Of a DNA stretch of 64,000 bases, positions 1-64,000 are shown in pieces. This stretch comes from Mycoplasma sp. SG1 (GTDB taxonomy: Bacteria; Bacillota_I; Bacilli_A; Mycoplasmatales; SG1), in the NCBI RefSeq assembly GCF_023612375.1, contig NZ_CP076852.1, positions 186,001 to 250,000 on the forward strand. The letters are read 5' to 3'. Below the pieces are notes generated by a model, which saw only the letters and a program-made list of their open reading frames with translations, was not told the DNA's origin and did not search any database. Position numbers and translations under genes: made by a program. Each line of letters begins with the position of its first letter. The stretch's first letter is position 1.

Positions 1-1223
1 TTAAAACCGCTGACTCTGGTTATTTAACAAGAAGATTGATCGATGCGACACATGATGTTACTATCCTTGAGGATGATTGTCATACTACACGTGGTTATCG
101 GGTTCAAGAAATTCGTGACACTAAAACAAACGCTTTAATTGTTCCATTAGAAGAAAGAATCATTGGTCGTTATTCATTGCATAGAATAACTGATAAAAAT
201 GATAAAGTTATTATTGACGCTAATGAGTTTATAACTAAACAAATCGCTCAAAAAATTATTAATGCTGGTATTAAAGAAGTTGAAATTAGAACCGTTTTTG
301 GATGCAACACTTCTTATGGTTTATGTCGTAAATGTTATGGTTCTTTCTTAGCAAACAATAAACCAGTTGAAATTGGAACAGCGGTTGGAATTATTTCAGC
401 TCAGTCAATCGGAGAACCTGGAACGCAGTTAACGATGAGAACCTTCCATACTGGTGGGGTTGCTGATCAGGCTGATATTACACAAGGATTACCAAGAATT
501 AAAGAATTATTTGATGCTACAAAATCAAAAGGTCAAGAAGCGATTATTTCTGAAGTTGATGGTGTAGTTGAAGAGATCACTACTAAATCAAGTCGTTCAT
601 ACAAACAAACAATCGTTATTCGTTCAACCTTCTTAAATAAAGATAAAGAAACAGAATCATATCAAGTAGCAGCTAATATTCCATCTGAATCAATTTTAAG
701 AGTAAAAGTCGGAGATAAAGTAAAAATTGGTCAAAAATTAACTGACGGAGCGATTGATTTAAAAAAACTATTACATTTCTCTGATATTTTTGCAGTCCAA
801 GATTATCTTTTAAAAGAAGTTCAAAGAGTTTATCATTTACAAGGAATTGAAATTGCTGATAAATATATTGAAATTATTGTTTTCCAAATGCTTGAAAAAT
901 TTGTTATTTTAGATCCAGGGGATAGTAGTTTCTTAATCGGATCATTTGTCAGCATTTATGACTTTAAAGAAGAAAATAAAAAAGTTTTACTTGCTAAAAA
1001 AAGACCAGCTTTTGGTAAGATAACATTATTTGGAATTAAAAAAGCTCCATTAAAAAACCGTTCTTTCTTAAGTTCAGCATCGTTCCAAGATACAACAAGA
1101 GTTTTAACAAACGCTGCTATTGCTCGAAGCGCTGATAAACTTTATGGAATTAAAGAAAATGTTATGGTTGGTAATTTAATTCCAGCTGGAACAGCGGTTC
1201 AAGAGTTAAATGAAGATTCATAA
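1..1223 (+). CDS. rpoC: RNA polymerase beta' subunit, C-terminal part (5' end outside window)
   Basis: This is the C-terminal ~407 residues of the RNA polymerase beta' subunit. The frame is already open at base 3, reading KTADSGYLTRR, a hallmark just before the second zinc site. Visible in order: the Cys cluster GCNTSYGLCRKCYG (zinc-binding), the trigger-loop region GIISAQSIGEPGTQLTMRTF, and the ITQGLPRIKELFDA segment, followed by the C-terminal beta/alpha region. The stop is TAA at 1221-1223. The TTG at 36 is an internal codon, not a start. In Firmicutes rpoC is commonly followed by the str operon, as here. Identity is certain; only completeness is limited by the window edge. Confidence 0.98.
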   Translation, partial: KTADSGYLTRRLIDATHDVTILEDDCHTTRGYRVQEIRDTKTNALIVPLEERIIGRYSLHRITDKNDKVIIDANEFITKQIAQKIINAGIKEVEIRTVFGCNTSYGLCRKCYGSFLANNKPVEIGTAVGIISAQSIGEPGTQLTMRTFHTGGVADQADITQGLPRIKELFDATKSKGQEAIISEVDGVVEEITTKSSRSYKQTIVIRSTFLNKDKETESYQVAANIPSESILRVKVGDKVKIGQKLTDGAIDLKKLLHFSDIFAVQDYLLKEVQRVYHLQGIEIADKYIEIIVFQMLEKFVILDPGDSSFLIGSFVSIYDFKEENKKVLLAKKRPAFGKITLFGIKKAPLKNRSFLSSASFQDTTRVLTNAAIARSADKLYGIKENVMVGNLIPAGTAVQELNEDS

Positions 1224-1277
1224 AATTTAAATATAATTAAAAGACAAGAAAATATATACAATTTATCAATAGTTTCT

Positions 1278-1283
1278 TATAAT
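1278..1283 (+). promoter_or_regulatory. Putative -10 element upstream of rpsL
   Basis: A TATAAT hexamer lies 18 bases before the rpsL ATG in the 78-base rpoC-rpsL gap. No clear TTGACA -35 is visible. If it is used, the rpsL leader would be only about a dozen bases long, nearly leaderless. Inference from sequence only. Confidence 0.45.
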
Positions 1284-1301
1284 ATTAAAGAAAAAAATAA
1301 T

Positions 1302-1736
1302 ATGCCAACAATAAATCAGTTAATTAATAACCCAAGAGTTAAAAAAAAGAAAAAAGCAAAATCTCCTGCTTTAAAATACACTTACAACACTTTAAAGAAA
1401 AAACAAACCAAAATTAATTGTCCACAAAAACGGGGCGTTTGTTTAAGGGTCGCTACTATGACACCGAAGAAGCCTAATTCAGCATTAAGAAAATATGCTA
1501 GGGTAAGACTTTCAAATGGTGCTGAGGTAGTTGCTTATATTCCTGGTGAAAAACACACCCTTCAAGAACACTCAGTTGTTTTAATGGAAGGGGGACGGGT
1601 AAAAGATTTACCAGGGGTCCGTTATCACATTGTTCGTGGTGTTCTTGATGCATCACCAGTTGCTGCAAGAAGACAAAGTCGTTCATTATATGGAGCTAAA
1701 AAACCCAAAACCAAAAAAGCTTCTGAAAGTGAATAA
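1302..1736 (+). CDS. rpsL: 30S ribosomal protein S12
   Basis: S12 sits at the decoding centre of the small subunit and helps monitor codon-anticodon pairing. The 144-residue product begins MPTINQLI and contains the invariant [17 protein letters not shown] and [17 protein letters not shown] segments, including the lysines altered in streptomycin-resistant bacteria (wild-type here). The N-terminal part has an extra lysine-rich stretch. It is the first gene of rpsL-rpsG-fusA, with 38 bases to rpsG. No Shine-Dalgarno is visible; the A-rich bases before the ATG are typical of this window. Confidence 0.98.
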
Positions 1737-1774
1737 TTAATTTCTAGTTAATTTTTTAAAATAATAACAATACA

Positions 1775-2245
1775 ATGAGAAAAAAAGTAGTTAAAATTAG
1801 ACCAATAACTCCAGATTTAGTCTATTCATCAAAGTTAATAACTAAAATGATAAACTATATCATCAAAGATGGTAAAAGACATCTTGCTTCTAAAATTTTT
1901 TACAATGCAATGGACATTGTAAAAGAAAAAACAAACCAAGACCCCATTTTAGTTTTTAATCAAGCTGTTAAAAATGCGATGCCGCAACTTCAACTTAAAT
2001 CAAGAAGAATGGGTGGAGCTACCTATCAAGTGCCAATCGAAGTGTTACCAAGAAGACAAATCATTTACGCTTTAAAATGGATTCAACAAGAAGCAGAAAA
2101 ACGTAAAACCCATCATACGATGGAAGAAAATTTAGCAAGTGAAATTATTGATGCTTATCATAATTCAGGTGGTGCAGTTAAAAGAAAACGTGATGTTCAT
2201 CGCCGCGCTGAAGAAAATAAAGCATTTGCTCACTTTAATTGATAA
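1775..2245 (+). CDS. rpsG: 30S ribosomal protein S7
   Basis: S7 is the primary assembly protein of the 30S head and contacts the exit-site tRNA. The reading frame encodes 156 residues and ends AFAHFN-Trp, where the Trp is TGA at 2240-2242 followed by TAA. S7 proteins classically end in F-A-H-(F/Y)-x-W, so this is a clean internal proof that UGA is read as Trp. The conserved RRMGGATYQVP and MEENLASEI segments are present. It lies between rpsL and fusA in the usual str-operon order. Confidence 0.98.
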
Positions 2246-2284
2246 TCGCTTTAAATATAAATATATATAAGTTAAAAAATTTAC

Positions 2285-4381
2285 ATGAAGGATAACAACA
2301 ATAAACTTATTCACCTTCGTAATATAGGAATTGCTGCCCATATCGATGCTGGAAAAACGACAACAACTGAAAGAATTTTATTTCATACTAAAAAAATTCA
2401 CAAAATTGGTGAAGTTCATGAAGGGGAAGCACAAATGGACTGGATGGTCCAAGAACAAGAACGAGGCATTACAATAACATCAGCTGCTACAACCATTTTT
2501 TGAAAAGATTGTACGATTAATATTATTGACACTCCTGGACACGTTGACTTCACGGTTGAAGTTGAAAGAAGTTTAAGAGTTCTTGATGGAGCTGTTACAG
2601 TTCTTGATGCTCAATCAGGGGTTGAACCACAAACTGAAACAGTTTGACGGCAAGCAACTAAATATCATGTTCCACGAATTGTTTTTGCGAATAAAATGGA
2701 TAAAATTGGCGCTGATTTTGATAAATCATGCGCTTCATTAAAAACGAAACTAGCAGCGAATGCCCATCCAGTTCAATTACCAATTGGTGCTGAAAGCGAT
2801 TTTGTTGGCGTTATTGATTTAGTTGAAGAAAAAGCTTATTATTTTGACGGTTCCCCACAAGAAAATATCGAAGTTAAACCAATTCCTGATGATTTAAAAG
2901 AAAAAGCACAACAACTTAGAATTAAATTAATTGAAGAAGTTGCTCATTATGATGATGAGTTCATGGTAACATATCTTGAAAACTTACCGATTACACCTCA
3001 ACTTTTAAAAAAAGCGGTGCGGACAGCGACTTTGTCTGGTAAATTTTTCCCAGTTTTCTGCGGTTCAGCTTTTAAAAATAAAGGGATTAAACCGCTCTTA
3101 GATGGAGTTATCGATTACCTACCATCACCACTTGATGTTGGTGCTGTTAAAGGTTTTGATGTTGATGATCATTCAAAAGCGTTAACAAGAAATCCAGTTA
3201 TTGAAGAAAAATTATCAGCGTTAGCCTTTAAAATTATGGCTGATCCATACGTTGGAAGATTAATCTTTACAAGAATTTATTCTGGAAAAATTGAAAAAGG
3301 AACCTACGTTTATAATTCAACTAAAAACGTTCAAGAAAGAATTAGTCGTGTTATTAGAATGCACGCTAATAAAAGGGAAGAATTAGATTGCGCTGAAGCT
3401 GGCGATATTGTTGCTTTGATTGGTTTAAAATCAACAATTACAGGCGATACTTTATGTGATAAAAAAGAACAGATCATTTTAGAGTCAATGAATTTCCCAG
3501 AACCTGTTATTTCTTTATCAGTTGAACCAAAAACCAAACAAGATCAAGAAAAAATAAGTCTTTCTTTACAACGTTTAAGTGATGAAGATCCAACTTTTCA
3601 ATCATGGATCAACCAAGAAACAGGCCAAACAATTATTGCAGGGATGGGGGAACTTCATCTTGAAATTATTGTTGACCGTTTAAAAAGAGAATTTCATGTT
3701 AACGCTAATGTTGGTAAACCGCATGTTTCTTATCGTGAAACAATTAAACAAACCGGTCAATGCGAAGGTAAATACATTCGACAATCAGGTGGACGGGGAC
3801 AATACGGACACGTATGATTTAAGTTTGAACCTAATCCAGGAAAAGGGTTTGAATTCGTTGACAAAATTGTTAGTGGAAAAATTCCTAAAGAATACATTAA
3901 ACCAGCGCGTGATGGATTGGTAGCTGCCTTAAAAAATGGGTTATTAGCTAACTATCCTGTCATTGATATTAAAGCAACTTTATATGATGGATCATTCCAT
4001 GAAGTTGATTCAAGTGAAATTGCGTTTAAAATCGCTTCAAACATAGCCTTTAAAGAAGCTAAAAAACATTGTGATCCAGTTATTCTTGAACCAATTATGA
4101 AGGTTGAAGTAACTGTTCCGCAAAACTATTTTGGTGATGTAATTGGGAATTTAACCGCAAGACGGGGTGTTATTGAAAAAACAGCCCAAGAAGGAAACGC
4201 TGAAGTAATCAGCGCTAAAGTACCTTTAAGCGAAATGTTTGGATATGCAACCGATCTTCGTTCCTTTACTCAAGGAAGGGGAATTTATGCGATGGAATTC
4301 TCACATTATCAAGAAACGCCACGTGCAGTTGCTGAACAAATAATTGAAGAAACAGCAAAACAAAAAAACAAACAAAAGTAA
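2285..4381 (+). CDS. fusA: Elongation factor G
   Basis: EF-G is the translational GTPase that drives tRNA-mRNA translocation and, with RRF, ribosome recycling. The product is 698 residues, normal for the family, once TGA is read as Trp at three sites. G-domain motifs: [12 protein letters not shown] (P-loop, residues ~17-28), [11 protein letters not shown] (switch I), DTPGHVDFT (G3) and NKMD (G4). The domain IV-V region with GRGQYGHV and the C-terminal PRAVAEQI are present. It starts 39 bases after rpsG and is separated from tuf by a 95-base gap with its own promoter-like sequence. Confidence 0.98.
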
Positions 4382-4387
4382 TAACTT

Positions 4388-4402
4388 TTGTTATAATTTC
4401 AT
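4388..4402 (+). promoter_or_regulatory. Putative promoter of tuf (TTGTTATAATTTCAT)
   Basis: The 15-mer TTGTTATAATTTCAT contains a TATAAT at 4392-4397, ~80 bases before tuf. Exactly the same 15 bases precede rplM (27253-27267). No -35 box is evident, so this may be an extended -10 type promoter. The rest of the 95-base gap is A/T-rich leader, with an AAAGGA-like sequence near 4458-4463. Confidence 0.5.
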
Positions 4403-4476
4403 TGGTAAACTTTATTAATAAAATATAATAAACATTAACAAAATAACATTTATAAAAAAAGGAATAAATAAATAAA

Positions 4477-5661
4477 TTGGCAAAAGAAATATTTAAAAGA
4501 ACCAAACCACACGTTAATATCGGAACTATCGGTCACGTTGACCACGGAAAAACAACTTTAACAGCCGCTATTACTTATTATCTTTCAAAAAAAGGTGGTG
4601 CTAAACAAGTTAATTACGAAGAAATTGATAAAGCACCTGAAGAAAAAGCGCGTGGCATAACGATTAACACTGCTCATATTGAATATGAAACAGAAAAAAG
4701 ACACTACGCTCACGTTGACTGTCCTGGACATGCTGACTATGTTAAAAACATGATCACTGGAGCAGCGCAAATGGATGGAAGTATTTTAGTTGTTTCAGCT
4801 ACTGACGGACCAATGCCTCAAACACGTGAACATATTTTATTAGCAAGACAAGTAGGGGTCAAAACAATTGTTGTTTTCATTAACAAAGTTGATTTAGTTG
4901 ATGATGAAGAAATTCTATCATTAATTGAAATGGAAATTCGTGAATTATTATCTAAATATGGTTTTGACGGAGATAATGCTCCAATTATCTATGGTAGCGC
5001 AACTGAAGCAATCAAAGGTAATAAAAAATACGAAGAAAAAATTCAAGAATTACTTGATGCTATCGATGCATCAATCGAAGTTCCAAAAAGAGCTGTTGAT
5101 AAGCCTTTGTTAATCGCAATTGAAAACGTTTCATCAATTGAAGGAAGAGGAACAGTTGCAACCGGAAAAATTGAACAAGGAATTGTTAAATTAAAAGATG
5201 AAGTAGAAATCGTTGGAATTAGACCTACTTTAAAATCAGTTGTAATCGGAATTGAAATATTCCACAAAACATTAAACGAAGGTGAAGCTGGAGATAATGT
5301 TGGAGTATTATTAAGAGGAATTAACCGTTCACAAATTGAAAGAGGACAGGTTATTGTAAAACCAAGTTCAATTACTCCCCATCACAAATTTAGAGCAACT
5401 TTTTATTGTTATAAAAAAGAGGAAGGGGGAAGACATACACCATTCTTCTCAAACTACCAACCACAGTTTTATTTTAGAACCGCTGATATTACTGGTAAAG
5501 TTGAATTACCTGAAGGCGTTAAGATGGTAATGCCTGGCGATAACACTGAATTAATCGTTACTTTAATTCATCCAATCGCTATGAAAGCAAAAGATACATT
5601 CTCAATTCGTGAAGGCGGAAGAACAATTGGCGCTGGAACAATTAGTAAAATCATCGAATAA
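4477..5661 (+). CDS. tuf: Elongation factor Tu
   Basis: EF-Tu is the GTPase that delivers aminoacyl-tRNA to the ribosomal A site. The 394-residue product has [10 protein letters not shown] (P-loop), [14 protein letters not shown] (switch I), [12 protein letters not shown] (G3) and NKVD (G4), and ends in the standard domain III. The start must be TTG at 4477: the protein then begins (M)[18 protein letters not shown] as in all EF-Tu, and an in-frame TAA lies only four codons upstream (4465-4467). A weak purine-rich site lies ~14 bases upstream. A strong terminator follows. Confidence 0.98.
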
Positions 5662-5691
5662 TTTGAATTTTTTAAATTAATTTTATTCTTT

Positions 5692-5747
5692 CTTAGTTTT
5701 CATTGCACAAGCGACTATTCCTTGTGCATTTTTTATTTTAAAACTAA
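5692..5747 (+). terminator. Rho-independent terminator after tuf, nested hairpin
   Basis: A perfect 8-bp stem TGCACAAG/CTTGTGCA (5704-5711 and 5721-5728) is followed at once by a T-rich tract. An outer pair of arms, TTAGTTTT (from 5692) and AAAACTAA (to 5747), could extend the structure. It separates the str/tuf genes from pepF. Confidence 0.85.
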
Positions 5748-5768
5748 AAAATTTAAAAGCAAGATATT

Positions 5769-7531
5769 ATGGACAATTTAAATTGAAATTTAGAAAAAAT
5801 TTTAGATAAAAAATCTCTTTCAACCTTAAAAGAAGAGATGATAAAAGCAACAGACACTATAGTTAAACTAAAAGGTAAGATTAGTGATTCAGTTGAAAAT
5901 CTTTCAACATTTTTAAAATCTTATCAAAATTTTAAAATTAACTTAGATTTAGTTTATGCCTATTTAGGTAATAAGGAAAATGAAGATTTAAGCAATATTA
6001 CAAGTCAAAATCAATTATTAGAATTTTCAAGTTTTGAAAATAAACTTTCTTCAAAAATCATTTTTTGAAGAAATGAGTTATTGGACAAGAAAAGCGAAGT
6101 TTTAAATTTAATTAAAGATGATTCTTTAAAACTATATACAACTTATTTTGATCAGTTTTATTATTTTGACAAACATCGCTTATCAAACGAGGCTGAATCT
6201 GCATTACAATATTTATCAGAATATTTTAATTCTAATCACTCAACATTTTCAAAATTGACAAATGTTGATTTTAAATTTAAACCAATTAAAAAAGATGGGC
6301 AGTCAATTGATTTACATCCAGGCAACTATAGTAAATTTATTTCTGATGTCGATCCTAAGGTCCGAAAACAAGCCTATCAAAAATTTTGATCAGTATATTT
6401 TGATCATAAAACAGGATTAACAAATAACGCTTATTATCATTGGATGTTAACTGGAAAATTAGCGAAATTATATAAATATCCATCATCTTTAAAACAACAT
6501 CTAGCAAGCGACTTTTTAGATCAGCCTTTTTATGATTTTCTTTTAGATCAAATTAAAAAAAATAGCAATCTTATTTATAAATGGAAACAAATTTTAGCAA
6601 AAGTGACAACAATCGACAATCCTTTTCCATGAGATTGAAGTGGTGATTTATTTCCAACAATTGAAGATAAATTTGAAATAGATGAAACAAAACAGTTAAT
6701 AAAAGATGCTTTAGCAGTTTTAGGAGATGAATATCAAACAAAAATAGATTATATTTTTAACAATCAATTAATCAGTTGACTGCCGAAAAAAAATAAAAGA
6801 AGCGGTGCTTATTCATGAGGAGTTTGAGGAGCTGATCCATATATTTTAATGAATTGGAATGATAAATATTTGGATGCAAGCACTTTAATTCATGAAATAG
6901 GACATTCAATTCACACTCTTTTTTCATCACAAAATCAACCATACGTTTATCATTCATATCCAATCTTTTTAGCTGAAATTGCATCAATTACAAATGAACT
7001 TTTATTCGGGACTTATCAATTAAATCAAACAAATGATAATAATAAGAAAAAATTTATTCTTGAAAAATTAATCAAAGAATTTATCGCCACCGTTTATCGG
7101 CAAGGTCAATTCGCTGAATTTGAAAAAATTGTTCATGCAAAAATTGAAAATAATAAACCAATCAGTTATATTGATTTAAAAAAAATTGCAACCAGTTGCA
7201 AAAAAAATATTTACCAAAACTTGAAACTGAAAAAAAAGTCAATAAATATTCTTGACTGTGAACGATTTATGTTCCGCATTTCTTTTCAGATTTCTATGTT
7301 TTTAAATATGCTACAGGAATGATTGCAGCCGCTAGTTTTGTTAATAAAATCTTAACTGAAGGTGATAAAGGTAGAAATGATTATTTAAAATTTTTAAAAT
7401 CAGGATCAAGCGATAAACCTTTCCAAATATTAAAAAATTGTGGCGTTGATTTAAACTCTGAAGCAACCTATACAAGGGCATTTAAATTTCTTGAATCATG
7501 GATAAACGATTTAAATAAAATAATAATATAG
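5769..7531 (+). CDS. pepF: Oligoendopeptidase F (M3 metallopeptidase), frameshifted in the given sequence
   Basis: PepF is a cytosolic zinc peptidase of family M3 that cuts short peptides. The protein starts at ATG 5769 (MDNLNWNLEK) and shows the zinc motif HEIGH at residues 375-379 in LIHEIGHSIHTLFSS. The C-terminal family signature VPHFFSDFYVFKYATGM lies in a different frame (-1) from the catalytic part. Frames agree up to TSCKK and resume at YLPKLETEKK, so the break falls in the run of eight A at 7200-7207; one added A restores a normal ~587-residue protein. This is either a homopolymer error, a real mutation or slippage. It stands alone between the tuf terminator and the S10 promoter. Confidence 0.9.
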
Positions 7532-7570
7532 ATAATAAAATAAAAAAACCCAATTTTAGAAAAAATATAA

Positions 7571-7576
7571 TATAAT
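7571..7576 (+). promoter_or_regulatory. Putative -10 element of the S10 operon
   Basis: TATAAT in the 176-base gap between pepF and rpsJ, about 130 bases before the rpsJ start. This gives the operon a leader long enough to hold a regulatory structure. No confident -35 box. Confidence 0.5.
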
Positions 7577-7640
7577 TTAAAACGTGCTTAATTTCTTTTG
7601 TATATTATTTTATAGATAAACAACAAAATTATAAAAAAAC

Positions 7641-7659
7641 GCCATCTTCTTAGATTGGC
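7641..7659 (+). promoter_or_regulatory. Hairpin in the S10-operon leader
   Basis: GCCATCTTCTTAGATTGGC can fold as GCCA-TCT paired with AGA-T-TGGC, with one bulged base and a TTCT loop, 48 bases before the chosen rpsJ start. It is one of few GC-containing inverted repeats in an AT-rich leader. In other bacteria the S10 leader is a site of autoregulation by a ribosomal protein (L4); a similar role here is only a guess. Confidence 0.35.
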
Positions 7660-7707
7660 AATACAGTTAAAACTTTTATTTCAGGGTGAATGCAAAAATA
7701 CATCTTT

Positions 7708-8010
7708 ATGGAAAAATTAAAAATAAAATTTAAATCATACGATCATCGTAGTCTTGATCAATCAGTTAGTAAAATTGTTAAAAGTTTAGAAAGCAATGGT
7801 GTTCAGGTTTTCGGCCCGATTCCATTACCAACAAAAACGAAAAAAATAACAATCTTACGCTCGACCCATGTCCATAAAAATTCACGTGAACAGTTTGAAA
7901 CAAGAACATATAGTAGATTGGTTGAAATTATCAATTTTAATCCAAATATTATTGATAAACTTCGTTCAACGAAACTTTCATCTGATATAAAAGTCGATAT
8001 TAAAATTTAA
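7708..8010 (+). CDS. rpsJ: 30S ribosomal protein S10
   Basis: S10 is part of the 30S head and, as NusE, also a transcription antitermination factor. The product has SYDHRSLDQSVSKIV, GPIPLPTKTKKITILRS and HVHKNSREQFETRTYSRL, all diagnostic. The ATG at 7708 gives MEKLKIKFKSYDHR (100 residues), the normal family start. An in-frame ATG at 7690 would add six residues; an AGGGTGA just before it gives no usable spacing, so the shorter form is preferred. First gene of the S10-spc-alpha cluster. Confidence 0.96.
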   Translation: MEKLKIKFKSYDHRSLDQSVSKIVKSLESNGVQVFGPIPLPTKTKKITILRSTHVHKNSREQFETRTYSRLVEIINFNPNIIDKLRSTKLSSDIKVDIKI

Positions 8011-8039
8011 AAAATTTCAAAAATATATAAAAACCCATC

Positions 8040-8732
8040 ATGAAAGGTCTCTTAGCCAGAAAAGTTAAATCAGTACGATTCTTTACAAAAGATTATCGTT
8101 GAATTCAAGGAACTTTAATTGAAATTCCTGATAATTTCATCCTTGAAAAGAAAACAATTGAGAAAAATAACTATCAAAGTCTTAAACTTGGTATTGTTGA
8201 TAAAAAAGTCAATTTATCAAACAAGCCTGAGTTGGGGATTTATAAAAAAATAGGTTTAAACACCCCCAAAAAATTTGTTAAAGAAATTAGAAATTTTGAG
8301 ACAGATAAAAATTGTGGTGATAAATTAGATTTATCTATTTTTGCAGTTGGAGATTTAGTTGACGTTCAAACTCTAAGTAAAGGTAAGGGTTTTAGTGGTG
8401 TAATTAAAAGATGGAATCATTCACGTGGTCCAATGGGACATGGTTCAGGATATCACCGTGGTATCGGTTCTATGGGTTCTATTAATCCATCACGGGTTTT
8501 TAAAAATAAAAAAATGGCTGGACATCTTGGAAATCAGCTAACAACCGTTCAAAATCTTGTAATAGTTCATATTGATTTAGAAAACAAATATTTAATTGTT
8601 AAAGGATCAACTCCTGGCAATAATAATCAATTTGTAGTTATTAAATCAGCTGTAAAAGATAAAAAACATTATTTTAAACCATCATTGTTTGAAAACCCAG
8701 TTAAAAATTCTCAAGAAAGAGCTAATGTATAG
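8040..8732 (+). CDS. rplC: 50S ribosomal protein L3
   Basis: L3 is an early 23S rRNA-binding protein whose loop reaches towards the peptidyl transferase centre. The 230-residue product starts MKGLLARKVKSV and has the conserved KGKGFSGVIKRW, SRGPMGHGSGYHRGIGSMG and GHLGNQLTTVQNL segments. One Trp before the core is TGA, so the gene begins at 8040, well upstream of the first uninterrupted standard-code stretch. It follows rpsJ by 29 bases and precedes rplD by 27. Confidence 0.98.
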
Positions 8733-8759
8733 ATTTTAATTTGCAAAGAAACAATTACT

Positions 8760-9461
8760 ATGGAAATTTCAGTATATAAAGAGAACGGACAAGTTGAAAC
8801 AACATTAAAATTCGATTTTGTTAAAGATTTAGGTGCGAAAAATTACGATAAACTTGTTCATCAAGTTATCGTTTCAGAACAAAATTCAAAACGGCAAGCA
8901 ACTGCTCACACCAAAACAAGAGGAATTGTTTCAGGTGGTGGGAAAAAACCATGACGTCAAAAAGGAACTGGGAGAGCTAGACACGGAAGTAATCGTTCTC
9001 CAATATGACGTGGAGGGGGAACGGTTTTTGGTCCGTTAAAGACACGTAACTATAAAACAAAAGTCAATAAAAAAGTTTACTATCTTGCAAAACTTTATTT
9101 AATGGAAAATTTCTTAACTAATAGTCATTTAACTAATAGTTGTTTTGTTTTCGAAGAAATGAGTTTCAGCGATTTCAAAACTAAAAATATGCTTGAGTTC
9201 CTTTCAAAATTTGGTTTAGAAAAAAACCATAAAAGAACATTAATTATCGTTAATAAAGAAGATAAAAACAGCAAATTAGCTGCAAGAAATTTACCATTTC
9301 TTGAATATAAAACATGAGATACAGTAAGTGTTTATGATCTTGCTGTTGCAAAATACTTATTTTGCGAGCTTCATGTTTTAGAAGCCTTTAATCAACAATT
9401 AAGTTTGGTATTTCCTAGTTTAAAACAACAAGCATCTCAATCACCAAAACAAGAAGTTTAA
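8760..9461 (+). CDS. rplD: 50S ribosomal protein L4
   Basis: L4 lines part of the polypeptide exit tunnel and in some bacteria represses its own operon. The 233-residue product contains ATAHTKTRGIVSGGGKKPW, QKGTGRARHGSNRSP and GGGTVFGP, the tunnel-loop signature, with Trp encoded by TGA. The C-terminus ends in a short Gln/Ser-rich tail (QQASQSPKQEV) beyond the core. Position third in the S10 operon is canonical. Confidence 0.97.
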
Positions 9462-9503
9462 AAACTATCATCATCTTTTTCAATTTAAAAAAATCATTCT
9501 AAT

Positions 9504-10070
9504 ATGACAAGCGCTAAAATTACACCATCAACCGACGTTGCGACAACTCAACCTAAAAAAATTAAAACTGAGACAGTTGCAAAAAAAGAAAATCATGAAA
9601 TCGATTATCAAAAATTCGATTTTTCAATTTTCTCAACAATTAAACGTTCTTGATTAACTGAAAAAGTTTACAAACAAATTAACGAAAAAAACATTTATGT
9701 TTTTGAAGTAAACAAAAACGCTAACAGTTCACAAATAAAACATGATTTTCAAATTTTATTTGATGTTGATGTTGAAAAAGTTAATGTTATAACAATAAAA
9801 CCGCGCAAAAAACGTCTTGGTAAATATCAAGGTTTTAAACCAGGAATGAAAAAAGCTTACATTAAGTTAGCTAAAGGACAAAAAATTTCTGTCTTTGAAG
9901 AAGATTTAAAAGAAATACAAGAAAAAGAACAAGCGCTTGAAGCGAAGAAAGCGAAAGATAAAGTAATCGACGTTAAAGCAGAAGAATCAAAAGCAGTTGA
10001 GGAAACTGAAACTGCTTCTAAAAAAGATTCAAAATCAAAAATAGACAATCATGGCGATCAGAATAAATAA
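9504..10070 (+). CDS. rplW: 50S ribosomal protein L23 with N- and C-terminal extensions
   Basis: L23 sits at the mouth of the exit tunnel and is the docking site for trigger factor and SRP. The core is recognised by KRSWLTEKVYKQINEKNIYVF and the loop TIKPRKKRLGKYQGFKPGMKKAYIKL. At 188 residues it is about twice the usual ~95. Residues 1-45 (MTSAKITPSTDVATTQPKK...) and the last ~55 (Glu/Lys/Ala-rich, likely helical then disordered) are extra. The stop overlaps the rplB start by 20 bases. Start ATG 9504 is the first after rplD; a shorter start would be possible but no better one is seen. Confidence 0.93.
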
Positions 10071-10902
10071 ACCAATTAGTAACGGGCAAAGAAATCGAAC
10101 TACTGTAAATTTCAGAAAAACGCTTTCTCAAAAAAATAAACCGTATAAACCATTAACAAAACATTTTGTTAAAAAAGCAGGTCGAAATAATCAGGGGAAA
10201 ATTACCGTTCGTCATCAAGGCGGGGGCAAAAAACAGCTTTATCGATTCATTGATTTTAAAAAAAGAAAATACAATGTCCCTGGAACTGTTAAATCAGTTG
10301 AGTATGATCCGAATCGTTCTGCTAACATTGGTTTAGTATCATACGCTGATGGGCAAAAACTTTATACAATCGGTTATCAAGGAATGAAGGTTGGAGATAA
10401 AATAGTTAACGGCAGTGATAAACTAGATTCTGGTAATACTGTTGTTTTAAAAAATATTCCAATCGGGACTTTTGTTCATAATATCGAATTACAACCAGGA
10501 CAAGGTGCGAAATTGGTTCGTTCAGCAGGAACAGGAGCACAAATAATTAGTAATAAAGATTCTAAATACACAATTATTCAATTGCCAAGTGGCGAAAGAA
10601 GAAAAATTTTAAATAATTGTCATGCGACAATCGGGGTTGTCGGAAACTCAAGTCACAACCTTGTTAGAATTGGAAAAGCAGGTAGAAATCGTTGATTAAA
10701 TAAAAGACCAACCGTTCGTGGTTCAGCCATGAATCCAGTTGATCACCCCCATGGTGGTGGTGAGGGTAAATCACCAATTGGAAGAAAAGCTCCATATACA
10801 CCTTGAGGTAAAAAAGCTCTTGGAGTAAAAACAAGAAGCAAAAAGAAACTTTCAAATAAATTTATTATTAGATCAAGAAAACCAAGCAGAAAAAAGAAAT
10901 AG
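10051..10902 (+). CDS. rplB: 50S ribosomal protein L2
   Basis: L2 is needed for subunit association and peptidyl transfer. The 283-residue product, of standard length, has [15 protein letters not shown]-like RNA-binding segments, [20 protein letters not shown], and the catalytic-region signature [18 protein letters not shown]. Trp codons are TGA (GRNRW, YTPWGKKAL). It starts inside the rplW 3' end (20-base overlap), which suggests translational coupling. Confidence 0.98.
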
Positions 10903-10918
10903 TTTAAAATAAAAGATT

Positions 10919-11197
10919 ATGGCAAGAAGTTTAAAAAAAGGTTATTACGTTGAAGCGACTCTTTTAGAAAAGGTTATAACAGCTAAAAAAACAAACAGTA
11001 AAAAAATCATTAAAACATGATCAAGACGGAGCACTATCACTCCGCAATTTATTGGCTTAACCTTTGCTGTTCATAATGGGAAATTACATGTTCCTGTTTT
11101 CATAAGCGAAGAAATGGTTGGCCATAAATTGGGCGAGTTTGCTGAAACTAGAAAATTTCATGGTCATTCTGGTAAAAAACACCTATTCAAAAAATAA
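10919..11197 (+). CDS. rpsS: 30S ribosomal protein S19
   Basis: S19 binds the 30S head next to S13 and takes part in the head-to-central-protuberance bridge. The 92-residue protein starts [11 protein letters not shown] and includes [15 protein letters not shown] (Trp = TGA), [23 protein letters not shown] and HGHSGKK, all conserved. The single TGA makes it easy to miss under the standard code. It lies 16 bases after rplB and 12 before rplV. Confidence 0.98.
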
Positions 11198-11209
11198 TAG
11201 CAATTATCA

Positions 11210-11854
11210 ATGGAAACAAAATTAAAAACAACATTTAACGGATCACCAAGAAAAGTTAGACTAGTGGTTGATTTAATTCGAAATAAACCAACCCACGATG
11301 CAATTAATATTTTATCTTTTACTGAAAAACGTGCCGCTAAAAATTTAAAAAAATTACTTTATACTGGCATAAATAACGCAATTAATAATTTTGCTATGGA
11401 TATCCATAAACTTTATGTCAAATCAATTTCAGTTGATGAAGGCAAGAAAACAAAAAGACTTTTACCTGGATGTAAAGGTCGTGTTTATTTTCAATTTCGT
11501 CGTTCTTCAATTGTTAATTTAACTCTTGCTGAAAAAGAAGATCAACTTAAAAAAGTTTCTAAAAAAACTGCCCCATCTAAATTAGATAAAGAAAGTGATT
11601 CAGTTAACCTTAAAGAAGAAAAAGTCCTTCCATTAAAAAAAACAGCATCTAATAAAAAAGAAAAAACTTCTGATTCAAAAGAAAAAGTTTTAACAAAAGT
11701 TCAAAAAGATCCACAACCTAAACAAAAAGCAAAAATAGTAGAAGCAAAAGTTGAACCAAAACCAAAAACTGCTAACAAAACAAAAAAAGATTCACTAAAT
11801 TCAATTAATAACCAAAATAAAAACAAAACAAATCCTTTAAAACATGGCAAATAG
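11210..11854 (+). CDS. rplV: 50S ribosomal protein L22 with long Lys-rich C-terminal tail
   Basis: L22 forms part of the exit tunnel wall and reaches the outer surface near the tunnel mouth. The first ~107 residues are the normal protein (SPRKVRLVVDLIRNK; the beta-hairpin near KTKRLLPGCKGRVYF). Another ~105 residues follow, made almost only of Lys, Glu, Ser, Thr, Pro, Ala and Asn, with no hydrophobic core, so probably disordered. The tail is in frame and ends at TAG 11852-11854, overlapping rpsC by 11 bases. Confidence 0.96.
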   Translation: METKLKTTFNGSPRKVRLVVDLIRNKPTHDAINILSFTEKRAAKNLKKLLYTGINNAINNFAMDIHKLYVKSISVDEGKKTKRLLPGCKGRVYFQFRRSSIVNLTLAEKEDQLKKVSKKTAPSKLDKESDSVNLKEEKVLPLKKTASNKKEKTSDSKEKVLTKVQKDPQPKQKAKIVEAKVEPKPKTANKTKKDSLNSINNQNKNKTNPLKHGK

Positions 11855-12683
11855 AGTTAATTCAAATAGCTTAAGATATGAAATAAATCGTAAATATCAA
11901 TCGCGTTGATTTTTAGAAAAAAAAGACCGTGTAAATGCGATTTATGCTGATTATCAAATCAGAGAAACTTTGACAAAACTTTTGCCACCGCATAAAATTG
12001 GTTTAATTGAAATCGAAAGATTAGATAATTTAGTGATCATAACAATTCATACATCTGCTCCTGGTCTTGTGATTGGAAAAGATAATAAAAGACTTAATCT
12101 TTTAAAAGAAAAAGTTAAAAAATTTATTCCAAAATTAAACAGATTAGTGATAAATGTTAGTGAAGTTCAAAATGTTAATTCAAATCCTGAATTGGTTGCA
12201 CACAGCGTTGCTGAACAGTTAGAAAATAGGGTTCCATTTCGAATAGCTCAAAAACAAGCAATTAAAAGGGCTAAATTTGCTGGCGTTAAAGGAATTAAAA
12301 TTATTGTTTCAGGCAGACTAGCAGGTGCTGATATCGCTAGAAGTGAAACACATTCATTTGGTTCAGTTCCATTGCAAACATTTCGTGCTAAAATTGGTTA
12401 TGCTGCTACAACAGCAAAAACAACTTATGGTATTATTGGGGTAAAGGTTTGAATTTATGATGATTTCATTGACAGTTCAAAACAACCTTCAAAATCTAGA
12501 TTTAACAAAAACGCAAAATGAGGCGATCGCAAAAAACAACCTTATCAAGACAAACGTGGATATGGAAATGAAGGAAATAAGAATAAATTTAGATCAAATT
12601 ATTCACAATCTTCAAACCAGCCTTTTAAACCAAATCAATCTAAAAACTCATCAACATCAAAAACTAATCATCAAAAAAAATAA
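11844..12683 (+). CDS. rpsC: 30S ribosomal protein S3 with low-complexity C-terminal tail
   Basis: S3 is at the mRNA entry of the 30S and carries a KH domain. The gene begins MANRVNSNSLRYEINRK, passes two Trp(TGA) codons, and shows the KH GxxG-type segment APGLVIGKDNKRL and the C-domain GVKGIKIIVSGRLAGADIAR. After residue ~205 comes a ~70-residue tail rich in Asn, Gln, Ser and Lys (ending SKTNHQKK), longer than usual. The tail is in frame with the core through TGA at 12450 and ends at TAA 12681, so the overlapping standard-code frame there is spurious. Confidence 0.96.
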
Positions 12684-12689
12684 TTTATC

Positions 12690-13127
12690 ATGTTAATGCC
12701 TAAAAAAACAAAATGAGCCAAACCTCATAATGTTAAATATGAAAAACCAGCAAGCAGTTGTAATACGGTTGTTTTTGGAGAATGAGGTTTACAAGCAGTA
12801 GATGGCGGTTGAATCACTAATAATCAAATCGAAGCATCAAGGGTTGCAATGAGTCGTCTTATTCGAAAAGGGGGAAAATTATGAATTAGAATTTTTCCTC
12901 ATATGTCGAAAACAAAGAAACCATTGGAAGTAAGAATGGGGAGCGGAAAAGGTTCACCAGCTCTTTGAGTTGCTCCTGTTAGACCAGGAACTGTTATGTT
13001 TGAAATTACAGCAAACAGCGATGAACAAGCAAAATATGCTTTAAGCATTGTGAATCATAAACTACCTATCAAATGTAAAATAATTAAAAAAGCAGATTCT
13101 AACTTGAAATCTAATCAACTAACTTAA
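12690..13127 (+). CDS. rplP: 50S ribosomal protein L16
   Basis: L16 helps form the tRNA A site on the large subunit. The gene is broken by five TGA codons under the standard code, which hides it. Read with code 4 it gives 145 residues starting MLMPKKTKWAKPHN, with TVVFGEWGLQAVDGGWIT, RKGGKLWIRIFPH, RMGSGKGSPALWVAPVRPG and NHKLPIKCK, all diagnostic. It begins 7 bases after rpsC. Confidence 0.97.
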
Positions 13128-13144
13128 AAAAGTAAAATATCTCT

Positions 13145-13516
13145 ATGGATCGGAATGAATTAATTAAAAAAACACCGCAAGAATTAGCTAAATTATTGTT
13201 TGAATTAAAACAAGAATTATTTGTTTTAAAATTTCAAGCTTCAATGGGTAAATTAGAATCACCTGCTAAATTTAAAAACCTTAAAAAAGAAGTTGCAAGA
13301 ATCTTAACAATTCAAATTGAACAAAGTCGTAATCTTAAAAGAATCCCTAAAACTAAAAAAACATTAGAAAAAATCCGTTTAAGAAAAGAACAACAAGAAG
13401 CGCGTGATGTCCCTGACGATAAAAAAGAAAAAAAACGTTCAATTTTAAAATTAAACCAACTAAATCAAAACAACAAAAAGAAGATACTAACAAAACGAAT
13501 AAATAACCATGCTTAA
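13145..13516 (+). CDS. rpmC: 50S ribosomal protein L29 with C-terminal extension
   Basis: L29 is a small two-helix protein next to L23 at the tunnel exit. Residues 1-67 form the standard protein ([27 protein letters not shown], then [16 protein letters not shown]). At 123 residues it is nearly twice the common ~65; the extra ~55 residues are Lys/Arg/Asn/Gln-rich. The last codons overlap the rpsQ start by 8 bases. Confidence 0.94.
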
Positions 13517-13850
13517 TAAAAATGAAATAAGTCAATTTTTAGAATCCTTTAAGCAGTATAAAAAAGATCATTTAGCAACTGCTAAAAAAGTTCATAAAAA
13601 AACTCTTTACGGTGAAGTTGTTTCTGATAAAAATGATAAAACAATTACTGTTTTGGTTAAAACCGCTAAAATTGCTCCATATTATAAAAAAAGATATTTT
13701 GCAACTAAAAAATATTTAGTTCACGATGAGAAAAATTTAGCAAAATTAGGCGATTTTGTTAAAATTATAGAATGTAGACCATTATCTGCTCGCAAAAGGT
13801 TTCGTCTATTGGAAATAAAAACATCACATCAATTAAAAGAAAATAAATAA
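13509..13850 (+). CDS. rpsQ: 30S ribosomal protein S17
   Basis: S17 is a primary 16S rRNA-binding protein with an OB fold. The core [34 protein letters not shown] and [20 protein letters not shown] is clear. The 113-residue product has ~28 extra N-terminal residues ([21 protein letters not shown]...) compared with typical ~85-residue S17. Another in-frame start closer to the core is not obvious, so the extension is probably translated. Confidence 0.95.
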
Positions 13851-13855
13851 TTAAC

Positions 13856-14224
13856 ATGTTACAGTCATTATCAAAAGTAAAAGTAGCCGATAATTCTGGA
13901 GCGAAAGTAGTTGGAATTATTAAAAATTTAGGTTCAAGTCGAAAAAGATACGGAAGAGTTGGCGATATTGTTGTTTGTTCTGTTAAAAGCGCATTACCAA
14001 ACGATCAAGTTAAAAATCATCAAATTACAAAAGCTGTTATTGTTCGGACAAAAGCACCTATCCATCGTAAAAACGGCGAAACAATTTATTTTTCAGAAAA
14101 TGCTGTTGTTTTGATTCGTGATGATTTAACAACAAAAGGGACAAGATTATTTGGTCCAATTCCGCGTGAAATTAGAGAAAAGGGATTCTCAAAAATTATT
14201 TCATTAGCAGTCGAGGTGGTTTAA
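13856..14224 (+). CDS. rplN: 50S ribosomal protein L14
   Basis: L14 contacts 16S rRNA in an inter-subunit bridge. The 122-residue product starts MLQSLSKVKVADNSGAK, with the DNSGAK signature, RYGRVGDIVVCSVKSA, and ends in RLFGPIPREIREKGFSKIISLAVEVV. Length and motifs are standard. Spacing is 5 bases after rpsQ and 1 base before rplX. Confidence 0.98.
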   Translation: MLQSLSKVKVADNSGAKVVGIIKNLGSSRKRYGRVGDIVVCSVKSALPNDQVKNHQITKAVIVRTKAPIHRKNGETIYFSENAVVLIRDDLTTKGTRLFGPIPREIREKGFSKIISLAVEVV

Positions 14225-14225
14225 A

Positions 14226-14534
14226 ATGCAAAAAATAAAAGTTGGAGATAAAGTTATTGTAATAGCAGGCACTCATAAAGGCGAAACAGGAGCTGTTAAA
14301 GCAATTGATTTTAAAAAAAATCGGATTCAAGTTGAAAAATTAGCAATTCGAAAAAAACATCAGAAAAGAAGTCAAAATGATGAAGGTGGAATTGTGAGCA
14401 TCGAGGGGACAATCGCTTTAAGTAATGTTATGATTTATAACGAAAAAAATAAAGCCCCTGATAAAGTCAAGATCGTTTACAATAAAACTAATAAGGTTCG
14501 TTATTACAAAAAAACAAATTCACAGATTAAATAA
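14226..14534 (+). CDS. rplX: 50S ribosomal protein L24
   Basis: L24 is one of the two assembly-initiator proteins of the 50S and is near the tunnel exit. The KOW motif KVGDKVIVIAGTHKGETGAVKAI is at the N-terminus, followed by the conserved EGTIALSNVMIYN and a Lys/Tyr-rich end. Length 102 is normal. It is separated from rplN and rplE by one base each. Confidence 0.97.
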   Translation: MQKIKVGDKVIVIAGTHKGETGAVKAIDFKKNRIQVEKLAIRKKHQKRSQNDEGGIVSIEGTIALSNVMIYNEKNKAPDKVKIVYNKTNKVRYYKKTNSQIK

Positions 14535-14535
14535 T

Positions 14536-15114
14536 ATGAAAATCGCTGAACAATTTAACCAAAAAAAAGTTAGAGAACAATTTCTTAACAATTTTAAAGA
14601 CCAGTTCCATTATCAATCAATTATGGCTGTTCCAAAAATTGAAAAAATAGTCATAAATGTTTGTGATAAAAAAATGTTAAGAGATAAAAAGCTAGCGAAT
14701 GTTATTCAAAAAGATCTAACTTCTATTACTTTACAAAAACCAATCCTTATTAAAGCGAAGACTTCAGTTTCTAATTTTAAATTAAGAAAAGGGATGCCAA
14801 TCGGTTTTAAAGTAACTTTAAGATCGAAATTAATGGCACAATTTTATTACAAGTTAGTTAATATCGTTCTTCCAAATACAAGGGATTTCTATGGTCTTCC
14901 AGCTAAAAGTTTTGATAAAAAAGGCAGTTATGCCTTTGGAGTTAAAGAACAATTAGTTTTCCCTGAATTAAGTTATGATACATCAACTTATTTCTTTGGG
15001 ATGGATATTGTTATTGTAACTTCTGCTAAAACACCACTTGAAGCTTACCATTATTTAAAAGCGACAGGACTACCATTAAAACCATTACCAAAAAAAGAAA
15101 TTCAAGAAAAATAA
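14536..15114 (+). CDS. rplE: 50S ribosomal protein L5
   Basis: L5 binds 5S rRNA in the central protuberance and contacts P-site tRNA. The 192-residue product includes SIMAVPKIEKIVINV, SVSNFKLRKGMPIGFKVTLR, LPNTRDFYGLPAKSFD and MDIVIVTSAKTPLEAYHYL. The length is slightly above the usual ~180, with a short Lys-rich end. It lies 15 bases before rpsN. Confidence 0.97.
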   Translation: MKIAEQFNQKKVREQFLNNFKDQFHYQSIMAVPKIEKIVINVCDKKMLRDKKLANVIQKDLTSITLQKPILIKAKTSVSNFKLRKGMPIGFKVTLRSKLMAQFYYKLVNIVLPNTRDFYGLPAKSFDKKGSYAFGVKEQLVFPELSYDTSTYFFGMDIVIVTSAKTPLEAYHYLKATGLPLKPLPKKEIQEK

Positions 15115-15129
15115 AATAGATAAAATCTT

Positions 15130-15315
15130 ATGGCTAGAAAAGCATTAATTAATAAAGCAAACAAATCTCCGAAATTTTCAACAAGACAATATAATCGTTG
15201 TAAACTTTGTGGTCGGCGTCATGGTTATTATCGTCAGTTTGGTATTTGTCGAATTTGTTTAAGAAAATTAGCATACGAAGGGAAAATTCCAGGATTAAAA
15301 AAATCAAGTTGATAA
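15130..15315 (+). CDS. rpsN: 30S ribosomal protein S14, zinc-binding type
   Basis: The 61-residue short form of S14 carries CKLC and CRIC (CxxC...CxxC), a zinc ribbon, with [20 protein letters not shown] between. The ending is GLKKSSW with Trp = TGA (15310-15312) then TAA, matching the family's usual final Trp. It binds the 30S head near S3 and S10. Under the standard code the last residue would be lost. Confidence 0.97.
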
Positions 15316-15329
15316 AAAAATAAAATATT

Positions 15330-15752
15330 ATGGTCAATCATCAAATCGCAGATTTATTAGTTAGAATCAGAAACGCTTATCTTGTAAATAAGCATTCTGT
15401 TTTTATTCCTTATTCAAAAATGAAGGAAAAAATTGTTAAAATTTTATACCTTGAAAAATACATTGATGACTATCGAGTAGTTAAAAAAATTACAAACACT
15501 AACAATAAATCAAAAACTGCTAAGTTTAAAAGCATTCAAATTAAACTTGGTTATTACAAAGACAAAAGTATCATTGTTGGAATTAAGCTAATTAGTAAAC
15601 CCGGGTTAAGAGTTTATGCTCCTTATCGAAATATTCCAACTGTTCACAGTGGTTTAGGAACAGTTGTTTTATCAACTTCTTTAGGAATTTTAACTGACAA
15701 ACAAGCAAAAATTAAAGGAGTTGGAGGAGAAGTTTTATTTAATATTTGGTAA
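15330..15752 (+). CDS. rpsH: 30S ribosomal protein S8
   Basis: S8 is a primary binder of the 16S rRNA central domain and in E. coli represses the spc operon. The product (140 residues) begins MVNHQIADLLVRIRNAY and ends with RVYAPYRNIPTVHSGLGTVVLSTSLGIL and KGVGGEVLFNIW, diagnostic for S8. The final Trp is an ordinary TGG, one of few in the cluster. Confidence 0.97.
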   Translation: MVNHQIADLLVRIRNAYLVNKHSVFIPYSKMKEKIVKILYLEKYIDDYRVVKKITNTNNKSKTAKFKSIQIKLGYYKDKSIIVGIKLISKPGLRVYAPYRNIPTVHSGLGTVVLSTSLGILTDKQAKIKGVGGEVLFNIW

Positions 15753-15775
15753 TTAAATAACAAAAAGCAAAAAAT

Positions 15776-16321
15776 ATGTCAAGAATTGGAAATAGAAGTT
15801 TAAAAATACCAGAAACAATTACAGTTGAACACGATTTAAAAAAACGTTTTATTAAAGTTACTGGTAAAAATGGTTCAGATAGTTTAACTTATCCTGAAGG
15901 AGTGATTGTTGAAATTGAAAATAACGAAATAAAAACCAAATTTAACGCCATTAATCGTCAAAATAGAAAAAGTTATGGAACAATAAATGCTTTAATTTTG
16001 AATATGTTAAAAGGGGTTAATGATCTTTATTTTAAAGAATTACAAATAGTTGGAGTTGGATATAATGCTCAATTAAAAGGTAATATTTTAACTTTAAGAT
16101 TAGGATTTTCCCATCCTATTCATCTTGAAGTGCCTAAATTAATTCAAGTAGAACTGCCATCAAACACTCAAATTAAAGTTTCTGGTATCAATAAACAAGA
16201 AGTCGGTCAATTTGCTGCAAAGATTTGAAGTTTATACAAACCTGAACCTTATCGTGGTAAAGGGGTGTTATATAAAAATGTTCCAATTTTAAGAAAACAA
16301 GGAAAAACATCATCAAAATAA
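15776..16321 (+). CDS. rplF: 50S ribosomal protein L6
   Basis: L6 lies near the factor-binding site of the 50S. The 181-residue product starts [17 protein letters not shown], has two related domains, and ends with [24 protein letters not shown], where Trp is TGA at 16226; stopping there would remove the conserved PYRGKG region. It is followed after 13 bases by rplR. Confidence 0.97.
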
Positions 16322-16334
16322 TCTTAAATAGTAT

Positions 16335-16685
16335 ATGAAACCAAAAAATTTATCAAATCGAAAAATTCGTCATTTACGAATTAGAAAAAAAGTCTACGGA
16401 ACAGAAGCAAGACCACGTCTATGTGTTTTTAAAAGTAATAAATACCTTTATTGTCAAATTATCAATGATGAAAAAAACTTTATTATTTGCGGTAAATCAA
16501 CAAAATCAATTCCCCTTGAAAATAAAAAAACATTAGAAGCAAGTAAACAGTTAGGAATCGAAGTTGCTAAACTTTGTCAAAAATTTAATATCACTAATTT
16601 AGTTTTTGACCGTGCTGGTTATTTATATCATGGTAAAATTAAACAATTAGCAGATACTATTCGGCAAGAGGGGATAAAAATATAA
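16335..16685 (+). CDS. rplR: 50S ribosomal protein L18
   Basis: L18 carries 5S rRNA to the 50S. The 116-residue product has RHLRIRKKVYGTEARPRLCVFKSNKYLYCQII and the C-terminal LVFDRAGYLYHGKIKQLADTIRQEG, a standard L18. Order rplF-rplR-rpsE-rplO is the classic spc-operon order; rpmD (L30), which sits between rpsE and rplO in many bacteria, is absent here, as in several Mollicutes. Confidence 0.97.
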   Translation: MKPKNLSNRKIRHLRIRKKVYGTEARPRLCVFKSNKYLYCQIINDEKNFIICGKSTKSIPLENKKTLEASKQLGIEVAKLCQKFNITNLVFDRAGYLYHGKIKQLADTIRQEGIKI

Positions 16686-16697
16686 TTTAAGTTTAAC

Positions 16698-17411
16698 ATG
16701 AATGATATGAACGAAAAAAATAAAAATTTAAATCCAACAACTAACGATCAAGAAGTTAATGAACCTGATAATTTAGAAGACACTATTTCAACTCAACCTT
16801 CAGAAAGCGTAGTTAAAGAAGAACAGGCACAACCTGATTTTCATCAAGTTAAAGTAGTTTCTGATGAAGCAAAACAAGATTTCAAACGGCAAGGGAAACC
16901 GACTTTTGAATACGATTATAAAGTTATTAAATTAAGAAGAGTTGTTAAAGTTGTTAAATCAGGAAGAAGATTTGGATTCACAGCTTTAGTTGTGGTTGGA
17001 AATAATAAAGGATCAGTTGGTTATGGAACCGCTAAGGCTGGAGAAGTTCCGCTTGCTATTCAAAAAGCTAGAAAACAAGCTTTAAAAAACATTATCGTTA
17101 TCCCAATTAATAAAAACCAATCAATTGATTTAACCGTTGCTAACCATTATGGAGCAAGTAAAGTTCTAATTAAACCAGCTAAACAAGGAAAAGGGATTAT
17201 TGCAGGTGGTGCTGTAAGACCGGTTTTTGAATTAGCAGGGGTAAAAAATGTTTATTCTAAGATTTATGGTTCAAAAAATCCTTATAATGTTTTAGGTGCA
17301 TTATTTAAAAATTTTGTTGAACTTAAAGATACATTAGAAATTCATAATTATCGAATTAAGAATTTAAAAGTTAAACACCAACCTAATTTCAATCAATCGC
17401 TTAATATTTAA
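16698..17411 (+). CDS. rpsE: 30S ribosomal protein S5 with acidic N-terminal extension
   Basis: S5 helps shape the mRNA entry channel and decoding accuracy. The core begins near residue 72 (YKVIKLRRVVKVVKSGRRFGF) and includes GNNKGSVGYGTAKAGEVPLAI, GASKVLIKPAKQGKGIIAGG and ELAGVKNVYSKIYGS. The first ~70 residues (MNDMNEKNKNLNPTTNDQEV...) are Asn/Glu/Gln/Ser-rich and probably disordered; the family usually has ~165 residues against 237 here. ATG 16698 is used because it follows rplR by 12 bases; 16707 is another possible start. Confidence 0.94.
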   Translation: MNDMNEKNKNLNPTTNDQEVNEPDNLEDTISTQPSESVVKEEQAQPDFHQVKVVSDEAKQDFKRQGKPTFEYDYKVIKLRRVVKVVKSGRRFGFTALVVVGNNKGSVGYGTAKAGEVPLAIQKARKQALKNIIVIPINKNQSIDLTVANHYGASKVLIKPAKQGKGIIAGGAVRPVFELAGVKNVYSKIYGSKNPYNVLGALFKNFVELKDTLEIHNYRIKNLKVKHQPNFNQSLNI

Positions 17412-17420
17412 AAAATTGTT

Positions 17421-17828
17421 ATGTTAGATTCATATTTTAGTCAATTAAAAGTAAATCGTAAACCAAAAAAACGAAAAGGGAGAGGGATAGCCGCTAACCA
17501 AGGAAAAACCTGTGGTCGAGGCCAAAAAGGTCAAAAAGCACGGAGTAAAGTTCGAATTGGTTTTGAAGGTGGTCAAACTCCACTTTATCGTCGTTTACCA
17601 AAAAGAGGTTTTAATAACTTTAATAAAAAAGAAGTTACAATCATTCAAAGTTCTTTAATTAATCAAAATTTTTCAACTGGCCAATCAATCACCCTTGAAA
17701 ATTTAAAGACAACAAATTTAATTCCAAGTCATGTTAAACGAGTTAAAATTCTTAACAACGCTGACTTGAACAAAGATTTAAGTTTTTCAGAAGATATTAA
17801 AATTTCAAAATCATTAATCAAAAAATAA
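17421..17828 (+). CDS. rplO: 50S ribosomal protein L15
   Basis: L15 binds 23S rRNA in late 50S assembly. The N-terminal glycine/arginine-rich part [20 protein letters not shown], then [20 protein letters not shown], is diagnostic. At 135 residues it is slightly short at the C-terminus compared with typical 145-150. A 63-base A/T-rich gap follows before secY. Confidence 0.96.
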
Positions 17829-17891
17829 CCACTTTTTATTTTTTATTTTAAGATTCTATAAGATACTCATCAAAAAGAAAAAACTTTTTAA

Positions 17892-19391
17892 ATGAAACGA
17901 ACATCTTTTATTCAAACGTTTATAGCTTGTTTTAAAATAGCAGATATTCGTTGAAAGATTCTATTTACGATTATGGTTTTAGTCGTTTTCAGAATCGGTT
18001 CTAATATTATGCTACCAGGATCGCAAGATAATGTTAGTGATAACGGGACCAATACCTTCTTTGGGATGATGAGTATGTTAGGTGGTGGTAACTTACGGAG
18101 ATTAAGTGTTTTTTCATTAGGGGTATCTCCTTATGTTATGGCAACGATTATCACCCAATTGTTATCAGCTGATATTATTCCATCATGAACAAAGATGGCT
18201 AAATCTGGTGAATTAGGTCGAAAAAAACTTGACTTAGTTGCCCGTTTCTTAACCATTTTTATTGCTATTATCCAGGGTTTTGCGATTCTGTTTACGATGA
18301 AATCACAAAAATACGTCGATACTTCAACTGCTGGGTTGATGTTGGATGTTGTTATTATCGTTGCAGGATCATTTATTGCATTGTGATTAGGAGATCAAAT
18401 TTCAGCTCACGGTATTGGTAATGGAACTAGTATGATTATCTTTTCAGGAATCATTGCTAATATTCCATGAAACTTTGTAACTATTTTTGATATTTATTTT
18501 GGAGCAGGAGCTGCTTCATCTGCAGCTGCCTCTGGCTTTTCGCCTCAATCAATTTTTTTAGGTATTTTAAATATCATTGTTATTGTTATTTTAATTCCAA
18601 TCATTATTATTTTAACTATTTATTTAACACAAAGTTTAAGAAAAATTCCAGTTCAACAATTAGGTTCAGGTATTTCTTCAAGCCCCGTCAGGTTAAACTA
18701 TTTAATGTTTAAAATTAATTCAGCTGGGGTTATTCCAGTCATTTTCGCATCCTCACTTCTTTCTATCCCTTTAACTATTTCAGGTCTAATCGCTAAAGGG
18801 ACACCCGCTGATTATTGAATTAATATGTTTTTTTCTGTTTCATATGTTCCAGGGTTAATCTTTTATTTTATTTTAACTATTATCTTTACTTTTTTCTATT
18901 CTCATATCATGATTAAACCTGATGAATTATCAAAAAATTTACAAAGAAACGGTAGTTATATTCCTGGTATAAAACCTGGTTTAAATACAGAAAACTACAT
19001 CGTCAAGGTTTTAAATCGCTTAAATTTAATTGGCGGGATTGCGTTAGCGTTAATAGCATCAACTCCTTATTTAATTTTTATCATTATTAAAATACCGTCA
19101 AACATGGTCTTAGGTGGAACTGGGATTATTATTATGGTTGGGGTTGCTATTGATGTTGTTACACAATTAATCGGAAGAGTTAAACAAAAACAATATGTCC
19201 TTCTTTCTCAAAAAGCGAAATCTGAATTAAAACAACAAATCAATCTTGATCAAGAACCTGAAGCATATAATCCATATCTTAACAAAACAAGCAGTCATTT
19301 AGATGATGAAAAAAGTAAAGAAACTGTCTTTGATGACGATAAGGATGATAAGAATAAAAAAGGAAGCGATTCATCAACTATTTTATGATAG
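17892..19391 (+). CDS. secY: Protein translocase subunit SecY
   Basis: SecY is the channel of the Sec system. With TGA as Trp the protein is 499 residues, with ten hydrophobic segments spread from residue ~22 to ~450. Conserved parts: SVFSLGVSPYVMATIITQLL, the KMAKSGELGRKKLD loop and GNGTSMIIFSGIIA. The cytosolic C-terminus after the last helix is long (~65 residues) and turns strongly acidic near the end (FDDDKDDKNKKGSDS), which most SecY proteins lack. The final codons are TTA-TGA-TAG, so the last residue is Trp. It is in its usual place between rplO and adk. Confidence 0.96.
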
Positions 19392-19406
19392 TTCAATCTT
19401 AAAAAT

Positions 19407-20060
19407 ATGGGCGAAATCATCTTAATCTTTGGACCCCCAGGCGCTGGAAAAGGGACCATTTCAAATTTTTTAGAAACAAAATACCATTATTGCCATTTTT
19501 CATGTGGTGATAGTTTAAGAAATATTGATAAAAACCACCCATCTTATTTAACTATTAGTCAAAAATTAAAAAATGGCGAATTGTTAAACGATAACATTAT
19601 TAATACTTTTTTTGATCAACAATTAAAAAGTATTTTGTCAGATAACAAAAAAATTGTTATTGAAGGATATCCAAGAACAATTGGACAAGCTCAATTTTTT
19701 GATCATTGATTAAAAGATAACAATTTGAAGTTAAGTTATGTTTTTAATTTAGTTATTAGTCAAGAGTTAATTTATCAAAGAATTGTTAATCGTTTAATAT
19801 GTCCTAAATGCGGTGCAGTTTATAATCTTAAGTTTTTAAAACCTAAAATTGAAAATGTTTGTGATAAATGTTCATATTCGCCCCTTTTAAAAAGAAATGA
19901 TGATAATTTTGAAACAATCAAAACAAGAATTAGTCAATATCATCAAAAAACTTCACCAATTATTGAATATTTTATCAACAAGAAATATAATTTAGTTAAG
20001 ATCGTTGAGGATCATTTTGATAATTTGTCAGATTATTTTAGCAAAATAGAAAACTTATAA
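19407..20060 (+). CDS. adk: Adenylate kinase
   Basis: Adk interconverts ATP + AMP and 2 ADP in the cytosol. The P-loop GPPGAGKGT is at residues ~9-17, and the AMP site EGYPRTIGQAQFFDH follows. The LID has four cysteines (CPKCGAVYN and CDKC), a structural zinc site of the Gram-positive type. The length is 217. One TGA (Trp) at 19707 interrupts the frame under the standard code. It starts 15 bases after secY and ends 4 bases before map. Confidence 0.97.
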
Positions 20061-20064
20061 TTGC

Positions 20065-20817
20065 ATGAAGTTTATAAAAAACAAAGAAGAGATAAAATTA
20101 ATGGAAAAAGCTGGAGAAATTCTAGCCCAAGTTCATCAATTGTTAACAAGCAAAATAAAAGCCGGAGTTAGTTTACTTGAACTTGATACCATTGCAAAAC
20201 GCTTTATCGCTAAATCAGGCGCTAAATCAGCCTTTTTAGGGTATAATGGTTATCAGCATGTCCTTTGTACCTCAGTTAATGATACCGTGATTCATGGTAT
20301 CCCAACAGTCTACAAGTTAAAAGATGGTGATTTACTATCAATTGACGCAGGAGTATGTTATAAAGGCTATTTTTCAGATGCTGCTTTTTCAGTTGTTGTT
20401 GGACAAAAGAAAACAGATCTTCAAACTAAATTGCTTGATGTTACTAAAAATGCTTTAGAACTTGCGATTCAAGAAGCAAAGCCTGGCGTAAATCTTAAAT
20501 ATATAGGCAAACTAATTGAAGATTATGTTCTTAAAAATAATTTTTATGTCGTTAAAAGTTATTGTGGACACGGAATTGGGACCAGTTTACATGAAGAGCC
20601 GATGGTTTTAAATTTTTATGAACCAGAAGCTGGAGATTTTATCCTTCAAGAAGGGATGACAATCGCGATTGAACCGATGGTAACAGTTAATGATGTTGAT
20701 TTATATGTTGCAGAAGATGGTTGATCGGTTAAAACCGAAGATCAATCTTTATCTTGTCATTTTGAACACACAATTTTAATCCAAAAAGAAAAAAACAAAA
20801 TTTTATCAAAACTTTAA
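20065..20817 (+). CDS. map: Methionine aminopeptidase, type I
   Basis: This enzyme removes the initiator Met from new proteins. Metal ligands of the pita-bread fold are visible: Asp in SIDAGVCYKGYFSDAAF (two Asp), His in GHGIGTSLHEEP, Glu in TIAIEPMV and Glu in HFEHTI. The protein is 250 residues, bacterial type Ia without N-terminal extension, with one TGA Trp near the end. The location after adk and before infA is the Firmicutes arrangement. Confidence 0.97.
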
Positions 20818-20820
20818 TTT

Positions 20821-21084
20821 ATGTCCAAAGATGTAGTAGTAGTTGACGGTTTTATTGAAAAAGTTATCCCTAACTCAAAATTTATTATTTTATTAACTAA
20901 TAAAATGCGGATTGAAGGGCATTTATCAGGTAAAATGCGGATTCACTATATTAAAATAATGACCGGTGATTATGTAAAAGTAGAAATTTCACCATATGAT
21001 CCATCCAAAGGTCGGATTATTTATCGTTCAATTCCAACCCCAATTTTAAAAGAAAAATTTAAAAAACTTCAAGAATCAGATTAA
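20821..21084 (+). CDS. infA: Translation initiation factor IF-1
   Basis: IF-1 is a single OB-fold protein that occupies the A site during initiation. VVVDGFIEKVIPNSKFIILL, GHLSGKMRIHYIKIMTGDYVKVEISPYDPSKGRIIYR is the standard pattern. At 87 residues it has ~15 more C-terminal residues (IPTPILKEKFKKLQESD) than the usual 72. It begins three bases after the map stop. Confidence 0.96.
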   Translation: MSKDVVVVDGFIEKVIPNSKFIILLTNKMRIEGHLSGKMRIHYIKIMTGDYVKVEISPYDPSKGRIIYRSIPTPILKEKFKKLQESD

Positions 21085-21152
21085 AAGCATTATTCATTTC
21101 TTTTTATTTGAAAAAATTAACGCTAAGATTTAATAATTTTAAGTAAAATTTA

Positions 21153-21158
21153 TATAAT
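21153..21158 (+). promoter_or_regulatory. Putative -10 element upstream of rpmJ
   Basis: TATAAT in the 107-base gap between infA and rpmJ, 34 bases before the rpmJ ATG. It could give rpmJ-rpsM-rpsK-rpoA-rplQ a secondary promoter. No clear -35. Confidence 0.45.
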
Positions 21159-21191
21159 ACAATAGTAAAAAATTAATCAAAAAAAAATATT

Positions 21192-21308
21192 ATGAAAGTT
21201 CGTGCATCAGTAAAGAAAATCTGTCAACATTGTCAGGTCATCAAACGTAAGGGTAAAATAAGAATAATTTGTAAAAAAAATCCAAAGCATAAACAAAGAC
21301 AAAAATAA
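21192..21308 (+). CDS. rpmJ: 50S ribosomal protein L36
   Basis: A 38-residue zinc-ribbon protein, too short for many gene finders. It begins [20 protein letters not shown] and has ligands Cys11, Cys14, Cys27 and His33, so it is the zinc-binding (C+) form. Order infA-rpmJ-rpsM-rpsK-rpoA-rplQ is canonical. The stop TAA 21306-21308 lies 7 bases before rpsM. Confidence 0.97.
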
Positions 21309-21315
21309 AAAATAA

Positions 21316-21696
21316 ATGGCAAGAATATTAGGTGTCGAAATACCTGAAAATAAACGTGCAGTTATATCTTTAGCGAAAATATATGGGATTGGTTATACAT
21401 TAGCTAAAAAAATAATCAATACTTTAAATATAGATGAATCAGTAAGGGTTAAAGATTTAACAGCAGAACAATTAGCTGAAATCAAAAAAGAAGTCAGCAA
21501 ATATAAAGTCGAAGGCCAATTGCGTGCTGAAGAAAAAATGAATATTAGAACTTTAATGTCAATCGGTTGCTACCGTGGGATTAGACATCGTAAAGGTCTC
21601 CCTGTTCGTGGTCAGATTACACAGAAAAACGCAAGAACAAGAAAAGGCCCAAGAAAAACAGTTGCTAATAAGAAAAAAGCAACAAAATTAAAATAA
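21316..21696 (+). CDS. rpsM: 30S ribosomal protein S13
   Basis: S13 is in the 30S head and bridges to L5 on the 50S. The 126-residue product has [31 protein letters not shown], and the C-terminal [17 protein letters not shown] with [17 protein letters not shown] contacting P-site tRNA. All are standard. A 58-base gap separates it from rpsK. Confidence 0.98.
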
Positions 21697-21754
21697 TATT
21701 TATTTTTTTATTATTCATTCAATATTTTCAATTAAAAATTAAATCATAACTTAT

Positions 21755-22201
21755 ATGGGAAAAACAAAAGTCGTAGCAATAAAGAGTAAAAAAGGTAAAA
21801 ATAAACAGGTTAATAAGGTCTTAAAAAAGAATCGCGGTTTAAAGAAAAAAGCAACCATCGAAGTTGGTAATGTTTATATCGTTTCATCTTTTAATAATAC
21901 AATTATTACATTAACCGATTTACAAGGTAAAGTATTTTCTTGGTCATCTGGTGGAGAAATTGGTTTTAAAGGAACAAAAAAATCAACACCATATGCTGCG
22001 CAACAAGCCGCTACTACTTGTTTAAAAAAAGCAATTAATTCTGGCTTAAAAGAAGTAAATGTTTTTATTAAAGGGATTGGGCCTGGGAAAGAATCTGCAG
22101 TTCGTGGCATTCAATCATTGGATTTAAAAATTAAAGAAATCAGAAATATTACCCCAATGCCTCACAACGGATGTCGTCCTTCAAAACCAAGATCATTTTA
22201 A
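21755..22201 (+). CDS. rpsK: 30S ribosomal protein S11
   Basis: S11 is on the 30S platform near the E site. The core from residue ~35 has NVYIVSSFNNTIITLTD, WSSGGEIGFKGTKKSTPYAAQ and the ending TPMPHNGCRPSKPR. About 20 Lys-rich residues precede the core (MGKTKVVAIKSKKGKNK...), giving 148 in place of ~130. Confidence 0.97.
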   Translation: MGKTKVVAIKSKKGKNKQVNKVLKKNRGLKKKATIEVGNVYIVSSFNNTIITLTDLQGKVFSWSSGGEIGFKGTKKSTPYAAQQAATTCLKKAINSGLKEVNVFIKGIGPGKESAVRGIQSLDLKIKEIRNITPMPHNGCRPSKPRSF

Positions 22202-22253
22202 GATTAATCAAATAATTATCTTATTTAGAATATATTAATTTAAATATAACAAT

Positions 22254-23219
22254 ATGAATATAAAATTTAAAAAACCTACTACTAATTTCAAAATCCTTGA
22301 TGAAGATCAAAATCATGGTCAACTTATTTATGGACCATTAGAAAGAGGATTCGCTAACACTCTTGGCAATAGTTTAAGAAGGGTGATGCTTTCATCTTTA
22401 ACTGGTGCTTCTGTTTATGCTATCAAAGTTGAAAATGTTGTTCATGAATTTTCTTCAATATCTGGTGTATTAGAAAAATTAACCGACATAATTATTAATT
22501 TAAAAAAACTAATTTTTAAAGTTGATTTAAATTTATTTCCAGAAAACAACACCACAACCTTAGTTTTAAAAGTAACTAAAGCAAAAAAAATAACAGCTAA
22601 AAGCATCAAATGTCCCCCTGAAATTGAAGTAGTAAATAAAAATTTATATCTTCTTACAGCAACAAAGGATATATCATTAACAATTAATTTATTTGTAAAA
22701 GTAGGTCGTGGTTATGTTAGTTTTCTTGACAATCAAAAAGAAATCAAAGAATCAAGAGTAATTGCCATTGATTCTTTATTTTCACCAATTGAGACAGTTA
22801 CTTTTCATAGCGAAGAAATTAAATCAGCATTATCAAAACCATACGAAAATCTTATTTTAGACGTTAAAACAAATGGTGCTATCAAAGTTGATACTGCTAT
22901 TTTTCAATCAATTGAAATCTTAAGAAACCATTTAGACAACTTAAAAGAAAAATTAACTTCTTCAGTTCAAGTTCTTGAAGATGAAAATATTTTTGAAATA
23001 GATGTTACTGACGAAGAAACTGATACAAGTATTTTAGTTGAAGATCTTGACTTTACGTATAAAACTTATAACACTTTGAAAAAGAATGGGATAATATATT
23101 TATCAGAAATTCTAGCTTTAACGGAAGCTGAACTGTTAAAACTACCATCATTTGGTGAAGTTTGTTTAAATGAAGTTAAAGCTGTTTTAGAAAAAAGAAA
23201 TTTATCACTTAAAATTTAA
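22254..23219 (+). CDS. rpoA: RNA polymerase alpha subunit
   Basis: Alpha dimerises to start polymerase assembly (N-terminal domain) and touches promoter DNA and regulators (C-terminal domain). NTD signature: GPLERGFANTLGNSLRRVML, followed by EFSSISGVLEKLTDIIINLK. The CTD covers residues ~260-321: FTYKTYNTLKKNGIIYLSEI and LLKLPSFGEVCLNEVKAVLE. Compared with E. coli, the Arg265 position appears to be Lys, Asn268 is kept, and the Lys298-Ser299 pair is not kept. Length is 321. A second, detached CTD-like domain is found at 52749-53297. Confidence 0.97.
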   Translation: MNIKFKKPTTNFKILDEDQNHGQLIYGPLERGFANTLGNSLRRVMLSSLTGASVYAIKVENVVHEFSSISGVLEKLTDIIINLKKLIFKVDLNLFPENNTTTLVLKVTKAKKITAKSIKCPPEIEVVNKNLYLLTATKDISLTINLFVKVGRGYVSFLDNQKEIKESRVIAIDSLFSPIETVTFHSEEIKSALSKPYENLILDVKTNGAIKVDTAIFQSIEILRNHLDNLKEKLTSSVQVLEDENIFEIDVTDEETDTSILVEDLDFTYKTYNTLKKNGIIYLSEILALTEAELLKLPSFGEVCLNEVKAVLEKRNLSLKI

Positions 23220-23228
23220 ATAGCTAAA

Positions 23229-23609
23229 ATGTCATATATTTATAATAATAATAATTTTGATAAGTTAGATAATAAATTAAAAAACTTAACCAGTCAACTT
23301 ATCAAGCATAATAAAATAATTGTTACCTTAGCGGTTGCAAAAAGAGTGCAACAAGAAGTTGAACATTTAATCACAACTGCTAAGAAAAATTCACTTCATA
23401 GTTTAAGAACTGTTAAAAAAGATATTTTTAATCAAAAATTAGATCCAAAAATTGATAAAATTAAAGATAAGAAGGATACAGTTTTAGCAAAGCTAACAAC
23501 TCAACTTTCAAAAAAATATCAAAACAAAAGTGGTGGTTATACTAAAATCTTAAAACTTTATAAAAGAGCTGGCGATAACGCCACAATGGTTTTACTACAA
23601 TTAGTTTAA
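23229..23609 (+). CDS. rplQ: 50S ribosomal protein L17
   Basis: L17 binds the 23S rRNA near the tunnel exit. The start is degenerate relative to MxYRKLGRxxxHR (here MSYIYNNNNFDKLDNKL), but the core LTSQLIKHNKIIVTLAVAKRVQQEVEHLITTAKK and GGYTKILKLYKRAGDNATMVLLQLV is clear. It is the last gene of the alpha operon, 9 bases after rpoA. Confidence 0.95.
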   Translation: MSYIYNNNNFDKLDNKLKNLTSQLIKHNKIIVTLAVAKRVQQEVEHLITTAKKNSLHSLRTVKKDIFNQKLDPKIDKIKDKKDTVLAKLTTQLSKKYQNKSGGYTKILKLYKRAGDNATMVLLQLV

Positions 23610-23630
23610 TTTCTTTTTTCTTTTTTAAAT

Positions 23631-24443
23631 ATGTTAAAAGTAAAAAATTTATATTTTACTTACAACAACTTACAAAATACTTTAGATAATGTTAATATTG
23701 ATTTTGAAGAAGGCAAGTATTATTGTATAGTTGGTCACAATGGTTCTGGCAAAAGTACGCTTTCAAAACTTTTGGTTGGAATTATCAAACCATCATCTGG
23801 AGAAATTATTTTAGATGATGAAAATATTTTTAATGACCTTAAAAAGTCAAGATTAAAAATTGGCATTATTTTTCAAAACCCAGACAATCAATTCATTGGA
23901 TCATCTGTTTTAGATGATATTGTTTTTGGTCTTGAAAATCATCAAGTTCCTCGACAAGAAATGGAAAAGAAACTTGAATATGTCGTTAAAATAATGAATT
24001 TAGAAAAATTTTTAGGCTTTTCTCCTGAGCATTTATCAGGCGGTCAGAAACAAAGGGTTGCGATTGCTGGTATTTTAGCACTTGATTGTAAGTATATTAT
24101 TTTAGATGAAGCAACAAGTATGCTTGATCCAACTTCTGCTAATGATTTTTTAAAATTGATTCGAACCATTTGTAAAAATGAAAAGAAAACAATCATCAGC
24201 ATTACTCATAACATGGAAGAAGCGTATAACGCTGACCATGTTGTTATGCTTGGAAATGGAGTGGTTTTAGCAAGCGATCATCCCCATAAGATTTTTGTTC
24301 AAGATAACCTTTTAAAGTTAACGAAACTGCTTCCTCCTTTAACTTTACAATTTAAAACCAAATTAATTAATCTTGGGACAAAAATAGATGACGATATTTT
24401 TGATCTTGATAAAATAATTGATCAATTGTTAGTTAATTCATAA
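23631..24443 (+). CDS. ecfA1: ECF transporter ATPase A1 (CbiO family)
   Basis: One of the two ATPases of the energy-coupling-factor module that powers vitamin uptake with interchangeable S components. Visible: Walker A GHNGSGKST (residues ~35-43), Q-loop FQNPDNQFIG, ABC signature LSGGQKQRVAIAG, Walker B YIILDEAT and the switch His in ITHNMEEA. The C-terminal tail after the ATPase is typical for EcfA. It is followed by ecfA2, ecfT and truA in the Firmicutes order downstream of rplQ. Confidence 0.96.
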   Translation: MLKVKNLYFTYNNLQNTLDNVNIDFEEGKYYCIVGHNGSGKSTLSKLLVGIIKPSSGEIILDDENIFNDLKKSRLKIGIIFQNPDNQFIGSSVLDDIVFGLENHQVPRQEMEKKLEYVVKIMNLEKFLGFSPEHLSGGQKQRVAIAGILALDCKYIILDEATSMLDPTSANDFLKLIRTICKNEKKTIISITHNMEEAYNADHVVMLGNGVVLASDHPHKIFVQDNLLKLTKLLPPLTLQFKTKLINLGTKIDDDIFDLDKIIDQLLVNS

Positions 24444-24474
24444 ATATATTTTATAAAGACAAAAAAACATTTTT

Positions 24475-25422
24475 TTGAGCATTTTTAAAAATAAAAAACG
24501 ACAACCAAATAAAGACTTAATCAACCCCGAAGATTCAGATGATTTATTAAAATACACCGATGTTAGTTTCATTTACAGTCCGAAAACATTTTTTGAAACA
24601 ATCGGCGTTCAAAACATTAACTGTAAATTAAAGAAAAACCGCATTATTTCGATTATTGGTGCTTCTGGTTCAGGAAAAAGTACTTTCGTTCATTTAATGA
24701 ATGGCATTTTTAAACCAAGTAAAGGTGAGATTGTGGTTTATAACATCACTAAATTTAATCATAAAACGCGAAAAATTCCCAATGTTAAATTATTAAGACA
24801 AAATGTTGGTTCAGTTTTTCAATTCCCAGAAACACAACTTTTTCAAGATAATGTTTTGAAAGACATTATCTTTGGTCCGTTAAACTTTGGTTATAACAGA
24901 CAAGAAGCTGAAACTTTAGCTAGCAATGTTATTGATAAAGTTGGTTTAAATAAAAGCTTTTTTGCTAAAAATCCTTTTTCTTTATCAGGGGGAGAAAAAA
25001 GAAGGGTTGCTTTAGCTGGTATTTTAATTACAAAACCAAAAGTTTTATTACTTGATGAACCAACCGCTGGTTTAGATCCAGAAGGAGAAGAAAATTTTAA
25101 AGAAATTTTTAAAAATTTAAAGGTTCATGAAGATGTGACAATCCTTATCATCACTCACAACATGGATCATGTTCTTGAGTTATCAGATGAAGTTATTGTT
25201 TTTAAAAATGGGCAAATCTTAAAACACGCCACTCCTTTTGAAATTTTTTCAGATAAAAAATTAATTTCAGAAAATAATTTAAATTTACCTTTTGTTTATG
25301 AAATAGTTCATAAGATCAGAAAAAAAAATCCAGATTTTTTACCAAAAGATAAAGATCTTAAAGTTAGAACAATTGATGATTTGGTTCAAATCATTAAAAA
25401 GGATCAACAAAATGTTGAATAA
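24475..25422 (+). CDS. ecfA2: ECF transporter ATPase A2 (CbiO family)
   Basis: The second, non-identical ATPase of the ECF module. Walker A IGASGSGKST, Q-loop VFQFPETQLFQ (the FPExQLF form of EcfA2), signature LSGGEKRRVALAG, Walker B VLLLDEPTAGLDP and ITHNMDH are present. The ATP-binding domain is preceded by ~30 mostly charged residues and followed by a ~50-residue tail. The start is TTG at 24475; no ATG lies in frame before Walker A, so a non-ATG start is required. Length 315. Confidence 0.93.
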   Translation: MSIFKNKKRQPNKDLINPEDSDDLLKYTDVSFIYSPKTFFETIGVQNINCKLKKNRIISIIGASGSGKSTFVHLMNGIFKPSKGEIVVYNITKFNHKTRKIPNVKLLRQNVGSVFQFPETQLFQDNVLKDIIFGPLNFGYNRQEAETLASNVIDKVGLNKSFFAKNPFSLSGGEKRRVALAGILITKPKVLLLDEPTAGLDPEGEENFKEIFKNLKVHEDVTILIITHNMDHVLELSDEVIVFKNGQILKHATPFEIFSDKKLISENNLNLPFVYEIVHKIRKKNPDFLPKDKDLKVRTIDDLVQIIKKDQQNVE

Positions 25423-25558
25423 TTTAATTTGAAATCTTGATATTATGTTAATAAACAAGAGAGGAATTGCTTAAAAAAATACGACATTTTTTTAAATTTA
25501 TATTACCATTAAAACTTAGGATGATTTATTCATTAATATAATAAATTAAATTAAAAAC

Positions 25559-26470
25559 ATGACACAATTTAGCGTTGGAGTTTATATCCCCTTAAAATCC
25601 TTTATTCATCGTTTAGATCCAAGAGTTAAAATAATTTCTTTGATTCTATTAATGGCTGCTGTTTTTTTATACGGGGGAGTAGAAACATACATATACTTAA
25701 CTGTCCTTGCTATTGTCGCCTATTGAACCGCTAAGATTCCGTATTCAATGATTTTAAACGTTCTAAAACCATTGTATTTTATGGCGGTTATTCTTTTAAT
25801 TGTTAATATTATTGTTGTAAGTCAGCCAAAAAACAACCCTGGTTATTTTTCCTCTTGAGACATAATGTGAGGTTATATTTTTCATGTTGGTAAAATAAAA
25901 GTTTATTATCAAGCGATTTGAAGAACTCTTTATATTCTTTGAAGAATTCTTCTAATGATTACATTTACGATCATTTTATCTTCAACTACTTCACCAGTTG
26001 AACTAACTAATGGCATAGAATCTTTATTAAGACCGTTTAAGGTCATTAAACTGCCAACCCAGGCGATAGCGATGATGATTTCTATTTCATTAAGATTTAT
26101 CCCAACTTTATTTAATGAAGCAAAAAACATAAGTTGAGCGCAAGCAAGTAGGGGGGTTGATTTTAAAAATGGTCGATTTAAAGAAAAGTATCACGCTTTA
26201 ACAAGTTTAATTATTCCAGTCTTTGTTTCAGCCTTTCGAAAAGCTGAAGATTTAGCTAATTCAATGGATGCTCGTGGTTATGATCCATACCTAAAAAGAA
26301 CAAGATTTAAACAATACACATTAAATTTTTATGATGTTTTAATTGTTCTTTTGATTGCGTTAATATTACTTTTAATTATTTTTACAAGCTATTCTTTTTC
26401 AAAACACCATTTTTTACCTGCTTTAAAATGATGAGATAATCTTGGTTTAGGAGAACCATTTATTTGATAA
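25559..26470 (+). CDS. ecfT: ECF transporter transmembrane subunit T
   Basis: EcfT links the two ATPases to the substrate-binding S component in the membrane. The gene has many TGA Trp codons and is invisible under the standard code. The 303-residue product starts MTQFSVGVYIPLKSFIHRLD-, has five to six hydrophobic segments, and carries the two coupling-helix motifs containing ARG/SRG: WAQASRGVDFKNGR and ANSMDARGYDPY. Its last bases overlap truA by 7. A 136-base AT-rich gap before it, with TAATATAATAA near 25535-25547, may hold a promoter. Confidence 0.95.
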
Positions 26471-27237
26471 AAAGCGAATCAAAGACTTTTTATTTAGCAA
26501 GAATAGCTTATGATGGATCATCTTTCTATGGATTTGTTAAACAAATTCACGGTAAAACAGTTCAAGAAGTTATTGAAACAAAACTAAGCAAAGTTTTTCA
26601 GAAACCAATCAAAATATATTACTGCTCAAGAACAGATAAGGGCGTTCATGCTTTAGATCAAGCAATCGCTTTAAAGTTAGATAGCAATATTAATTTTATT
26701 TCAAGTTTGACAAGTTTAAACAAAATTTTAAATGATGAAGGAATAACTATCAATAGTATTCATAAAGTTAAATCGCTACAACTTTCAAAATTTGTTATTA
26801 AAAAAACCTATCGATATAAATTTTATTTTGGTGCTTGAAATCTTTTTTTAAAAAATTATCAAACTTGAATTGAAACTCCACTTCAAAAAATAAAACTTGC
26901 CAAAATTTTAGAAAATTTTTACGGAACACATAATTTTTATAATTTTTCAAAAAAGAAAGATGTAGATATAAACGAATCCGTTAGAACAATCTTTGAAATA
27001 AAAATAATTAACCAGACAACAAATAGTTTAGAAATAGAGTTTACAGGAAATGGTTTTCTCCGTTATATGATTAGAAAAATTGTAGCATCAGCAATAGATT
27101 GTTATAATAATAAAATTAGTTTAACAGAATTAGTTGAATTAATAAATCTTAAAAAACTTGATCCTTATCCTAAACTTGCATCACCAGTAGGTTTATATTT
27201 AGTCAATATAGATTTTGAAAAAGATTTATTTATTTAA
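26464..27237 (+). CDS. truA: tRNA pseudouridine synthase A
   Basis: TruA converts U38-U40 of many tRNAs to pseudouridine. The active-site motif CSRTDKGVHALDQAIAL contains the catalytic Asp; YDGSSFYGFVKQ opens the protein; FTGNGFLRYMIRKIV is the third conserved motif. The product is 257 residues. The start is TTG at 26464, overlapping the ecfT stop by 7 bases; the first ATG downstream is beyond the conserved YDG motif. Several Trp are TGA. Confidence 0.95.
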
Positions 27238-27252
27238 CTTTTTCCTAGTTAA

Positions 27253-27267
27253 TTGTTATAATTTCAT
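27253..27267 (+). promoter_or_regulatory. Putative promoter of rplM-rpsI (TTGTTATAATTTCAT)
   Basis: The same 15 bases as in front of tuf, with TATAAT at 27257-27262, located 41-46 bases before the rplM ATG. A second TATAAT-like sequence follows at ~27277. No -35 element is evident. Confidence 0.5.
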
Positions 27268-27302
27268 AGTGAAATAATATAATCTTATTTTTATAGACAA
27301 CA

Positions 27303-27761
27303 ATGAAGCAAACAACAACATTAAAGATTTCTGATATTAAACGTTCTTGATATTTAATTGATTTAGAAAAACAAGTTCTAGGACGTGCTGCTAGTTTATC
27401 TTCTATTTTACTTCAAGGTAAACATAAACCTAATTACGCCCCTAATTTAGATTGTGGCGATAATATAATTTTAATTAATGCAAGTAAAGTAAAAACAACA
27501 GGAAGCGATTTAGTTAAGAAATACTACAATCATTCTGGATATCCTGGTGGTCTAAGAGTTAGAACAAGAAAAGAAATGAAAGAAAAATATCCCCTTGAAT
27601 TGGTATACAGAACAATAAAAGGTATGTTACCTAAAACAAGATTAGGAAGACAACAATTCAAAAAACTTTTCATTTATCTTGATGCAAATCATAAACAACA
27701 AGCGCAAAATCCAATTGAAATTTCATCATCTAATTTTAAAAATTTTACTATTAATAAATAA
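27303..27761 (+). CDS. rplM: 50S ribosomal protein L13
   Basis: L13 is an early 50S assembly protein. It begins MKQTTTLKISDIKRSWYLID (Trp = TGA), then GRAASLSSILLQGKHKPNYAPNLDCGDNIILINA, HSGYPGGLRVRT and VYRTIKGMLPKTRLGRQQFKKLFIY, all diagnostic. The length is 152. It forms a pair with rpsI as in nearly all bacteria, 11 bases apart. Confidence 0.98.
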
Positions 27762-27772
27762 ATTATTCAGTT

Positions 27773-28228
27773 ATGGAATCTACATCATCAACACCTAAAA
27801 AATCAGAAACCCATCCATCAAAAATCCTTTGTTGCGGAAAACGTAAAACTTCCGTTGCAAATGTTCAATTAATTTCTATTTCAGCAAAAAACAAACATAA
27901 ATCAATCGATCAATTGATTTTTGTTAACTCTTTACCAATAAAAGATTATTTTGTTGAAGAAATAAATTATTTAAAAGTTTTAGAACCCTTAAAATTAACC
28001 GATCAAATTAATAAATTTGAAATAAAAGCAAAAATAGTTGGTGGTGGGAAAACCAGTCAAGCAGAATCGTTAAGACATGGAATTTCAAAAGCATTAACTA
28101 TGTATGATGAAAGTTTTAAGGCTATTTTAAAACTACATAATTTTTTAACTCGTGATGCAAGAATAAAGGAGAGAAAAAAACCTGGTTTAAAAAAAGCCAG
28201 AAAAGCTCCTCAATTTGCCAAACGTTAG
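27773..28228 (+). CDS. rpsI: 30S ribosomal protein S9
   Basis: S9 reaches the P-site tRNA anticodon arm with its C-terminal tail. Core: GKRKTSVANVQLI, VGGGKTSQAESLRHGISKAL and the end RDARIKERKKPGLKKARKAPQFAKR (conserved ...QFSKR form). About 20 Ser/Thr/Pro/Lys-rich residues precede the core, giving 151 residues instead of ~130. Confidence 0.97.
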   Translation: MESTSSTPKKSETHPSKILCCGKRKTSVANVQLISISAKNKHKSIDQLIFVNSLPIKDYFVEEINYLKVLEPLKLTDQINKFEIKAKIVGGGKTSQAESLRHGISKALTMYDESFKAILKLHNFLTRDARIKERKKPGLKKARKAPQFAKR

Positions 28229-28238
28229 TTAAAAATAT

Positions 28239-28259
28239 AACAAAAGATCGTCTTTTGTT
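28239..28259 (+). promoter_or_regulatory. Hairpin 5 bases upstream of tRNA-Ile
   Basis: AACAAAAGA-TCG-TCTTTTGTT is a perfect 9-bp stem with a three-base loop. It ends five bases before the first base of tRNA-Ile. It may be a weak terminator for rpsI or a structured tRNA 5' leader. A similar hairpin precedes tRNA-His at the same spacing. Confidence 0.6.
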
Positions 28260-28264
28260 TATCT

Positions 28265-28340
28265 GGGATTATAGCTTAGCGATTAAAGCGCGCCTCTGAT
28301 AAGGGCGAGACCAGTGGTTTGAATCCACTTAGTCCCACCA
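28265..28340 (+). tRNA. tRNA-Ile (anticodon GAU)
   Basis: The 76-base cloverleaf has acceptor stem GGGATTA/TAGTCCC, D-arm AGCTTAGCGATTAAAGC, anticodon arm CGCCT-CTGATAA-GGGCG with anticodon GAT, T-arm GTGG-TTTGAAT-CCAC, and an encoded CCA end. It follows rpsI on the same strand and is closed by a terminator at 28380. Confidence 0.96.
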
Positions 28341-28379
28341 TTTTTTTAAATTAATTTGAAAAATATATTTAAAAAAAAT

Positions 28380-28425
28380 AAATTACCCAGAAATACTTAT
28401 TATTTGGGTAATTTTTTTTTATTTT
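28380..28425 (+). terminator. Rho-independent terminator after tRNA-Ile
   Basis: The stem AATTACCCA (28381-28389) pairs with TGGGTAATT (28405-28413), a 9-bp match, and is followed by a run of T. It ends the rplM-rpsI-tRNA transcript. The rest of the 28341-28530 gap holds a TATAAT at 28463-28468 that probably serves the next operon. Confidence 0.85.
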
Positions 28426-28462
28426 AAAATATATTAAACTATTTTTTATTAAACACTTTTTC

Positions 28463-28468
28463 TATAAT
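28463..28468 (+). promoter_or_regulatory. Putative -10 element of the ABC-transporter module
   Basis: TATAAT 63 bases before the ATG of the surface protein at 28531, downstream of the tRNA-Ile terminator. A TAAGGA-like purine stretch near 28480 lies too far from the start to be a ribosome site. Confidence 0.45.
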
Positions 28469-28530
28469 TTATATATAGTAAGGAAAAAATTTTAAAAATA
28501 AATTAAATTAAAAAATAGAAAACATCCTTT

Positions 28531-29445
28531 ATGAATATATTTAAAAAGTTTGCACTGTTTTCAACAGCAATTTTTGTACCGATTGTAGGGTTTAGTTTTT
28601 TACCAGGTTTTTATATTGATCAAGCATCAAAATTTGACAAACCAACTTATCAAAATGGTATTGTTTTTTCATTTGACTATACAAAACAAAAAAATAAACT
28701 TACTATTACATATAGCAATGAAGTGTTTTTGCAAACAATTTTAGACACAGCAGTATATCAAAAGAGCAGCGCTTACAATGGTGTATTTCCAAGCGACCCA
28801 AGGGGGTTTCCTCAAGTTCAAAAAGCAATAAATACATGAGCTGATAAATTAATTTCTAAGGATGAAATAAAAAATGCTTTTTTTGAAATAGATGCAACTA
28901 ACACCGATTTTAACACTAAAGAAACGATTGCAACTTTTTCAGTAACAGGTGATTATGCACGAGATAGCATCAAATCATCAACGCCTAAAACAACCACAAT
29001 AACAAGAGAAATATCAGCAAATAAAAATAAATTTATTATTGACATAGAATTAAATCTATCTGAACCTAGATTACCAGTAGTTCCACACGATCCTCCCAGT
29101 CAACCAAAACCAGGACCACAATATGAGGGCTCCTTCAATTTTATTGGTAAACATGAACAAACCGATTATTTAGATTTTGCTCAAAAATTAATTGTTAATC
29201 CAAATACACCTAAAGGTAATTCAGGTGGGTTTGGATATAATGTTGCGTTTAGTGATCAGTTTGAAAGCGAGTTTAATCCAGTTATAGTTAATAATGGTAA
29301 CGCTTCTGAACCAGCATCAATAGAAATCCAGAATAATGTTCAAGCCGCTAATAAAGTTTGAGAGATTATGGTTGGATTAAGTTTTTTTGTTCTTATTTTT
29401 ATTGGGTTTTCCCCAGCATTAGTTTTTATTCTTAAAAGGTTTTAA
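28531..29445 (+). CDS. Single-pass surface protein of the ABC module, unknown function
   Basis: No family is recognised. The 304-residue product has an N-terminal hydrophobic segment (residues ~9-30, LFSTAIFVPIVGFSFLPG), no lipobox Cys, a ~240-residue extracytoplasmic-looking region rich in Ser, Thr, Asn and Pro (including PRLPVVPHDPPSQPKPGP), and a C-terminal membrane helix near residues 278-303 followed by KRF. Such a layout fits an anchored outward-facing protein. It is 14 bases upstream of the ABC ATPase and is probably cotranscribed, so it may be a binding or accessory subunit of that exporter or importer; this is inference. Confidence 0.8.
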
Positions 29446-29459
29446 AAAACAAAACATCT

Positions 29460-30992
29460 ATGAAAGACGATAAAAAGCAATTATTGAAGTCAATAAAATC
29501 AAAAATAACAACTTCTAAAAATAACGATAAAACCGATTTGGATAGAAAAAAAAATATTTTTTCTGAGGATAATCTTAATAACCCACAAAAAGATATTCTT
29601 GGACTTTCTTTAGAAACAGAGAACTTATCTTCTAAAAAAATTCATAGACAAAAAAACAACACTGATATTGACTCTGTTAGTATAGAAGACTTAAATAAAT
29701 CTCATCCATCAAAATTAAATGATGATAAACAACAAATTAAGCGTAAAAAAACTGCTCTTACCAAAGATTTTGATGAAACAGCACATTATAAGGAAGGGAT
29801 GATGCTTGAAGATGTTGATTACAAAACTTTAGAAAAAACAATTGATCAACAAATTGACACTGCAACAAAAAACGAAGATGATCAATTATTAGATGAGAAA
29901 AAATTAACGGACAAAATATTTGGATTTTTTAAAAAACATTTTAAAAATGAGTCCAAAAAAGTTGTTACTTTTGATGAAAACATCGATGAAGAAGTTCAAG
30001 AAGAAATTGAAAGCGAAAATATAGATAACGAACAACAAGCAGTTTCTTCTGCACAAGATGAAGAAGAAAAACTAGATAAAAATATCGCTGCAATAAAAAT
30101 AGACCATTTTACAAAAGGATTTAGTGGTTTCGTTGCTGTTAACAACGCAAACTTTGAAGTTGATCAAGGTGTTATCCATGGTTTTTTAGGACCAAATGGT
30201 TCAGGTAAAACAACAATTATAAAATCAATTATTGGATCATTAATCCCTTCAAGGGGAAAAATTTTAGTATACGGTCATAAAGCAGGGACAGTTAAAGCCA
30301 AGCAATTAATAGGTTATATTCCTGAAGCTGCTAATTTTCCGCGCTATATGAAGGCCCTTGAGTACATAGTTAATATGGCTCGTTTAAGTGGGGTTAATAA
30401 AAATGAGGCGATTAAAATTAGCGAAGGGATTTTAAAAGAGTTAAATATATGACAATTTAGGTTTAAAAGACCAAGTACATTTTCAAGCGGGATGAAGAAA
30501 AAGATTCTTTTAGCTCAAGCGTTAATTCATGATCCACGAATTTTAATTCTTGATGAACCTGCTGAAAATCTAGATCCTTATACAAGAAAAATTCTTTATG
30601 ATGATTTAGTTAAATTAAGAAACAAAGGAAAAACAATATTTATTTCATCACACGTTTTAGCTGAGTTAAATGATATTGTAGATGAAGCGACATTTATAAA
30701 ATATGGACACGTTTTATTCAGTGGTAAAATAAAACCATTGCTTTCTGAAAGATGAGGAGAGTATTTAATTGATAGTACAGATAATAAGCGATTATCAGCA
30801 TTATTAATTAAAAGGGGTATTCCATGCAAACAATCCTTAACTGGGGTTATGGCTAAGATTGGAACTGATTCACAGGTAACATTATTATTGAACGATTTAC
30901 TTGATAAAAACATTTTATTAAAAAATTTTCAAACTCATAAAGTTAATTTACAACAAATTTACAATGAGTGAATAGGAGAAGTCAATGAATAA
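29460..30992 (+). CDS. ABC transporter ATP-binding protein with ~210-residue N-terminal extension
   Basis: The ATPase domain occupies residues ~210-430: Walker A GPNGSGKTT at residues 244-252, signature FSSGMKKKILLAQAL, Walker B ILILDEPAENLDP and switch His in FISSHVLAEL. It resembles the NatA/CcmA-type ATPases of exporters. The N-terminal 210 residues are highly charged (Lys, Asp, Glu, Asn), with little hydrophobic content, and are probably disordered or coiled; most relatives lack them. Two or more Trp are TGA. The gene overlaps the permease start by 8 bases, so the two likely work as one transporter. The substrate cannot be told. Confidence 0.92.
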
Positions 30993-32028
30993 CACAGTAA
31001 ATATTAAGAAAAACACATCTCCTAACATAAACCGGAGATTACAAAAACCTCGGTTTCACTTTCCCGTTTTTCGCTATACTTTCAAAAAAATGATTGTTAG
31101 CTGAAATATGCTATTCTTTGTTATTATTTCTTTTATAATTTCAGGAATATTAATCGGGCTAGGGGTACAACAAAATACTTTAACCATTGAAACGCAACTT
31201 AATAATTTAAAAAATATATTAAATGTTTCTTTTTTCACTATTTTTATCTGCACCATTTATTTAATTTTTATGGCAGTAAAAGCGACCCAAGTTTTTAGAG
31301 ATGAAATTGAGGATGGAACAATTTTATTGGTTTTAAGCAAACCAATTAACAGAAAATCACTTCTTGCTCAAAAATGATGTTCTTACCAATTAATTGGAAT
31401 TATTTTCCTTTTTTCAAATTTATTTTGAATTATCGGTATTTCTAGTTTTTTCGCTACTTTAACAGCGATTGGGCATTTGTTACAAAATATTATTTATATT
31501 TTAATATTTAGTTTGATGTGTCAGTTTATTTTTTCTTCTATATTTTTACTTTTATCATTATCATTTTCAAGCAAAACATTAATTATTATTGCCGTTCTTG
31601 TTGTAATTTTTCTAATATTTTTGAATATTTTAGTTCCTTTATTAACAGTTTCTGATTTAAAGCATTTCTTTAATAATTCATATGGGGTTAAGTCCGTCTC
31701 TAGAGAGGGGTATAACAACTATATGCATCAAGCAAATTTATTTTATTATTTATCTTTTATAAATTTCGGATATCATCTTGAAAATATGTTCAATTTTGTT
31801 ATTAATGGATTTAATTCTGGTTTTGATAATACAAATACAACTGGATTTTTATCACAATTCGGTCATATAGCTTATCCTAAATTTACAATTTTAAAAAGCG
31901 GAGTAATCGCTTTCAAAGGATGAGAAGAATTCATATCTCCAATCCTTTTATATGGAATTTATGGCGGACTAGTTGTTGTCTTTTTAGGTTGATCTTGACT
32001 GGTTCTTAGAAAAAAAGATTTTGTATAA
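30985..32028 (+). CDS. ABC transporter permease (ABC-2 type)
   Basis: The 347-residue product starts MNNTVNIKKNTSPNINRRL, a basic cytosolic end, then shows about six hydrophobic segments (first at ~43-65). The motif FRDEIEDGTILLVLSKPINR is typical of ABC-2 permeases, where the E-x-E-x-G-T segment after the second helix contacts the ATPase. A large loop of ~100 residues lies between the fourth and last helices. It overlaps the ATPase gene and ends before a strong terminator. Substrate unknown. Confidence 0.88.
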
Positions 32029-32062
32029 TCTATATTTCTTTCAGACAAATAATTTCATTTTT

Positions 32063-32104
32063 ATTCCAGATATAATTTTTTTTGAGTATATCTGGAATTT
32101 ATTT
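32063..32104 (+). terminator. Rho-independent terminator after the ABC module
   Basis: A perfect 12-bp stem, ATTCCAGATATA (32063-32074) with TATATCTGGAAT (32087-32098), encloses a T-rich 12-base loop and is followed by a T/A-rich tail. This is the strongest inverted repeat in the window. Confidence 0.85.
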
Positions 32105-32178
32105 ATATAATTAATTTTAACTTAAACTAAAACAAAGTCTAATGCTTATAACCTTTAAGGATCACATAATTTCAACTA

Positions 32179-32628
32179 ATGAACTTTTTTTCATGACTTA
32201 AAAACAAAAAAATAGTTTATATTATAATTGCTATTTTATTTCTGTTATTCTTCTTTCCTGTACCTTGAATTATTGCAATTGTTTTTTTAATTCTTAATTA
32301 CAAATCACACATCAATATACCAGTTTGATTAGATATTATCTTTTGACTATTACCTGTTATTGTTTTAATTATTTTTTGAGTTTCTACTTATTCAGTAAGA
32401 AAAAAAATGTTAAAAGAAATTGAATTTATTAAAGAAAATCAAACATTTGATGATTTATTTTTAGATGAACTAGAAAATCAAGACGATAATTCAAAAGGTG
32501 AATTAGAAATTATTGATATAAATGCAACCGAAGTTCAAGAAGAAGTTAATGTAGAAGCGCAAGAAAAGGAAAAATTATCTGCTAAGAAAAAGACGTTAAA
32601 CGACAAGAAAGAATCAGTTAAAAAATAA
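32179..32628 (+). CDS. Small membrane protein with two helices and a charged tail
   Basis: No family recognised. With TGA as Trp, the 149-residue product starts MNFFSWLKNKKIVYIIIAIL and has two hydrophobic helices (residues ~11-38 and ~50-72), then a cytosolic tail that is first acidic (ENQTFDDLFLDELENQDD) and finally Lys-rich (KEKLSAKKKTLNDKKESVKK). Under the standard code only the tail would be called. It lies after the ABC-module terminator and 35 bases before asnS. Confidence 0.75.
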
Positions 32629-32663
32629 AACTTTAACCTTATAATTTATTTTTTAAACTTAAT

Positions 32664-34076
32664 ATGACAAATACAGTTGAAAGTTCATCTTTTATATTTT
32701 CAAAATTTAAACAAATCCAAGACCAGTTATTGAAAGATAATAATGTTGTTGGCGATTGATCATTCAAAAATTATGTTTTTGTAAAGTCAGTTCGTGAACT
32801 TAAAAAATTATTTTTTATCGATGTAAATGATGGATCAATCATCGATTCCGTTCAAACAGTATTTTTTAAAGATAAATTGTCAAATGAAGAAATAAAACTT
32901 CTAAAATCATTAACAAGTTACTCTGTTATTTATATTGACGCAAAAATAAAATATAATCTCAAAAATAATAATTTTGAATTAATAGGTTCAAGCTTTAAAA
33001 TTAAAAAGATTATTAAAAACAATCCTATTCAAAAACAAGTATTAACTTTAGATTTTTTAAGAACTTATCCAGAATATCGAATTTTTACAAAAACATTTTA
33101 TGCAATTTTTAAAATAAGAAGTAAATTATTTCATTTAATTAATCAGTTCTTGTCAAGCGAAGATTATTTATATGTTAACTCTCCGATTATTACTAATAAC
33201 GATGCAGAAGGAAGCGGAGAAGTGTTTCAAATCAATACAAGCGTTGATCCTAATTTTTTTCAAGATAAAGGGTTTTTAACTGTTTCAGGGCAACTTCATA
33301 TTGAACCTTTTGCGATGGCCTTTGATCAAGTTTATATTTTTTCTCCATGTTTTCGTTCAGAAAAGTCCAACACCTCAAAACATTTAAGTGAATTCTGAAT
33401 GTTAGAGCTTGAAGCAAAAAATAAAAATTCTAAAGATATGATCCTTTTAATGCAAAAAATGATCAATTTTATTGCATCCTACCTCTTAAAAGATTGTCAA
33501 ACTGAGTTAAAACATTTAGCAGAAAAATATGATTCAGCACTTATTGATAGAATTGAAAAATGACAAACCATGAAAATTAATTTTTTAACTTATACAGAAG
33601 CAGTTGAAAAAATTAATGAATATTCAAACAAAAATAAAGTTCCTAATTTAGCTATTAAATGAGGAGAAGATTTAGGTTCTGTTCATGAAAAATTTTTAAC
33701 TTCTACTTTCTTTAATGATGAATTTGTTGCTATTCTACAATTTCCAAAAGAAATTAAACCTTTTTATATGAAAAGCCCTGATACTAATGAACCTGTCTAT
33801 AACTGTTATGATATCATCGCTCCTTTTGTTGGTGAAATCGTTGGAGGAAGCGAAAGAGAGGATGATTTTGAACTTCTAAGAAATAATTTTGAAAAAACTT
33901 CTAAAACAACCGATACTTCAAAAATAGAATGATATTTAAATTTAAGAAATCATGCCTATTACAAATTAGTAGGATTAGGTTTAGGCTTTGAGCGTTTAGT
34001 TATGTTATTTACAGCACAAAGTAATATTAAAGATGTTATTCCTTATCCAAGGTTTTACAATTCTTTTTTAAAATAG
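32664..34076 (+). CDS. asnS: Asparaginyl-tRNA synthetase
   Basis: This class IIb synthetase charges tRNA-Asn directly. The catalytic part has EGSGEVFQI, KGFLTVSGQLHIE, motif 2 FSPCFRSEKSNTSKHLSEFW, and motif 3 GLGLGFERLVMLF. The N-terminal ~110 residues form the OB-fold anticodon domain. The product is 470 residues, a normal length; several Trp are TGA. The absence of Asp-specific features (it has the AsnRS EGSGE and SGQL signatures) supports Asn over Asp. Confidence 0.95.
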
Positions 34077-34114
34077 GATATGATAGTGAAATCAAATTAG
34101 TAAAAAACGTTGGC

Positions 34115-35164
34115 ATGAAACTTACCATAATTTTAGTTTTAAAAAATTACAAAGCATCAAAATTCATTGATTTAAAAACAAAATTATATTTTTTAACAAA
34201 ACTTAATCCGTCGTTTAAGTATCAGTTAATAGTTATAGTTTATGATTGTGATCAAGTCATTGAAAATTTAGTTACTTATCATTTAACTGAAAATTTATCA
34301 AAAAAATGTCAGTCATTTTTTGTTATCACTGTTTTTTCAGAAAAAGATATTAACATCTATCATTCACTGCTTGATAAATACGTTGAAGGTGAATATATTG
34401 AAATTCTTAACCAAAGAGTAATTTTAAATAAAAATTATTTTGATACATTAGGGAAGTTTTTTTTAGCTAATGAAAACAAAAAATATGATATTATTGAATT
34501 TTCTTCATTAATCAAAACGAAAAACTTTTTTTTCTCTTTTGACACTCATCATAATGTTCAATTTGAAAAAAAATCAGCAACTTTTCAACAGCAACTTTTA
34601 ATTGTCTCATCACCCTTTGTTTCAAACAAAGTATTTCGCGTCAAATTTTTAAATAAGTATGGGCTTCTTTGTCATTTCTATAATAATTCAAAAAAATTTT
34701 TATTCATCTATTGTGTTTTAAAATTAGCAGAAGTCTTTATAGTCATTCCTAAAACTTTAATAACACATGAATTTCTTGAAGCACCTGATGATTTTTCCAC
34801 TGCAAGTAGACTTGTTAAAAAAATTAATAGTCTAGAGCAATTGATAGCATATTTTATTTATACAGGCGAGTTATATGTCTATTATTATGAAATAGAATAC
34901 ATGGTTATAAGAGATATTATTGCTTTATTTTTAATTCAATTTTCGTTATATTATCAATCACCATCAAAACAATTTAATCAATTAAGAAAAGAAATTGATA
35001 GTTTAAATATTTTTATCAACACAAATTTTCCTAACTATAATAAAAATTATTATGTTGAAAAATATTTAAATCAAAATATATTTTCTGGTAAATTCTTAGA
35101 ATTTGAAAATTTTTTGCAAATCTTTAAAAACATTTATGAAAGCAAAAGCGGTCAAAATTCTTAG
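34115..35164 (+). CDS. Glycosyltransferase-2-like protein, catalytic residues unclear
   Basis: The 349-residue protein has the layout of a GT-A fold: N-terminal beta strand KLTIILVLKNYKASKF, a middle segment GEYIEILNQRVILNKNYFDTL where family members carry DxD, and SNKVFRVKFLNKYGLLCHF, similar to the 'nKLYxxxLlxk.gl' segment of GT2 enzymes. The DxD itself is not evident (ILNQRV in its place), so activity is doubtful. No TGA or membrane helix is obvious. It may be a diverged or inactive glycosyltransferase; alternative assignments remain open. It is followed after 9 bases by the RDD protein. Confidence 0.55.
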   Translation: MKLTIILVLKNYKASKFIDLKTKLYFLTKLNPSFKYQLIVIVYDCDQVIENLVTYHLTENLSKKCQSFFVITVFSEKDINIYHSLLDKYVEGEYIEILNQRVILNKNYFDTLGKFFLANENKKYDIIEFSSLIKTKNFFFSFDTHHNVQFEKKSATFQQQLLIVSSPFVSNKVFRVKFLNKYGLLCHFYNNSKKFLFIYCVLKLAEVFIVIPKTLITHEFLEAPDDFSTASRLVKKINSLEQLIAYFIYTGELYVYYYEIEYMVIRDIIALFLIQFSLYYQSPSKQFNQLRKEIDSLNIFINTNFPNYNKNYYVEKYLNQNIFSGKFLEFENFLQIFKNIYESKSGQNS

Positions 35165-35173
35165 TTTTTAAAT

Positions 35174-35860
35174 ATGGAAAAAAAGCAAAAATTAATATAC
35201 AATCAAGCCCCAATTAAAATTAGGTTTTTAGCAAATTTATTTGATTATTTTTTAGTATTTTTAATAGGAGCTCTTTTTTGGGCGATTATTTATTTTATTA
35301 CGTTCAATCCTTTTTTAGCTTCTTATATTTCAGGGGCATTTTTTTTCGTTCTTGTTAATCTTTATTTTTGTGGTTTAGATTATTTTTTTCACCAGACAAT
35401 TGGAAAAAAACTTTTAAACATTACGATTATTAAAAATAATGAAGGAGAGAATAATCCAAAAAAAATTTCTTTTTTACAAATTTTAAAACTAGATTTTTTA
35501 TTTTCTATTTATTTTTCAATTAATTTAGTTTGTTCATCATTGATCTATTTATATTTATTTCAACACGACAAACCCCAAACATCTGACACTAAAATATTAT
35601 TGCTTTGCTATCAAATATTTATGACCTTATTTTCTTTTTCTTTGATTTTATGAGGTTTTATCGCCTTAACAATCGCTTTTAATAAAAATAAATCCGGTAT
35701 TCATGAAATTTTCTCTAATTTAAAAATTGTTGTAGTTTCTAAAGTAGATTTAAAAAAAGAAGAAAATAAAAGCGAAGAAAATTATCCAATAGAAAAATTT
35801 CCTGATTTTAATTTTTATGATAAAACAATCACCAAAGACCTTAAGGAAAATAAAAAATAA
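35174..35860 (+). CDS. RDD family membrane protein
   Basis: The 228-residue product has the family signature: Arg in IKIRFLANLFDYFLV with Asp further along the first helix, and TIGKKLLNITIIKNNEG (the TxGKKLL motif). Four hydrophobic segments lie at residues ~18-40, 47-70, ~112-135 and ~145-172, with TGA Trp in the last one. RDD proteins are poorly defined; some relatives act in sodium/proton exchange. A ~55-residue charged tail ends the protein. It closes the asnS-side gene group before the lipoproteins. Confidence 0.8.
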
Positions 35861-35937
35861 TATTTTTTTAAAAATTAATAAAGAAAAAATAAAAACTTAT
35901 AATTATATTTAAAACATTAATCTTAAAATAGCATATT

Positions 35938-36807
35938 ATGAAATTATTCAAAAAAATAACATTATTATTTTGCGCCAGTTTTGCTACGTTAAGTCTTTTT
36001 GCTGGTTGTGGAAATGAAAACAAGAACAATGACAAAGAAATTTTAGCATTAGCTGAAACAGCTTTATTTAACCACGGCTTAAAAGAGTATGCTACAAATG
36101 CATCTAGTAACGTTTTTTCTACAGATATAATAAACCAAATTAATACAGCTACTGGTGGCCCAAAACAGCAATTTTTAACCGATGTTTGAAAATTTCATCA
36201 GGACTTTACAACCACTAAAGATCATGAATCAGTTTTAAAAAACGCCATAGATAGTATTAATAGTGGATTAGACGATCCCTCTAATTTTCCTAATTTCTTA
36301 TCTCAACCTGTTATAAATAAATGGAATGGGTCTACATCTTTTAATCAATTATTTTTTATGCCAGGTATTCCTATCCCAGAAAATAATTTTAGTTACTATT
36401 TTGCTAGTGAATTTAAAACCGTGATTTTAGAACCAGTCTGATTAAATTATGTAAATCATCCAGCTTCTAAAAATTCCACATCAATAATTCAAAAAAATTT
36501 TGAAAAATTAATAAGAGACATTACATCAATAACAATCAAAAGTTGATATCGCACAGTTTGATTCTCAAAATTTAAGACAGATTTTTCTACCCTTTTTATA
36601 AGCATTTACTTTTCAGACGACTTGAAAGAACAAGTTGACACAACTTCTAGTAAAGTTGTTTTCAAAAACGATAACCATTATTTTATTTCTGTTAAATTTC
36701 AAACATCTAGTAGCCGATCACATCCGTTTTGATCACGTCCGTTTAGTGGTATAACTTTTGACTTTAATTCATCGACGTATGTAATAGATAATATCGCTTT
36801 TCAATAA
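35938..36807 (+). CDS. Lipoprotein 1 of the lipoprotein cluster
   Basis: The signal peptide is MKLFKKITLLFCASFATLSLF with lipobox LFAGC, so Cys22-24 region becomes the lipidated N-terminus on the cell surface. The 289-residue product then has a polar start (GNENKNNDKE) and a Ser/Asn/aromatic-rich body with many TGA Trp codons. No known domain is recognised. It shares only the signal peptide and general composition with the seven neighbours. A probable promoter-like TATAAT-poor AT stretch of 77 bases precedes it. Confidence 0.85.
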
Positions 36808-36861
36808 TATATTATTAGAATATTTTTCAAAACTCCTATATATTCCCTATGTATATTTAGG

Positions 36862-37392
36862 ATGAACAATTTTTATTTATCAATTGATTTAGCACTAAAT
36901 AAAACGGGAGTTGTTTTATTATTTAAAGATAAAGTTCATGCATTTAAAATAATTAAAAACAAAACAACCGAATCTTTAGAATCAAAATTAAAAAATTTAG
37001 AGATAAATTTAATTAATTTTATTAATAATACTTTGAATTCAGATAGTCAAGTAATAATATTAATCGAAAAACCATACTTAAAAATATTTAATAACTTAAA
37101 TATAGACACGACTTATAAAATGATTTTTACATTAGGATGAATAGTTAATGCATTAGTAAAGCAAAACATTAAAAAGAAAATCTTTTTAATTAACAATCAA
37201 CAATGAAAAAAATTTTTCAGTCCTCAAAATATGTCAAAAGAAACTACAACAAAAACAATAAATAGTATTTTTTCTCTAGATATAAAACTTAAAGACCATG
37301 ATCTAGCAGATTGTGTAGCTATGTATTATGCATTTAGACATTATAAAGATCAAAAAATTATTAACAAGTTGTGTTTTAGTGATAATTTTTAA
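36862..37392 (+). CDS. RuvC-like Holliday junction resolvase
   Basis: The 176-residue product shows the full RuvC pattern: Asp9 in the first strand (LSIDLALNKTGVVLL), Glu69 in VIILIEKPY, and the C-terminal acidic pair Asp147-x-x-Asp150 in DHDLADCVAMYYAFRHY, preceded by a Lys/Thr-rich segment (FSPQNMSKETTTKTINSIF) like the one before the last motif in RuvC. RuvC cuts four-way DNA junctions. Two Trp are TGA. Mollicutes commonly use RecU or RuvX rather than RuvC, so this could be a RuvC of unusual or phage-like origin. It sits among lipoproteins, not next to ruvAB. Confidence 0.7.
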
Positions 37393-37428
37393 AAAATTAT
37401 ACTTTATAAAAAATTTATTTATTTTGAG

Positions 37429-37434
37429 TATAAT
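37429..37434 (+). promoter_or_regulatory. Putative -10 element for lipoprotein 2
   Basis: TATAAT in the 83-base gap after the RuvC-like gene, 42 bases before the ATG at 37476. Confidence 0.45.
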
Positions 37435-37475
37435 AATACAAAATAAATCTTAGTTTATACTTTTTTTTATTACGA

Positions 37476-38075
37476 ATGAAAAAATTTAAAAAAATATTTT
37501 TATCTTTTGGTTTAGCGACTTTATCTCTTAGTGTTTTCGCTGGTTGCGGATCTAATGATTCTGCAGTGGACTATAATAAACTATTGTCTGATTTTACCAC
37601 TTGAATGAATAAAACTTTTACTCAACAAAATAAAGACAACGATAAGTTTAAACATCCAACAGCTGTTAAAGACATTCTTAATAGTGACCCTAATACTACA
37701 AAGTCAGGATTAGATTTAGGTGTTTTAACTATAGTGGAACCAAACAAACCCGCTCCGCCAAAAAATTTTATGTATCAAAAGGACAATGATGATTATAAGA
37801 TCAGCGGAACTTATCCCTTGCCTAACGTATCTGTTAATTTCTCATCAAAAACCACCAAAGATAAAGATGGTAATCCTATCCCAGATTGAGTAGACTTTAG
37901 TTTTTTTGTAACTGTAACATTTTATAAACCAATTGATTATTTAAAGCAAAACTCAATTTATCTACACTTTCAGTGAAAGGGTAAAGATTTTGAGAATGGT
38001 AAAGATCCATTTAGTAAAATTAGTTTTTTAAAAGATGATAATAGATTTATAAATCAGAGTATCCCTGATCTTTAA
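37476..38075 (+). CDS. Lipoprotein 2 of the cluster
   Basis: MKKFKKIFLSFGLATLSLSV is the start of a lipoprotein signal, with lipobox VFAGC and Cys at ~24. The 199-residue product has a polar, Lys/Asn/Asp-rich first third (NKDNDKFKHPTAVKDILNSD), a proline stretch (PNKPAPP) and a hydrophobic/aromatic second half. No domain recognised. Trp codons are TGA, so the frame appears broken under the standard code. A 151-base gap with TATAAT at 38150 follows. Confidence 0.85.
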
Positions 38076-38149
38076 TTTAATTTCGATTAAAAATTAATTT
38101 TTAAAAGAAAATTATTTAACCGTTTGTTTTTTTTATAAAACTAGTCTAA

Positions 38150-38155
38150 TATAAT
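38150..38155 (+). promoter_or_regulatory. Putative -10 element for lipoprotein 3
   Basis: TATAAT within the 38076-38226 gap, 72 bases upstream of the ATG at 38227. The rest of the gap is AT-rich with short A/T runs and no gene seen. Confidence 0.4.
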
Positions 38156-38226
38156 ATTTAAAAGTATTATTTTTTAAAGCATAGTCTGTTTTACATTTTA
38201 CATTCATTTTTTCTATTCAAATTTTT

Positions 38227-39218
38227 ATGAAATTAAATAAATCAAAGATTTTTAAATTACCATTCTTATCACTGCTAACTTTGCCGTTGTTTTTATTTGC
38301 TGGTTGTAATAATTTTTCTTCTGCTAATTTAGATCCAAAATCAACAATAACTAAATTAACAGATGCTGTTAATATATATATTAACGATAATTTCCATGAT
38401 ACTATTACGCAGTTAATTGCTCAGTTAGAAGATCAAAATAGCAAAAATTCAAAATTTTATTCTCCTTTAATTTTAGAAACTTTAATAAAGCATAAAGATG
38501 ATAAAAACGAATCAAACCTTTTCAGTGTTTATATTACCTATATAAGCGGGTATGCTATTGATTCAGACGGAGACTATGTGTATGCTGGCACTTTAAATAT
38601 TATAGATGGTACTGTAAAATCAAATCCATATACATTAAATTCTTCACTTTTTTGCGGTTTGTTTCTGATAAAGATTTTAAATTACAAGAAAGTGATTTTT
38701 TTACAAATCAACCTCATCAATTATCTATAATGGATTATCAACCCCGTTTTAATAAAAATCAACCGTGGGCAGATTTTGATTTTAACACAAAGACAAAAAC
38801 AGAACCGTTAGTACAAAATTTATTTAATTCCAAAAGTAAAGACAGTATGTCTACTTTGTTATCAAAAAAATTACTAAAACATTGTACAAATAACAATGAG
38901 TGCGTTCAATTGAATACTATTTCTAACAGAGTCGATCTTTGGAATAGTCTTAAAAATTGAGAATCTGGACTTTTTTTAGGGTCAACGGATTTATCTTATT
39001 CAAAAGAAAATAATACATATAGTCTTCCTATGTTAGGCGGATGACTTCAATATTCATGAATTATTCCGAATAGCGATGGATCTTCTAATAAAGAATATAT
39101 CGTAATAACATTCCCTGATTTAGTTTTTCAAACAGATAGTTCTACTAAATGAACTTGAGGATATAAAAAGGATACATATAATTACGGGGCAATCTATTCA
39201 GGAGTTTATTCAAGTTAA
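38227..39218 (+). CDS. Lipoprotein 3 of the cluster, frameshifted
   Basis: The signal MKLNKSKIFKLPFLSLLTLP ends in lipobox LFAGC. The frame used for the first ~140 residues (to PYTLNSSL) stops being plausible at a run of six T (38648-38653). The next frame (RFVSDKDFKLQESDFF...) stays open to TAA 39216-39218 with TGA Trp codons in the style of its neighbours (TKWTWGYKK). One added T joins them into a ~330-residue protein. This could be a base-call error, a decayed gene, or a phase-variable surface protein. A terminator follows at 39242. Confidence 0.8.
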
Positions 39219-39241
39219 AGCATTATGATTTAAAGATTAAT

Positions 39242-39298
39242 ATTCTAATTTTTTAAAAATTAAATAAATTTTTTAAAAATTAGAATTTTTTATTTTTT
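39242..39298 (+). terminator. Terminator after lipoprotein 3
   Basis: ATTCTAATTTTT (39242-39253) pairs with AAAAATTAGAAT (39275-39286), a 12-bp match, then T-rich sequence. A TATAAT (39301-39306) directly downstream is a likely promoter for lipoprotein 4. Confidence 0.75.
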
Positions 39299-39300
39299 AA

Positions 39301-39306
39301 TATAAT
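39301..39306 (+). promoter_or_regulatory. Putative -10 element for lipoprotein 4
   Basis: TATAAT immediately after the lipoprotein 3 terminator, ~100 bases before the ATG at 39407. The leader in between is AT-rich and shows no other element. Confidence 0.45.
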
Positions 39307-39406
39307 ATTTTAAATTGCAAAATATATATTTATAAAAACGTTTGATTTTTACTTTTAGTTAAAAGCAATACTTATTTATTTAAAACCCAATCTTTAAACA
39401 TCATTA

Positions 39407-40508
39407 ATGAAATTTTTTAAAAATAAAAAATTAAACAAATATTCTTTATTTTTTTCTTTATCTTTGCTTCCTTTAACTTTGTTTGCAAGTTGCGGGAGTG
39501 GCGACAATATCAATCCTAATAAACTTTTTGGGAAACTTATATATCAAGCTCATAAAAAGATTTGCGGAGATAATTATTTGTATACTTGCGATTCATCAAA
39601 CATAACTTCATTATTAAGTAGTTATTTAACAGATAATTCTTTTGATAAGCAATTTCAAATACTTGATGATGGTAAATCTGGGGATACAACCAAACAACAC
39701 ACTGATACATTAAAATTACTTCCTTTTATAATTAACGGCTCAATTCCTTATCAATCAGGAGATATTACCCCTGATAGTATCACTTGAGATGGATGATTTC
39801 CGATGGCCCATGGACAAAAATCTTCTAATCCTCTTTCTGATTATTTTGTTTTTAACATAGAGGATAAAAGCTTTACTTTTTATACAACATGATCAGGCAG
39901 TAATAATCCTACATCTAAATCTTTTGAGATCCCAAATGCTAAGTATGACGTAACATTCCATGCAACTTGAGATGATAGTAATAATATTTCAGATTTTAAA
40001 ATCGATAGTATTACAAACGAATCTTATATTAATGACGGTTTTGATAAAAAATGGAGGTCTATCATTCAAAGGCGATGATAAAACTTGAGGGAGTAAAACT
40101 TTTACTCTACCTAAATATATTAAGTCAGATTCAGGTTCAAAGTTAGGTGAAAATGATTTTGTTGATAATTTTAAAAATGAAATTAAAACGGAATATAAAC
40201 TTCCAGACAATTGAAGTGTTAACAAAATTCTTTTTTATAATTTTGAATATAACAAAACAGCGCCAACATCCTCTTCATATAGTGACACCCCTAATATAGA
40301 TCCACCAACTTCATATAATAATTCTTTAAATTATGTTTCTTTTATATTACAAGATAATAGCAATAGTTATTGATATGTTAAATTTAAAGTAACAAACGAC
40401 TTACAAAAACCATCGGGAAAGATCCCAACTTATTCATTTTTAACTTATCCTGATATTCAAACGGCATGAAGTATTAAAAAATTAAACATAAATCCTCCAT
40501 CTGCTTAA
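39407..40508 (+). CDS. Lipoprotein 4 of the cluster, frameshifted
   Basis: The signal peptide MKFFKNKKLNKYSLFFSLSL leads to lipobox LFASC (Ser at the -1 position in place of Gly). The first frame runs to SYINDGFDKK and fails at a run of six A (40046-40051). The next frame reads NGGLSFKGDDKTWGSKTFTL and continues to TAA 40506-40508. Removing one A gives a ~366-residue protein. Composition is Ser/Asp/Lys/aromatic-rich, with no recognised domain. The explanation is the same as for lipoprotein 3: error, decay or phase variation. Confidence 0.8.
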
Positions 40509-40575
40509 TGCAAAAAATAGTTGGTCGGTTTATAATAACAATACATTATTTAAAGAAGATTCCTATTTATTACTA

Positions 40576-41175
40576 ATGAATTTCAAAAAAATATTTATTA
40601 AGTTATTTTTTTCTTTTATTTCTTTTCCGTTAGTTTTCGCTGGTTGTAATAAATATGAAAATCCCAACGACTTAAAACATCTAGGTAACTGAATTAATAA
40701 AAATTTAACGCCAGGGAATGTTATGTATGCGTTTACACAATTCGCAAATACTAAGTATCCAAATGGACCTCCACCGTCTAAGAGTCCTTATTGAAACAAT
40801 CCGCTACCTGGAACATTTGGAAGTGGTTCATTTAATTCAGACTTTTTAGTTGTTCAAAAATTTCCCACAAATTCAACTAATAGCGATGATGATAGTTTTA
40901 TACCGTATTTCGGATGACTGTCACTTGATATGAATAAAAATTGTATAAATTTTACAGCTTGATTTAAGGATACATCTTCTCATATAAAGAACTATATATT
41001 TGCATATTTTCAGGTTAATTTTTCAAGTATAACTTCTTCTTCATCTAATAGTTTGTCGCTAACAACCGTTTACTATCCCTATTCAAATCCTAATCCTCCC
41101 GTTTATAATTCTACTAATTACGAATGAATTAATGGTTTTCCCGACATCCCAAAGCCTGCTCAATGGTGGAATTAA
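40576..41175 (+). CDS. Lipoprotein 5 of the cluster
   Basis: Signal MNFKKIFIKLFFSFISFPL followed by lipobox VFAGC. The 199-residue product is rich in Asn, Ser, Pro, Tyr and Phe (GPPPSKSPYW, SITSSSSNSLSL, NPNPPVYN) and ends in PKPAQWWN. Several Trp are TGA. No domain recognised. It is 68 bases downstream of lipoprotein 4, with a few weak TATTTAT-type sequences in between, and precedes the oxidoreductase by 64 bases. Confidence 0.85.
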
Positions 41176-41239
41176 GATAAATCATAGATAAATAGATAAT
41201 AAAATAGATTAATTAAATACAACATAAAAACGTTAAAAT

Positions 41240-42196
41240 ATGAGAGTATTAACTATAGGAACTGGATGAATAGTAGATAAGTTTATAGATGCTTGAAAAA
41301 CATTATTACCACAAGGTGGTTTGGTTGTTTATTCAAGAGATATGGATAAAGCACATAACTTTGCTAAAAAACATAATGCTGAAGGCTATGGTAATGATTT
41401 TGCTCAATTAATAAAAGATCATAAGATCCATTTAGTTTATATAGCATCTCCAAACGGTGCTCATTTTGAACAAGCTAAATTTTTTGCAAATCATAAAATA
41501 AATTTATTTATTGAAAAACCTTTAGTTTGCAAAAAAGATCAATATCAAGAATTAAAATCAATTGTTAAACAAAACAATATCATTTTGTTTGAGGCCTATC
41601 GTACTAAATATAATCCTGGTTTTCAGATAATAGAAGATTATCTTAAAAATAAATTAGGAAAAGTTTTTCAATTTAATATCTCTTTTAATACAAAAAGCAG
41701 GGATTGACCAATTAAGGATTTAAATAAACTACCAAATGTTTTTAATAAAAATCTTGATGGAGGAACTATTTATTCAATTGGTATCTATTGTTTTGAATTT
41801 TTATATCAATTATTTGGTGAACCTGAAAAAATTGAAAAATTTACCTATAATTTAAAAGGGGTAGATATTTATGGAAGTTATATTATTCAATTTTCTAATG
41901 ATTTAATCGGTTCTGTTAATATGAGCAAAACTCAAGACAATGTTTTACAAAACGAAATAATCGGTGAAAAAGGAATATTATTAATTGATAGCATTTCAGA
42001 AGTTAGAAAAGTATGATTTATTGATCACAAAAAACGTTCTAAAACTTTAATTTTTGATTATCAATCAGACGCTAAATATAAAAACGATTTATGCTATGAA
42101 CTTGTTAGATACTTAGATATAAAATGATCTAACATAAAATGAGAAGATGAAATTAAATCTTTTGAATCTTTTATAAAATTTCATACTAAAATTTAA
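41240..42196 (+). CDS. Gfo/Idh/MocA family oxidoreductase
   Basis: The N-terminal Rossmann fold is marked by VLTIGTGWIVDKFI (GxGxx) and the family motif FIEKPLVCKK (EKP), which holds the catalytic Lys region; FEAYRTKYNPGF follows. The C-terminal domain includes GGTIYSIGIYCFEFLYQLFG (the GG.l.D.G.Y-like segment; the usual Asp-His is replaced by Ser-Ile-Gly-Ile). The length is 318. These enzymes oxidise or reduce sugars and inositols with NAD(P). The substrate cannot be told. Several Trp are TGA. It separates the lipoproteins from nrdE. Confidence 0.88.
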
Positions 42197-42273
42197 ATTT
42201 ACCAATGTATTTTTTCTTTTTTTTATAGCCATATATGATATAAAAATATAAGAAAAATTAAAAATCCAATTAA

Positions 42274-42320
42274 GGTTTTAGCTAAAACCAATTAAATAAT
42301 TAGGGTTATTTTATAAACCC
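42274..42320 (+). promoter_or_regulatory. Palindrome and second hairpin upstream of nrdE
   Basis: GGTTTTAGCTAAAACC (42274-42289) is a perfect 16-base palindrome, followed by a GGGTT...AACCC hairpin (42303-42320). Both lie in the 156-base gap before nrdE, downstream of a TATAAA-like element near 42238-42243, so they may be in the nrdE leader. They do not match the NrdR-box consensus I know. Could be an operator or leader structures; the first part of the gap (42197-42237) shows nothing clear. Confidence 0.5.
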
Positions 42321-42352
42321 CAACAAACTATTAAGTAGATAAGTTTTTATTT

Positions 42353-44485
42353 ATGAACATGAACCAACACACTCAAAATTTTATTGAATTAAACAACAAA
42401 ATAATAAAAGCTAAAGATAACGATGATCTTATGCATTTATTAGAAAATGATAAACTAGCCTTAAAGCTATATATTCAATCAATTGACGCAAGATATAAAA
42501 AGTTTCCTTCATTCAAAGAAAAAATAAAATGGATGATCGAAAACAATTACTATGAAGACTTTTTTTCATACTATGAAATTGAAGCAGTTTTAAATTTATA
42601 TACTACTGCGTGTTCTTATAATTTTCAATTTTCATCATTTCTTGCAGCTTATCGTTTTTATGATGGCGGATATGCTTTAAAAACAAACGATGGTAAGCAG
42701 ATTCTTGAATACTTTCACGAAAGAGCATTGATTACTAGTTTATATTTAGCTCAAGGTAAAATTGAAGAAGCTAAAAATCTTCTCAAACAAATAATTTTAC
42801 AAAACTATCAACCAGCAACTCCAACTTTTATGAATGCTGGAAGAAAAAGAAGAGGTGAGTTATACTCTTGTTATTTACTTTCAATCGATGATTCTTTAAA
42901 TTCAATAAATTATAATCTTGGAGTTTCTGCTCAATTATCTAAAATTGGTGGTGGGGTTGCTCTTGATTTGAGTAGATTACGTGGTCATGGTGCTCCTATT
43001 AAAGGTTTTGAAAATCAGTCAAGTGGAGTATTACCTGTTGCTAAATTATTAGAAGATACATTTGGGTACGCCAATCAATTAGGACAACGTCCAGGAGCTG
43101 GAGCTGCTTATTTAAATGTTTTTCACTGAGATATTGAGTTATTCCTAGATACTAAAAAAATAAACGTTGATGAAAAAATACGTTTAAAAACATTATCAAT
43201 TGGAGTAATTGTTCCATTGAAATTTTTTGAACTTGCTAAAGAAAATCAAATAATGTATGTTTTTGATCCATATTCAATTTTCAAAGTAACTGGAAAATTT
43301 ATTGATACTTTAGATTTTGATAAAGATTATGATGATTTAGTTAAAAATCCAGAAATAAGAAAGAAAAAATTAAATCTATCTGCTCGTGAAGTTTTAGCTA
43401 AAATAGCCATGATTCAAAAAGAAAGTGGTTATCCTTATCTATTTTATATAACTAACGCAAATAAAGCCAACCCTTTAAAACAATTGGGTAGAATTAAAAT
43501 AACAAATTTATGCACTGAAATAATGCAAGTTCAAGAAACTTCATTAATTAATGACTGAGATAAACAACATGAATTTAATTTAGATGTTGTTTGTGTTTTA
43601 GGGTCACTTAATATTGTTAATGTTATGCAAAATAAAGATATTGAAGGATCAGTTCGTGCTGGAATAAAAGCATTAAGCATGGTAATTCAAATTTCACGGA
43701 TTCATAATGCTCCTGGAGTTCAAAAAGCGATTAATGAAATGAAAGCGGTTGGACTTGGAGCCATGAATTTACATGGTTTTTTTGCTAAAAACAAAATCTA
43801 TTATGATTCTGAAGAAGCGAAAGATTTCTGTAATATTTTCTTTATGTTAATGAATTATTATTCTTTATCTGAATCTTGTAATTTAGCTAAAATTCATAAT
43901 GAAACTTTTGCTGGTTTTGAACAAAGTGAATATATGCATGACAAGTATTATGATAATTATTTAAGTAAAATTAAATTAACTCCACAAACAGATGTTGTAA
44001 AAAAATTATTCAAAGGATTCTTTATTCCAACCAAAGAAGATTGATTAAAACTAAGAGATCAGATTAAACATACTGGTTTATATAACGCTTATCGTCTTTC
44101 AATCGCTCCAACTCAATCTATTTCTTATATTAACAATTCAACTTCATCTGTTATGCCTATCGTTGATAAAGTAGAAATTCGAAAATATGACAGCATGGAA
44201 CTTTGTTATCCAATGCCTTTCCTTTCTAAAGAAACAAGTAAATATTATGTTTCTGCCTATGATATGGATCAGAAAAAGGTTTTAGATTTAATTAAGGTTA
44301 TTCAAACTCATGTTGATCAAGGAATAAGTACAGTTTTACATGTAAAACAAGATACTTCAATTAACAACTTAATTAAGTTATATGTTTATGGTCAAAAAAT
44401 CGGCTTAAAATCTCTTTATTACACAAGAACAAAGATTAACAACGTTCTTAGCGAAATAGAAGAGTGCGAACATTGCGCAATTTAG
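42353..44485 (+). CDS. nrdE: Ribonucleotide reductase alpha subunit, class Ib
   Basis: NrdE makes deoxynucleotides from ribonucleoside diphosphates together with NrdF. Substrate-pocket parts: first catalytic Cys in GELYSCYLLSIDD (Cys173), GGGVALDLSRLRG, and NLCTEI with Asn385, Cys387 and Glu389 as radical-chemistry residues; second redox Cys pair at the extreme C-terminus CEHC (705 and 708). It ends with the class Ib-type tail rather than an ATP-cone. The length is 710. No nrdF or nrdI neighbour is in this window, which is unusual, as the three normally form one operon. Confidence 0.93.
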
Positions 44486-44518
44486 ATTTTATTTATTTTA
44501 TTTTTTAATTAGTTTTTA

Positions 44519-45166
44519 TTATTTTGGCGTAAAACCACTATCGAAAAATATTTCTCCAGTTGGTGAGCCACCGTTATAGTATTGTACTCAAAAATTATCA
44601 ATACCATAAGGGTTTATTTTCAAAGCTTTCAACCATGTCGTTAAATTTCCAAGTAATGCGTTACCAAGTGTTTCTTTTTCATCCGGTCTAGTTGTATCGT
44701 ATCATTCATATGGTGTCATTCAATGATCATATGCGTCTTTAGCAGAATGGCCTCCGTGAAAACATGGAGTGAATATATTAACTTGGAATTGTATTTTTGC
44801 AAAAGTAGATAAAGTTAATGTACCACCAGCGTTAACAAAGGAAATAACAGCGGTTCATAAATAAGTTGGCATATAAAATTTTATTTGATTATATATTCCT
44901 GCAGTTTCTTCTTTAAATCCAGACATTTCTCCGTTGTAGTATAGCGAACCGGTATCTTTCTGAATACAATAGGTACCGTAATCACAATTATGATTTATAG
45001 ATGAAGGATCTGGGATACCGTTATTTGATGATGAATCCTTCAAAGTTTTTTGAAGATCTTTTGATGATGAATTAAACGGATTATTCGATGTTAAAAGGAA
45101 ACCAAGAACTAAACCAATAGATGTTATTGCAATGCAGATAGAAATTTTAATTTTATTTGTGTTCAT
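44519..45166 (-). CDS. Anchored secreted protein, unknown function (only minus-strand gene)
   Basis: No family recognised. Read on the minus strand with code 4, the 215-residue protein starts MNTNKIKISICIAITSIGLV, a signal or anchor helix at ~8-25 with no lipobox Cys. The extracytoplasmic part is polar, with Cys in HNCDYGTYC (possible disulphide) and Trp/Tyr-rich end, including TPCFHGGHSAKDAYDHWMTPYEWYD. Two more Cys/His clusters could bind a metal, which is speculative. It is convergent with nrdE (33 bases) and divergent from lipoprotein 6. Confidence 0.8.
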
Positions 45167-45413
45167 TTTTGATATTTTTTTTGACCTTAGAGTAGTTACA
45201 TTCAGAAAGTATTTTAACAATGGGTACATAAATACAATATTTTACAAAAGTTTTATATACAATTTTATAAATCACAAAAAATAAAAAAAAAATCAAAAAA
45301 TAAAAATTATTAAGGATTATTTTTTTCAAAATTTTTAATTTTTTTATTTTTTAGAATATTTTATATTTATAAAGGACGTAGTAATACAAAGAGATTCTGT
45401 TACTATTTACTTT
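45167..45413. other. Divergent intergenic region, A-rich to T-rich strand switch
   Basis: A 247-base gap between the minus-strand gene and lipoprotein 6. The + strand is very A-rich to ~45310 (runs of 6-10 A) and then turns T-rich (runs of 6-7 T) to ~45352, around TTAAGGATTATT; the two halves are imperfect reverse complements. It should contain two divergent promoters; TTTATATTTATAAAGG (45360-45375) is a candidate for lipoprotein 6. No gene is seen. Confidence 0.5.
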
Positions 45414-46331
45414 ATGTTTAACAAAATTACCATTCTTAAAGAATCAAAAAAACCGTTAATAGTTTGTACATTATTAACCACCGCATTACTTTCTTTTGCT
45501 GGTTGCGGAAAGTCTGAAAATATTTTGAATGATGATATTAGGCATTTTTTAAGCAATAAAACAAATTCAAAAGAATGAGAAGAAGGGATGAGGGATGTTA
45601 GTAATAGTGTTACCAATAACCCTAACTTAAATCAAAATAAAAATAAATACTTTGGTGCTTTGAATTTTTTTAATTTTGCATATACAGATAATGTTCATTT
45701 TCATGACTATAAATGAGGTAAAACCAAAACACCATTCGATCACGGACAAACATTAACAAATTCAAAAATTATAAAAACAGATAGCGACGGATATTATGTT
45801 TTAGTAAACACAAGAGATAATTTTAATGATCGAATATCAAGCCCAGAATTAGTTTTTGTTGATAAAGCTATTGCAAACTATTCAATAATCGATTTCAATG
45901 AAACAAAAGCAGATTCTGATCTTGATAATGTTTTTAAATATTTTTATTGGTCATTTATCCAATCTAAATACGCAACTTTTACTGACAACATAATTTCAAC
46001 ATCTTCTAATATTATTTGTGCAATTGAAAAAACACATTATGAAAATACTTTCAAAATGTGTCAACAATTAAATCCCGCTGATCGTAATATAACAGAAGTT
46101 ACAGATCAAGAATTCGGTTTCATTGATGCGATTTCTGATAGTTTTTATTATTCAAATAATTTTTCTTCTTTGAATGGATGGGTAGATATTAATTTTTTCT
46201 TAATTGATAAAGATGATACGATAAACAACCAAAACTTAAAAATAAAAGTTACTTGAAGATTTTATTATCACAAAAACGCTCCTTTATCTTATAAATTTTT
46301 AAGATATCAACTTATAGATTATTCAAATTAA
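45414..46331 (+). CDS. Lipoprotein 6 of the cluster
   Basis: Signal MFNKITILKESKKPLIVCTL leads to lipobox SFAGC. The 305-residue product has an early GMRDVSNSVTNNPNLNQNK segment and a body rich in Asp, Asn, Phe and Tyr, with several TGA Trp codons. No known domain. It is the first of three closely spaced lipoproteins (5 and 4 bases apart), likely one transcript. Confidence 0.85.
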
Positions 46332-46335
46332 AATT

Positions 46336-47175
46336 ATGAAAACAAAGAAATCAATTTTTAAATTAACTCTTTTTATTCCAATTTTATCAGCGTTATTCGC
46401 TGGTTGTGGCGTTTCAGATAATTTTAATTGAAGCAAAGAACAAATAAATCAATTTATTAAAGAAAACTATCAAAATTTAGAAAACAATTTAGATTTTAAA
46501 CAAAAAATATTTGCACAATCTAATGCATTTGAATATGAAGCTTTAGATAATCATTCCATTTATGCAAATAATCTTTGTTCGCCTGCCAATTTATTAAATT
46601 TAAGTGAATCATATTATCTTGGCAAATATACAAATGTAGGGAATATTAGCAATGACACTTTTTTTAAAGTTTTGGTTATTTATCAAAATTTAACAACCGG
46701 TGGTGATATCATGTTAATTTCATATATTGATCAACAAACCCAAGAAGTTAATATTTCAAAAACATTTCTATACGATATGGGATCATTTTTTAAGTTCCCG
46801 CAAAGTCTTTCTAAAGGAAGTACATTGCCTGAAATCAACAATTATATAACCAAATTTTCAACAGATAGAATTCGAAGAAATTATAAAGGTGCAAAAGTAA
46901 ATACTGATACAGCTGGAGAAAATATTAAATTTTTTAATATTTTAAATGATGGATTCGATTTTAAGAATAGTGATTCAATTGAAAATATTGGGATTAAAAT
47001 TAATAAAATGAATACCATTTTGGAATTTTCTGTTAATTTTAGTTATGAGGATTATGCTCATACTGCTCAATTTGAAACATTAGTAAACATTGATAATAAA
47101 GGTATACATTTCAATTATGAAGATCAAGATAAGAAAGTACTATTAATCAATAAAATAAATTATTTTTTTAGATAA
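46336..47175 (+). CDS. Lipoprotein 7 of the cluster
   Basis: Signal MKTKKSIFKLTLFIPILSAL with lipobox LFAGC. The 279-residue body starts VSDNFNWSKEQINQFIKENY and shows no recognised domain; it ends YEDQDKKVLLINKINYFFR. It follows lipoprotein 6 after 4 bases. Only the first Trp is TGA, and the rest of the frame is uninterrupted. Confidence 0.85.
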
Positions 47176-47178
47176 ATC

Positions 47179-48222
47179 ATGAAAAAGTTCAAAAAAAATA
47201 TTATTAAATTATCTAGTTTATTTTTAACATCATCAGGGATGATGATGTTCGCAGGGTGTTTTGATATTAATTACAGCGATAGCGAGATAATTGATAAAAT
47301 AAATACAATTCTTGAGCAGTATGATAATACAAAACCATTTCAGGCGATGGTTCTTTACAATTCAATGCAAGGAAGAAAAATTTGATCTATATATGATGGT
47401 TTTAATGATGATGATCGACTGCCAAAAGATGATACACCATATATTGCAGCATACGATCCTGATTACTTAGCGAATGGACAAGCTAAAACTCAGACATGAT
47501 CTATTTTTGATGCTGAAGGGGTGGGGAGAAACTATAATTTTGATGTCATTAAACTTGGAGATAAAGTTGCCCCTAACGTTTATAATGCCTTAATTGAATT
47601 AGATCAACCGAACCCTACTTCTGAAAGTCCAGCTGTATCACAAGATAATCAACTTTTATTCTGGCTACAGTTCAACATTAAAAATATGTCTTATGATCAA
47701 AACAGTTACAACGCAAACACCGTTCTTAATCAGTGGTTTAGACAATCAGACAATCCGATTAATAAATTAACTTCAAAGAATTTTACAGGAATTTATCAAA
47801 ATATTCAAGCCCAAGTTACAAGCCAAAAATTACCACAACCACCTTTACCTGATGAAAATTCTATTCAAAGGGTAGATGTCCCTGAAAGTGAATACCAATA
47901 TAATGGTTATTCTGGTTTCATTAAATCAGTTGATCCAAGTATCGCTTGAACAGTTGATTCTAATGACCAAGTTCACATGAAATTTTTAAGCATCAGTTTA
48001 TGATATCAGCAGATTATTACATATAAAATATGAGATACTAAATCTATGGACTATTATTATGTATATGTTCCTTTGTTTATTGCGATTCATTTTAACATCA
48101 ACAATGGTCTAATTACAAATCAATACTTTGAGACAGCTTCAGATCCAGGTGATAGCATAGACGTAACCACCCCTCATCGTGATTGAGTATTAGCAAATGA
48201 ATCATATAATAATAACAATTAA
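47179..48222 (+). CDS. Lipoprotein 8 of the cluster
   Basis: Signal MKKFKKNIIKLSSLFLTSSG then MMMFAGC, the lipobox. The 347-residue product has a clear polar stretch LPQPPLPDENSIQRVD and acidic TASDPGDSIDVTTPHRD, with many TGA Trp codons. It is the longest uninterrupted lipoprotein of the group and ends the cluster, 62 bases before cutC. No domain recognised. Confidence 0.85.
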
Positions 48223-48283
48223 AAGAATAATTATAATTATTAAAAATAGATTAATCAATTAAAAAAATTTATCAAACTTTATT

Positions 48284-48955
48284 ATGTTTTTAGAAGTTAT
48301 AGCTACATCAGTCGATGATTGTTTAACATTAAATGAGCAGGCCAAGATCATAGACAGAATTGAACTATGCGTTAATTTAAAAAAAGGTGGATTTACCCCA
48401 ACTATGGAATTAGTTGAAGATTGTCTTAAAATTTCAAAAATACCAATTAACATAATGCTTAGAACAACTAAACATTTTACTTTAAAAGATTCTGAATTGG
48501 ATGAATTAAAAGGAATAGTTAAATACATAAAACAAAACTTTGCCCACTTAAAAGCTTTTAATGGTTTTGTTTTTGGAGCGATTAATAACGATAAAAAATT
48601 AAATATTGACGCGATGAAAGAAATGGTTCAATTAGTTTTACCATACCAATTAGTTTGTCATCGTTGTTTTGAAAAAGTTATTAACAAAGATAAAGCGATT
48701 GTTGAATTAGAAAAAATGGGGGTAAAAGAAATTTTATATTCTGCGATTACGGTTGAAGAAATTTCTAAAATCAAGTCATTACCTTCAAAAAAAGTTCAAT
48801 TTTTAATTGGCGGAGGAGTAAATTTTACGAATAAAGTTTTTCTTTTGAAAAATAATCTAAAACGTTTACATATCGGTAGTTGTATTCGTCATAAAGACAA
48901 ATGATCAGAACCAATAAATGGCGATAAAATCCAAGAATTTGTTGATCTAAAATAA
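48284..48955 (+). CDS. cutC: CutC family protein
   Basis: The 223-residue TIM-barrel product starts MFLEVIATSVDDCLTLNEQA, with DRIELCVNLKKGGFTPTMELV, as in CutC (EVIATSVDDAL, ADRIELC, GGLTPS). The VCHRCFEKV segment stands where most CutC have (T/V)FHRAFD, and IGGGVNF matches the C-terminal motif. CutC has been linked to copper handling, but its function is uncertain. Two Trp are TGA. It starts 61 bases after the lipoproteins. Confidence 0.88.
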
Positions 48956-49082
48956 ATTATTTTTAAAACTCCATTCCTATCCTTTAACTTTTGTTATATT
49001 TTCTTTTATAATTAAAAAAAATAAATATAACATTTATATTTATGTATTTTTTTTATCCTAAAAACAACAATTGTTAAAACAT

Positions 49083-50495
49083 ATGATCGATCAAAAAATT
49101 CAACAATTAATTGATAAATATTCAAACGATATCATTAAAGATGTTCAAAAAATAGTTCAAATTGACACCTTATTTGACGGAGATTCTATATCAGATAATG
49201 CCCCTTTTGGTAAAAAAATAAGACAAGGAATGGATTATTTTTTAGATAAAGCTAAAAAAGATAAATTTGCAATAAAAGATGATGATGGTTATGCTATTAT
49301 TATTGAACATGGGTCTAAAGAATTAAGCGACATGGTAATGGCAGCTGTTCATATTGACACAGTTCCATACCTTGCTTCTGAATGAGAATATCCGCCATTA
49401 AGTGGTACTATTAGTGATGGTAAAATTTATGGTCGTGGAACACAAGATGATAAAGGACCGTTGGTTGCTATTTATTACGCTTTAAAAATTATTCGCGATT
49501 TAGGTGTTCCTGTTAATAAACGAATTCAACTTTTTATCGGTGGTAATGAAGAAAATGGTTCAACTTGTGCTAAACATTTTTTTGAAAATGAAAAGACCGA
49601 AAAACCTGTTTTTGCTTTTACTCCTGATAGTTACTTTCCGCTAACTTTTGCTGAAAAAGCCCTCGCTCCTGTTTTAATTACAGGGAAAATAAATCCTTCT
49701 TTAATTACTAATGATGTTAAATATTTCTTTGCCAATCAAGCTCATAATGCTGTCCCAAGTAGAGCAAAAGCGGTTGTTATTGGAAGTTATGCAAACCTTA
49801 CAGAAAATTTTGCTGATTACTTAAAAGAAAATAACATTAAAGGAAAAATCAAACAACTTTCAAAAACAGAAGTTATGCTTGATTTAGAAGGTAAATCAGC
49901 TCATGGTTCAACCCCTGAAAAAGGTTTAAATGCAGCGACATATCTTGCTAATTTTTTAAGTCTTTATTTTGAAGATAGATTAGTTGGTTTTATAAATAAT
50001 TATTTTCATAAATCTACTTTTGGTGAAAAATTAGAAATTTCATATTTTGATGCAGTTGAAAAACGTTTAACTATTTCTCCTAACATTGTTGAATATGACG
50101 ATAATAAGTTCAAAATATATTTTGATTTAAGAATTCCTAATACTGCTAAAATTAATGAAATTTTAGAACGTTTTAAATATATTGTTGATAAATACTTTGA
50201 CAACTATGCATCTTTTAACGTTAACTTAACCCCAGGGATTAGATATTCACTTGAAAATCCTTATATTAAAAAACTTTGTCATGTTTATAAAACAATCGCA
50301 AACGATGATAAAAATAAACCTTTTGCAATTGGCGGGGGTACTTATGCTAAATCTATTCCAAATTGTGTAGCGTTCGGAATGCTATTCCCTTGAGATGAAG
50401 AAACAGAACACCAACCAAATGAAAGAGTTGTTATTAAACATTTATTAAAAGCGGTTGAGATTTTCGTTCATGCATTAATTTCAATTACTTCTTAA
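49083..50495 (+). CDS. pepV: Dipeptidase PepV (M20 family)
   Basis: PepV splits dipeptides with two zinc ions. Metal and catalytic motifs: AVHIDTVPYL, YGRGTQDDKGPLVA, GGNEENGSTCAKHF, FTPDSYFPLTFAEKA and a late EHQPNERV. The 470-residue length is standard. The start is taken at ATG 49083 (MIDQKIQQLIDKY); an in-frame TTG at 49071 would add four residues. A TATTTT/TATAAT-like stretch in the 127-base gap upstream (near 49000-49013) may be its promoter. Confidence 0.93.
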
Positions 50496-50531
50496 TTTTT
50501 AAAAAAGAAAACATTTTATTTGTTATATAGA

Positions 50532-50537
50532 TATAAT
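50532..50537 (+). promoter_or_regulatory. Putative -10 element upstream of tRNA-His
   Basis: TATAAT after the pepV stop (50495) and 56-61 bases before tRNA-His. If used, the RNA would begin near 50544 and carry the hairpin at 50558-50587 in its leader. Confidence 0.5.
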
Positions 50538-50557
50538 AATTCAGATAAACTAAAACC

Positions 50558-50587
50558 AATTACATCAAAATAAAATTTGATGTAATT
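50558..50587 (+). promoter_or_regulatory. Hairpin 5 bases upstream of tRNA-His
   Basis: AATTACATCAAA (50558-50569) pairs perfectly over 12 bp with TTTGATGTAATT (50576-50587), then T-rich TTTAT and the tRNA. It could be the pepV terminator or a structured tRNA leader. Its distance to the tRNA (5 bases) equals that of the hairpin before tRNA-Ile. Confidence 0.6.
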
Positions 50588-50592
50588 TTTAT

Positions 50593-50669
50593 GGCGGGCG
50601 TGGCGAAGTGGTTAACGCAGCAGTTTGTGGAACTGACATTCATGGGTTCAAATCCCATCGTTCGCCCCA
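50593..50669 (+). tRNA. tRNA-His (anticodon GUG)
   Basis: The 77-base gene includes the tRNA-His-specific extra G at -1 (50593), encoded opposite discriminator C73. Acceptor GCGGGCG/CGTTCGC (two G-U pairs), D-arm GGCGAAGTGGTTAACGC, anticodon loop TTGTGGA with anticodon GTG, T-arm ATGGG-TTCAAAT-CCCAT and an encoded CCA are present. The anticodon stem has a terminal G-A mismatch. It lies between pepV and tsaE. Confidence 0.95.
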
Positions 50670-50694
50670 TTTTTTTACATTTTTAACTTTAATA

Positions 50695-51150
50695 ATGATA
50701 TTTAACATCAATCATCCAAAAGATTTTCAAGCAATCTGTATCTATTTAAAAAAAAAGTATTTTATTAATCAAACAGGATCATTAATTTTTTTTTTAAATG
50801 GTAATTTTGGGGTCGGAAAAACAACCTTTGTTAAATATTTAGCAAAATCTTTAAATATAAAAGAAACAATAACAAGCGCTAGTTTTAATTTTTATAATAT
50901 TTATTCGCTTTTAAATAACAATCTTTTTATTCATGCTGATTTCTATAAACTAGAATCATCCAATCAACATTTAGTAAGTGAAATCTTTGAATATTTTACA
51001 ACCAATAATAATATTATTGTTATAGAATGAGCAGATAAGTTTAAAAATTATTCTGATTTTATTTTAAAAAACGCCATAAAAATTACAATCAGTTTTAAAG
51101 ATAACGATCCTTTAAAAACTAGAATATGTCAAATCAACGATAATCATTAA
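50695..51150 (+). CDS. tsaE: tRNA t6A biosynthesis ATPase TsaE
   Basis: TsaE is the ATPase of the t6A37 tRNA modification machine (with TsaB, TsaD and TsaC). The P-loop GNFGVGKTTFVKYLA is clear; HADFYKLE and IVIEWADKF (TGA Trp) match the family. The 151-residue product starts at ATG 50695 just after the tRNA; an in-frame codon inside the tRNA would extend it and is rejected. It is one base before tsaB. Confidence 0.93.
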
Positions 51151-51151
51151 T

Positions 51152-51727
51152 ATGCTTAATTTATATTTAGATGCTTCAACAAAATATATGATTATTATTC
51201 TTGAAAAAGATAATCTCATTTTAGCTAAAATTAATCAAAATAATTTTCAAAAACATTCTGAAAATTATATTGAAACAGTTTTTAATGATATTTTAAAAAA
51301 ACATAATTTTAAAATTAACGATCTAGATAATGTTTATACAACAATTGGACCAGGTTCATATGTTGGAGTAAGAATCGTTTTAGTTTTTGTTAAAATGTTA
51401 AAAATGATTTATCCTAAAATTAAAGTTTTTACAATCAATTCATTACTAGCCCAGGTTGAAACAAAACATAAAACAATCAGTTTATTAATGGTATCAAATT
51501 CAGTTAATTATTTTCAAACTTTTCTTCATTTTAAAGCGATAGATGAGATTCAAAAATGTGATATTTTAACGGTCTATAAACTTTTAGAAAACAAAGATTC
51601 AGAAAAAGTAATTGATTTTCAAAGTGTTCATTTTATTGATTCTTTTACAAGAAATTGTAAAAAATATGGAAAATTAATTAAAAATATTCAAAAGATAGAC
51701 CCCATTTATTTAACTTCAACATGATAA
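51152..51727 (+). CDS. tsaB: tRNA t6A biosynthesis protein TsaB
   Basis: TsaB is the inactive partner that dimerises with TsaD. The N-terminal ASKH-fold strand MLNLYLDASTKYMII and the GPGSYVGVRIVLVFVKML motif (GPGSFTGLR in relatives) are visible. The 191-residue product ends ...YLTSTW with TGA Trp then TAA, overlapping the tsaD start (51721) by 7 bases. The degenerate C-terminal half is usual for Mollicutes TsaB. Confidence 0.9.
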
Positions 51728-52670
51728 TTCTAGCTATTGAAGCAACTTGCGATGATACAAGTTTTGCTGTTTTGAAAGATCATAAAGTTATTAGTTTAAC
51801 TAAAAAAGTCCAAGCCATTCATCAAAACTATAATGGAATCATTCCAGAATTAGCTGCCCGCTATCATTTTAAAGATTATGATCAATTTCTTCTTCAAGCT
51901 TTACAAGAAGCTAAAATAAGTTTTTTTGATCTTAATTTTATTGCATATAGCGAAAAACCAGGATTACCGGCGTGTTTACATATTTGTAAATCAATCGCCA
52001 AATCTTTAAGTTTTATTCTAAACATTCCCCTTATTCCAATCAATCATTTATCAGCCCATCTTTTTTCTAGTTTAATTGATAATAATAAACCGCAGTTATT
52101 TATCGAACAAACGAATTTAGGTCTTATTTTATCAGGCGGTCACACAAATATTTATCTTTGAAAAGAAAATAAATTAAAAATTATCGGAGAAACTTTAGAT
52201 GATGCAATTGGGAGTGTTTTGATAAATTAGCGGTTGTTTTAGGTTTAAATTATCCATGAGGAGAAAATTTTGAAAAATTTACAACGAATGGATCATTAAA
52301 ATTTACCTTTTCTTTACCCAAAAATATTGATTTTAATTTTTCTTATAGTGGTTTAAAAACAGAATTTTTAAAGCAGATTAAAACGATTGATGAAAATGAA
52401 AAAGTAAATTTAGCATACAGTTTTCAACATTATGCTTTCCTTCAAGTTATTTTAAATTTAAAAAAAGTTATTTTAAAGTATAAACCAGTCAATTTATTTA
52501 TTGGAGGAGGGGTCACTCAAAATAAATATTTTCAAAATTTTATTAAAAAAGAACTGCAAAATATGAATATTAATTTTTATTTTCCCCTAAATAAATATTG
52601 TAGTGATAACGCTGGAATGATTGGTTATCTAGCTTGACTAAAAATAAATAAACTTATTCAATTAGATTAA
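51721..52670 (+). CDS. tsaD: tRNA t6A synthase TsaD, frameshifted in the given sequence
   Basis: TsaD transfers the threonylcarbamoyl group onto A37 of ANN-decoding tRNAs. The N-terminal half has AIEATCDDTSFAVLKD, the metal His pair INHLSAHLFSSL (His109 and His113), and SGGHTNIYL. The frame then breaks near a run of four T at 52217-52220 (SVF-DKLAVVLGLNYPWG in the -1 frame); one added T restores the protein of ~317 residues, including the late GGGVTQNKYF and CSDNAGMIGYLAW motifs. TsaD is essential in most bacteria, so a base-call error is likely. Confidence 0.9.
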
Positions 52671-52696
52671 TGGTTAACATTAAAAATGTATCTTAG

Positions 52697-52702
52697 TATA
52701 AT
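52697..52702 (+). promoter_or_regulatory. Putative -10 element upstream of the alpha-CTD-like gene
   Basis: TATAAT in the 78-base gap after tsaD, 47-52 bases before the ATG at 52749. Confidence 0.45.
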
Positions 52703-52748
52703 ATTTAATAAAATTTAAATATTTTTTCAAAAAAAGTTTTTTTATAAG

Positions 52749-53297
52749 ATGTTAGAAAACGACGAATATGCTTTAACAACTACTAATGATGCAGCAAAAG
52801 AACATAAAATTCTTTCCCTTGATGAAGTAGAAAAAATGATTGAAAATAATACTTTTAAAGATTATGATGTTGAAAAACTTTGTCTTTTAGGTTATTTATC
52901 AAGAAGAACCGCGAATACTCTTAAAAAAAATGATATTACATCCCTTTCTGAAATTATTTATTTTACACCCGAGGATTTATTAGAATTAGAGTCTCTTGGC
53001 AAAGGTGCGTTATTGGAAATAAAAACGATGTTATATAAATTAAATTTATCGCTGTCTTTAAGCGAAAAAGAACAAGACACTTCAAAAAGTGCATCAAAAT
53101 GATTGGACAAAGAACTTGGTCAACGTAAAGAATTTGAACAAATACAACAACAATTAGAAATAATCAATCAAAGACAAAAAGTGATTGAAGATAAGAAACG
53201 AAAACAAAAAAACCAGACAATTATTGGGATTATTTATTGTGTTGTGGCAGTAATTGCAGTAATTATTGTTTTATCTATCACACTTAACCTTAAATAA
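52749..53297 (+). CDS. Tail-anchored protein with RNA polymerase alpha-CTD-like domain
   Basis: The 182-residue protein has three parts. Residues ~40-103 match the alpha CTD: LCLLGYLSRRTANTLKKNDI and LLELESLGKGALLEIKTMLY. Its RTANTL resembles E. coli RSANCL (Arg265 and Asn268, which touch the DNA minor groove), and the two-helix GKG turn is kept. Residues ~117-155 form a charged helix (GQRKEFEQIQQQLEIINQRQ). Residues ~157-181 (TIIGIIYCVVAVIAVIIVL) are a membrane helix at the C-terminus, so it is tail-anchored with the DNA-binding part in the cytosol. The link passes through one TGA (Trp) at 53100-53102; with the standard code two separate frames would appear. No family I know has this layout. 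Confidence 0.75.
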
Positions 53298-53335
53298 AGA
53301 TTTGTTAAACTTTTCTAATTTAAAATGGTTTATTT

Positions 53336-53341
53336 TATAAT
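53336..53341 (+). promoter_or_regulatory. Putative -10 element of gapA
   Basis: TATAAT in the 119-base gap before gapA, ~76 bases upstream of its ATG. No other element is seen in the gap. Confidence 0.5.
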
Positions 53342-53416
53342 TTTTACAATGAACTAAAATTTAAAATTTTAAATCACAATAATACAAATTATTAAAAACT
53401 TAAAAATTATTATCAC

Positions 53417-54424
53417 ATGAAAAAATACAAAATTGCCATCAATGGATTTGGTAGAATCGGAAGATTAACATTTAAATATTTATATTCAAAAAGCAATATT
53501 GAAATAGTAGTTATAAACGATTTAACAGATGCAAAAACACTTGCATATTTATTATCACATGACTCAAGTCAGAAAAAACTTGAAAACTTTAAGGTTAGTT
53601 ACAAGGATAAATATTTAATTGTAAATGGTAAAGAAATATTAATTTTATCAGAACGCAATCCAAAAGATCTTCCTTGAAAAGATCTAGGAATTGATTTAGT
53701 GGTTGAATCTACAGGTTTTTTCCTTACAAAAGAAAAAGCATCACTTCATCTTGAAGCAGGAGCTAAAAAAGTAGTTCTATCTGCACCTGTTAAAGAAAAA
53801 GACATTAAAACAATTGTATACAATGTTAACCATAAAACTTTAACAAGCGATGACAAAATTATTTCAGGAGCATCATGTACAACCAATTGTTTAGCTCCAG
53901 TTGTAAACGCTATAGATAAAGCTTTCGGTCTAAAATACGGACTAATGACTACCGTTCATGCTGTAACCAATGATCAAAGAATTTTAGATTTACCACACTC
54001 TGATTTAAGAAGAGCAAGATCAGCTATGAATAATATAATACCAACCACAACAGGTGCTGCAGTTGCAGTTGGATATGTTCTTCCACATTTAAATGGAAAA
54101 CTAGATGGGATAGCAATGAGAGTTCCTGTTGTAGTTGGTTCAGTTGTTGACTTAACATGTCATCTTAACAGTAAAGTTTCAGTTACAGAAATTAATCAAG
54201 CAATTAAAAAAGCTGCTAATGAAACATTAGGATATTGTGAAGATTACATTGTTTCTACTGATATCATCGGAACTCACTATGGTTCTGTATTTGATAGTCA
54301 ATTTACGAAAGTTTTAAATCTTGAAGACGGCGGACAATTAGTTAAATTATTATCTTGATATGATAATGAAAGTTCATATGTTTCTCAATTAGTAAGATCT
54401 GTATTACATTTTTTAACTATTTAA
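53417..54424 (+). CDS. gapA: Glyceraldehyde-3-phosphate dehydrogenase
   Basis: This glycolytic enzyme oxidises GAP with NAD and phosphate. The NAD-binding fold KIAINGFGRIGRLTFKYLY opens the protein, and the catalytic Cys154 lies in SGASCTTNCLAPV; ATTGAAVAVGYVLP-type substrate segments follow. The length is 335. Trp codons are TGA, including in SWYDNESSY near the C-terminus. It heads gapA-pgk-tpiA, with 13 bases to pgk. Confidence 0.97.
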
Positions 54425-54437
54425 GAAAGTTTTTAAT

Positions 54438-55661
54438 ATGGATTTAAAAAGTTTAAAAGACATCAATTTTAAAAATAAAAAAGTTATTATTAGGGTTGAT
54501 TACAATGTTCCTTTAGCATTAATTGATAACGAATATACGATAACCGATGATAAAAGGATTGAAGAGTCAATTCCAACATTAGAATATATTTTAAAGCAAA
54601 AACCATCTGAAATTATTATTTTATCGCATTTAGGACGTCCTAAATTAGTAACTGATAAAAAAAGATTTTCATTATTTCCAGTCTTTTCAAAACTTGAAAA
54701 ATATCTTGAAAATCATGATTGTGATTTGACTTTCATCCAAGATCCAAGCCCAAATCAAATTAGCCAACATTTAAGTAAGCATAAGAAAAGTAAACAGACA
54801 CTTGTTGCGCTTGTTGAAAATACAAGATTTTTGGATATAAATGATAATCTAGAATCAACATTAAATAAAAAATTAGCCCAAGAATGAGCTAATTTAGGCG
54901 ATGTCTTTGTTTTTGATGGTTGAGGAGTTGCTCATCGTGATTCTACATCAGGGGCAGGAATTCCGCTTTTTATGAAAGAAAGTTGTCTTGGCTTTTTAGT
55001 TGAAAAAGAATTATTAACCCTTGAAATAATAACTAAACATCCAAAAAGACCTTTAACTGTTATTATTGGTGGAGCAAAAGTAAGCGATAAAATTAAAGTC
55101 ATAAAAAATATTTTAAACTTTGCTGATCATTTGATCATAGCTGGGGGATTAGCTTTTAGTTTTTATAAAGCTTTAGGTCATGAAATTGGAACATCATTAG
55201 TTGAAAATGATTATTTAGCAACTTTAAAAACTTTACTTGAAAAACATTCAGGCAAAATTATTTTACCGATTGATAATGTTTTAAGCACAGAGTTTAAAGA
55301 TCAACCAGGAGTTATTAGAAATATAAATCAATTTAAGGCAAATGAAATGGGAATGGATATTGGTCCTTATTCAATCAAAGCTTTTTCTGACATTATTTTA
55401 AAATCAAAATCAATTATATGAAACGGCCCTGTTGGTGTTTTTGAAATGGATCATTTCAAAGAAGGAACAAAATCATTGCTAGAACTTTTAGCAAATAATC
55501 CGCAAATTTATTCATTTATTGGCGGTGGGGATACCGCTGCTGCTTGCGCTAAATTTGGTTTAGAGAAAAAAGTATCTTTCATATCTACTGGTGGAGGAGT
55601 TTGTTTGACATTTCTTGAAGGAAAAGAATTAAAAGGAATAAGTAATATTCAAAAAAGATAA
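54438..55661 (+). CDS. pgk: Phosphoglycerate kinase
   Basis: Pgk makes ATP from 1,3-bisphosphoglycerate. The protein has VIIRVDYNVPL (RVDxNVP), LSHLGRPK, ENTRF, then VIIGGAKVSDKI, and the nucleotide-domain segments NGPVGVFEMDHF and GGGDTAAA. With TGA as Trp the length is 407, standard for the family. It sits between gapA and tpiA. Confidence 0.97.
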
Positions 55662-55669
55662 ATTAAAAA

Positions 55670-56449
55670 ATGGATTTAAATAAAAAACTTGTTTTAGGCA
55701 ATTGGAAACTAAATAAAAATAAAAAAACAACAAAAGATTTTTTTAAAGAATTTAATCAATTTCTTAAAGCAGAAAAATTTAATGTTAAATGTGGTATAGC
55801 GCCATCACCACTACTGATTCCAGTAGTTGCAAAAGAAATTAGTAAAGGAGTTTCTTTAATTGCTCAAAATTGTTATTTTCATAACGAAGGAGCATTTACT
55901 GGTGAAGTTTCAATTAATCAATTAAAAGATTACAAAGTAGCTTATTCACTAGTTGGTCACAGCGAAAGAAGATATCTTTTTGGTGAAAAAGATTATGAAA
56001 TTAATAAAAAAATCGAATTTTTAATTTTAAATGATTTAACACCTATTTTATGTATCGGAGAAACATTACAACAATTTGAAAATCAGCAAACAAATTATAT
56101 TTTACACAACCAGTTAAAAGAAGATTTAACTAATATTAATTTCAATGGCAAAAATATTATTTTCGCCTATGAACCGATTTGAGCAATCGGAACTGGTAAA
56201 GTTGCAAGCAACGAAATAATTGAAAAAACGGTTGCTTATATTCGTCAAGTTATTAAAGAATTATTTTCTGATAAAACCGCTAAAAAAGCGGTAATTCTTT
56301 ATGGGGGATCTGTTAATCCAAATAATATTGTTGAATTGAATAAAATTCCTAATATCAATGGTTTTTTAGTTGGCGGAGCATCATTAAAAGCAGAATCTTT
56401 TTTTCAACTTATAAAAGCGACAAATAACAGTGTTACTTCAAAAAACTAA
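55670..56449 (+). CDS. tpiA: Triosephosphate isomerase
   Basis: TpiA interconverts DHAP and GAP. Catalytic residues are visible: Lys in LGNWKLNKN, His in LVGHSERR and Glu in AYEPIWAIGTG (Trp = TGA), plus the phosphate-binding GGASLKAESF. The length is 259. It is the last gene of the gapA-pgk-tpiA group; a hairpin-T-run follows. Confidence 0.97.
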
Positions 56450-56487
56450 AAAGATATAATTTCAAAAATAAAAGCATATTTTTTTAA

Positions 56488-56527
56488 ATCTTTCTATTTT
56501 ATTGAATAGATAAAGATATATTTTTTT
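56488..56527 (+). terminator. Terminator after tpiA
   Basis: ATCTTTCTATT (56488-56498) pairs with AATAG-AT-AAAGAT (56505-56517) with a two-base bulge; seven T follow at 56521-56527. The remaining 56528-56639 carries TATAAAATATAAT-like sequence near 56531-56543, a probable gpmI promoter. Confidence 0.7.
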
Positions 56528-56639
56528 ATCTATAAAATATAATAAAATAAGTTTACAAGAAAGTTAGCAGACAATTTCAAACAAAAATTTTACTATTTTT
56601 GTTTTGATTTATTTAAAATTAAACTAGAAAACGCTTATT

Positions 56640-58197
56640 ATGAAAATTAAACCGACATTATTATGTATTATGGATGGGTATGGGTTAGATAAACCAGGCG
56701 CTTGAAATGCGATATCATCTGCATCTACCCCAAACTTAGATTTTTTGTACAAAAATTATCCAAATATTAAATTACATGCTTCTGGAAAATTCGTTGGATT
56801 ACCAGATGATCAGTTTGGTAATTCTGAAGTTGGGCATATGAATATTGGTTCAGGGAGAGTTGTTCATCAAACTTTATGCCTAATCAACAACGAAATTGAA
56901 AGTGGTGAGTTTTACAAGAAGCCTGCAATTAAAGAATTTGCTGAAAAACTTGAAAATTCTAAAAATCAAAGATTACATATTATTGGGTTGTATTCAAAAG
57001 GTGGGGTTCATTCATCAATTGAACATTTTATCGGAGTTCTTAATTTAAAAAAACATTTTAAAATAAAAGAAGTTTACCTTCATTTAATTTTTGATGGAAG
57101 GGATGTTAAATATAATTCTGCTTTAGAAGATTTAACAGAACTTTTAAAACTTTTAAAAGAATATAAAAATGTTTATCTAGCTTCTATTTCAGGCCGTTAT
57201 TATTCAATGGATCGTGATAAGCGTTGAGAAAGAATTTCTTTAGCTTACAATGCTATCGTTTTAAGGGAAGGTAAAAGCTTTACAGATCCTTGTAAATATC
57301 TAGAAGAAAGTTATAGCAAAAAAATATATGATGAATTCATAGTTCCAGCATATAACAGCAAAATAGAAGGTTCTAAGTTTAAAGCTAATGATTCGGTTTT
57401 TCTTTTTAACTTTAGAAAAGATAGAGCAATTGAATTAGCAAGTTCTATTACTAACAAGGAGTATATTTGAAGACCAAAACAAGTTATTTCAAACATTAAT
57501 TTTATTTCAATGACTCATTTTGCTGACTCTGTGAAAGGTTTAGTTGCCTACAAAGATCAAGTTATTAAAAACACTTTTGGCGAATGAGTTGCAAATAAAG
57601 GTTGAAAACAATTAAGAATCGCTGAAACAGAAAAATACGCCCATGTAACTTTTTTCTTTAACGGTGGTGTTGATGTTACCTATAACAATGAAAAACGAAT
57701 TCTAATTCCATCTCCAAAAGTTGCAACTTATGATTTAAAACCTGAAATGTCCGCATCAGCAATTACTGAGCAACTTTTAAAAGAAATCGAAAATCATAAT
57801 CCATATAAGTTAATTGTTTTAAATTTTGCAAATTGCGATATGGTTGGTCATACTGGAAAACTTGAACCTGCTATTAAAGCGGTTGAAGAAGTTGACAAAT
57901 GTATTGGTATTTTATATCAAAACTTTAAAAAACTAAAAGGAACGAATTTTTTTAACCGCCGATCATGGTAATGCTGATAAAATGTATGATGAAAACGGCG
58001 AACCTGTCACTTCTCATACTTTTGCCTTAGTTCCTTTCCTTGTAACCGATCAAAAATATAAATTTATTAAAAAAATCGGTAAACTTGGTGATATTGCACC
58101 AACAATTATTAGTTATTGAGGAGAAAATCCGCCAGCAGAAATGACTGGTAATATTCTTTTAGAAAAAAACCCATCTTTATGAAACAAAAAAAAGTAG
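56640..58197 (+). CDS. gpmI: 2,3-bisphosphoglycerate-independent phosphoglycerate mutase, frameshifted
   Basis: This cofactor-independent, metal-dependent mutase joins 3-PG and 2-PG in glycolysis. Motifs of the alkaline-phosphatase superfamily: [24 protein letters not shown] (active Ser), [28 protein letters not shown], and the later [10 protein letters not shown] and SHT metal ligands. These last motifs are in the +1 frame after a run of seven T at 57947-57953; removing one T gives [14 protein letters not shown] and a ~518-residue protein. The stop TAG 58195-58197 overlaps pfkA by 19 bases. Essential in many Mollicutes, so an error is plausible. Confidence 0.92.
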
Positions 58198-59141
58198 CGA
58201 TTTTAACATCTGGGGGTGATGCTCCAGGGATGAATACTTGTCTTCGTGCCATTGTAAGAACAGCCTTAAAAAAAAATATTATCCCTTATTTAGTTTATGA
58301 TGGTTATCTTGGTTTAGTTAACAATAATATAGTTGAAGCTGATTATAAAAGTGTTGGGAATATCTTAAATAAAGGTGGAACAGTTATTGGAACAGCTAGA
58401 CTGCCTGAGTTTAAAGAAAAAGCAGTTAGAGCAAAAGGAATTAAGAATCTCCAAGACAGAGGTATAGATTATTTAATTTGCATCGGTGGCGATGGGACTT
58501 ATATGGGTGCTAGTCGTTTATCTGATGAAGGAATTAATTGTATAACAATTCCTGCAACAATTGATAATAACATCGCTTCTTCTGAATTTACAATTGGATT
58601 TTGAACTGCATTACAAACTATTATTGAAGCCATTGATAAACTAAGAGATACTTCTTCATCCCATCATCGTTGTTCAATCGTTGAAGTGATGGGTCAATAT
58701 AGTGGATATTTAACCTATATAGCAGGAATAACAACCGGCGCTGAAGTTATTTCAACCCCTGATAACAAAAAAAATGTTGATCAATTTGTCGAAGCGATTA
58801 AACACGCTAAAGAAGACGGTAAAAATCATTGTTTAATTGTTGTAACTGAAAATATGTATGACATGAAACAACTTGAGATAGATATTACCAAAAAATCTAA
58901 AGTAATAACAAGGGCAACCGTTCTAGGTCATGTTCAAAGGGGTGGTTCACCTTGTGGTTTTGATCGTATTTTGGCAACGATGTTTGGTTATCATGCTATT
59001 TTAGCAGTTCTTAATAATAAATCAAAGATTTGTTTAGCTTACAAAGATTTAAGAATTATTGAAATTCCAATCCAAGAAGCATTGCTTAAAAAACCCGCTG
59101 ATTGAAGATGTCTTGAAGATGTTCTTCAAATTATTAAATAA
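58179..59141 (+). CDS. pfkA: 6-phosphofructokinase
   Basis: PfkA phosphorylates fructose-6-phosphate with ATP. Visible: ILTSGGDAPGMNTCLRAIVR (ATP site), GGDGTYMGASRL, IPATIDNNI (TIDND in most; here TIDNN), MGQYSGYL and HVQRGGSPCGFDR. The length is 320, standard for a bacterial ATP-PFK. The last Asp of TIDND is the usual catalytic base region; the first Asp is kept and the second is Asn, worth noting. Overlaps gpmI by 19 bases. Trp codons are TGA. Confidence 0.95.
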
Positions 59142-59151
59142 TTGTTAGTTT

Positions 59152-60238
59152 ATGGATGAAAAGTTACAAAAAACGCTTCAGTTAAAATTAGATCAATATC
59201 ATAAAATGAATGATCAAATTTTAAAGATGGTTAATGATCAAAATTTTAATGACGAACTAAAAAAGCTTCAAATTGAACTTAAAAAAATAACCCCAATTTG
59301 TGATTTATATCTTAAATATCAAAAAATAAAGCAAGAAATCGCAGAAAAACAATTCGTTAACTAAAGAAGAAGATAAGGATCTTATAAAACTTATTTCTGA
59401 TGAGATAGATATTTTAAAAAATCAGCAAGCTGAAACTTTAAAAGAAATAATTCAATTCATTCAAGAAGAAAATCAACTTGATGCCCATCTTCAAAATAAA
59501 AATATTATTCTTGAAATGCGTGCTGCAACAGGCGGTGAAGAGGCTGCTATTTTTGTTAAAGATTTATTTTCTGCCTATTTAAAATTTATTGAAAGTTTTA
59601 AATGAAAATATCAAATTTTAGAACTTTCTGAGTCAAGCACGGGAGCAGGTTATAGTTTTGTTAGCATTGAAGTTAAAGGGGTTAACGTTTATCAATACTT
59701 TCAATTTGAATCAGGTGTTCATCGTGTTCAAAGGGTTCCAAAAACAGAAGTTAAAGGCAGGGTTCATACTTCTACTATTTCAGTAGCTGTTTTACCAACT
59801 GTTGATGATATCGAAGTAAAAATTGATCCAAAAGATTTAAAAATTGATACCTATCGCGCTTCTGGAGCGGGTGGCCAACATGTTAATATGACCGATTCAG
59901 CGGTTCGAATTACGCATTTACCAACCAATATAGTTGTAACAAGTCAAAACGAAAGAAGTCAGCATGAAAATAAAAATCTTGCTATGAAAGCTTTAAGGGC
60001 TAAATTATATAAACATAATTTTGATATTCAAGTTGATAAAATAATGTCGCAACGTAATCAACAAATCGGAAGGGGAATGCGTGCTGAAAAAATAAGAACT
60101 TATAATTATCCCCAAAACCGTGTTACCGATCATCGATGTGGAAAATCTTGATCTAATCTTGAAGATATTATGAACGGCAATTTTAACGACATCGTTTCAA
60201 GTTTAAGAATTTATAAAAATGAACTTTATACAATATAA
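59152..60238 (+). CDS. prfA: Peptide chain release factor 1, frameshifted in the given sequence
   Basis: RF1 ends translation at UAA and UAG. Since UGA is Trp here, RF2 should be absent and RF1 alone needed. The N-terminal ~65 residues ([21 protein letters not shown]) and the rest ([20 protein letters not shown]...) are in different frames, with the switch around five A at 59345-59349 (one base extra). The rest carries [16 protein letters not shown], the recognition loop [14 protein letters not shown] (Lys between Pro and Thr), and the catalytic GGQ in [14 protein letters not shown]. ~361 residues when restored. It overlaps prmC by 20 bases. Confidence 0.92.
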
Positions 60239-61115
60239 AAGATGACTTAAAGAAGAACTGTTCAAAATTTATAAATTTGATCAAACGACTTATCTTTCTG
60301 ATATTTGTTACTACTTTAATCCTGAACTTTCGCAATTTGATTATTTAGTTTCTGATCACGATATTTCTCCTTTTGTTATCAAAGAAACAAAAAAAACATT
60401 AACCTATTTAAGAAAAACAAAATTGCCGATTCCTTATCTTTTGGGTTTTACTTATTTTGATAAAATGAAAATTTTTTTAAATAAAAAAACTTTCATTCCG
60501 CGTTCGATTACATTAGAATTAGCATCTTTAGTTCAAGAAATTATTCAAAAAGAAGCAGTTTTTAGCAACGCAGTCTTAGTTGATCTTTGTTCAGGTTCAG
60601 GAGCGCTTGGTTTTTATTTTAAAAAACACTTTCATAATTTTAATGTTATTTGTCTTGAAAAAAACAATTTACCAATTAATGCTTCTTTAAAAAATAAAGA
60701 AACATTAAATCTTGATGTTAATATTTATAAATCAAATCTTTTATCTTACCTTATTCAAAAGAAGCAATCGTTTAACATCCTTGTTTCAAATCCTCCATAT
60801 ATAGATGTTAGCGAAACGTTAAATCAATCAGTTAAACACGAGCCTAAAAGCGCTTTATATACTAAAAAAATTGCAATTTATAAAAAAATTTTTAAAGAAC
60901 TTGATCAAGCAAAACATTTAGTTTTTAAACCTTTTTTATTTGCTTTTGAAATTAATTCAAAATTCAGTGACCTTTTAAAAAAAGAAAGAAAAAAATATCG
61001 ATGAATGGAACATTGATATTTTTTAAATTCTAAAGTAACGAATGAAACAGTTTTTTTAATTATTTCTTCTCTTTCTTTATCTTATTTTAAAGATGATCTT
61101 AATCTTTTAAACTAA
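60219..61115 (+). CDS. prmC: Release factor glutamine methyltransferase (HemK)
   Basis: PrmC methylates the Gln of the GGQ motif in release factors, and is commonly next to prfA. The SAM-binding motif VLVDLCSGSGALGFYF (motif I) and the catalytic NPPY in LVSNPPYIDVSE are clear; the N-terminal bundle KRWLKEELFKIY includes a TGA Trp. The length is 298. It begins within the 3' end of prfA (20-base overlap), consistent with translational coupling. Confidence 0.94.
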
Positions 61116-61221
61116 GATAAAAACTGTAAACACAAACTTACAATTTAGATGCTAAAAATGAATTAGAATTATTTTAAATAATAAAATTTACTAATTTTAT
61201 AAATTTAATTTTTTAAAATAT

Positions 61222-61494
61222 ATGATCAATCAAATAGTAATTTTGGGAGAAATTAACCAATTTTTAAATCAGAACCATACAGAAGCAAAGGATTTTCTTT
61301 TTTTTCAAATAGTAGTTAAAAATCATTATTCAGGTATAGATAATGATTATTTTTTAAAATGTCAAATCTGACATAAACATTATCTAATTTTTAAAAATTT
61401 ACTACGCGAAGGTAATAAACTTTTAATAAAAGGAAAACTAGTTGCCAATCAAGATCAGCAGATAATCGATGTCGAAGATTTAATCGTTGTTTAG
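61222..61494 (+). CDS. Small SSB-like OB-fold protein
   Basis: The 90-residue product looks like a short single-stranded-DNA-binding protein: MINQIVILGEINQFLNQ (N-terminal strand), FFQIVVKNHYSG, a YFLKCQIWHKHYLIFKNLL segment (cf. DFIxCxxWxKxAE...L), then GNKLLIKGKLVANQ and a final strand. It lacks the acidic C-terminal tail of housekeeping SSB. It could be an SSB paralogue or a primosomal PriB-like protein. One Trp is TGA. It is preceded by a 106-base gap without clear features and closed by a terminator. Confidence 0.6.
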
Positions 61495-61540
61495 ATTAAA
61501 ATATTTTTTTTAATTAGATCGTTATATATTTTGATAATCT

Positions 61541-61567
61541 AAACTTTAAAAGTTAAAAAGTTTTTTT
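61541..61567 (+). terminator. Terminator after the SSB-like gene
   Basis: AAACTTT (61541-61547) pairs with AAAGTTT (61557-61563), followed by T4; a small AT-only stem, so weak. The 61495-61661 gap also has TATAAT at 61604-61609 for thyA. Confidence 0.5.
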
Positions 61568-61603
61568 AATAATTACTTTTTTTTTAATATTTTACCGATA
61601 AAA

Positions 61604-61609
61604 TATAAT
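61604..61609 (+). promoter_or_regulatory. Putative -10 element of thyA
   Basis: TATAAT 53-58 bases before thyA, downstream of the terminator-like hairpin. No -35 box is evident. Confidence 0.5.
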
Positions 61610-61661
61610 ATAAAAGTTTAAATTATCAATTTCATCTAAATTAAAATTTATAATAAAAGAC

Positions 61662-62540
<879 letters not shown>

Positions 62541-62546
62541 GACATT

Positions 62547-63047
62547 ATGCTAGCAATTATAGTAGCCATGACAGACAAGAATGTCATAGGTAAAAACGGA
62601 AAACTTCCGTGAAGTTATCCAGAAGAACTTCAAAATTTTAAATATTTAACCCATGATCACAAAATTATTTTTGGAAGAAAAACCGTAGAATCGATTGGTA
62701 AATCTTTACCATCAAGGTCAGTTTTTCTTTTAACAAGTCAAAAAGGGTATAAATTACCATATAAAATGATTAACCCATTAAAAATTGTTCATGATTATAA
62801 AAAAATTATCAAAAAATTTGCCCTTGTTAAAGATATAATCTTTGTAGGTGGTGGAAGAGAAGTTTATGAACTTTTTTTACCATATTGTAAATATCTTTAT
62901 ATAAGCAGAATTAATAAAGATTACGAAGGAGATACTTTTTTTCCAGAACTAGATTTAAATGATTTTGAATTATGTATTGAAGAAGTTCATCCTGATTTTA
63001 GATTTCAAATATGAAAGAGAATATCTGCTATAAATTTAAAACCATAG
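62547..63047 (+). CDS. folA: Dihydrofolate reductase
   Basis: FolA regenerates THF from the DHF made by ThyA. The 166-residue product has MLAIIVAMTDKNVIGKNGKLPW (Trp = TGA), then SYPEELQNFKYLT with the acidic substrate residue, IIFGRKTVESIG, and VGGGREVYELFLPYCKYLYIS. All are standard DHFR motifs. It starts 6 bases after thyA. Confidence 0.95.
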
Positions 63048-63073
63048 CAAAAGAAAAAATATCAAAGTAAAAT

Positions 63074-63811
63074 ATGAGAATTTGATTTATCCCAATTTAT
63101 TTTTTTTATTTTATTGGTTCGTATATTAAAGCAAAACGAATCGTTAAAAAACGTTTAGAACATAAAAAATATACTGAAGAATATTGTGAAAAGTGACTTT
63201 TAAGAATGTTAAAAGCATTACGTTTTTTACATAAAGTAAAAATTAATATTATTGATAAAGATAAACTTCCTGAACGAACATCGGTTATTGTTTTTAATCA
63301 TCAATCTTGATTTGATATTTTTGTTTTACCAGATATTTTAAAAGATCGTCCCTTTTCTGCAATTGTTAAAATAGAACTTGCAAAAGGGCCACTAAGCAGA
63401 TTTGTGAAAGTTTTTGATCCAATTTTTGTTAACAGAAGCGATTTAAAATCAAAATTAAATACTGTAAGCGAATCAAAAACAAAAATTTTAGATCAAAATT
63501 TAGATTTAGTTATTTTCCCAGAAGGAACAAGAAATAAAAATCCTCAAAAACTTTTACCTTTTTTTGATGGTTTATCATTAATTTCAAAAGCGACAATGGC
63601 TCCTATTGTTCCGATTGTTATATACAATTCTGCTCAAGTTAAAAAGAAATTTAGATTTCATTTATTTAAAGCGCCAAAAATAGATGTAAAAGTATTAGAT
63701 TTCGTTCATCCTAATAAGTTTTTAAGTAAAGATTTAAAAATTGTTACAAAAAATATTCAAAAATTAATTCAAGATGAATTAGATGAATATTATGATTCAC
63801 AAAAAACATAA
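63074..63811 (+). CDS. plsC: 1-acyl-sn-glycerol-3-phosphate acyltransferase
   Basis: PlsC makes phosphatidic acid at the membrane. The HX4D motif is NHQSWFD (His76 to Asp81, Trp = TGA), the second motif is VIFPEGTRNKNPQ, and the third is VPIVIYNSAQ. A hydrophobic N-terminus (MRIWFIPIYFFYFIGSYI) anchors it. The length is 245. The last bases overlap the next gene by 20. It lies 26 bases after folA. Confidence 0.93.
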
Positions 63812-64000
63812 AGAAATTAATCAAGAAATATTAACAATTAAAGTTGATTTTTATAACGGTTTAATTAATGATTTTACCCGTCTTTTAAAAACGAATAAAA
63901 CATTATTAAGTAAGGTTTCTTTTTTAAATATTATTAACACTTTAATTGAAAAGATCACAATTTATAAAGAGTTCGCTAATAAATATGATCTTTTGTATTC
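63792..64000 (+). CDS. Unidentified gene, 5' part only
   Basis: ATG 63792 opens a frame in a different phase from plsC, overlapping it by 20 bases, the same overlap style as prfA-prmC and rplW-rplB. The 69 visible residues (MIHKKHKEINQEILTIKVDF, then NGLINDFTRLLKTNKTL) are Lys/Asn/Ile-rich and appear helical. No family is recognised. The gene runs off the window end. Confidence 0.55.
   Translation, partial: MIHKKHKEINQEILTIKVDFYNGLINDFTRLLKTNKTLLSKVSFLNIINTLIEKITIYKEFANKYDLLY

Follow-up and report, generated by a model that had tools for sequence, protein, structure and literature searches.

Mycoplasma sp. SG1 encodes an RNA polymerase alpha C-terminal domain (alpha-CTD) that is detached from the alpha subunit and continues into a helix and a predicted C-terminal membrane anchor. 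The gene lies in the window, the 64,000-nucleotide stretch of contig NZ_CP076852.1 analysed here. The alpha-CTD is a basic docking part of bacterial RNA polymerase, occurs nearly always within RpoA and also serves as a protein-docking domain. The identity of the detached domain is well supported, and sequence comparison likewise gives good support for a presumed origin of the gene as a lineage-specific partial duplicate of rpoA in which the CTD alone was retained. As to its role, the membrane-anchored alpha-CTD might serve there as a dock for AT-rich DNA or for partners of the alpha-CTD, a tentative reading to which we give nearly an even chance. The finding is real and unusual, and its weight is limited by the single genome and by the broken housekeeping genes.

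The gene and its reading frame

The protein consists, in order, of an acidic N-terminal segment, the alpha-CTD, a helix and a C-terminal membrane helix (Table 1). An earlier note on this DNA had proposed one frame joining an alpha-CTD-like domain, a helix and a C-terminal membrane helix, and the Pfam match, the structural model and the hydropathy profile agree with that layout. The same note had made the single frame conditional on TGA being read as Trp, and codon 118 is the sole TGA among the 182 codons. TGA occupies conserved Trp positions in GapA ('SWYDNE'), EF-G and RplB ('TPWG') of the same genome, outnumbers TGG in many housekeeping genes within the window, and is not among the stops of the genes checked, all of which end in TAA or TAG; the reading of TGA as Trp is therefore sound. 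In a codon model trained on 18 genes of the window, the ORF frame scored above all five alternatives over almost the entire gene, the exceptions being 90 bases near 53019, where the signal was about zero, a place near 53109 where one minus frame scored similarly, and the last bases. Because the coding signal stays in the ORF frame on either side of the TGA, the CTD and the tail form a single coding unit. An artefact of a misread stop at 53100 was rejected on the evidence for TGA as Trp together with the nearly continuous coding signal.

Table 1. Features of the detached alpha-CTD gene and of its source paralogue in the window
Feature	Position	Strand	Basis or remark
Promoter-like site TTAACA-17-TATAAT (11/12)	52674..52702	+	just past the tsaD stop, 46 nt before the ATG
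Whole gene, 182 aa (code 4)	52749..53297	+	ATG 52749, TAA 53297
N-terminal segment, residues 1-40	52749..52868	+	acidic; no convincing family match
Alpha-CTD, residues about 41-103	52869..53057	+	PF03118, AlphaFold2, Foldseek
Arg53 (codon AGA), equivalent of E. coli alpha R265	52905..52907	+	alignment
TGA read as Trp118, between CTD and helix	53100..53102	+	TGA = Trp at conserved positions
Amphipathic, possibly coiled-coil helix, residues 119-150, leading into KKRKQK	53103..53198	+	heptad analysis, full-length model
C-terminal transmembrane helix, residues 157-179, 3 residues after	53217..53285	+	hydropathy
rpoA of the genome, source paralogue, 321 aa	22254..23219	+	
CTD of RpoA; Lys270 (codon AAA at 23061)	23037..23216	+	41/41 other distinct RpoA have Arg

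The gene is flanked by tsaD and gap, and it may possess its own promoter: the promoter-like site upstream is the best of 7, and it is suggestive only, as the total number of such sites is no higher than in shuffled sequence. The stretch between the gene and gap gave neither a terminator nor a structured or known RNA. The usual occupant of the place upstream of gap in several other families of the order is a DnaI-like gene (named by sequence likeness), so the arrangement tsaD-detached CTD-gap is particular to this genome.

Identity of the detached domain

Residues 50-95 match the Pfam family PF03118 (RNA_pol_A_CTD) with E=2.6e-8 and 33.9 bits, against a curated cut-off of 23.8. The best 41 of 51 matches of the protein to solved structures are RpoA chains, and RpoA also heads the NCBIfam search, whereas the RpoA assembly domains PF01193 and PF01000, both present in the RpoA of this genome, are absent from the detached protein by Pfam. 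Residues 31-114 were modelled by AlphaFold2 from two rows, the other being the RpoA of the same window, giving a pLDDT of 86.9 (94-97 in the core) and a pTM of 0.76; this fold depends in part on the sequence match, because the RpoA row biases the model toward an alpha-CTD. The closest Foldseek match of the model is the B. subtilis alpha-CTD 3gfk_B (rmsd 0.8 Å over 64 columns, TM 0.76 by target), taken from a Spx/alpha-CTD complex, and nearly all of the best 50 matches are alpha-CTDs. A single-sequence model of the full-length protein was weak (pLDDT 61, with low confidence in the CTD region), but it placed the helices in a similar order and had one unbroken helix over residues 106-181. The alpha-CTD fold suspected earlier is borne out by the Pfam score and by the nearest structure, and the presence of a true RNA polymerase alpha-CTD is well supported.

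The domain could instead be a generic helix-hairpin-helix DNA-binding domain that acquired an anchor, since PF03118 also admits other proteins: some DNA ligases pass its cut-off, and so does a conjugation-element-like membrane protein of genome G140, which reaches 31 bits and matches HHH_5 as well. For the detached protein, however, HHH_5 does not match even with E relaxed to 10; RpoA supplies the best matches in all of Pfam, PDB and NCBIfam, and in the tree the protein pairs with the RpoA of its own genome, so that this explanation is largely refuted and very improbable. Another point of comparison is the 95-residue stand-alone alpha-CTD-like protein NF005841/PRK07758, which is also a free domain and aligns at residues 43-101; the match nevertheless reaches only E=0.039 and 14 bits against a cut-off of 115, and the length of that model leaves no room for an anchor.

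Probable descent from rpoA

The genome contains two alpha-CTDs, that of RpoA and the detached copy, and rpoA is the only other match to the detached CTD within it (48% identity, E=8.6e-9; 60% at the nucleotide level). In a CTD tree of 46 rows and 63 columns, the two are sisters with support of 95/91 and a long shared stem, in keeping with the earlier proposal of a paralogue of the rpoA in the window, made from the segments NTLKKN and SLSEI/YLSEI; NTLKKN and LSEI are indeed shared exactly. The detached copy has an end branch of 0.78 and its own RpoA one of 1.99, and with both rows long-branched over 63 columns, long-branch attraction may have contributed to the pairing. Pairwise identity points in the same direction as the tree: the detached CTD shares 49% identity with the RpoA of its genome, and its median identity to other RpoA is 32%. 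Taken with the failure to find an orthologue in the order (see below), the tree pairing and this identity argue for a lineage-specific partial duplication.

Both CTD copies have changed. In 32 of 41 comparisons with foreign RpoA CTDs, the detached copy is the nearer of the two, and the CTD of the SG1 RpoA is over-diverged for its N-terminal domain (NTD), at 0.32, where pairs of like NTD identity have a median of 0.42. A lineage-specific rpoA duplication with acceleration of both paralogues has been described for alpha1 and alpha2 of Francisella (PMC3294249), and the SG1 pair resembles it in that both copies changed; the Francisella paralogues, however, are full alpha subunits in RNA polymerase, while the SG1 copy is a CTD alone, without an assembly domain.

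The age of the duplicate also bears on whether the gene does anything. A stray copy of the rpoA 3' end might have captured a downstream frame with a hydrophobic end and persisted as a neutral by-product, which would suit an orphan gene of one genome, the ease with which hydrophobic stretches arise in AT-rich frames, and an assembly in which housekeeping genes are broken, among them the neighbouring tsaD on the upstream side. Yet after so old a divergence, as judged from the amino-acid and nucleotide identities, the frame is intact and its coding signal nearly continuous, and structural and several DNA-contact residues were kept while RpoA changed. That a frame should stay intact for so long in a genome of 0.62 Mb speaks for selection, and because the old duplicate kept both frame and fold in so small a genome, we consider a neutral by-product unlikely.

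Distribution among related genomes

A protein search of 319 other genomes of the order yielded no orthologue of the detached CTD gene, the best examined matches being rpoA in its usual place between the genes for S11 and L17, and none was found in two scans of genome contigs (the second with two patterns only), viral contigs and plasmids. The SG1 genome is the sole member of its family among the genomes searched. In the order, 145 genomes gave more than one PF03118 match at a loose threshold, and second copies above the cut-off were few among them; the copies followed up included, apart from DNA ligases, one conjugation-element-like membrane protein, one protein beside hsdM and three Spiroplasma-like proteins with signal-peptide-like segments. 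Second copies above the cut-off were rare as well in 139 genomes of the class, where a few weaker second CTDs also occurred.

The three Spiroplasma-like proteins are similar in design. Two closely similar genomes encode 117-residue proteins (L052:2367-2720 and L053:2375-2728) and a third a 131-residue protein (L054:2448-2843), in each of which a signal-peptide-like N-terminus precedes an alpha-CTD of 64-68 bits (genomes G186, G183 and G191). Like the SG1 protein, they combine a detached alpha-CTD with a hydrophobic segment within the same order; their hydrophobic segment, in contrast, is N-terminal, which would place the CTD outside or export it, and their equivalent of N268 is Ile. The possible export of an alpha-CTD is odd in itself. 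In the tree these domains group with Spiroplasma rpoA, indicating an origin independent of the SG1 gene rather than common ancestry. The gene lies directly upstream of gap in two of the three genomes, and this shared neighbourhood had been entertained as a sign of common origin; it was dropped, given the DnaI-like gene usual at that place and the separate origin of the Spiroplasma CTDs. The independent cases suggest that detachment of an alpha-CTD and its union with a hydrophobic segment happened more than once.

Several further proteins were observed in passing. The G140 membrane protein (L056:2064-3911) belongs to a conjugation-element-like gene set, carries its alpha-CTD/HhH-like domain in the C-terminal tail (407-453) and has two identical matches in its genome. 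A 138-residue protein of G174 (L055:2294-2710) with an alpha-CTD-like domain of 29.9 bits follows right after an hsdM-like methylase gene. In G414, one of the genomes of the class, an alpha-CTD of 68 bits sits in a 492-residue protein (L092:1504-2982) whose gene immediately follows that of a Snf2-type helicase. A single frame of 445 codons (L094, G373:C3:64674-65132) contains two alpha-CTD matches in tandem and is apparently an RpoA with a doubled CTD.

DNA-contact residues

The DNA-binding patch of E. coli alpha comprises R265, N268, C269, G296, K298, S299 and E302. These positions were compared in 41 other distinct RpoA of the order, in the RpoA of SG1 and in the detached copy. At the R265 position, all 41 and the detached copy carry Arg, and the RpoA of SG1 has Lys (codon 23061-23063); the equivalents of N268 and G296 are kept throughout, in both SG1 copies as in all 41, and that of E302 in both copies and 40 of the 41. 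At K298 all 41 have Lys, the SG1 RpoA Val and the detached copy Gly; at S299, 37 of the 41 have Ser and 4 have Ala, the SG1 RpoA has Cys and the detached copy Ala. The patch of the detached copy thus reads R, N, T, G, G, A, E, identical to E. coli at four of seven positions, so that the full patch is not present. In B. subtilis, Ala could not be introduced at the equivalents of R265 and G296 (PMC4495994). The CTD of the SG1 RpoA itself seems to have lost conserved DNA-contact residues, with Lys for R265 and Val-Cys for Lys298-Ser299.

The detached domain therefore shares with the RpoA CTD its fold, its core sequence and the equivalents of R265, N268, G296 and E302, and differs in being off the alpha NTD, in the loss of K298 and S299 and in the added helix and membrane anchor. 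Of the residue claims made earlier, the retention of Arg265 and Asn268 and the contrast of RTANTL with KTYNTL in RpoA are exact, while the changes of K298 to Gly and S299 to Ala make UP-element binding possible rather than expected. Because these two residues are lost, DNA binding by the detached CTD is not assured and may be weak or absent, and for the same reason a role confined to proteins has to be taken seriously. The protein could be a decoy or scaffold that has lost DNA binding and sequesters a regulator or holds a complex at the membrane, and this would accord with the roughly neutral overall charge of the CTD, with the acidic N-terminal segment, with the protein docking known for alpha-CTDs and with the Spx complex as best PDB match. 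On the other hand, the equivalents of R265, N268, G296 and E302, kept here more fully than in the SG1 RpoA, would be unneeded without DNA contact, and no partner can be named; we regard such a role as rather unlikely, though a serious rival.

Predicted membrane anchor and known membrane-bound regulators

The membrane helix claimed earlier at the C-terminus stands out in hydropathy, with a mean Kyte-Doolittle value of 3.03 over residues 157-177 against 0.63 for the runner-up segment. Five basic residues lie within 149-154, ahead of the helix, and only 3 residues follow it, from which the positive-inside rule predicts a cytoplasmic CTD. The protein is accordingly predicted to be tail-anchored with its CTD facing the cytoplasm. 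Over residues 119-150, one heptad register has 56% hydrophobic residues at a/d, the other registers 11-33%, and a short coiled coil is possible there, by which two copies may pair.

Regulators that sit in the membrane and carry a DNA-binding domain are widespread, and about 91% of them use 11 common DNA-binding domains, among which helix-turn-helix predominates; the transmembrane transcription regulators (TTRs) ToxR, TcpP and CadC unite a DNA-binding domain and a membrane helix in one protein (PMC10269533). The SG1 protein resembles TTRs in combining a cytoplasmic N-terminal domain of DNA-binding type with a membrane helix, both predicted here, but has an alpha-CTD in place of the usual helix-turn-helix and, with 3 residues after the helix, no extracellular sensor. 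The earlier remark that no described family is known to have this layout holds in part: a tail-anchored alpha-CTD was seen in no other genome of the order and class samples searched, and a literature search, mainly of non-subscription papers, returned no described case of a membrane-anchored or detached alpha-CTD, whereas detached alpha-CTDs exist in the Spiroplasma-like genomes and TTRs are a known class.

Possible function

For docking of DNA or alpha-CTD partners at the membrane, the following course is conceivable. The rpoA CTD would have been duplicated alone and then joined to the helix and the C-terminal anchor, and the protein would insert tail-first into the cytoplasmic membrane with its CTD in the cytoplasm. 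The amphipathic helix may pair two copies, so that one or two CTDs would be presented on the inner face, where they could dock AT-rich DNA through the kept Arg, Asn, Gly and Glu of the 265 patch or, alternatively, capture the usual protein partners of the alpha-CTD. In this way nucleoid DNA or transcription complexes would be brought to the membrane, and the protein would act like a membrane-bound transcription or nucleoid factor without an outside sensor domain.

A stronger version of this proposal supposes a division of labour, in which RpoA lost contacts from its CTD (R265 to Lys, K298 to Val, S299 to Cys) and the Arg-keeping membrane copy holds AT-rich promoter or nucleoid DNA, supplying part of the upstream contact in trans; we think this quite unlikely. 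If the detached copy was indeed kept while the CTD of the polymerase itself lost contacts, DNA contact would be able to move off the enzyme. For wall-less minimal bacteria, the gene is also a small system in which a link of transcription or nucleoid organisation to the membrane could be tested.

Further observations on the genome

The genome measures 622,752 bp in one contig and is estimated to be 81% complete. Apparent frameshifts split tsaD (52220-52240), a phosphoglycerate mutase gene (57960-57990) and a peptidase gene (7190-7360) in the window; these splits are perhaps homopolymer assembly errors and may help to explain the estimated completeness. Between 35938 and 48222, at least 8 short genes with lipoprotein-type starts (MKK...FAGC) follow one another in a run and probably form a surface lipoprotein family.
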